NCBI GenBank assembly: GCA_017646825.1
Contig: JAGCLT010000079.1
Span: 1 to 33,843, forward strand
Length of the DNA: 33,843 nucleotides
DNA from: Clostridia bacterium
Lineage (GTDB): Bacteria > Bacillota > Clostridia > Monoglobales > Firm-18
Direction of reading: 5' to 3'
How positions within the stretch are numbered: the stretch's first letter is position 1; the number at the start of each line of letters is the position of its first letter. The notes beneath the pieces were generated by a model, which was given only the letters and a program-made list of their open reading frames with translations, was not told the DNA's origin and did not search any database. Positions 1 to 33,843 of this stretch are shown piece by piece. The position numbers were made by a program, and so were the translations under genes.

Positions 1-1
1 A

Positions 2-784
2 ACTATAAGTTACGGAAAAATCACATATACAAAGGACAATGGCAGACTTGATTATAAAATCACCGTTAATTATACGGTGTCATCTTATCAGGAAGGAGAA
101 CAGGTTACTATGCTAGTGCTTTCGGGCACTGACACAATAGTTTTTGACTCGGTTGAAACTGACAAGCCTGTAAACATTGCGTACATAGATCAGAAACCTA
201 TTGAAAACGCAAATGATTCCTTTACATTTCTTCTTGAAAAAAGTTTTGTGCAGAATAATAAACTGTATATAAAACTTGGCGCTTCAAGCATGCTTCAGCC
301 TTCTGACAAAGTATATACATTTTTGTCAGGAAATGAAACAGTTCAGGTTAATGCTGTTTCAGAAGTAACCAATGCCTTTGGATTGTCAGGCAAAACACTT
401 TTGATTGTTACAACGGAAAACACATTGCCGGACGAAGCCGTTGTAAAGATTAAAGGACAGCAGATGTACAAAGTTGCAAACGACGGAGCAGTTAATAAAT
501 ATATTGCTGTTGTAGATAATTATGATAGCGCAAACCGTGAATTTATTACTGCAAACGGAGAAAATCAGGAATTGATTATCGGGGATTCAAACGGCGACAG
601 TGCCATTACCTCTTCTGATATATCAAATATTATCAGCAAAATTATAAGCGGCTCTGCATTTACTGAAATTGTTAATATGTGTTCTGACTTCAATGGAGAC
701 GGACTGATTAATATTACTGATATAACATTTTTGTACGATTATATTAACGGAAACATAACAGATATACCGGCGCTTAACAGATAA
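2..784 (+). CDS. Dockerin-containing secreted protein (3' part only)
   Basis: The frame is open to the left edge, so the start and any signal peptide or catalytic domain are missing; 260 residues are visible. The last ~70 residues form a type I dockerin. Two calcium-loop/helix repeats begin at 584 and 686, each of the form D-x-N-G-D-x-x-I-x-x-x-D (DSNGDSAITSSD and DFNGDGLINITD), about 34 residues apart as in known dockerins. The part before this is beta-rich and resembles the Ig/Fn3-like filler of extracellular Clostridia proteins; I do not recognise a family there. Dockerins bind cohesins, and the next gene, 14 bp downstream, encodes a cohesin-like domain with S-layer anchoring. This protein is therefore plausibly held on the cell surface by its neighbour. 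That pairing is an inference from adjacency. The enzymatic role cannot be told from this fragment. Confidence 0.85.
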   Translation, partial: TISYGKITYTKDNGRLDYKITVNYTVSSYQEGEQVTMLVLSGTDTIVFDSVETDKPVNIAYIDQKPIENANDSFTFLLEKSFVQNNKLYIKLGASSMLQPSDKVYTFLSGNETVQVNAVSEVTNAFGLSGKTLLIVTTENTLPDEAVVKIKGQQMYKVANDGAVNKYIAVVDNYDSANREFITANGENQELIIGDSNGDSAITSSDISNIISKIISGSAFTEIVNMCSDFNGDGLINITDITFLYDYINGNITDIPALNR

Positions 785-798
785 GGAGAAAAATAATT

Positions 799-3099
799 AT
801 GATGAAAAGAATTTTAGCACTGATACTTGCAATTGCAGTTTCCGTAATTGGTTTATCTTTTTGCGTAAGCGCTGCGGCAGTTGTTACAGTTACAACAGGT
901 CCAATTAATGCAACAAATGTTGCTGCAAACGGAGAAATTTCTGTTCCGTTGACTATTTCCAATATAGTTGACACAGCAATAAAAGGCGTACAGATTGATT
1001 TCTCTTTTGATAAAACAAAACTGGAATTTGTAGATGCAAAAAGAGCAATGAAGTTATATAAAACAGATACAGGTACGCTCGCAAATGCTACATGGAATAA
1101 AAATGTAACCGCTATCAACCAAAATGGTGGCGGAAGCGTGATTTTTACTGATTCTTCTTCAGGTGGCCGTTCTTTCAGACAACAGTCATTTGACGCAAAT
1201 CCAACACTTGTAACACTGATATTTAAAAGAAAATCAGGAGTTACCGAAAATTCCGAAGTTACATTTGATGAAATAATATTAAACGGCTTGTCAAATACTG
1301 AATATAAAGTTTCAAAAGGACATATCGATTGCGAAGATGCGCAAATCAAATTTGTAAAGAATACAGATGCATCTTTAAGTTCGTTAACAGCATCTCCTGC
1401 AGTTTTGTCACCTGCATTTGATTCCGGAGTGTATTCTTATACGGCAACCGTTCCTTATGAAACACAGTCTGTGACACTTGCGGCAACTGCAACAGACGCT
1501 TATGCATCAGTTGTATCATCGACTGTAGGTGTTAAGACACTTTCAACAGGGGAAAACACATTTGTAGTTAAAAGTCGTGCGGAGGATGGCGTAACAACCA
1601 AAGATTATACAGTGGTTATTACTAAAGAAGCACCTCCTGCATATCATGGAGATAATACATTAAGCGCACTGTCTATAGAGGGACTTACATTATCACCTGT
1701 ATTCTCAGCAGGAACACTTACATATACAACAACAACAGAGTCTGATACCGTACCTGTAATTACTGCTACACCGACAGTTGACGGTGCAACTGTTAATGTC
1801 GTAAAACCTGCACAGTTTGCAGTAGGTGAGAACACAATTACAATTACTGTTACAGCACTCAACGGTTCAACAAGCACTTATACTGTAACAGTTACATATA
1901 ATCTTCCTTTGGATTTAACCTCAAATACACTTAGTGCATTGTCAATAGGCACAATTCCTCTGACACCTACATTTTCAAGTGATGTAGTTTCATATACAGG
2001 AACAACGGATTCGGCAACAGTACCTGAGATAATCGCTACACCTACAGTTGACGGTGCAACTGTTAATATTCAAAAACCGGAAACATTCAGTCCCGGAAGA
2101 AACGAAATATTAATTACAGTTACTGCAGTTAACGGTACACCAAAACGTTATCTGGTGGCGATTACATATGATTCACCTGATTTGTACGGGGACAATACCT
2201 TAAAAGAACTTCGCATAAAGGACAACAAAATTCCTTTGTCTCCTGCATTTTCAAGTGAGATTACAACTTATACAGGTGCAACAAGAGTTACGGCAATACC
2301 TGAAATTGTTGCAACACCTAATGACAGACATGCAACTGTTACAATTTCAGCACCGCCAAAACTTATCAAAGGTGAAAATACAATTACGATTACGGTTACA
2401 GCATTAAATGGTGCTACCAAAAACTATTACCTGAAAATCACCTGCAATCCCGCCGATGGTGGCGGTGGTGGAGGCGGCACCGGTGGTGGAGGTGGAGCCG
2501 GTGGCGGAGCACAGACAGAGCCAACCACACCTACAACACCTACAAGACCAAGCGGTAAATTCAACGACTTAAAAGGTTATGACTGGGCACTTGATGCTAT
2601 AGACAAATTAGTTACAAAAGGCATTGTAAGCGGTACAAGTGCAACAACATTTGAGCCCGAAAAGAGTGTGACAAGAGCAGAATTTGCAAAACTGGTTGTG
2701 GCATCTTTTGGATTAACTTTAAATAGCGACAAATTAACATCATTTAATGATGTTAATTCGGCAGAATGGTACAAACAATATGTTGATATTGCAGTATCTA
2801 ACGGAATCGTAACAGGTTATGAAAACAACACATTCAGACCGAACAATACTATTACCAGAGAAGAAATGTGCGTAATGCTTGCAAGAGCACTTAGGTCTTA
2901 TGAACTGGAAGATAAAGAAAGCACAACTTTTGCGGATGCAAATAAAGTAAGTGGCTGGGCAATAGAAGCAGTAGCGCTTCTGTCATCACACGGTATTATA
3001 AACGGCAAAGGCAATGATATGTTTGCACCCCTTGATAATGCAAGCCGTGCGGAAAGCGCAGTAACAATAGGCCGAATTTTAACCTTAATAGGTAAATAA
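799..3099 (+). CDS. Cohesin / cadherin-like repeats / triple-SLH surface anchoring protein
   Basis: 766 residues. Signal peptide ~1-27 (MKR, hydrophobic core, ending VSAAA). Residues ~29-180 look like a cohesin: a VPLTISN strand after a GEIS turn, FSFDKTKLEF matching the conserved YDpxxLEF segment, and a late TLIFKRKSG strand. Four cadherin-like beta-sandwich repeats follow, starting near residues 190, 285, 375 and 465; the last three are exactly 90 residues apart. A poly-Gly linker (~553-572) and a Pro/Thr-rich stretch lead to three SLH domains (~588-640, 651-700, 714-766). SLH domains bind pyruvylated secondary cell-wall polymer, so the protein should display one cohesin outside the wall, like the anchoring scaffoldins of cellulosome bacteria. 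ATG at 799 or 802; AAGGAG at 783-788 overlaps the preceding stop. A 12-bp gap to the next gene indicates one operon. Confidence is very high for SLH and signal peptide, good but not certain for cohesin. Confidence 0.9.
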   Translation: MMKRILALILAIAVSVIGLSFCVSAAAVVTVTTGPINATNVAANGEISVPLTISNIVDTAIKGVQIDFSFDKTKLEFVDAKRAMKLYKTDTGTLANATWNKNVTAINQNGGGSVIFTDSSSGGRSFRQQSFDANPTLVTLIFKRKSGVTENSEVTFDEIILNGLSNTEYKVSKGHIDCEDAQIKFVKNTDASLSSLTASPAVLSPAFDSGVYSYTATVPYETQSVTLAATATDAYASVVSSTVGVKTLSTGENTFVVKSRAEDGVTTKDYTVVITKEAPPAYHGDNTLSALSIEGLTLSPVFSAGTLTYTTTTESDTVPVITATPTVDGATVNVVKPAQFAVGENTITITVTALNGSTSTYTVTVTYNLPLDLTSNTLSALSIGTIPLTPTFSSDVVSYTGTTDSATVPEIIATPTVDGATVNIQKPETFSPGRNEILITVTAVNGTPKRYLVAITYDSPDLYGDNTLKELRIKDNKIPLSPAFSSEITTYTGATRVTAIPEIVATPNDRHATVTISAPPKLIKGENTITITVTALNGATKNYYLKITCNPADGGGGGGGTGGGGGAGGGAQTEPTTPTTPTRPSGKFNDLKGYDWALDAIDKLVTKGIVSGTSATTFEPEKSVTRAEFAKLVVASFGLTLNSDKLTSFNDVNSAEWYKQYVDIAVSNGIVTGYENNTFRPNNTITREEMCVMLARALRSYELEDKESTTFADANKVSGWAIEAVALLSSHGIINGKGNDMFAPLDNASRAESAVTIGRILTLIGK
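1651..2460 (+). repeat. Three in-frame 270-bp tandem repeats (cadherin-like domains)
   Basis: Units begin at 1651, 1921 and 2191 (NTLSALSI, NTLSALSI, NTLKELRI) and are each 270 bp, or 90 codons. Units 1 and 2 share an identical 24-base block at 1774-1797 and 2044-2067. Each unit ends in a strand of the form NTITITVTALNG or a near variant. An older, more diverged copy lies upstream from 1366, 285 bp before the first unit. This is internal gene duplication lengthening a surface stalk. Confidence 0.85.
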
Positions 3100-3111
3100 G
3101 GAGACAACAAA

Positions 3112-6100
3112 ATGAATAAAAAACTATCAAAAATACTATCTTTATTTATTGCAATGTCCATTGCTCTTTCAATGGTCACAATCTCTGTATCGTCAACGGA
3201 AACCCTATTGTCTGACGAAAATTCTGAAGGACTTTTAGAGGCTCCGTCTGGTGATTTATTGTTGGAGCAAGAGACTTTTACAGGCATAGACAGCACAAAT
3301 AATAATAATGCCGAACCGGGCACAATGGATTTTAACAGTTTTACGTTAACTTCATCTGATGAAGAACCAGCAGTTGAGCCCGATATTCCGCAGATTCGTT
3401 CAACAACAATAGTTGATACAGGAATGGGTTTAACAGAATCTTTTAAGATTTTGTTTGATACACCTATGAACTTTGAATCTCTTTCTAATGTTAAGTTGTA
3501 TAAGGATAGTTTGGGAGGAACACAGGTTCAATTAACTCCTTCTTTGTCAACAGACAGACTTGCGGCGTATTTCTCACATGTACCGCTTGAATATAATACA
3601 ACTTATGTGCTCAGCATACCTGACACTGTTTTGTCTTCAACATACGGTGCTTTCGAGGGCGCTACATACACATTTACAACTATCAGTAAAACAGCACAGC
3701 ACGAAAACGTTGTGTGGTTTGAAGATTTTGACACAAGAACAGGCTGGGACGAAACGGAGAGAAGAGCCGGCTGGGGCATGGCCATCAAAGAAACGATTGA
3801 TGGTGTGTTGTGCGATATTGGCGGAGCGTCAAATTTAGGCGATCGTGATAATATTGCCGGGCAAAAGGCGGAATTTCGTGAAGGTGGAATTATGTTTACG
3901 AAACCGCTGACTTACGGCACATCAAACTTTGTTCATTTGACATTGCCGTTTACAGGTTACACGCTAAACGAAACTGCGGATTATGTAGCAGTTGAATTCG
4001 ATTATTATCAGGAAGGAGAATACGGGGACAAATATTCATCAGACGTAAGAATTCAAAATGAAGCCGAAAATACTATTTTCGCATTAAACTTTGGTAGTCC
4101 GTCTTACGGTTTTCAGTATCATACTCTTTACGGATTGTATGCAAAAGATTTTGAAGAATATCCTGATTTTCAAAACAAACTTTTGGCGCTTGCTCCGGAC
4201 GGTGTAATGAATGCAGAGGATGTAGCGGCGAACAGTATATCTAATAATAAATCACACTGGATAGGAACAGACGTAAAAATTCAAATTTTATTTGATGTTA
4301 AAAACAGTAAATATATAGTGAATTATTTTATTGACAATGAAAGATACGAGGCATTAAACGGATGGGAAGATATGGTTCCTGCATGGGATTTTAACTTAAA
4401 CAAAATCACATTTACAGCACAAAGCGAGGCGGCTCCAACCAAGCCCGACGTAATTGTTAAATATGATAATGTTGCAATTGTTGAATATTCATCACCTGAA
4501 GTTGCCTTTACTTCAGTAGATGCACAATCCAACATTGAAACTGACGAGCCTGTAACAATTACATTTACAGAGCCTATGATGGAAGAAACATTAAAAGGTA
4601 TTACTTTGAAGAAAGGCTCTGCAGATGTTGAAAATTTAGATTTTGAGTTGTCGCCTGACGGAAAAACTGTAACATTGATTTGCGATGAACTCGATAACGG
4701 AGCAGACTATACTCTTACAGTTCCTGAAACTGTAATGTCAGAAGATTATTTTGCAATGGCAGAAGAATATACCAAAATATTTACAACAATGGCGGCGGAA
4801 AAAGCATATACATTTACAACAAAAACTGCACCTACACCACCTATTATTGTATCTGCATCAATAACAGACGGCGAAACAGGTGTGCCTGTTACAAGTGAAT
4901 TTACATTTACTTTTGACAAAGCGATGAATACATCAACATTTGACAATATAACATTAGTGAAGGTTGAAGGAGAGGAAGAAACTTCGGTTTCACTTTATCC
5001 TTCTGCTTCAAACGGTGATAAAACAGTAAGACTTGGTCACCCGAAACTTGATAATGGTAAAGATTACATCTTGACTATTCCCACAAGCGTAAAAGCAGTA
5101 AACAACCTTGCGCTTTCGAATGAAGTAAAATATACGTTTACAACTGCAAATGTTGCAGAGGGCGAAACTTTGTTATATGGTCAGTACTTTGATACTGCTA
5201 TAGGCGGCGTAACTGAAACACAAGCCAGGTATCAGGACGGTAACTGGAATATTTATTCAAAGGTTGAAAACGAGACTGCTTGTTCTGATACAAACAAAGT
5301 AGAATTCAAAGACGGTAAAATGGTAATTACCAAGGAACAGAGAATAACAGGCGCAGAAGCACAAAACGCTATTTATGCTAAACTTGATTTGTCTAAGGCG
5401 GCAAATATGCCTGAAACAGGCGTTGTTGCTATTGAATATGACATTAATTACAGTAAAAAACCCCGGGATACATGGTACACAGATGCTGCTGTAAGCAGCA
5501 ATGCTGAAATCACAAGACTTTGTTTCGCAAGCGGAAGTTTCGGCTGGATTGATAAGAGTGTTACCGATGATATAAGAACTGGTACAAAAATAACAACACC
5601 TTCAGACTGGCTGGAAGGCAAAGATATTCATGTGAAACTTGTGTATAACTTAGACGATAAAACTTATACTATGTTCTATACAGTTGATGGTGTAACATAC
5701 CAGAGTCCTGTAGGAGTTGCTCCTTTCAGAAACGGTATTACAAGCACAAAAATTACTAAATTGAAATTTTCATATATTTACAGGTATTATGACGATGACC
5801 CGATTATAATCACACTGGACAATGTGGAAGTTAAAAAACTTACTAAACCTGTAGTTGACACAAATGCTTCATCAGTTGTTAACGGTCAGTCAGGGGTAAG
5901 CGCAACAGGAAAAATTACATTGAAATTTAATGCTGATATGAACACTAACTATTTTAAAGATATTAAGATTTACGAAGGCGAAGTAGCACCACAGAATGTT
6001 GTTCCCACAACTTCTGTTTTTGAAGATTCAAAAACCTGTTTTGTATATCTTGATAAGGGCTTGAAATACAGCACGCGTTACGTAATTGATATTCCTACGT

Positions 6101-6504
6101 CTGTTGTAAGTAAAAACTTGATTCCGGTTGCTGCAAAACAGATTAATTTTTATACAGAAGCGCCACAGATTGGATACGATGTAGAATTTGTTTCTGTTAA
6201 AAACGAAAGGGGCACTACGGTAACAGATATCAGGGGACTGAAATCTGTTAAAGCAGAAGTACTGTTTACAAACGAAATGTGTGCATGTTTAAAAGCACCA
6301 AAACTTATAGTTGCACTTTGTGACAGCGAAGGCAATATAAAGAGCATTTCTTACCGTGAAACTCCGGTGTATGTAGGTTCACCTCAGACTGTTGTTGCAA
6401 GTTTTACATCTACTATTCCTTTTGAATCGGGCGACTGCTTAAAAGCCTATGTATTAGACGGCACAACAGGAAGTATAATGTCACGGGAAGTTATATATAA
6501 TTAA
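3112..6504 (+). CDS. Large secreted protein with SbsA-type Ig-like domains
   Basis: 1130 residues with a signal peptide at ~1-28 (KKLSK, then a hydrophobic run ending SVSST). At least four Ig-like domains of the SbsA/Big_5 kind can be seen near residues 95-193, 461-562, 574-680 and 913-1014. Each has a strand such as FDTPMNF, FTEPMMEET, FDKAMNTSTF or FNADMNTNYF, then TYVLSIP or DYTLTVP, and a closing YTFTT. Two longer segments (~200-460 and ~683-911) start with aromatic motifs (VVWFEDFDT, LLYGQYFDT) and look like concanavalin-A/laminin-G-type beta sandwiches; this is inference. The C-terminal ~115 residues form another beta domain. No SLH, LPXTG or dockerin is present, so the product is probably secreted or held non-covalently. 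ATG at 3112 is preceded by AAGGAG at 3098-3103. It is the last gene of the operon before the terminator at 6515. A binding rather than catalytic role seems likely. Confidence 0.8.
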   Translation: MNKKLSKILSLFIAMSIALSMVTISVSSTETLLSDENSEGLLEAPSGDLLLEQETFTGIDSTNNNNAEPGTMDFNSFTLTSSDEEPAVEPDIPQIRSTTIVDTGMGLTESFKILFDTPMNFESLSNVKLYKDSLGGTQVQLTPSLSTDRLAAYFSHVPLEYNTTYVLSIPDTVLSSTYGAFEGATYTFTTISKTAQHENVVWFEDFDTRTGWDETERRAGWGMAIKETIDGVLCDIGGASNLGDRDNIAGQKAEFREGGIMFTKPLTYGTSNFVHLTLPFTGYTLNETADYVAVEFDYYQEGEYGDKYSSDVRIQNEAENTIFALNFGSPSYGFQYHTLYGLYAKDFEEYPDFQNKLLALAPDGVMNAEDVAANSISNNKSHWIGTDVKIQILFDVKNSKYIVNYFIDNERYEALNGWEDMVPAWDFNLNKITFTAQSEAAPTKPDVIVKYDNVAIVEYSSPEVAFTSVDAQSNIETDEPVTITFTEPMMEETLKGITLKKGSADVENLDFELSPDGKTVTLICDELDNGADYTLTVPETVMSEDYFAMAEEYTKIFTTMAAEKAYTFTTKTAPTPPIIVSASITDGETGVPVTSEFTFTFDKAMNTSTFDNITLVKVEGEEETSVSLYPSASNGDKTVRLGHPKLDNGKDYILTIPTSVKAVNNLALSNEVKYTFTTANVAEGETLLYGQYFDTAIGGVTETQARYQDGNWNIYSKVENETACSDTNKVEFKDGKMVITKEQRITGAEAQNAIYAKLDLSKAANMPETGVVAIEYDINYSKKPRDTWYTDAAVSSNAEITRLCFASGSFGWIDKSVTDDIRTGTKITTPSDWLEGKDIHVKLVYNLDDKTYTMFYTVDGVTYQSPVGVAPFRNGITSTKITKLKFSYIYRYYDDDPIIITLDNVEVKKLTKPVVDTNASSVVNGQSGVSATGKITLKFNADMNTNYFKDIKIYEGEVAPQNVVPTTSVFEDSKTCFVYLDKGLKYSTRYVIDIPTSVVSKNLIPVAAKQINFYTEAPQIGYDVEFVSVKNERGTTVTDIRGLKSVKAEVLFTNEMCACLKAPKLIVALCDSEGNIKSISYRETPVYVGSPQTVVASFTSTIPFESGDCLKAYVLDGTTGSIMSREVIYN

Positions 6505-6514
6505 TAAGATAATA

Positions 6515-6546
6515 AAAAGTCATTAGTCTTCGGACTAATGACTTTT
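6515..6546. terminator. Bidirectional intrinsic terminator
   Basis: A perfect 14-bp stem (6515-6528 with 6533-6546) is closed by a TTCG tetraloop. The stem base is AAAA/TTTT, so a U-run occurs in either direction. It ends the surface-protein operon and also lies at the 3' end of the minus-strand AraC remnant, whose TAG falls within the stem. Confidence 0.92.
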
Positions 6547-6911
6547 GTATTTTGACGGTACAGTTCCGTAACATTTCTTAAAAACTTTTGTGAAGTATGA
6601 GATGTTGGTAAATCCGCATCTTTCTGCACTTTCGCTTACAGGTACGTTGTCTTTTAAAAGTTCGGTAACTTTAAGACATCTGTATCTGTTTATATATTCC
6701 ACCACCGTGTTGGATGTGATTTTTTTGAACTCGCGGGACAAAGTGTATTTGTCAATGGCAGAAAATCGCGCGACATTTTTTTGTTATAGTTTTCTCTGAT
6801 ATATTTTATGCTTTTTTTTATTGTATCAAATTTGTTTTGTTCATATATAGCAGTAACGCTTTGCAAGTGATTTTCAAAAAGTTCTATAAGTATATTCAAT
6901 AAACATACTTT
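6535..6911 (-). pseudogene. AraC-family regulator remnant (frameshifted, 5' truncated)
   Basis: The minus strand encodes two pieces of an AraC/XylS DNA-binding domain in different frames. The upstream piece (~6911-6780) contains IKYIRENYNKK, the usual first helix. The downstream piece (~6780-6535) contains LSREFKKITSNTVVEYINRYR, then SESAERCGFTNISYFTKVFKK and GTVPSKYK, the second helix-turn-helix and family signature. They join at a run of seven T at 6776-6782 (seven A on the coding strand), a typical slippage site. The distance between ENY and LSREF also seems about four residues short. No N-terminal sensor domain or convincing start remains: the frame opens directly after the sleB stop. The damage looks like decay rather than a single sequencing error, though an error at the homopolymer could explain the frameshift alone. 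Nothing else is seen in the 407 bases between the flanking genes except the terminator. Confidence 0.8.
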
Positions 6912-7562
6912 TTATTTTGCAAAGACATGTTTGCCTATTGTGGTAATTACAGGTCTTGAATATATCCAGTTGTTTGTGGTTTTAGCAGGGTTGTAATAAT
7001 ATATTGCACCACCTGTTGGGTCCCAGCCGTTTAAAGCATCCTTTGCGGCTTTGTAAGGCGTGTCATACATTTCCGCGTTCCATTGTCCGTCCTGTAGTGC
7101 CGTAAATGCTCCCGGCTGATAAATTACGCCTGCAATAGTATTAGGAAAGGAGGAATGCTCAACTCTGTTTAACACAACTGCACCAACAGCAACTTGTCCT
7201 GTATAACTTTCTCCTCTTGCCTCTGCATTTATAATTCTTGCAAGGAGTCTTGCGTTGGTTTCGGCAGACCCTGATGCGGAATTTGAAGAGATGCCCATTT
7301 TTTCAAGAGTATTTTTTCCTGCTATTCCGTCCTGCTTAAGTCCGTTGTTTTTCTGGAACTGTGTAACCGCTTTTTTTGTGTTGCTTCCGAATATGCCGTC
7401 AACTTTTTTTATGTCATATCCCCATTTCTGAAGGCGTGACTGTATTTCTCTTACTTCGTCCCCTCTGGAGCCGTACTTTGATAATGTAGAAACACTAATT
7501 AGCGTTGCGGACAAAGACACTATCACAATAGAAAGGGTAATAAAAAGTATTGATTTTTTCAT
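6912..7562 (-). CDS. sleB: Spore cortex-lytic enzyme SleB-type hydrolase
   Basis: 216 residues. N-terminal hydrophobic segment ~4-26 (signal peptide or anchor), a PG_binding_1 domain ~30-90 (SRGDEVREIQSRLQKWGYD, then VDGIFGSNTKKAV, the classic repeat), and a Hydrolase_2 domain ~103-216. The last contains ARIINAEARGESYTGQVAVG, with the probable catalytic Glu at 114, and ends in a hydrophobic VITTIGKHVF strand. SleB is a lytic transglycosylase that acts on muramic-delta-lactam cortex during germination; it is made in the forespore, usually under SigG. It lies 54 bp after sigF on the same strand. ATG at 7562 is preceded by AGGAG. Residue 216 is at the short end for SleB. A close relative (CwlJ or another Hydrolase_2 protein) would lack the PG-binding domain, so SleB is the better call. 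The gene name is by family; the substrate is inferred. Confidence 0.88.
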   Translation of the reverse strand: MKKSILFITLSIVIVSLSATLISVSTLSKYGSRGDEVREIQSRLQKWGYDIKKVDGIFGSNTKKAVTQFQKNNGLKQDGIAGKNTLEKMGISSNSASGSAETNARLLARIINAEARGESYTGQVAVGAVVLNRVEHSSFPNTIAGVIYQPGAFTALQDGQWNAEMYDTPYKAAKDALNGWDPTGGAIYYYNPAKTTNNWIYSRPVITTIGKHVFAK

Positions 7563-7614
7563 TGTTTTTCAACTCCTAACGTCTTTTACCGTTAGTGTTG
7601 CCAGAATAATATGA

Positions 7615-7642
7615 TATTATGACAGTTTTTCCCGCATTTGCA
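7615..7642 (-). promoter_or_regulatory. Possible SigF/SigG-type promoter for sleB
   Basis: On the minus strand, TGCAAA (7642-7637) and CATAATA (7621-7615) resemble the forespore -35 TGNATA and -10 CATACTA, each with one mismatch. The spacer is 15 bp, short of the usual 17-18. It lies over the 3' end of sigF. SleB being forespore-expressed makes it plausible, but the match alone is weak. Confidence 0.25.
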
Positions 7643-8324
7643 AAAGCACCCGCTTTTCTATCCGCGACACCTGAACCTGGGATATTCCGATTTTTTTTGC
7701 AATTTCACTTTGAGTCTTGTCCATAAAATATCTCATAAAAATTATTTGTCTTTCCCTTTTGGGAAAAGTAGAAAGAACAGACTTAAGAGCAAGCCTGTCA
7801 ATGCTTTCTGTTTCTAAATCGGTGTCTGCGGACAACTGTTGCTCTAAAGGTTGTTCGCCGTCTCCTGCATAGTTTAATGATGCGGGGCGGGTGTACGCTT
7901 CCATAGCCACAATAATATCTTCCGTGTTTACCCCTACCTCTTTGGCAATTTCCGAAACGGTGGGCTCGCGGTTTAAGGTTTTGGACAGTTTTTCTCTTAC
8001 TGCCATTGCCTTTATACCTGTTTCCTTAATACTTCTGCTGATTTTTATTATGCCGTCATCTCTTATAAATCTTTTTATTTCTCCCGTTATCATAGGAACT
8101 GCATAGGTGGAAAACTGAAGACCTAAAGAGGTGTCGAATTTGTCAATGGCTTTAATAAGACCTATGCACCCCACCTGAAATAGGTCCTCTGCCTCGTGCC
8201 CTCTGTTCGAAAATCTTTTTACTATGCTCCACACCAGTTTACTGTTATTTTCCACTAAAAAGGAACGGCTGTCCTTGTCTCCGCTTTTTGCCTTGTTAAT
8301 GGCAAGATAAATGTCAGGTTGCAT
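7617..8324 (-). CDS. sigF: Forespore sigma factor SigF
   Basis: 235 residues, a sigma-70 family member with no region 1. Region 2 is at ~20-90 (DLFQVGCIGLIKAIDKFD and FSTYAVPMITGEIKRFIRDD), region 3 at ~90-150, and region 4 at ~180-232 (FPKRERQIIFMRYF, then TQSEIAKKIGISQVQVSRIEK, the -35 recognition helix-turn-helix). SigF directs the first forespore-specific transcription in sporulation and is held inactive by SpoIIAB. Position and order after spoIIAA and spoIIAB distinguish it from SigG, which is otherwise very similar. ATG at 8324 lies 3 bp after the spoIIAB stop and has GCAGGTG before it, so translation is coupled. Confidence 0.95.
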   Translation of the reverse strand: MQPDIYLAINKAKSGDKDSRSFLVENNSKLVWSIVKRFSNRGHEAEDLFQVGCIGLIKAIDKFDTSLGLQFSTYAVPMITGEIKRFIRDDGIIKISRSIKETGIKAMAVREKLSKTLNREPTVSEIAKEVGVNTEDIIVAMEAYTRPASLNYAGDGEQPLEQQLSADTDLETESIDRLALKSVLSTFPKRERQIIFMRYFMDKTQSEIAKKIGISQVQVSRIEKRVLLQMREKLS

Positions 8325-8327
8325 AGT

Positions 8328-8753
8328 TTACACCTGCACTTTTTTTCGCATTATAACAGTAGTACCCATGCCTACGCTGGACTTTATTTCAAGGGAGTCC
8401 ATAAATGTTTCCATAACAGTAAAGCCCATGCCTGAACGTTCTTCGTCAGGGCTGGATGTAAAAAGAGGACGTCTTGCTTCTGCTATGTCTTCTATTCCCC
8501 GTCCGTAGTCAGAAACGGTAATTTCAATTTCGTTTAAGTTATATACACAGCACACGGTAACAAAGCCTGACATATTTTCGTATCCGTGGACAATAGCATT
8601 TGTAACCGCCTCAGATACTGCGGTTTTTATGTCTGCTATGGTTTCTACGGTTAAGTCCAGTTGAGCACAAAAAGATGCAATGGCAACACGGGCAAGTCCC
8701 TCGTTAACAGACTTGTTTAAAAACTGTATTTTCATTTCGTTTATGTAATTCAA
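8328..8753 (-). CDS. spoIIAB: Anti-sigma F factor / serine kinase SpoIIAB
   Basis: 141 residues, a GHKL-fold kinase. It has the N-box EAVTNAIVHGYEN (~48-60), the G1 box DYGRGIEDIAEARRPLFTSSP, and the G2 box ERSGMGFTVMETFMD. SpoIIAB binds and inhibits SigF in the predivisional cell and phosphorylates SpoIIAA with ATP. The start is TTG at 8753: GGAGGTGA ends a few bases upstream, and the opening MNYINEMKIQF lines up with the usual MKNEMxLxF of the family. An ATG at 8735 (the M of EMKIQF) has no such site. The stop of spoIIAA directly abuts this TTG, so the two are translationally coupled. Normal length for the family. Confidence 0.95.
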   Translation of the reverse strand: MNYINEMKIQFLNKSVNEGLARVAIASFCAQLDLTVETIADIKTAVSEAVTNAIVHGYENMSGFVTVCCVYNLNEIEITVSDYGRGIEDIAEARRPLFTSSPDEERSGMGFTVMETFMDSLEIKSSVGMGTTVIMRKKVQV

Positions 8754-9083
8754 TTATTTCACCTCCAAGGCTTTTTGTTGGTTGGGATATATGGTAATAA
8801 GTCTTGACAGTCCAGACATTTTTACCAAGTCTTTAATTCTCTGATTGGTACCAAAGGCGCAGACAGAACCTTTTATTGCCTCCATAAGTCTGTACCGCCC
8901 CATTATTACGCCTATTCCGGAACTGTCCATAAAATGTACCTTTGTAAAGTCAAAAACAACTTTCCTGATTTCGCCTTTTAAAATAATACGGTCTGCTTTT
9001 TCTCTGATTTCTGAAGCGTAGTGATGGTCAAGTTCCCCTTCGGGTCTTATTATCATTGCATCGCCCATAATATCTATTGTCAT
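8754..9083 (-). CDS. spoIIAA: Anti-anti-sigma factor SpoIIAA
   Basis: 109 residues, a STAS-domain protein and first gene of the spoIIA operon. The motif FMDSSGIGVIMGRY (~51-64) holds the serine that SpoIIAB phosphorylates and SpoIIE dephosphorylates. The unphosphorylated form frees SigF. An upstream GTG at 9092 would add three residues, but that GTG is part of the Shine-Dalgarno sequence itself (GGGGTGA, 9095-9089), so I choose ATG at 9083. The upstream 120 bp are shared with the divergent DUF421 gene. Transcription would be expected from a SigH-type promoter, which I could not place with confidence. Confidence 0.94.
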   Translation of the reverse strand: MTIDIMGDAMIIRPEGELDHHYASEIREKADRIILKGEIRKVVFDFTKVHFMDSSGIGVIMGRYRLMEAIKGSVCAFGTNQRIKDLVKMSGLSRLITIYPNQQKALEVK

Positions 9084-9088
9084 ATTTA

Positions 9089-9095
9089 TCACCCC
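9089..9095 (-). promoter_or_regulatory. Ribosome binding site that fixes the spoIIAA start
   Basis: GGGGTGA on the minus strand is five bases before ATG 9083. It overlaps the alternative GTG start at 9092, which makes that start unlikely. Confidence 0.75.
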
Positions 9096-9203
9096 GTTTT
9101 TTGTTATTATATGGAGATTATATTATATCTATTCTGTAAAAAAAGTCGTTTTTTGTATAACAATCCAAACTTTATGAAAAAATATTACAAGAGGTGAAAA
9201 CAA

Positions 9204-9710
9204 TTGATAATTACTTTTATAAGAACGATTATTCTTTATCTTCTGGTTGTTTTCAGTATGAGAATAATGGGAAAAAGGACAATAGGAGAGTTGCAACCTT
9301 ATGAACTTGTAATAGATATTATGATTTCAGATTTGGCGTCTGTGCCTATGCAAAGCACAGACTTTCCTCTTTTGTCGGGCATAATCCCTATTTTAACACT
9401 TATTACTCTGGAGATTTTTATGTCTTACGCATCTTTGAAATCACGGAAAATCAGAAAGTTCCTTTGCGGAGAGCCTACCACGGTAATTAAGGATGGGGAA
9501 ATCAACTATAAAAATTTAAAAAGTTTAAGATTTGCTCATACTGACCTTTTGGAAGAACTCCGCCAGGGTGGGTGCGATGACGTAAAAGAAGTAAAAAGGG
9601 CGGTGGTGGAAACCAACGGCAAGTTAAGTATATTGCTCAAAAAGGAGAACAGCCCCCTTACAAAAGAAGATGCAATAAAAATTATTTCTAAACAGCGAGG
9701 GAAAAAATGA
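9204..9710 (+). CDS. DUF421 (YetF-family) membrane protein
   Basis: 168 residues. The N-terminal ~75 residues have two or three hydrophobic segments (IRTIILYLLVVFSMRIMGKR, then LLSGIIPILTLITLEIFMSY), followed by a cytoplasmic or exposed domain with GKRTIGELQPYELVIDIMISDLASVPMQ-type family signatures and later LRFAHTDLLEELRQGGCDDVKEV. This is the DUF421 family, whose function is unknown; members are common near sporulation genes. The protein is shorter than Bacillus YetF (~230) but typical of the Clostridia version found with DUF4363. TTG start at 9204 is chosen because GAGGTGA at 9191-9197 precedes it at the right spacing. It overlaps the next gene by four bases (ATGA), so the two are co-translated. 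It is divergent from spoIIA. Confidence 0.85.
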   Translation: MIITFIRTIILYLLVVFSMRIMGKRTIGELQPYELVIDIMISDLASVPMQSTDFPLLSGIIPILTLITLEIFMSYASLKSRKIRKFLCGEPTTVIKDGEINYKNLKSLRFAHTDLLEELRQGGCDDVKEVKRAVVETNGKLSILLKKENSPLTKEDAIKIISKQRGKK

Positions 9711-10087
9711 AGGACGTAATTATAGCAACAGTAATACTTGTACTGATTATTTCCGTTTGTGTAACCTTTTATTGCCTTTCTATGGATTTTAGCCATGATA
9801 TGTCAGAAAACCTTGAGCTTGCAAAGGAGGCAGTAAAGGAAGAAAATTACGATTTGGCAGCAATTTACTCCAAAAACTGTATAGATATTCTTGAAAAAAG
9901 CAATGTATGGCTGTCGGCGATGGCAAACCACGAAGAACTTAACGCCATGAAAACTGGGCTTTTAAGGGTACAGCAGTTTATCGCTTATTCCCACGATGAA
10001 GAGGCTATGGCGGAACTGGGAGAAGTGTCAGGCCTTATAAATCATTTCAACAACAGCGAGAAGGTGTCTGTTGAAAATATATTTTAA
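9707..10087 (+). CDS. DUF4363 family protein
   Basis: 126 residues with one N-terminal membrane helix (~5-24), followed by a helical exposed domain (SENLELAKEAVKEENYDLA, DILEKSNVWLSAMANHEE, HDEEAMAELGEV). This matches the DUF4363 family, small proteins usually encoded directly after a DUF421 gene in Clostridia. The four-base overlap with that gene implies a complex or shared task. Function unknown. The WLSAMANHEEL stretch and the amphipathic helices suggest a TPR-like fold, but this is only an impression. Confidence 0.75.
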   Translation: MKDVIIATVILVLIISVCVTFYCLSMDFSHDMSENLELAKEAVKEENYDLAAIYSKNCIDILEKSNVWLSAMANHEELNAMKTGLLRVQQFIAYSHDEEAMAELGEVSGLINHFNNSEKVSVENIF

Positions 10088-10099
10088 CAAATTATGAAT

Positions 10100-10116
10100 T
10101 TTTACAGAATTGTTAC
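10100..10116 (+). promoter_or_regulatory. Candidate WalR binding box
   Basis: Two half sites, TTTTAC and TGTTAC, are separated by five bases (period 11). The published Bacillus WalR (YycF) box is TGTWAH-N5-TGTWAH; here 5 of 6 and 6 of 6 positions fit. It sits 7 bp before the -35 of the M23 peptidase-walR promoter. A PhoP-type box (period 11 as well) is an alternative reading. Confidence 0.5.
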
Positions 10117-10123
10117 AAAAAAC

Positions 10124-10152
10124 TTGATTTTATGTAATATATATAGTATAAT
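10124..10152 (+). promoter_or_regulatory. Housekeeping promoter of the M23 peptidase-walR operon
   Basis: TTGATT at 10124-10129, a 17-bp spacer, and a perfect TATAAT at 10147-10152. The start codon is 77 bp further on. Confidence 0.75.
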
Positions 10153-10228
10153 GGACACAATGGAAATTGTGTGTCTATAATAAATAGACGCATCTTGTTT
10201 AAAAAAGGTAGTAAATCGAGGTGATTAT

Positions 10229-11767
10229 TTGCGTTATAATCTACGCACGGGGCGTCTTGGATTTAAGGTAGGAAAACTTATGTTTTTTAAAAAATCAGTA
10301 AAGGTGCAAAAGACATTTCTGATAGCGCCAAAACTTACTGTAAGACGCTTTGGGATGAAGAAAATAGGCAATATAATTGAAAAATGCAAGATACTTTTTA
10401 ATAAAAAGTCTCAATTAACAAGAATTAAACCTGTGGCTGATGCCGTTAAAATATTCAACCTTGTAAAACACGTAGCTCTTTATACTACTGCTTTGGCAGT
10501 AATGTGCTTTATAGTATATGGTTCTTTTATGTCTCTTAATTTGACTGTTGCAAAAAATGTACTTATTGACGGTAAATCTGTAGGTGCAGTAACAGATATA
10601 GAACAGTTTAAAACATACTACAGCCAGTTACACGAAGAATTAAAAGACAACCTTGGGGACAGCAAAATCCGTAAGGTATCATATCTGCCCTGTATTACAT
10701 TTAATGACAGTGTAGATGACCAGTATACATTAAAGCAGAACATTATGTCATTGTATGACGGTGTTATAAATGCTTATTCTGTTTATGCAGACGGTGAATT
10801 TGTATGTGCAGCCCTTGAAAAAACAGATTTGGAAGGGGCTCTTGAAACCATAAGAACGTCTTACGGTAACGTTGATACCGCAACGTTTGTTCAAAACATT
10901 GAAATCAAAAACGAACTGGTGACAAATAACAGTATCAGATTTGGTAAAAATATAAACAAAGAACTGTTGTCAAATAAAAAAGCAGAAGGTGTTTATGTAG
11001 CAACTAAAAAACAGTCAATGTGGGAAATAGCATCAATGTTCGGTATGTCTATTGATAAACTGGAAACAATGAATCCCGGACTTTTAAGTTCAGTTGACGA
11101 AGGAACACAAATTAACGTAATAAAATCAGTTCCCGTTTTGTCAGTACAGACTTCTGCCCACGTTGAAGGTGAGTTTGACATTGCCTGTGCCTCGGAAGTT
11201 GTTTATGACAAAACCATGGCAAAAGGCAAACAAAAGGTTACCGTTGCTGGCGAAAATGGTAAACAGTTTGTTAAAAAAGATGTTGTATTTATAAACGGCG
11301 AAGAAGTTACAGAAACAATTCATGAGAAAACTGTAATAAAAGAGCCTGTGGCAAAAGTGACGGTTGTGGGGACAAAGTTAAGCGGTGTAGGTACGGGAAG
11401 TTTCATAAGACCTACTTACGGCTCGCTAAGTTCACGTTATGGCACAAGATGGAACAGACAACATCAGGGAATAGATATTGCTGCTTCTACAGGTACAGAT
11501 ATAGTTGCCGCTGATGACGGAGTAGTTGAGTTTTCCGGTTGGGAAGGCGGCTACGGCAATCTTGTAAAACTAAGTCATGGTAACGGCTATACCACATACT
11601 ACGGACACTGCAGTAAGTTGTTGGTAAAAAAAGGTCAGGTAGTTGAAAAAGGTCAGGTTATTGCAAAGGTCGGCTCAACAGGAAGAAGTACAGGTCCTCA
11701 TTTGCATTTTGAAGTAAGACTTAACAACGTGCCTCAAAACCCACTCCAGTTTATCAGTTCAAATTAA
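10229..11767 (+). CDS. Cell-wall M23 metallopeptidase with LysM and G5 domains
   Basis: 512 residues. There is a basic N-terminal cytoplasmic stretch, one membrane helix (~82-104), an unassigned exterior region, a LysM domain (~254-298, VATKKQSMWEIASMFGMSID), a G5 domain (~303-382), and a C-terminal M23 peptidase (~388-512). The zinc ligands are visible: H412 and D416 in HQGID, and H493 in HLHFE; H460 (YYGH) and H491 complete the site. It should cleave peptide cross-links in peptidoglycan, anchored on the outer membrane face. TTG start at 10229 follows GAGGTGA (10218-10224). walR begins 12 bp after the stop, so both are transcribed together from the promoter at 10124. Gene content (wall hydrolase with walR) suggests feedback control of wall turnover. 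Confidence 0.92.
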   Translation: MRYNLRTGRLGFKVGKLMFFKKSVKVQKTFLIAPKLTVRRFGMKKIGNIIEKCKILFNKKSQLTRIKPVADAVKIFNLVKHVALYTTALAVMCFIVYGSFMSLNLTVAKNVLIDGKSVGAVTDIEQFKTYYSQLHEELKDNLGDSKIRKVSYLPCITFNDSVDDQYTLKQNIMSLYDGVINAYSVYADGEFVCAALEKTDLEGALETIRTSYGNVDTATFVQNIEIKNELVTNNSIRFGKNINKELLSNKKAEGVYVATKKQSMWEIASMFGMSIDKLETMNPGLLSSVDEGTQINVIKSVPVLSVQTSAHVEGEFDIACASEVVYDKTMAKGKQKVTVAGENGKQFVKKDVVFINGEEVTETIHEKTVIKEPVAKVTVVGTKLSGVGTGSFIRPTYGSLSSRYGTRWNRQHQGIDIAASTGTDIVAADDGVVEFSGWEGGYGNLVKLSHGNGYTTYYGHCSKLLVKKGQVVEKGQVIAKVGSTGRSTGPHLHFEVRLNNVPQNPLQFISSN

Positions 11768-11779
11768 GAAAGGGTAATT

Positions 11780-12487
11780 ATGATGGAAAAAACAATTTTA
11801 ATTGTAGATGACGAAGCGCCTATAGTTGATATATTAAGAATTAATTTAAAGAAAAACGGTTACAAGGTTTTAGAAGCCTATGACGGCGAAGCGGCGGTAA
11901 AAATAGCATTGGAGGAAGACCCCGACCTTATTCTCCTTGACGTAATGCTTCCTAAAATGGACGGTTTTACCGTTTGCAGAAAATTAAGAGAAAGAATTAA
12001 CACTCCTATAGTTATGATTACTGCAAGAGAAGCGGAGGAGGACAAAGTTTTAGGTCTTGCAATCGGTGCAGATGACTATATAACAAAGCCTTTCTCAATT
12101 AAAGAACTTCTTGCAAGAGTTCAGGCTAACTTACGCCGCGGTGCAAAGGAATATACATACATTGACGGCGATGAAAACGACACCTCTATAAAACAGGGAG
12201 ATTTAACATTAAACATTGAACGTTTTGAAGTTAAAAAAGGCGGAAAGTTAATAGACCTTACAATCCGTGAATTTGAACTGCTGAAGTTTTTGGCACTGCA
12301 GCCCGAGAAGATTTATTCCCGTGAAACTCTGATGGAAAAGGTATGGGGTTACGATTATCTTGGTGATTTAAGAACTGTTGACGTTACTGTAAGACGTCTT
12401 CGTGAAAAAATTGAGGATAACCCGTCAGAGCCCACTTACGTTATTACAAAAAGAAGTATGGGATATTACTTTGCAAAACAAAAATAA
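11780..12487 (+). CDS. walR: WalR-like response regulator
   Basis: 235 residues. The receiver domain (~4-118) carries the acidic pair D10/D11, phosphoacceptor D54 (LILLDVMLP), T81 and K103. An OmpR/PhoB winged-helix domain follows (~135-232) with VWGYDYLGDLRTVDVTVRRL. The end, REKIEDNPSEPTYVITKRSMGYYF, is closest to what I know of WalR (YycF). WalR is an essential regulator of cell-wall hydrolase genes in Gram-positives. PhoP is the main alternative, but VWGYDYxGDxRTVDVTVRRLREKIEDNP is the WalR-type sequence. The start is ATG at 11780 or the adjacent ATG at 11783; AGGG at 11771-11774 fits the second slightly better. The cognate kinase is encoded at 14493-16235 on the other strand rather than directly downstream. 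Confidence 0.88.
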   Translation: MMEKTILIVDDEAPIVDILRINLKKNGYKVLEAYDGEAAVKIALEEDPDLILLDVMLPKMDGFTVCRKLRERINTPIVMITAREAEEDKVLGLAIGADDYITKPFSIKELLARVQANLRRGAKEYTYIDGDENDTSIKQGDLTLNIERFEVKKGGKLIDLTIREFELLKFLALQPEKIYSRETLMEKVWGYDYLGDLRTVDVTVRRLREKIEDNPSEPTYVITKRSMGYYFAKQK

Positions 12488-12491
12488 TGTT

Positions 12492-12524
12492 ACGGCGTCT
12501 TCTTTAAACGAAGACGCCGTTTTT
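12492..12524 (+). terminator. Intrinsic terminator after walR
   Basis: Stem ACGGCGTCTTC (12492-12502) with GAAGACGCCGT (12510-12520), 11 bp, loop of 7, then TTTTT (12520-12524). Confidence 0.93.
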
Positions 12525-12540
12525 AACGGAGAGTACAGTT

Positions 12541-13755
12541 ATGACAAAAATTAAAGAAAATATAATTACATTTTTAAAATGGAGTGCTGTGGCGGTAATA
12601 ATTGGCATAATACTTGGGCTTTTGGGGTATCTGTTCCATGTTACTCTGGAGTTTGCAACAGAAGTCCGTATGAGCAAAATGTATCTGGTGTGGTTGTTGC
12701 CCCTTTCAGGTGTTATTATCGTGGCTCTTTACAAAATATGCGGTATGGAAAAGAACAAAGGTACAAACTGCGTGATTATGTCTGTTCGCAAAGAGGATAA
12801 GCCGCCTCTTATATTAGCCCCTCTTATTTTTATTTCAACTGCAATTACTCACCTGTTCGGCGGCTCTGCCGGTCGTGAGGGTGCCGCTTTGCAGATGGGC
12901 GGAAGCGTGGGCTATTTTGTAGGTGACAAACTGAAACTTGACGAAAAAGACAAGGCAACTGCAACTATGTGCGGTATGAGTGGCGCTTTTTCTGCCCTTT
13001 TCGGAACTCCTGTCACTGCCTCGGTTTTTGCTATGGAAATAACTGATGTTGGCGTTATGCAGTACTGTGCCATTGTGCCCTGCGTGCTTTGCGCAGTTGT
13101 AGGGCGTTTTATAGTGCAGTGTTTTGGCGTTTTACCTACTGCTTACACTGTGACAGATGTTCCAACTCTGTCAGCGGTGTCGGTTCTTCAGACTGTTGCT
13201 CTTGGAATACTTTGTGCCGTAGTAAGCAAAGTTTTCTGTATGGCACTCCACAAAACTCATACACTTTATGAAAAGTACATACCAAATAAATTTCTTTCGG
13301 CTGTTGTGGGCGGATTAATTGTTGCGGTTCTGACTTTTGTGTTGGGTACAGGGGATTACAACGGAGCAGGGACTCACATAATTGAAAAAGCAATTTCGGG
13401 TAAAGCCGAAATTTATGCTTTTGCTGTTAAAATACTGTTTACCGCAATTACCTTAGGCGCAGGTTTTAAGGGCGGAGAGATAGTACCCACCTTGTTTATC
13501 GGTGCAACTTTTGGTTGTGCAGTATCCCCTCTTTTGGGATTAGCCCCGTCTTTTGGTGCATCTTTAGGAATGATTGCTCTTTTCTGCGGTGTTACAAACT
13601 GCCCGTTAAGTGCGCTTGTTATGTCTGTTGAACTTTTTGGCGGTCAGGGTTTTGTGCTTTATATGGTTGCGGTGGCTGTAAGTTATATGTTGTCAGGCTA
13701 TCAGGGACTTTACAGTTCGCAAAAAATAATATATTCAAAAACAAAAATGGAATAG
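12541..13755 (+). CDS. CLC-family anion channel/transporter (CLC-F-like)
   Basis: 404 residues, about ten hydrophobic segments, and no CBS domains. The gating-glutamate motif is GREGA (E113) in THLFGGSAGREGAALQMGGS. The later GGEIVPTLFIGATFG corresponds to the GxFxP selectivity region. The first filter motif, GSGIP in E. coli CLC, is replaced by a GTNCVI-like stretch at ~74-79. The residue equivalent to the proton glutamate E203 appears hydrophobic (FAMEITD). These two changes and the short length are reminiscent of CLC-F fluoride/proton antiporters, where the filter serine is also lost. This is inference from memory of the family; a chloride channel is the alternative. GGAGAG precedes ATG 12541. 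No fluoride riboswitch was seen in the 53 bp upstream. The gene lies between two hairpin terminators, so it may depend on read-through from walR or an unseen promoter. Confidence 0.85.
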   Translation: MTKIKENIITFLKWSAVAVIIGIILGLLGYLFHVTLEFATEVRMSKMYLVWLLPLSGVIIVALYKICGMEKNKGTNCVIMSVRKEDKPPLILAPLIFISTAITHLFGGSAGREGAALQMGGSVGYFVGDKLKLDEKDKATATMCGMSGAFSALFGTPVTASVFAMEITDVGVMQYCAIVPCVLCAVVGRFIVQCFGVLPTAYTVTDVPTLSAVSVLQTVALGILCAVVSKVFCMALHKTHTLYEKYIPNKFLSAVVGGLIVAVLTFVLGTGDYNGAGTHIIEKAISGKAEIYAFAVKILFTAITLGAGFKGGEIVPTLFIGATFGCAVSPLLGLAPSFGASLGMIALFCGVTNCPLSALVMSVELFGGQGFVLYMVAVAVSYMLSGYQGLYSSQKIIYSKTKME

Positions 13756-13762
13756 GGAAATG

Positions 13763-13798
13763 CCCTCTGCTAATACAATGTTAGCAGGGGGTATTTTT
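13763..13798 (+). terminator. Hairpin terminator that also covers the sigK ribosome binding site
   Basis: Stem CCCTCTGCTAA (13763-13773) with TTAGCAGGGGG (13781-13791), 11 bp with one G-U pair and a loop of 7, then TATTTTT. The right arm holds AGGGGG, the only good Shine-Dalgarno sequence for sigK. Confidence 0.75.
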
Positions 13799-14491
13799 AT
13801 GTTTTTTATGATGCTTTTAAAACAGTTGTTTGCATTTATTTCCTACGTCTCTTCTTATAATTCTTTCCCCAAGCCGTTAAGCGTTAAAGAAGAACAAAGA
13901 CTTTTGGAACTTTATGCAAACGGCGATATTGATGCAAAAAACAAACTTATTGAACATAATTTAAGGCTTGTTGCTCATATTGCGAAAAAGTATTCAGGCG
14001 CCGGCAAAGATGCAGATGACTATATTTCCATTGGTACTATAGGTCTTATTAAAGGAATTAACAGTTTTAACACGAAAAAAGGAGCAAAACTTTCTACATA
14101 TATTTCCCGTTGTATTGATAACGAGATACTTATGTTTATACGCTCCAATAAGAAAATACAAAACGAAGTGTCTATAGATGAACCTATAGGTGTGGATTTT
14201 GAGGGAAATCAGATTACCTTTAACAGCATTTTGTGCAGTAACGATGACGAAGTCTGCGATGCAATAAACAATAAAATGCTGGTGAATAAACTGTACGATG
14301 CGGTGGAAACATCCTTGTCCCCAAGGGAAAGGGATATTATAATTATGCGATACGGACTTAATGGTACAAGAGAAATGACACAAAAGGAAGTGGCAAAAAA
14401 ACTAAACATTTCAAGGTCTTATATTTCAAGAATCGAGAAAAAGGCAATAGAAATACTAAAAGAAAAGATGTTCAAAACTGAACATCTTTAA
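13799..14491 (+). CDS. sigK: Mother-cell sigma factor SigK (pro-form)
   Basis: 230 residues from the chosen start. A hydrophobic pro-like leader (MFFMMLLKQLFAFIS) precedes YVSSYNSFPKPLS, matching Bacillus pro-SigK, which is cut before YVKNNAFPQPLS. Region 2 has LRLVAHIAKKYSGAGKDADD, SIGTIGLIKGINSFN and LSTYISRCIDNEILMFIRS; region 4 has SPRERDIIIMRYGL and TQKEVAKKLNISRSYISRIEK. SigK drives late mother-cell genes for coat and cortex. The gene is continuous, with no skin-type insertion. Longer starts exist in frame: ATG 13760 has poor spacing, and ATG 13778 has no ribosome site but aligns nearly as well with the Bacillus leader. I choose 13799 because AGGGGG lies 7 bases before it. The gene converges on walK, with one base between stops. 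Confidence 0.92.
   Translation: MFFMMLLKQLFAFISYVSSYNSFPKPLSVKEEQRLLELYANGDIDAKNKLIEHNLRLVAHIAKKYSGAGKDADDYISIGTIGLIKGINSFNTKKGAKLSTYISRCIDNEILMFIRSNKKIQNEVSIDEPIGVDFEGNQITFNSILCSNDDEVCDAINNKMLVNKLYDAVETSLSPRERDIIIMRYGLNGTREMTQKEVAKKLNISRSYISRIEKKAIEILKEKMFKTEHL
14464..14489 (-). terminator. Bidirectional hairpin between sigK and walK
   Basis: AAAGATGTTC (14464-14473) pairs with GAACATCTTT (14480-14489) over 10 bp, loop of 6. On the minus strand it is followed by TTCTTTTAG, a U-rich tail, so it should end walK transcripts. It lies inside the last codons of sigK. On the plus strand the tail is not U-rich, so sigK termination there is less clear. Confidence 0.7.
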
Positions 14492-14492
14492 A

Positions 14493-16235
14493 CTATTCTG
14501 TTTTATTGACAGGAAGTTTTATTATAACTTCTGTACCCTGTCCTACATCGCTGTCGATGTAAATTGTGCCGTTATGCAGTTTTATAATTTCGTAAGCAAT
14601 GGAAAGTCCAAGACCTGTGCCGCCCTGTTCACGGGAACGGTGCTTGTCAACTCTGTAAAACCTTTCGAAGATTTTGGGCAGAGACTCTTTCGGAATACCT
14701 ATGCCGTTGTCTTTAATTTTGATGTATGCCTCGTTATATAAAAATCCTGCATAGACGTTTATTACGCCGTCATCGCCTGTATATTTTACTGAGTTGGAAA
14801 TTATGTTTGTTATAACCTGCTCTATTCTGTCACGGTCTGCAGAAACTGGAGGTATTTCGCTTGACAAAGTATAATTAATAACTTTACCGTTGTTTTTTGC
14901 ATCTACCGACAGTTTGGTAACTACCTCGTAAAGGAGTTTGTCTAAAGAAAATTTGGTTTTTACAATTGACAGTTTTCTGTGGTCAAGACTGCTTAATGTA
15001 AGCAAATCTTTAACAAGTCTTGTCATTCTGTCAACTTCGTTACCGATTACGTTTAAGTAGTACTTGTCCTCTTCGTTTTCCGTGTTGTCAATCATTGTTT
15101 CTGAATATGTTTTAATTGTGGTAAGAGGAGTACGGAGTTCGTGGGATACGTTTGCCACAAATTCACGGCGTGAAAGTTCAAGTCTTTGAATTTCTGTAAT
15201 ATCGTGAAGCACTACAACTACGCCGTTACTTAATCTTTCGTTATCTGACTTAAATGTAGCAAAGTAGGCTTTTAAGTATTTGTTGTTTACATCTATGTCT
15301 TTTTCTACCAGATTTTTCTTTAAGTATAACATTTCTTCCATCGAAACATTAAGTCCCAAAGAATTAAAGTATTCGTCAAAAGTGATTTTCTTGTTTTTGC
15401 GAAGACCTAATAATGAGTAGGCTGTAGCGTTTATAAGCACCAGTTTCTGATTGGAGTCAAAAGCAAGTACGCCGTCGTTCATGTGCTGAAGAATTGTTTC
15501 CAGTTTGTTTTTCTCCTGGGATATTTCGTCCATTGAATTTTTAATCATTACTGCCATATCGTTAAAGGTGGAAGCAAGTTTGCCTAACTCGTCATCTGAT
15601 TTAACGTCAATTTTTTGCAGGTAGTTACCGCCTGCGATGTTTTCTGCTTTGTTGGTAATGTTGATAATAGGTCTTGTAAGAGTCTTTGACATAAAAAAGC
15701 CTAAAAGCATGGAAATAAGCACACCGAAAAGCAAAGCCTGTGCAATAATTAAGATTACATTGTGATTAATGTCAAGTAGTTCCGCTTTTGTGTCTCTTAC
15801 ATAGATAATATGATTGTTTAAGGGATAAGCATAGTCAATATAATCTGTATTTACATTTGTGGTACTGCCGATGTTTCCTGCCATTGCTGCAATAATGTTG
15901 TCTGTAATTCCTCCCTGGTAGTAATCCTTTGAACCTGAAATGATTTCGGCACTTGTTTTGTCAAGAATGAAATAATCTCTGTTGGAGTTAAGACCAAGAC
16001 GACCTGAATAAGCATCAAGTATTGTTTTTAATGCATTGGCAGGTTGGTCATTGTTTTCTGCGTCCTGAAGCTGGTCTGTAAGTTCAGGTAAAAAACTAAG
16101 GGACATTTCCTGGGCAAAGGAACGGTGGTAAAAGTCTGTGATGCGTTCCTGCATAAATGTACCGAATGCAACGAGAATTGCCACAACCAGTATTACAAAC
16201 ATTGTTACAAGTTTCCATTGAATAGATTTAAACAA
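14493..16235 (-). CDS. walK: WalK-like sensor histidine kinase
   Basis: 580 residues. Membrane helices at ~9-29 and ~158-181 flank an exterior sensor of ~130 residues. Then come HAMP (~182-235), PAS (~245-350, MNDGVLAFDSNQKLVLINA), HisKA with phosphoacceptor H365 (FVANVSHELRTPLTT), and HATPase (~430-577: N-box ISNSVKYT, DNGIGIP, GGTGLGLSIAYE). The N-terminal FKSIQWKL resembles WalK FxSIQFK. It should phosphorylate the WalR at 11780-12487. TTG start at 16235 follows AAAGGA and lies 4 bp after the rdgB stop, so it is coupled to rdgB. Unlike the usual walRK operon, kinase and regulator are on opposite strands, separated by a CLC gene and sigK. PhoR is the alternative name. Confidence 0.85.
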   Translation of the reverse strand: MFKSIQWKLVTMFVILVVAILVAFGTFMQERITDFYHRSFAQEMSLSFLPELTDQLQDAENNDQPANALKTILDAYSGRLGLNSNRDYFILDKTSAEIISGSKDYYQGGITDNIIAAMAGNIGSTTNVNTDYIDYAYPLNNHIIYVRDTKAELLDINHNVILIIAQALLFGVLISMLLGFFMSKTLTRPIINITNKAENIAGGNYLQKIDVKSDDELGKLASTFNDMAVMIKNSMDEISQEKNKLETILQHMNDGVLAFDSNQKLVLINATAYSLLGLRKNKKITFDEYFNSLGLNVSMEEMLYLKKNLVEKDIDVNNKYLKAYFATFKSDNERLSNGVVVVLHDITEIQRLELSRREFVANVSHELRTPLTTIKTYSETMIDNTENEEDKYYLNVIGNEVDRMTRLVKDLLTLSSLDHRKLSIVKTKFSLDKLLYEVVTKLSVDAKNNGKVINYTLSSEIPPVSADRDRIEQVITNIISNSVKYTGDDGVINVYAGFLYNEAYIKIKDNGIGIPKESLPKIFERFYRVDKHRSREQGGTGLGLSIAYEIIKLHNGTIYIDSDVGQGTEVIIKLPVNKTE

Positions 16236-16239
16236 TAGA

Positions 16240-16821
16240 TTACACTTCCTTTAATTTCTCTTTTATTCCCTTTAGTGCCATAGCCCTGTGGCTTATACTG
16301 TTTTTCTGCTCTGCAGTTATTTCTGCAGAAGTTTTACCGTACTCGGGAAGATAGAAAAGACAGTCGTACCCAAATCCCCCTGTGCCTTTCATTTCAAAAT
16401 CTATAGTGCCGTGAAACTGACCTTCGTGGGAAATGATTTTGCCGTCGGGAAATACCACTACCATAGCGCAGGTAAAGTGGGCGTTTCTGTTTTTTATACC
16501 CTCCATATTTTTAAGAAGCAACAAGTTGTTGTCAAGGTCGTTGCCTGTATTACTGTAACGTGCAGAATATATTCCGGGAGCACCGTTTAACGCATCTACA
16601 CAAAGACCGCTGTCGTCTGCCATGGTAATTTCACCGCAAAGTTTCATGATTTCCGTTGCTTTTTTTGTGGCGTTACCTAAAAATGTATCTGCATCTTCGT
16701 CAACTTCTATGTCTATGCCCATCTCTTCCATAGACACGAAATTGTACGGCATATCTTTAAAAATATCTTTTATTTCTTTTAATTTACCTTTGTTTTTTGT
16801 TGCAACTACAATTGTTTTCAT
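16240..16821 (-). CDS. rdgB: XTP/dITP diphosphatase (RdgB/HAM1)
   Basis: 193 residues. It hydrolyses non-canonical purine triphosphates (XTP, dITP) to monophosphates, cleaning the nucleotide pool. Visible family motifs: ATKNKGKLKEI (~7-17), ADDSGL (~68-73), GAPGIYSARY (~80-89), GTGGFGYDCLF (~147-156) and SHRAMALK near the end. The GFGYDPLF motif has Cys in place of Pro, a minor oddity. ATG at 16821 is preceded by AGGAG 8 bases away. It is the first gene of an rdgB-walK operon driven by the promoter at 16846-16874. Confidence 0.96.
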   Translation of the reverse strand: MKTIVVATKNKGKLKEIKDIFKDMPYNFVSMEEMGIDIEVDEDADTFLGNATKKATEIMKLCGEITMADDSGLCVDALNGAPGIYSARYSNTGNDLDNNLLLLKNMEGIKNRNAHFTCAMVVVFPDGKIISHEGQFHGTIDFEMKGTGGFGYDCLFYLPEYGKTSAEITAEQKNSISHRAMALKGIKEKLKEV

Positions 16822-16845
16822 AAACTAAACTCCTTTGCTGATAAA

Positions 16846-16874
16846 ATTATATCACAAAAGTTGAGGCATTTAAA
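16846..16874 (-). promoter_or_regulatory. Promoter of rdgB-walK
   Basis: On the minus strand TTTAAA (16874-16869), a 17-bp spacer and TATAAT (16851-16846). It has an extended -10: TGTGATATAAT. Confidence 0.65.
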
Positions 16875-16892
16875 GTATTTTTTAAAAATATA

Positions 16893-16922
16893 TTGATTTA
16901 TTAAGATGTGATGTGATATAAT
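16893..16922 (+). promoter_or_regulatory. Promoter of the NahK-like kinase gene
   Basis: TTGATT (16893-16898), an 18-bp spacer and TATAAT (16917-16922), again with an extended -10 (TGTGATATAAT). Confidence 0.7.
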
Positions 16923-16955
16923 GAACGGGATTAAAAGGAAAGAGGTGGTACGTAA

Positions 16956-18026
16956 ATGAATTATAACTTGACTGAAGTTTTAGCAAGGTTCGGAATTTCG
17001 GGCAGTGCATCAAGATACGGTAACGGCCACATAAACGATACATATTTAACTGATGACGGGAAATACATTTTGCAGCGTATTAACGCAAATGTGTTTAAAA
17101 ATCCCGATGATGTTATGAATAATATTTTAGCGGTAACCAAACACATGAGAGAGTCTCTTAAAAAGTTGGGCAGAGACTATGAACGTGAAACCATGACGGT
17201 TATAAATACTGTTGGCGGCAAACCCTATTATCTTACAGAAGAGGGCGACTTTTTCAGAGTATATTTGTTTATCAGTGACACAATTACATATCAGATGGTT
17301 GAAGACCCTGAGATTTTCTATAATGCAGCAAAAGCGTTTGGTGACTTTCAGAAGATGATAGCAGATTTCCCTGCAGATAAATTAAACGAAACTATAAAAG
17401 ATTTCCATAACACAAAAGTAAGATATGAGAACTTTAAAAATTCTGTGGCACAGAACAAATCAGGCAGAGCAGAGGAAGTAGAAGAAGAAATCAAATTTGT
17501 TACAGACAGAGAGCATTACTGCGATGTGGTAAATCAGGCTATAAAGGATAAAACTGTTCCTCTTCGTGTAACTCATAACGATACAAAATTAAATAACGTA
17601 CTTATGGATAAAGAAACAGGCAAAGGTGTTTGTGTAATTGACCTTGATACTGTAATGCCCGGCTCACTTTTATACGACTGCGGCGATTCATTAAGATTTG
17701 GTACAAATACTGCAAAGGAAGACGAGGCCGATTTGTCAAAAGTTTCCTGCAGTCTGGAGTATTTTGAAGCATTTACAAAAGGCTTTATGGAAGTAATGTC
17801 AGACACTATGACAGAAAAAGAAATTGAGTTGTTGCCGTTCTCTGCAATTCTTATGACCTTTGAATGTGGTATGAGATTTTTGGCAGACCACATTGACGGC
17901 GATACATACTTCAGAATTTCAAGACCTAATCATAATCTTGACAGAGCAAGAAACCAGTTCAAACTTGTTTATGATATGGAACAGAAACTACCCCAGATGA
18001 AAGAGATTGTAAATAAATACAGATAA
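16956..18026 (+). CDS. N-acetylhexosamine 1-kinase-like sugar kinase
   Basis: 356 residues, aminoglycoside-phosphotransferase fold. It resembles Bifidobacterium NahK throughout (359 aa): GHINDTYL with ILQRIN near the N-terminus, FGDFQ, VTHNDTKLNNVLMD with the catalytic Asp ~209, IDLDTVMPGSLLYD with the metal Asp, DSLRFGTNTA, and ECGMRFLADH. NahK phosphorylates GlcNAc, GalNAc and related sugars at C1 in the salvage of lacto-N-biose and mucin glycans. Other members of the group have unknown substrates, so specificity is open. AGAGGTG at 16941-16947 precedes ATG 16956. It is divergent from rdgB and has its own terminator. No lacto-N-biose phosphorylase or epimerase accompanies it here. Confidence 0.85.
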   Translation: MNYNLTEVLARFGISGSASRYGNGHINDTYLTDDGKYILQRINANVFKNPDDVMNNILAVTKHMRESLKKLGRDYERETMTVINTVGGKPYYLTEEGDFFRVYLFISDTITYQMVEDPEIFYNAAKAFGDFQKMIADFPADKLNETIKDFHNTKVRYENFKNSVAQNKSGRAEEVEEEIKFVTDREHYCDVVNQAIKDKTVPLRVTHNDTKLNNVLMDKETGKGVCVIDLDTVMPGSLLYDCGDSLRFGTNTAKEDEADLSKVSCSLEYFEAFTKGFMEVMSDTMTEKEIELLPFSAILMTFECGMRFLADHIDGDTYFRISRPNHNLDRARNQFKLVYDMEQKLPQMKEIVNKYR

Positions 18027-18031
18027 TTTGT

Positions 18032-18059
18032 AAAAGACTATTCATTAAAATAGTCTTTT
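18032..18059. terminator. Intrinsic terminator after the kinase gene
   Basis: AAAAGACTATT (18032-18042) pairs with AATAGTCTTTT (18049-18059), 11 bp, loop of 6, with T-rich 3' arm. Its stem can work in both directions. It lies only 17 bp before the first chrA gene, which has no obvious promoter of its own, so leaky read-through is possible. Confidence 0.82.
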
Positions 18060-18076
18060 GTGCAAGGGAGATATAT

Positions 18077-18622
18077 ATGAAGAAAATTTTACAGTTGTTC
18101 TGGGCATTTTTCAAAATCGGTGCATTTACTTTTGGGGGCGGGTACGCTATGATACCCCTTATTCAGGGAGAAATTGCCGAAAACAAAAAATGGATTACTG
18201 ATGAAGAAATACTTGAAATAATAGCTATAGCAGAGTCAACTCCCGGACCTATTGCTATAAATTCGGCGACATTTGTGGGCTACCGTGTGGCAGGTTTCTT
18301 TGGAGCTATGTTTGCAACTTTGGGAGTAGTTCTTCCGTCCTTTATAATTATCCTTATAGTTTCTTTCTTTTTAAACCAGTTTAAAGAGAACAAGTATGTA
18401 AATTATGCGTTTTTTGGTATAAGAGCAGGGGTGCTTGCACTTATAATAAAGGCTCTTGTATCTATGTATAAAAAAGCACCTAAGGGAATTGTGCCTTATA
18501 TTATTATGGGCGTTTCCTTTATCCTTGCAGGTATAGTTAAAATAAATGTTATAATTGTAATAATTATAAGCGGTGTCACAGGGTTTGTTACTTATACTTT
18601 AAAAAGGAGGAAAGAACAGTGA
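18077..18622 (+). CDS. Chromate transporter family protein, half-size (ChrA, first of a pair)
   Basis: 181 residues, about six hydrophobic segments. The ChrA motif FFKIGAFTFGGGYAMIPL is at ~11-28 and ESTPGPIAINSATFVGYR at ~56-73. This is the short single-domain type that works as a heteropair with a second half-size protein, unlike the fused ~400-residue ChrA. The family includes chromate exporters, but in many anaerobes the natural anion is unknown. AAGGGAG precedes ATG 18077. The stop overlaps the next gene by four bases. Confidence 0.9.
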   Translation: MKKILQLFWAFFKIGAFTFGGGYAMIPLIQGEIAENKKWITDEEILEIIAIAESTPGPIAINSATFVGYRVAGFFGAMFATLGVVLPSFIIILIVSFFLNQFKENKYVNYAFFGIRAGVLALIIKALVSMYKKAPKGIVPYIIMGVSFILAGIVKINVIIVIIISGVTGFVTYTLKRRKEQ

Positions 18623-19155
18623 TTTTTCTGGAACTTTTTCTTACCTTCTTTAAAATAGGGGCATTTACCTTTGGGGGCGGATATGCAATGCTCCCTTTAA
18701 TTCAGGAGGCGGTTTTACAAAAAAACTGGCTTGGTCTTGAAGAAGTAATAAACTTTATTGCTGTGAGCGAAAGCACTCCGGGCCCTTTTGCAATCAATAT
18801 GGCCACTTATGTAGGAAATGTTATGGGAGGGGTTTTCGGTGCCTTTTGTGCTACCCTCGGCGTGGTGCTTCCGTCGTTTATTATAATACTGAGTGTGGCA
18901 AAGTGCTTTGACAAATTTAAAAACAGCTACAGTGTAAAAGGTATTATGTCAGGACTAAAGCCTGCGGTTGTGGGTCTTATCGGCTCTGCAGTTTTGTCTA
19001 TAGGAAAAACTGCACTTGTAACATCTGCAGTTTATTTCTCTTTAGCAATATTTTTAGTATCTCTGGTGATGGCTTTTAAGAAAGTTCACCCCATTGTGAT
19101 TATTTTAATTACTGCAGTTTTAGGTATAATATTTGGTATTGCGTTTGGGATTTAA
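18619..19155 (+). CDS. Chromate transporter family protein, half-size (ChrA, second of a pair)
   Basis: 178 residues with the same signatures as its neighbour: FFKIGAFTFGGGYAMLPL near the start, ESTPGPFAINMATYVGN, and TLGVVLPSFIIIL. GTG start at 18619 is preceded by AGGAGG at 18605-18610, and its first codon overlaps the TGA of the first half, so translation is coupled. The two halves probably insert in opposite orientation to form one transporter, as known for paired short ChrA. It is followed directly by the NodB-like gene. Confidence 0.9.
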   Translation: MIFLELFLTFFKIGAFTFGGGYAMLPLIQEAVLQKNWLGLEEVINFIAVSESTPGPFAINMATYVGNVMGGVFGAFCATLGVVLPSFIIILSVAKCFDKFKNSYSVKGIMSGLKPAVVGLIGSAVLSIGKTALVTSAVYFSLAIFLVSLVMAFKKVHPIVIILITAVLGIIFGIAFGI

Positions 19156-19168
19156 GGAGGATATTAAA

Positions 19169-20104
19169 ATGAACAAAAAAGCGTATTTTTACATTGACGA
19201 TGTTATCTGGCCTTTTCGCGACATCGCAAATGAACGACCAAAGTCAATTTTTGACCAGAGACTTCTTAAAATACTGAAAGAAGCCCACGACAGGTACGGA
19301 CTTACTGTAACGCTTAACTGTTTTTACCGCACAGACTATTCATATACCGATGTGGAATTTGATTTAAGTATGATGCCTGATGACTATAAGGCAGAGTGGG
19401 AAGCAAACTCACACTGGCTTAAACTTGGCTATCACTCAAAACAGGAATTCCCCGATTACCCGTTGATTAATGTATCTTACGAAGATATGAAAAACGAGTA
19501 CACACGTTTTGCCAATGAGGTTAAACGATTTGCCGGGGAAAATGTTTTAATGGAGTCAATTAACCCTCACTGGTGGCCAGTAAGTAAAGACGGTTGCAGA
19601 GCCTTAAGAGACTGCGGAATAAAACTTTTCAGTTGTACTTACGGTGAAACAAGAGAATACAACGGAGATCCCGCAAGCCTGCCTTACGGTCACGCTTTCC
19701 GATTGCTTCAAAACAGAAAACCCGAATCAAAATTATTCTATAGACCTGGTCGTGACCAGTCAGTTGCAAATTCTCTTTGCGGGTATAATCACTTATATAC
19801 AGAAGAGGGCGAAACAACTTTCGGTACATTCAAGACTGTGTATAAAGAGGAACTTGGAATACATTTCAAAAGATTTGGTAACGGTGTTTGCTTAAATACC
19901 TGTCCCCTTGATGAAATTGAAGGTGATCTGTTGCCGAAAACAGATAAAGAGTATATATGCTTTGCTACTCACGAACAGTACGCATATCCCGAATACTATG
20001 CATATCAGCCGGAAACAAAAGAAAAATTATTCAAGACTTGCGACGTGCTGGAAAAAGCGGGATATGAATATTTCTTTGTGGATGAATGTCTTGATATTGA
20101 ATAA
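19169..20104 (+). CDS. Uncharacterised NodB-like (carbohydrate deacetylase-fold) protein
   Basis: 311 residues, no signal peptide and so probably cytoplasmic. I do not recognise a named family. The opening KAYFYIDDVIWPFRDIA resembles the first motif of NodB/polysaccharide-deacetylase barrels (usually TFDDG), with D10 and D11. A later GYHSKQEFPDYPL (H89) could be the metal-binding HSxx motif. NPHWWPVSKDG and ATHEQYAYPEY give further aromatic/His stretches. A deacetylase or other hydrolase on a sugar substrate is a guess. The true start is ATG 19169, with AAGGAGG at 19154-19160; an upstream in-frame start at 19133 lacks a site and overlaps chrA. It sits between the ChrA pair and a sugar isomerase-like gene, all closely spaced. 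Confidence 0.75.
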   Translation: MNKKAYFYIDDVIWPFRDIANERPKSIFDQRLLKILKEAHDRYGLTVTLNCFYRTDYSYTDVEFDLSMMPDDYKAEWEANSHWLKLGYHSKQEFPDYPLINVSYEDMKNEYTRFANEVKRFAGENVLMESINPHWWPVSKDGCRALRDCGIKLFSCTYGETREYNGDPASLPYGHAFRLLQNRKPESKLFYRPGRDQSVANSLCGYNHLYTEEGETTFGTFKTVYKEELGIHFKRFGNGVCLNTCPLDEIEGDLLPKTDKEYICFATHEQYAYPEYYAYQPETKEKLFKTCDVLEKAGYEYFFVDECLDIE

Positions 20105-20120
20105 TGGAGAGTGATGTTTT

Positions 20121-20987
20121 ATGAAGTTAGCAGTAAACACAAGTCAATTGTACAGAATAGGAGGTATGGACAAAGCGATCGACTATCTTATAGGCGCAGG
20201 ATTTGATGCGTTGGATTTTTCGTTTTCGGAAGACTTTTTTGAACAGTTACCAAAAGACAAAGAGTATTACACTGAACTCCGAAAAAAAGTCGAGGCAAGG
20301 GGTGTTGTTTTTAATCAGGCACACGCGCCTGCACCTTCCAGTTTTGTTGACCCCGAGCAGAACAAAAAAATGTTTGATGATATTGTATCATCTATGAAAA
20401 GAGCGTCTTATTTAGGTGTAAAAAATATTGTTGTTCATCCTTGTCAGCACTTTAGTTATGATAATAAAGGAGTGCCGGAAGCTCTGTTTGAGTACAATAT
20501 GGATTTTTATAAAAGCCTGATACCTTATGCAGAAGAGTACGGCATCCGTGTTGCTATTGAAAATATGTGGCAGTACCCCGGAATGATCAGCCACTCCACA
20601 TGCTCCCGTCCTGATGAGATGATTCGATATTTTGATTCTCTTAACAACGACAGTTTTGTATGTTGTCTGGATATAGGTCACGCAGTATTGGTTCGAGAAA
20701 ACCCTGATGATTTTATCCGCAAACTGGGAAACAAGCGTCTTGGTTGCTTACATGTGCATGATGTTGACGGAACTCGCGATACTCATACACTTCCGTATTT
20801 TGGCGTAACCCGCTGGGACGATGTTATGGAAGCACTTGCAGAAATTGATTACAAAGGCGACCTTACATACGAAGTGGTATCAGGTTACTATGTTAGAAAG
20901 CCCGAAGCATTGATGGAACATTATGTAAAACTTATGGAACAAACAGGAAGATACTTGATTGATATATTTGAAAAAGCCAAGAAATAA
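20121..20987 (+). CDS. Sugar phosphate isomerase/epimerase family protein (xylose isomerase-like TIM barrel)
   Basis: 288 residues, AP-endonuclease-2 fold. Metal ligands can be traced: Glu in VAIENMWQYPG, Asp in CLDIGHA, His in LHVHDVDGTRD, and Glu in LTYEVVSGYY. QAHAPAPSS and NIVVHPCQHFSY mark other barrel strands. Such proteins act on keto- or aldose sugars (tagatose 3-epimerase, hydroxypyruvate isomerase, 2-keto-myo-inositol dehydratase relatives). The substrate here is not clear from the sequence. GGAGAG at 20106-20111 precedes ATG 20121. It is the last gene of the ChrA-NodB-like operon. Confidence 0.85.
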   Translation: MKLAVNTSQLYRIGGMDKAIDYLIGAGFDALDFSFSEDFFEQLPKDKEYYTELRKKVEARGVVFNQAHAPAPSSFVDPEQNKKMFDDIVSSMKRASYLGVKNIVVHPCQHFSYDNKGVPEALFEYNMDFYKSLIPYAEEYGIRVAIENMWQYPGMISHSTCSRPDEMIRYFDSLNNDSFVCCLDIGHAVLVRENPDDFIRKLGNKRLGCLHVHDVDGTRDTHTLPYFGVTRWDDVMEALAEIDYKGDLTYEVVSGYYVRKPEALMEHYVKLMEQTGRYLIDIFEKAKK

Positions 20988-20994
20988 AAAAATG

Positions 20995-21018
20995 GCCCAT
21001 ATCCTGATGGATATGGGC
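20995..21018. terminator. Bidirectional intrinsic terminator
   Basis: A 10-bp perfect stem, GCCCATATCC (20995-21004) with GGATATGGGC (21009-21018), loop TGAT. It is flanked by an A-run on the left and TTATTTTATT on the right, so it ends the isomerase gene (+) and the flavoprotein gene (-). Confidence 0.92.
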
Positions 21019-21023
21019 TTATT

Positions 21024-22214
21024 TTATTGTTCTATACTTTTTGCAATCTCCTGTGCCATATTTTCAATTTCGTTTTTGTCATACATTGCGGATTTAATTG
21101 TAACATTGTTTTCCAGAATAGTTATGTCTTTCATTGAACTCAAAATTTCCGTTGCAAGTTTTGTGAAAGCAGGCGCCCAACTTCCGTTTTGTATAAGTCC
21201 TACTGTTCTGTTTTGAACATTAAGGGCTTTTAAGTCATGCAAAAATGTTTCTGTGGGCGGATATATGCCGTTGTTGTATGTGGGTGATGCAATTACAATA
21301 TGACTGCATCTGAAACATTCCGAGACAAGGTAAGAAAAATGTGTGGTGGAAATATCATATACCACAATTTTTTTAACGCCGTTTTTCGCCAGTTCCGAAG
21401 CCAGAGCGTTTGCAACAGACTGCGTGTTGCCGTACATAGATGCGTATGCAATCATTACCGCCTTTTCTTCAGGCTGGTAACTGCTCCACTTCTGATACTT
21501 GTCTATAATTACATTTAAATCTTTACGCCATACTGGACCGTGCAAAGGACAAATTGTTTCTATTTCAAGTGCGGAGGCTTTGTTAAGAAGCGCCTGCACC
21601 TGGGGACCGTATTTGCCTACTATGTTTGAGTAGTAGCGTCTGGCTTCGCTCATATCAAAGTGCGCTTCGTCGCAGAATATATTACCGTTTAATGCTCCGA
21701 AAGTACCGAAAGCGTCTGCAGAATATAATGTTTTGTCGTAACTGTCATAAGTTACCATTGCTTCTGGCCAGTGTACCATTGGTGCCATAACAAAGTTAAG
21801 AGTGTGTTTGCCAAGTGATAAGGTGTCTCCCTCTTTTACAGTTAAGTAAGAAACGTCAGAAAGTGACGGGAAAAATTGTGAAATCAACTTAACTGTTTTG
21901 TCATTTGCAACTACCTGCACTCCCTGGTATTTGTCGACAAGGTCTTTTAGCATAGCACAGTGGTCAGGCTCCATATGGTTTACTATAATGTAGTCAGGTC
22001 TTTTTCCTTCTAATACATATTCGATATTTTCCATAAACTGTCTTCCGCAGCTCTGGTCAACTGTATCTAAAATTGCAATTTTTTCGTCTTTGATTACGTA
22101 TGAATTGTAGGAGACCCCGTTTGTAAGGGGGAATATGTTTTCAAACAGATTTATACGTCTGTCGTTTGCACCTACCCAGAAACAATCATTGTTTATCATT
22201 TGTGTAGAATTCAT
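21024..22214 (-). CDS. fprA: Flavodiiron protein (FprA/ROO family)
   Basis: 396 residues, a metallo-beta-lactamase-like diiron domain (~1-250) followed by a flavodoxin domain (~255-396). Diiron ligands: H80-x-E82-x-D84-H85 (VNHMEPDHC), His in APMVHWPEAM, Asp in YSADAFG, and His in CPLHGPVW. FMN binding: ASMYGNTQSVA, and ASPTYNNG later. It reduces O2 (and in some cases NO) to water in anaerobes, protecting the cell. The start ATG 22214 is chosen because AAAGGA lies ~9 bases upstream. ATG codons further up (22247, and 22223) would place this site inside the gene. Single-gene unit, convergent with the isomerase and divergent from rpoB. Confidence 0.93.
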   Translation of the reverse strand: MNSTQMINNDCFWVGANDRRINLFENIFPLTNGVSYNSYVIKDEKIAILDTVDQSCGRQFMENIEYVLEGKRPDYIIVNHMEPDHCAMLKDLVDKYQGVQVVANDKTVKLISQFFPSLSDVSYLTVKEGDTLSLGKHTLNFVMAPMVHWPEAMVTYDSYDKTLYSADAFGTFGALNGNIFCDEAHFDMSEARRYYSNIVGKYGPQVQALLNKASALEIETICPLHGPVWRKDLNVIIDKYQKWSSYQPEEKAVMIAYASMYGNTQSVANALASELAKNGVKKIVVYDISTTHFSYLVSECFRCSHIVIASPTYNNGIYPPTETFLHDLKALNVQNRTVGLIQNGSWAPAFTKLATEILSSMKDITILENNVTIKSAMYDKNEIENMAQEIAKSIEQ

Positions 22215-22237
22215 ATCTATCATTCCTTTCGGATTAT

Positions 22238-22266
22238 ATTGTACCATAAATTATAACAATATGCAA
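22238..22266 (-). promoter_or_regulatory. Possible promoter of fprA
   Basis: On the minus strand TTGCAT (22266-22261), a 17-bp spacer, TACAAT (22243-22238), ~24 bp before the start. The -35 is only a partial match. Confidence 0.4.
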
Positions 22267-22285
22267 AATATTTTTTGAAATAGTA

Positions 22286-22314
22286 TTGACAGTTGGAATT
22301 TTATGTGATATTAT
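22286..22314 (+). promoter_or_regulatory. Strong promoter of rpoBC
   Basis: Perfect -35 TTGACA (22286-22291), 17-bp spacer, TATTAT (22309-22314) with extended -10 TGTGATATTAT. It lies ~90 bp before rpoB, giving a leader with no obvious strong hairpin. Confidence 0.85.
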
Positions 22315-22390
22315 ATATAATCTAGTATGATGGGTATTATGCCTTTTTATGTAAAAATGTCAAAAATAAGGATTAAGTATAAATTTTAAC

Positions 22391-22397
22391 GAGGTGA
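22391..22397 (+). promoter_or_regulatory. Ribosome binding site that fixes the rpoB start
   Basis: GAGGTGA ends five bases before TTG 22403. A GTG at 22394 is in frame but is part of the site, so it is not the start. Confidence 0.75.
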
Positions 22398-22402
22398 TTG
22401 TA

Positions 22403-25400
22403 TTGCTCACAAAGGAACAACTTGTGCATCCAGTGCGCTACGGCAAAAATACTAGAATGAGTTATTCAAGAATAGGTGAATGTTTGGACATGCCAAACTT
22501 AATCGAAATTCAGAAGAACTCTTATGAGTGGTTTTTGACCGAGGGACTAAAGGAAGTGTTTCACGACATTTCTCACATCACAGACTTTTCAGGTAATCTT
22601 GTTCTTGAATTTGTTGATTTTTCATTGGACAGTACACCGAAATATTCTGTTGAGGAAAGCAAGGAAAGAGATGCAACTTACGCTACCGCTTTGCGTGTGA
22701 AAGTGCATTTAATCAACAAGGAAACAGGGGAAGTAAAAGAGCAGGAAATCTTTATGGGTGACTTCCCGCTAATGACAGACCAAGGCACATTTATCATCAA
22801 CGGCGCCGAGCGTGCCATCGTTAGTCAGCTTGTTCGTTCACCTGGTATTTATTATGCTATGCAACATGACAAAACAGGTAAAGAACTGTTTTCAAATACT
22901 GTAATTCCTAACCGTGGTGCTTGGCTTGAATATGAAACAGAGCCAAACGATGTAGTTAATGTAAGAATAGACAGAACAAGAAAAATTCCTGTTACTGTTT
23001 TAATCCGTGCTTTGGGACTTGGTACTGATGGTGAGATTATCGAATTTTTCGGTGACGACCAGCAGATTTTGGCAACCCTTGAAAAAGACGGAACCAAATC
23101 TTACGACGAAGGTTTACTTGAAATTTACAGAAAACTTCGTCCGGGCGAACCTCCCACGGTTGAAAGTGCAGAAACACTTATTAATTCTTTGTTCTTTGAC
23201 TGCAGACGTTACGACCTTGCAAAAGTAGGCAGATATAAATTCAACAAAAAGCTTGCCATGGGACCAAGACTTACAGGTCTTACTGTTGCGGAAGACGTAA
23301 TTTCTCCCGTAACAGGCGAAGTTCTTGCAAAAGCAGGGGAGAAATTGACTGAAGAACACGCTATGATTATTGAGTCAAACGACGTTAACAGAGTTTTGGT
23401 TGATGTTGAAGGTACAAAAGTGTTCGTTATCGGCAACAACATGGTTAACCTTGAAAACTATGTTGACTTTGATGTAAAAGAACTTGGCATAAAAGAAAAG
23501 GTATATTTACCTGTTCTTAAGAAGATATTAGAAGACAACAAAACAGAAGAAGAAATCAAAGAAGCAATCACAGACGAGATTGATGAACTTATTCCTAAAT
23601 ATATAAGACCTGACGATATTTTAGCGTCAGTTAACTATCATCTTGATTTGGCATACAAAATCGGCGACACAGATGATATCGACCATTTGGGCAACAGAAG
23701 ATTAAGATGCGTAGGTGAACTTTTGCAAAATCAGTTCAGAATCGGTTTGTCAAGAATGGAAAGAGTAGTAAGAGAAAGAATGACTATCCAGGATCTGGAT
23801 GTTGTTACACCTCAGTCTCTTATCAACATAAGACCTGTTGCATCTGCAATCAAAGAATTCTTTGGTTCATCACAGTTGTCACAGTTTATGGACCAGACCA
23901 ACCCTCTTGCTGAGTTAACTCATAAGAGAAGACTTTCAGCGTTAGGTCCGGGCGGTTTGTCAAGAGAAAGAGCAGGTTTCGAAGTTCGAGACGTTCACCA
24001 TACTCACTACGGAAGAATGTGTCCTATCGAATCTCCTGAAGGTCCTAACATCGGTCTTATTTCTTCATTGTCAACTTTTGCACGTATCAACGAATACGGC
24101 TTTATTGAAACGCCTTACAGAAAGGTTGATAAAGAAACAGGCTGTGTTACTGACGAAACAATTTATATGACCGCAGATATCGAGGACAGATATGTTGTTG
24201 CACAGGCTAATGAGCCATTAGACGAAAACAACAAATTTGTAAAGAAAAACGTTACTGCAAGATATAAAGATAAAATTATGGAAGTTGACTCTAAAGACGT
24301 TGACTTTATGGACGTATCACCAAAGCAGATAGTATCAGTTGCTACTGCTATGATTCCGTTCCTTGAAAACGATGACGCTAACCGTGCTCTAATGGGTTCT
24401 AACATGCAGCGTCAGGCAGTACCGCTATTAAAAACTGATTCACCTATCGTTGGTACAGGTATGGAATACCGTGCTGCAAAGGACTCGGGCGCAGTAGTAC
24501 TAGCAAAAGCAACAGGTGTTGTTTCAAAAGTTTCTGCTGACGAAATTATTATTACAGGTGATGACGGTGAAACTTACAAACACAAATTAATGAAGTTCTG
24601 CCGTTCAAACCAGGGTACATGTATTAACCAAAGACCAATAGTTGAAGTTGGAGAAAAAGTTGAAAAAGAAGATATTATTGCAGACGGTCCTTCAACAGAC
24701 AACGGTGAAATCGCTCTGGGCAGAAACATCCTTATCGGCTTCCTTACATGGGAAGGTTACAACTACGAGGATGCTATCCTTATTAATGAAAAGTTAGTTA
24801 AAGAAGATACATTTACTTCAATTCACGTTGAAAAATACGAATGTGAAGCAAGAGACACAAAACTTGGTGCAGAAGAAATTACAAGAGATATTCCTAACGT
24901 AAGCGAAGATGCTCTTCGTGATTTGGACGAGTTTGGTATTGTAAGAGTGGGTGCCGAAGTAAGACCGGGAGATATTTTAGTAGGTAAAGTTACACCAAAA
25001 GGCGAAACAGAACTTACAAGCGAGGAAAAATTACTTCGTGCAATCTTCGGTGAAAAAGCAAGAGAAATAAGAGATACATCATTAAAAGTACCTCACGGTG
25101 AAGCAGGTATCATTGTTGACGTTAAAATCTTTACAAGACAAAACGGCGACGAACTACCACCGGGAGTTAACCAACTTGTAAGAGTATATATTGCACAGCG
25201 CAGAAAAATCAGCGTTGGTGATAAAATGGCAGGTCGTCACGGTAACAAAGGTGTTATTTCAAGAATATTGCCTGAAGAGGATATGCCGTTCTTACCTGAC
25301 GGTACACCACTTGAAATCGTGCTTAACCCTCTTGGCGTACCTTCCCGTATGAACATCGGACAGGTTTTGGAAGTTCACTTGGGTTATGCTGCAAAAGCAC

Positions 25401-26194
25401 TGGGCTGGAAAATAGCAACTCCTGTATTTGACGGCGCAAGTGAAACAGACATTATGGATACTCTTGAAATGGCAGGATACAACAGAGACGGTAAAACTGT
25501 TCTTTATGACGGTAGAACAGGTGAGCCCTTTGATAACAGAGTAACAGTAGGTTATATGCACTACTTAAAACTGCATCACTTGGTTGACGATAAGATTCAC
25601 GCAAGGTCAACTGGACCTTACTCGCTGGTAACACAACAGCCTCTTGGCGGTAAAGCACAATTCGGCGGACAACGTTTCGGTGAGATGGAAGTTTGGGCAC
25701 TTGAAGCATACGGTGCTTCATACACCTTGCAGGAAATACTTACAGTTAAGTCTGACGATGTTGTGGGACGTGTTAAAACTTACGAAAGTATTGTAAAAGG
25801 TGAGAACATACCTACTCCCGGCGTACCTGAATCATTCAAGGTATTAATCAAGGAATTACAGAGCTTGATGCTTGACGTTAAGGTTCTTGACGAAGAGGGC
25901 GAAGAGATTCCGATTCTGGAAAGCGTTGACGAAGAAGATATCTACGAGGCAAGAAGAGTTGTTGCAGACTCAGATGACGAATCACCAATCATTGATTTGG
26001 CAGGACAGATTGCTGACGAAGATGATATCATTGACAGTATTTCAGATGACGATGAAGACCTTGATGATATGGATTATGATGACATTGAAACAGAAGAATC
26101 GGAAACAGAAGACAGTGATGAAATTTCCGTTGAAGATTTGCTTGAAGAAGTAGCAAAAGAAGTGTTCAGCACAGACGAAAAAAATGAAGAATAA
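22403..26194 (+). CDS. rpoB: RNA polymerase beta subunit
   Basis: 1263 residues. It opens [21 protein letters not shown] and shows the lobe and protrusion segments, the rifampicin pocket (~residues 486-515: [20 protein letters not shown], then [10 protein letters not shown]) and the catalytic core ([22 protein letters not shown]). Residues at the main resistance positions (Q513, D516, H526 and S531 in E. coli numbering) are the sensitive type. The conserved body ends around [14 protein letters not shown]. After it comes a 90-residue acidic tail (25922-26191) that is longer than the Bacillus one. TTG start at 22403 is chosen by GAGGTGA. No rplJ/rplL precedes it here: fprA lies upstream on the other strand. 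rpoC follows after 32 bp. Confidence 0.98.
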
Positions 26195-26226
26195 TTCGAT
26201 GGAAATTTTAGAAGGAGTTGAGATTT

Positions 26227-29200
26227 TTGCTTGAATTCAATAATTTTGATGCTATACAAATAGGACTTGCATCACCGGATAAAATCAGAGAATGGTCTCA
26301 CGGTGAAGTTAAAAAGCCCGAAACTATAAATTACAGAACTTTAAAACCGGAAAAAGACGGTTTGTTCTGCGAACGTATTTTCGGACCGCAAAAAGACTGG
26401 GAATGTCACTGCGGTAAATACAAAAGAATCAGATACAAGGGTATTATCTGCGACAAGTGCGGAGTTGAAATTACCAAAGCAAAAGTAAGAAGAGAAAGAA
26501 TGGGACACATTGAACTTGCTGCTCCCGTTTCTCACATCTGGTACTTTAAAGGTATCCCCAGCAGAATGGGACTTATCCTTGATATTTCTCCCAGAATACT
26601 TGAAAAAGTATTGTACTTTGCTTCTTATATAGTAACTAACCCCGGTAAGACACCTCTTTCAAAATACAGTGTTCTTTCAGAAAAAGAATACAAAGAGGCA
26701 GTTGAACGTTACGGTGACAAATTTGAAGCAGGTATGGGAGCAGAATCGGTTAAGAAACTTTTGGCTGAACTTGACTTGGAATCACTTTCAAGAGAGTTAA
26801 GAGAAGAGTTAAAAGATTCTGTAGGCCAGAAAAAAATCCGTATTGCTAAACGTCTTGACGTTGTTGAGTCATTCTTGCAAAGCGGTAACAAACCTGAATG
26901 GATGATTATGGATGTAATTCCTGTTATTCCGCCCGAAATCAGACCTATGGTGCAACTTGACGGCGGCAGATTTGCTACAAGTGATTTAAACGACCTTTAC
27001 AGACGTGTTATTAACAGAAACAACAGATTAAAACGTCTTCTTGAACTTGGTGCTCCAGACATTATCGTAAGAAATGAAAAGAGAATGCTTCAGGAAGCTG
27101 TTGACTCATTAATAGATAACGGCAGAAGAGGAAGACCTGTTACAGGCCCCGGAAACAGACCGCTAAAATCTCTTTCCGATATGCTTAAAGGTAAGCAGGG
27201 TCGTTTCAGACAGAACTTGCTTGGTAAACGTGTTGACTATTCAGGACGTTCCGTTATCGTTGTAGGTCCCGAACTTAAAATTTACCAGTGCGGTTTGCCA
27301 AAAGAAATGGCTATCGAATTGTTTAAGCCATTCGTTATGAAACGCCTTGTAAATGATGGTACTGCTCACAATATTAAATCTGCAAAGAGAATGGTTGAGC
27401 GTGTTCAAAACGAGGTATGGGACGTACTTGAAGATGTAATTAAAGAGCATCCGGTGTTACTGAACCGTGCTCCTACACTTCACAGACTTGGTATCCAGGC
27501 ATTTGAGCCGGTACTTGTAGAGGGTAGAGCGTTAAAACTTCATCCTCTTGTATGTACTGCGTACAACGCCGACTTTGACGGTGACCAAATGGCTGTTCAC
27601 GTACCTTTGTCATCAGAGGCTCAGGCGGAAGCAAGATTCTTAATGCTTTCTGCTAACAACCTTTTAAAACCTCAGGACGGACGCCCCGTTGCTGTTCCTA
27701 CTCAGGATATGGTACTTGGTGCGTACTACCTGACACTTTACAAAGCAGGAGAACCTGGCGAAGGCAAAGTATTCTCTTCATTTGACGAAGTTCTTCTTGC
27801 ATACAACGCAAAAGCAATTACACTTCATTCAGTAATCTTTGTAAAAACAAGCAAAGAGATTGATGGTAAAGTGTATAATGGTATCATCCAGACTACTTGC
27901 GGAAGAATTATCTTCAACGAAGTAATTCCTCAGGATTTGGGCTTTGTTGACAGAAGCAAGAAAGAAAATATCCTTGATTTGGAAATAGATGTTGTTAAAA
28001 CACCTGCTACCAAAAAAGAAATTGACAAACTGTTAAAAGCAGGAGAAATTACTGCAAGAGATATGGTTGTAACAAGAGTTGCTGAGGGCGACGGACCAAT
28101 GAAAGCACACTACTATCTTGTAAAAGACAAGAACGTTGTGGGTAAGAAAATGCTTGGCAAAATCGTTGACAAAGCAATCAGAACTCACGGCACTGCCGTT
28201 ACTGCAGATTTGCTTGATAAATTAAAAGCATTAGGCTTTAAATATTCAACAAGAGGTGCTATTACAATTTCCGTAAGCGATATGGAAATTCCTGAAGAAA
28301 AGAAACAGTTCCTTGCAGAGGCAGAAACAGAAGTTGAAAAAGTTACAAAGCAGTACAGAAGAGGTTTCTTAACAGACGAAGAAAGATACAACAACATTAT
28401 TGATATCTGGAACGATACAAGTAAAAAGGTATCTGAAGCACTTATGAAAAACCTTAATGAATATAATCCTATATTCATGATGGCTGACTCGGGTGCCCGT
28501 GGTAGTATCAATCAGATCAGACAGCTTGCCGCTATGCGTGGTCTTATGGCTGATACAACAGGTCGTCCCGTTGAAATTCCTATTCGTGCTAACTTCCGTG
28601 AAGGTCTTAACGTTTTGGAATATTTCATTTCAACTCACGGTGCAAGAAAAGGTCTTGCGGATACCGCTCTTAGAACTGCGGACTCAGGTTACTTAACAAG
28701 AAGACTTGTTGACGTATCACAGGACGTTATTATAAGAGAACATGACTGCGGTACAGAAGAATATATTGAAGTTTCCGACATCAAAGACGGTAACGAGTTA
28801 ATCGAAGGTTTGTTTGACAGACTTCACGGCAGATACACTGCCGAAGATGTAATTCACCCTGAAACAGGTGAAATAATCGTTCCAAAAGGAACACTTATGT
28901 TTGATAAAGAAGCAAACGCTATTGTAAAAGCCGGAGTTAAGGTTGTTAAAATCCGCTCTGTTCTTAAGTGTAAAGCAAAAGTGGGTGTTTGTGCTAAATG
29001 TTACGGTTCTAACCTTGCTCTTGCAAGTGCTATAAACGTAGGTGAAGCAGTTGGTATTATCGCTGCACAGTCAATCGGTGAGCCTGGTACTCAGTTAACA
29101 ATGAGAACTTTCCACACCGGTGGTGTTGCGGGAGACGATATCACACAAGGTTTGCCCCGTGTAGAAGAATTGTTTGAAGCAAGAAAACCAAAAGGTCTTG

Positions 29201-29901
29201 CAATTATTGCTGAAATAGCAGGACGCGTAAGTGTTTCAGAGAATAAGAAGAAGAAAGAAATCACTGTTCTAAATGACGAAACAGGCGAAGCAATTTCATA
29301 CTTCATTCCTTACGGTTCAAGAATTAAAGTTACTGACGGTCAGATAATCGAAGCAGGTGACGAACTTACAGAAGGTTCAGTAAATCCTCACGACATCTTG
29401 AAAATCAAAGGTGTTACAGCGGTTCAGAATTATTTGATTCAGGAAGTACAGAGAGTTTACAGACTTCAGGGTGTTGATATCAACGACAGACATATTGAAG
29501 TTATAGTAAAACAGATGATGCGTAAAGTTAAAGTTGAAGATGCGGGAGACACAATGCTTCTTGCAGGTTCACACGTTGACATTAATAAATTTGAAGAAGC
29601 AAATGCAGCACTAAAACCGGGACAGACACCGGCAACCTGCTCAAGTGTGTTGCTTGGTATTACAAAGGCTTCACTTGCTACAGATTCATTCCTGTCAGCA
29701 GCATCATTCCAGGAGACAACAAGAGTCCTTACCGAAGCAGCAATTAAAGGTAAGATTGACCCGCTGTTGGGACTTAAAGAAAGCGTTATTATCGGTAAAC
29801 TTATTCCAGCAGGTACAGGTATGCAATGCTACCGTGATGTAGAAGTTGCACAAGCTACTGAAACTGTTGGCGCTGTATCAGATGACGTTATAGTTGACTA
29901 A
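26227..29901 (+). CDS. rpoC: RNA polymerase beta' subunit
   Basis: 1224 residues. Zinc site 1 is C60, C62, C75 and C78 (CHCGKY ... CDKCGVE). The catalytic Mg loop NADFDGD is near residue 446. The trigger-loop region follows ([34 protein letters not shown]). Zinc site 2 has DCGTEE (~840), then [13 protein letters not shown] (~915-926). The end includes [12 protein letters not shown] and [13 protein letters not shown], and it stops shortly after [22 protein letters not shown] 26227 is chosen: AAGGAG at 26212-26217 is well placed, whereas the in-frame TTG at 26218 would abut the site. [17 protein letters not shown] is the normal family start. Operon with rpoB. Confidence 0.98.
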
Positions 29902-29906
29902 TTATG

Positions 29907-29942
29907 TTTTCTGTCCCTTTTCACAGTAAAAGGGACAGAAAA
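29907..29942. repeat. Perfect 15-bp inverted repeat after rpoC without U-tract
   Basis: TTTTCTGTCCCTTTT (29907-29921) and its exact complement AAAAGGGACAGAAAA (29928-29942) are separated by CACAGT. The 3' side continues A-rich on the plus strand, so it is not a textbook intrinsic terminator in this direction; a weaker terminator or RNA-processing hairpin is possible. It lies 9 bases before the promoter of the L7Ae-like gene. Confidence 0.8.
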
Positions 29943-29950
29943 ATAAAATC

Positions 29951-29979
29951 TTGACATCTGTCAGAGATTGTGGTAAAAT
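29951..29979 (+). promoter_or_regulatory. Strong promoter of the L7Ae-like gene / str operon
   Basis: TTGACA (29951-29956), 17-bp spacer, TAAAAT (29974-29979) with extended -10 (TGTGGTAAAAT). Start codon 20 bp downstream. Confidence 0.82.
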
Positions 29980-29999
29980 ACTGGAGGTTTACTTCAATT

Positions 30000-30242
30000 A
30001 TGGTTGAAGAACTTAAAAGTGGCAATGTTTTGGTTGGGTTAAGACAGTTTTTGCGTGCAGCAGAAACAGGCGTAGCCCTAAAAGCATTTGTAGCAAAGGA
30101 CTGTGCGCCACATATTTTCAAAGAAATTACAGATAATTGTAATAAATACGGTATTACCGTGGAGTATATTGAAACTATGTCAGAACTTGGCAAAATATGC
30201 GGTATTGACGTAGGTGCTGCTGTTGCGGTAATCACAAAATAG
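30000..30242 (+). CDS. L7Ae/YbxF-type ribosomal-associated kink-turn RNA-binding protein
   Basis: 80 residues. GNVLVGLRQFLRAAETG, KAFVAKDCAPHI and SELGKICGIDVGAAVAVI follow the pattern of the bacterial L7Ae-like proteins (YbxF/RplGB) encoded before rpsL in the Firmicutes str operon. They bind kink-turn RNA; the in vivo role is not settled. ATG 30000 is used; GGAGG at 29983-29987 is 12 bases away, slightly far, but no better start is in frame. A longer frame from 29970 would run over the promoter. It continues towards rpsL with a 59-bp gap. Confidence 0.88.
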   Translation: MVEELKSGNVLVGLRQFLRAAETGVALKAFVAKDCAPHIFKEITDNCNKYGITVEYIETMSELGKICGIDVGAAVAVITK

Positions 30243-30301
30243 TTAGTGCATACATTTTAAATGTATTCATTATATATATCATAAATAGGAGGTGAAAGTA
30301 A

Positions 30302-30721
30302 TTGCCAACATTTAATCAATTGGTTAGAAAAGGCCGTGAGACTTCTGTTAAAAAGTCAACTGCTCCTGCTTTGTTGAAAGGTTTTAACTCTTTAAAGAAA
30401 AAAACAACTGATAAGAGTTCTCCTCAAAAGCGTGGTGTGTGCACAGTTGTTAAAACTATGACACCTAAAAAACCTAACTCTGCTCTTCGTAAAATTGCCA
30501 GAGTACGTTTAACAAACGGTATCGAGGTTTCTGCATACATTCCCGGTGTAGGACACAACATCCAGGAACATAGCGTTGTTTTAATCAGAGGCGGTAGAGT
30601 AAAAGACCTTCCCGGTGTTAGATATCACATTGTTCGTGGTACATTAGACGCTGCTGGTGTTAATGCTCGTCGTCAGTCAAGAAGTTTATACGGAGCAAAG
30701 AAACCAAAAGAAGGTAAGTAA
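30302..30721 (+). CDS. rpsL: 30S ribosomal protein S12
   Basis: 139 residues. [12 protein letters not shown] at the start, [28 protein letters not shown] and [17 protein letters not shown] are the universal S12 motifs. The Firmicutes-type insertion before SPQKRG is present. The lysines linked to streptomycin response (in TPKKPNS and GRVKDLP) are the sensitive type. TTG start 30302 follows AGGAGGTGA at 30287-30295. S12 monitors codon pairing in the decoding centre. Confidence 0.98.
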
Positions 30722-30735
30722 GAAAGATTCTGTAC

Positions 30736-30846
30736 CAAGGTGTACGGACAAATTACAAGTAAATTAGTGCGTTTCACCGTGGTATATTTTATATATATTC
30801 GGATTATTACGCACTGACGCAATAGGTGGCTATTGCGAGTACCTTG
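30736..30846 (+). ncRNA. Structured RNA (three-way junction) between rpsL and rpsG
   Basis: Within the 157-bp gap three helices nest cleanly. P1 pairs CAAGGT (30736-30741) with ACCTTG (30841-30846), extended by two G-U pairs. P2 pairs 30764-30772 (core AGTGCGT) with 30809-30817 (core ACGCACT). P3 pairs CGCAATAG (30818-30825) with CTATTGCG (30830-30837), loop GTGG. P2 and P3 abut, and only one base joins P3 to P1. The rpsG ribosome site is ~17 bases beyond. In E. coli S7 represses its own gene by binding the rpsL-rpsG spacer, so a comparable autoregulatory site is the leading idea. No homologue was checked. Confidence 0.6.
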
Positions 30847-30878
30847 ATAATTTTTTATCATTAAAGGAGGGAAGGAAA

Positions 30879-31349
30879 GTGCCAAGAAGAGGTTTTGTAC
30901 CTAAGAGAGATGTGCTTCCAGACCCGTTATACGGAAGCAAAATTGTTACAAGATTGATTAACAATATTATGCTTGACGGTAAAAAGGGTGTTGCACAGAA
31001 AATTGTGTATGATGCATTCGACATCATTAAAGAAAAAACTTCAAAAGACCCTGTAGAGGTTTTTGAAGAAGCAATGAACAACATTATGCCTGTTTTAGAG
31101 GTTAAAGCAAGAAGAGTCGGCGGTGCTAACTATCAGGTTCCAATCGAAGTAAGACCTGAAAGAAGACAAACTCTTGGTCTTAGATGGCTTACAAACTATG
31201 CTCGTCTAAGAAACGAAAGAACTATGTCTGAAAGATTAGCGGCTGAACTTATGGATGCTGTTAACAGTACAGGCGGTGCTGTTAAAAAACGTGAAGATAC
31301 ACACAAGATGGCAGAGGCTAACAAAGCGTTTGCTCACTATCGTTGGTAA
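30879..31349 (+). CDS. rpsG: 30S ribosomal protein S7
   Basis: 156 residues, the full family length. [20 protein letters not shown] at the start, [17 protein letters not shown], and [20 protein letters not shown]-type ending FAHYRW. S7 nucleates assembly of the 30S head by binding the 3' major domain of 16S rRNA. GTG start at 30879 with AAAGGAGG 8 bases upstream and another GAAGGAA nearer. Confidence 0.98.
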
Positions 31350-31388
31350 TATAGTTACTGACAACGAAGGAAAGGAGGAAACACGATT

Positions 31389-33497
31389 ATGGGTAGAGAG
31401 TATTCACTACAGAATACAAGAAATATCGGTATTATGGCTCACATTGATGCCGGTAAAACTACTACTACTGAAAGAATTTTGTACTATACCGGTATTAACC
31501 ATAAAATCGGTGAAACCCACGAAGGTTCTGCTACAATGGACTGGATGGCACAAGAGCAGGAAAGAGGTATTACAATTACTTCTGCTGCTACAACTTGTTT
31601 CTGGGCTAAAAAAGAAGGCTCAAAAGCAGGCGTAAAACACAGAATTAACATCATCGATACTCCCGGACACGTTGACTTCACAGTTGAGGTACAGCGTTCA
31701 CTAAGAGTATTGGACGGTTCTGTTACAGTTATGTGTGCTAAAGGTGGCGTTGAACCACAGTCTGAAACTGTATGGCGTCAGGCTGATGATTATGGCGTAC
31801 CGCGTATGATTTATGTAAATAAGATGGACATTATGGGTGCAGATTTCTATAATGTTGTATCTATGGTTAAAGACAGATTACACGCAAACGGTGTTCCGAT
31901 TCAGCTTCCTATCGGTGCTGAAGATACATTCAGAGGTATCATCGACCTTATGAAGATGAAAGCGGAAATCTACTACGATGAAATGGGTAAAGAATACGGC
32001 GAGGAAGAAATTCCTGCTGATATGCTTGAAAAAGCAGAAGAATACAGAGCAAATATGATTGAGGCTATTGCTGAAACAGACGAAGATTTGATGATGGCTT
32101 ATTTAGAGGGCGAAGAAATTCCTATGGAAGACCTTAAAAAAGCTCTTAGAAAAGCCACAATCAACAATGAAATCGTTCCTATGCTTTGTGGTACTTCTTA
32201 CAGAAACAAAGGTGTTCAGCTTCTATTGGATGCAGTTATTGATTATATGCCTGCTCCTACAGACGTTGCAAACATCAAAGGTATCAATACAGATACAGAT
32301 GAAGAAGAAGAAAGACCATCTTCTGACGATGCTCCATTTGCGGCTTTGGCATTTAAAATTGCCACAGACCCGTTTGTTGGTAAGATTTGCTACTTCAGAG
32401 TATATTCAGGTAGCATAGAATCAGGTTCATACGTTCTAAATGCTTGCAAAGGCAATAAAGAACGTTTGGGTAGAATTCTACAAATGCACGCTAACCACAG
32501 AGAAGATATCTCTGTAGTATATTCAGGTGATATCGCTGCTGCTGTTGGTCTTAAGAACACAACAACAGGTGATACACTTTGCGATGAAAAACATCCTATT
32601 ATTTTGGAATCTATGGAATTCCCTGAACCCGTTATCAGAGTTGCTATTGAACCAAAAACAAAAGCAGGTCAGGAAAAAATGGGTATCGCTTTATCAAAAC
32701 TTGCAGAAGAAGATCCAACATTCAAAACTTATACAGACGAAGAAACAGGTCAGACAATTATTGCCGGTATGGGTGAGTTACACCTTGAAATCATAGTTGA
32801 CAGACTACTTCGTGAATTTAAAGTTGAAGCTAATGTTGGTGAACCTCAGGTTTCATACAGAGAAGCTATCAGAAAGCCTGTTAAGGTTGATCACAAATAC
32901 GCAAGACAGTCTGGTGGTAAAGGTCAGTACGGTCACGTTGTTATTGAGGTTGAGCCTTCAGAAGCAGGTAAAGGTTACGAATTCGTTAATAAAATTGTGG
33001 GCGGTGCTATTCCTAAGGAATACATTCCTGCTGTTGACGCAGGTATCCAGGGCGCAATGCTAAACGGTGTACTTGCAGGTTACAACGTAGTTGACGTAAA
33101 AGTAACATTGGTTGACGGTTCATACCACGAAGTTGACTCATCAGAAATGGCGTTTAAGATTGCAGCGTCTATGGCATTTAAAGATGCTTGCCGTAAGGCA
33201 GACCCTGTACTAAAAGAACCTATTATGAAAGTTGACGTAATTGTTCCTGAAGAATATATGGGTGATGTTATGGGTGACCTTAACTCACGCCGTGGACAAA
33301 TCCAGGGTATGGAAGCAAGAACAGGTGCTCAGGCAATTTCTGCATTTGTTCCATTGTCAGAAATGTTCGGTTATGCAACTTCACTTCGTTCAAGTACTCA
33401 GGGCCGTGGTCAGTATGTAATGCAACCCAGCCACTATGAAGAAGTTCCGAAGAGCATTCAGGAAGCAATCATTGATTCAAAAAATAAAAATGCATAA
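31389..33497 (+). CDS. fusA: Elongation factor G
   Basis: 702 residues. GTPase motifs: [15 protein letters not shown] (G1), [29 protein letters not shown] (G3), [10 protein letters not shown] (G4). Domains II-V follow, with [18 protein letters not shown] and [18 protein letters not shown] catalyses ribosomal translocation. AAGGAGG at 31372-31378 precedes ATG 31389; the gap to rpsG is 39 bp. There is no sign of the EF-G2 type. Confidence 0.98.
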
Positions 33498-33504
33498 AAT
33501 GCAC

Positions 33505-33534
33505 TTGCTTTTTATGTAGTAGATGTAGTATAAT
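33505..33534 (+). promoter_or_regulatory. Possible promoter of tuf
   Basis: TTGCTT (33505-33510), 18-bp spacer, perfect TATAAT (33529-33534), 45 bp before tuf. The -35 matches consensus at three positions only. Confidence 0.5.
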
Positions 33535-33578
33535 ATAAATAATAACAATAATCACTTATAATTAAGGAGGAAAAAACA

Positions 33579-33843
33579 ATGGCAAAGGCTAAATACGAAA
33601 GAAGCAAACCCCACGTTAACATTGGTACCATCGGTCACGTTGACCATGGTAAAACAACTCTTACAGCAGCTATCACAAAGGTATTAGGTATGAAAGGTCA
33701 GGCTGAATTTACTGACTACGCTAATATCGATAAAGCTCCTGAAGAAAGAGAAAGAGGTATTACAATTTCAACATCTCACGTTGAGTACGAAACAGACACA
33801 CGTCACTACGCTCACGTTGACTGCCCGGGCCACGCCGACTACA
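33579..33843 (+). CDS. tuf: Elongation factor Tu (5' part, cut by the right edge)
   Basis: 88 complete codons visible. [20 protein letters not shown], then [15 protein letters not shown] (G1), [15 protein letters not shown] (switch I) and DCPGHADY (G3) at the edge. AAGGAGG at 33564-33570 precedes ATG 33579. It delivers aminoacyl-tRNA to the ribosome. Last visible gene of the str operon. Confidence 0.98.

Follow-up and report, generated by a model that had tools for sequence, protein, structure and literature searches.

What does a bacterium keep in a long spacer between rpsL and rpsG, the genes for ribosomal proteins S12 and S7 of the 30S subunit? In Escherichia coli, S7 acts at this intercistronic region to repress the str operon that encodes it (PMC10931766), and, according to the same source, a similar S7 case has been proposed for cyanobacteria. 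A 2024 review describes S7 regulation as unstudied beyond these two and sees no obvious conservation of the E. coli structure despite the frequency of long rpsL-rpsG spacers (PMC10931766).

The stretch of DNA analyzed here, referred to as the window, comprises 33,843 nucleotides from a gut-type Clostridia bacterium. At its end lies a str operon consisting of an L7Ae-like gene, rpsL, rpsG, fusA, and the start of tuf, the last called from its translation. The spacer occupies 157 nt of the plus strand (30722-30878) between rpsL (30302-30721, plus strand; TIGR00981), the upstream cistron and presumed translational coupling partner, and the GTG-initiated rpsG (30879-31349, plus strand; TIGR01029), whose product is the presumed ligand and which would be the first regulated gene; fusA (31389-33497) lies behind rpsG. 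The L7Ae-like gene (29970-30242), between rpoC and rpsL, encodes a small RNA-binding protein whose best NCBIfam matches fall under the cut-offs. An initial annotation of the window had placed in the spacer a candidate autoregulatory RNA with a closed fold of three helices. The RNA proved to be real; the outline was wrong in its closing helix, P1.

Architecture of the spacer element

The 111-nt segment from 30736 to 30846 folds with -34.6 kcal/mol (z = -4.2), a stability equaled by 0 of 200 shuffles, and the entire spacer folds with z = -3.5; taken alone, folding energies of single sequences are weak evidence for structure. In the window, the element is composed of stem P2 (UUAGUGCGU/ACGCACUGA, 30764-30772/30809-30817), which carries the AU-rich apical part UUUAUAUAUA, and hairpin P3 (CGCAAUAG/CUAUUGCG, 30818-30825/30830-30837), which abuts P2 directly, all on the plus strand. 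On the 3' side of P3, and immediately adjacent to it, is the single-stranded motif AGUACC (30838-30843, plus strand; AGUA[C/A]C among relatives), followed by the small hairpin P4 (UGAUAA/UUAUCA, 30845-30860, plus strand), which separates the motif from the ribosome-binding site. The rpsG Shine-Dalgarno (SD) stretch, AAAGGAGGGAAGGAAA (AAGGAGGGAAGNAAA; 30863-30878, plus strand), is conserved beyond what is usual for an SD, in relatives as well as in the window, and the fold terminates just upstream of it, as initially described.

Relatives in the Clostridia share one plan: P2, a linker ending in A, P3 closed by C-G, AGUACC, nRUGA, a small hairpin, AAGGAGGGAAG, and the start codon. The class consensus of P2 is A[GA]UGC...GCA[CU]U. 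The closing C-G pair of P3 is invariant in 82 model hits, and the other P3 pairs are free in sequence and strongly covarying. Conservation within the element is highest in AGUACC; in 161 spacers picked for having the motif, A, G, U, A, and the last C are constant and the fifth base is C in 155. P4 varies in sequence and retains its pairing potential.

The helix P1, 30736-30742 with 30840-30846, is unconserved and forms only in the isolated 111-nt segment. When the whole spacer is folded, the minimum-free-energy structure places its 5' strand instead in a local hairpin, P0 (UCUGUAC/GUACGGA, 30729-30735/30742-30748, plus strand), and its assigned 3' strand is the invariant single-stranded AGUACC. 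Upstream complementarity to GUACC in 160 relatives is near the shuffled level (11.45 versus 10.55), and just 4 bp of P1 are left in L084 and L085, two members of the family. P0 is itself confined to the window's own family (L082 and L084 to L087); in these loci and the window, a hairpin CGUACC-AUG-GUACGG stands 5' of P2, and GUACC occurs up to three times per spacer. Two further pairings were considered and set aside: an anti-SD interaction between CCUC of the P2 3' side and GGAGG, present in some Oscillospirales only and left out of the general model, and a pairing between AGUACCUAU and the P2 loop, which is inconsistent.

Individual lineages depart from the plan in several ways. At the second P3 pair (A6 columns 132/174), and exactly there, 17 of 82 sequences have G-A in place of Watson-Crick pairing, which suggests a functional noncanonical pair adjoining the closing C-G. 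L036, L039, L040, L042, L049, L062, L029, and L068 have a 5' hairpin, CCRCA/UGYGG, whose 3' strand is common with P2 (UGCGGAG/CUCUGCA); sharing a strand, the hairpin and P2 exclude each other and could form a switch. By reading of the sequences, P3 in L198, L225, and L228 contains an internal loop, AUAAG/UGAAG, with a covarying distal stem.

Conservation and covariation

Pairing was evaluated in an alignment of 82 model-aligned sequences, 78 of which were outside the model. Both P2 and P3, which the initial annotation had drawn as adjacent, are present and recur in relatives: standard pairs fill 87.4% of their cells, compared with 68.3% in shuffled alignments and 28 to 44% with slid partners. 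The covariation score was 0.561, versus 0.197 in shuffles (0 of 500), and double changes numbered 285 versus 107. A phylogeny-aware null was obtained by redistributing substitutions along the tree, yielding 427,500 null pairs, every one of which was exceeded by five of the seven P3 pairs. P3 thus covaries beyond this null, the initial annotation having named a lack of covarying pairs as the result that would count against the RNA. The seven best pairs of the full covariation matrix are pairs of the structure, and RNAalifold independently returned P2 and P3 from the same alignment. P2 alone did not reach significance in the phylogeny-aware test because its pairs vary little in the model-selected set, where it is nearly invariant as GUGC/GCAC; its support comes mainly from a broad hand alignment, in which GUGC/GCAC alternates with AUGCGGAG/CUCUGCAU, UUUGCC/GGCAGG, and others. 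The element therefore has the conserved, covariation-backed structure of an r-leader, strongly in P3 and mainly through the hand alignment in P2.

In an alignment-free count, 73.8% of 172 spacers could form six or more P3 pairs immediately 5' of AGUACC, versus 39.0% when the upstream sequence was shuffled. G-U cells outnumber A-C cells by 62 to 2 in P3 and by 62 to 18 in P2, an excess indicating that the sense strand is the folded strand. P4 is more stable than its shuffles (Wilcoxon p = 1.6e-7, 131 distinct segments), and its stems show compensatory changes among pattern hits, as in ACCGGGU..ACCCGCAGU versus ACGAUGGA..UCCGUCAGU. Together with the distribution and gene linkage described below, these data show a conserved, covarying RNA structure of the sense strand, restricted to the Clostridia and fixed in position.

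Distribution and gene linkage

The search for relatives started from 80 loci found through rpsG together with further loci of the window's family. A covariance model of P2-P3-AGUACC was built from a hand-parsed seed of 24 sequences with trimmed loops, as MAFFT alone misaligns P3, and was developed through model R1 to R2. Selection by a model is biased to its seed, and the distribution was therefore tested also by a plain tail pattern. R2 matched 30 of 40 genomes in the order; in the class Clostridia it matched 132 of 291, with one copy per genome in all except two of the matched class genomes; in a draw of 398 genomes from the phylum, its five hits all fell inside the Clostridia. The tail pattern was found in 179 of the 291 Clostridia genomes (control hits, 2) and in 12 of 299 genomes of the phylum draw, eight in the class and four outside. 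Outside the Clostridia, the phylum draws thus gave no model match, and the 4 pattern matches there did not outnumber those of the reversed-pattern control. In Bacilli and Negativicutes, rpsL-rpsG spacers are short and unrelated to the Clostridia plan.

Sixty genomes, mostly picked as missed by both searches, were examined by way of rpsG and yielded 49 spacers: 12 shorter than 60 nt, 30 long with the motif, and 7 long without it. A long spacer in the Clostridia accordingly almost always means the element. Linkage to the genes is nearly complete: 96 of 98 model-only loci sit on the sense strand between rpsL and rpsG, in spacers of 106 to 343 nt, and so have the position of an r-leader, in the untranslated region immediately 5' of a ribosomal-protein gene. 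The two exceptions are L101, a false positive inside a coding region, and L111, which is without rpsG.

Other spacers hold features of their own. L208 and L209 (family f68) have long spacers without AGUACC and a common layout, CCUACUU...GUAGGCAGUAU...GCUACCC...GCAAGCGAUAGC, perhaps a different rpsG leader. In the 489-nt spacer of L075, the stretch GUAGAACAAGGYGCGCGAAAGAGCGAGGAGGGAACGU is repeated.

Likeness to the 16S rRNA and a candidate ligand

Clostridia 16S rRNA has at helix 43 the junction CUAGUA|AUCGCG...CGCGGU|GAAUACG, and its two strands, with the words AGUA|AUC and GGU|GAA, are part of the S7 binding site. In a word test chosen after the sequences had been seen, 10 of 182 spacers contained AGUAAYC and GGYGAA no more than 80 nt apart, while shuffled sets gave mostly 0 and, among the sets listed, a maximum of 2. 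Six of the 10 belong to a Ruminococcus-type group, in which the strands are circularly permuted and lie inside P3 (L049, ACCGGU|GAAG...GCAGUA|AUCGGU); the other four are of family f7 or similar and have the direct order (L232, CAGAGUA|AUCGA...UCGGU|GAAGC). The words are constant while the surrounding stems vary. They are absent from the window and most members, and blind scans of all spacers against the 16S rRNA gave no peak at the S7 site. A pattern search of the class draw found none of the permuted variant, whose lineage is apparently unsampled there. Generic likeness to the 16S rRNA, sought as 8-mers and helix-base words, was nothing above composition, with SD-like and AT-rich words dominating, and AGUACC as a copy of the 16S GAAUAC after helix 43, on the same hairpin side with one mismatch, was too weak to claim.

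The position in the spacer and the E. coli precedent favor S7 as the ligand, and the helix-43 junction sequences of the two lineages point to the same protein. Weighing these against the post hoc word test, the blind scans without a peak, and a window without the words, we regard S7 as quite likely the ligand. Our main reading is that the element is probably an autogenous S7 leader, structurally unlike that of E. coli, acting on rpsG-fusA translation. This cis-acting RNA would be a ribosomal-protein leader within the str operon mRNA, in which stacking of the neighboring helices P2 and P3 displays the AGUACC strand and the junction. S7 in surplus over 16S rRNA would bind the P2-P3 junction with AGUACC and hamper ribosomes coming from rpsL or initiating at the rpsG SD, which would lower translation of rpsG and, via coupling, that of fusA. 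The RNA probably acts at P4 and the highly conserved AAGGAGGGAAG, which would serve as the switching part. We infer that the outcome is repression, that the step concerned is translation, and that P4 and the SD form the switch.

More tentatively, at somewhat short of an even chance, the Clostridia may have evolved S7 autoregulation independently, with a P2-P3-AGUACC frame in most of the class onto which the helix-43 junction was grafted in at least two lineages, once directly and once permuted. If so, these would be two natural rewirings of one rRNA binding site, and the helix-43-like variants, one of them permuted, would reveal what S7 requires of the rRNA site.

Alternative explanations

The strongest competitor, though an unlikely one, is a structure without a protein ligand that tunes translational coupling between rpsL and rpsG, RNase processing and stability, or both, with the AU-rich loop of P2 as a cleavage site. 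The recurrence of that loop, UUUAUAUAUA, would fit such a role, as would the retention of P2-P3-AGUACC in spacers with long upstream inserts and the placement of a hairpin beside a very conserved SD; a generic processing or spacing element, however, would need neither an invariant AGUACC beside a sequence-free hairpin nor helix-43 words in two lineages. Were the ligand S12 instead, the rpsL product would act 3' of its own gene, which we consider improbable. The adjacency of rpsL in 96 of 96 loci is compatible with this, as is the occurrence of AGUAC in another part of the 16S molecule, in the stretch GGGGAGUACGG, but a match of five bases in 1.5 kb is what chance alone would produce, the helix-43 words match the S7 site, and the element is located at the rpsG ribosome-binding site; to our knowledge, moreover, S12 is not a primary rRNA binder.

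A DNA-level signal, whether an internal promoter, a terminator, or an attenuator before rpsG-fusA-tuf, is very improbable. Three weak promoter-like matches (shuffle mean, 0.8) and a TATA-rich loop hint at a promoter; against this, the compensatory changes and the bias of G-U over A-C require a folded sense RNA, and the element has no terminator-like site, that is, no GC-rich hairpin followed by a U run as in an intrinsic-terminator attenuator. That the fold arose by chance in an AT-rich spacer might be argued from the low evidential value of single-sequence energies, yet it is refuted by the class-wide conservation, covariation, and linkage to the genes, and we give it almost no credence.

Comparison with known regulators

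S7 initiates the assembly of the 30S head and is encoded by a gene coupled to that for EF-G. The E. coli S7 operator and the Clostridia element have in common the operon, the rpsL-rpsG spacer, the downstream gene, and, presumably, the ligand. The equivalence to E. coli drawn in the initial annotation accordingly holds for position and fails for layout and structure: in the E. coli K-12 spacer, the SD is part of a closing stem, UCCGUU/AACGGA, which encloses hairpins, whereas the Clostridia element lacks both a conserved closing stem and the two-hairpin structure, is built of stacked P2-P3 and AGUACC, and has no sequence in common with the E. coli operator. The cyanobacterial element cited in the review (PMC10931766) has the same position and a proposed likeness to the 16S S7 site.

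Other regulatory candidates of the str operon include the rpsL leaders and attenuators of Naville and Gautheret (2010; PMC2965389) and the SAR11 rpsL motif (PMC2704228). These belong to other lineages. For the most part they precede rpsL or, in streptococci, fusA, and the SAR11 motif stands before rpsG or fusA only occasionally (PMC2704228); several of the leaders and attenuators are terminators, unlike the Clostridia element. The same kind of lineage-restricted, covarying RNA beside a ribosomal-protein gene is represented by the Clostridia S4 r-leader and others (Eckert and Weinberg 2020; PMC7247131), which serve other genes, with 0 of 20 leaders for rpsG or S7.

Whether the RNA was already known had been left open initially. 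Rfam 15 gave no match at the gathering score for the window and 20 further loci, with only chance-level hits at a relaxed threshold, and we found no description in the literature consulted, though older surveys may list one. We would class the element as an r-leader at the position of the E. coli S7 operator with a different structure, apparently new. It explains the long rpsL-rpsG spacers of the Clostridia and makes the question of S7 regulation testable in one lineage.
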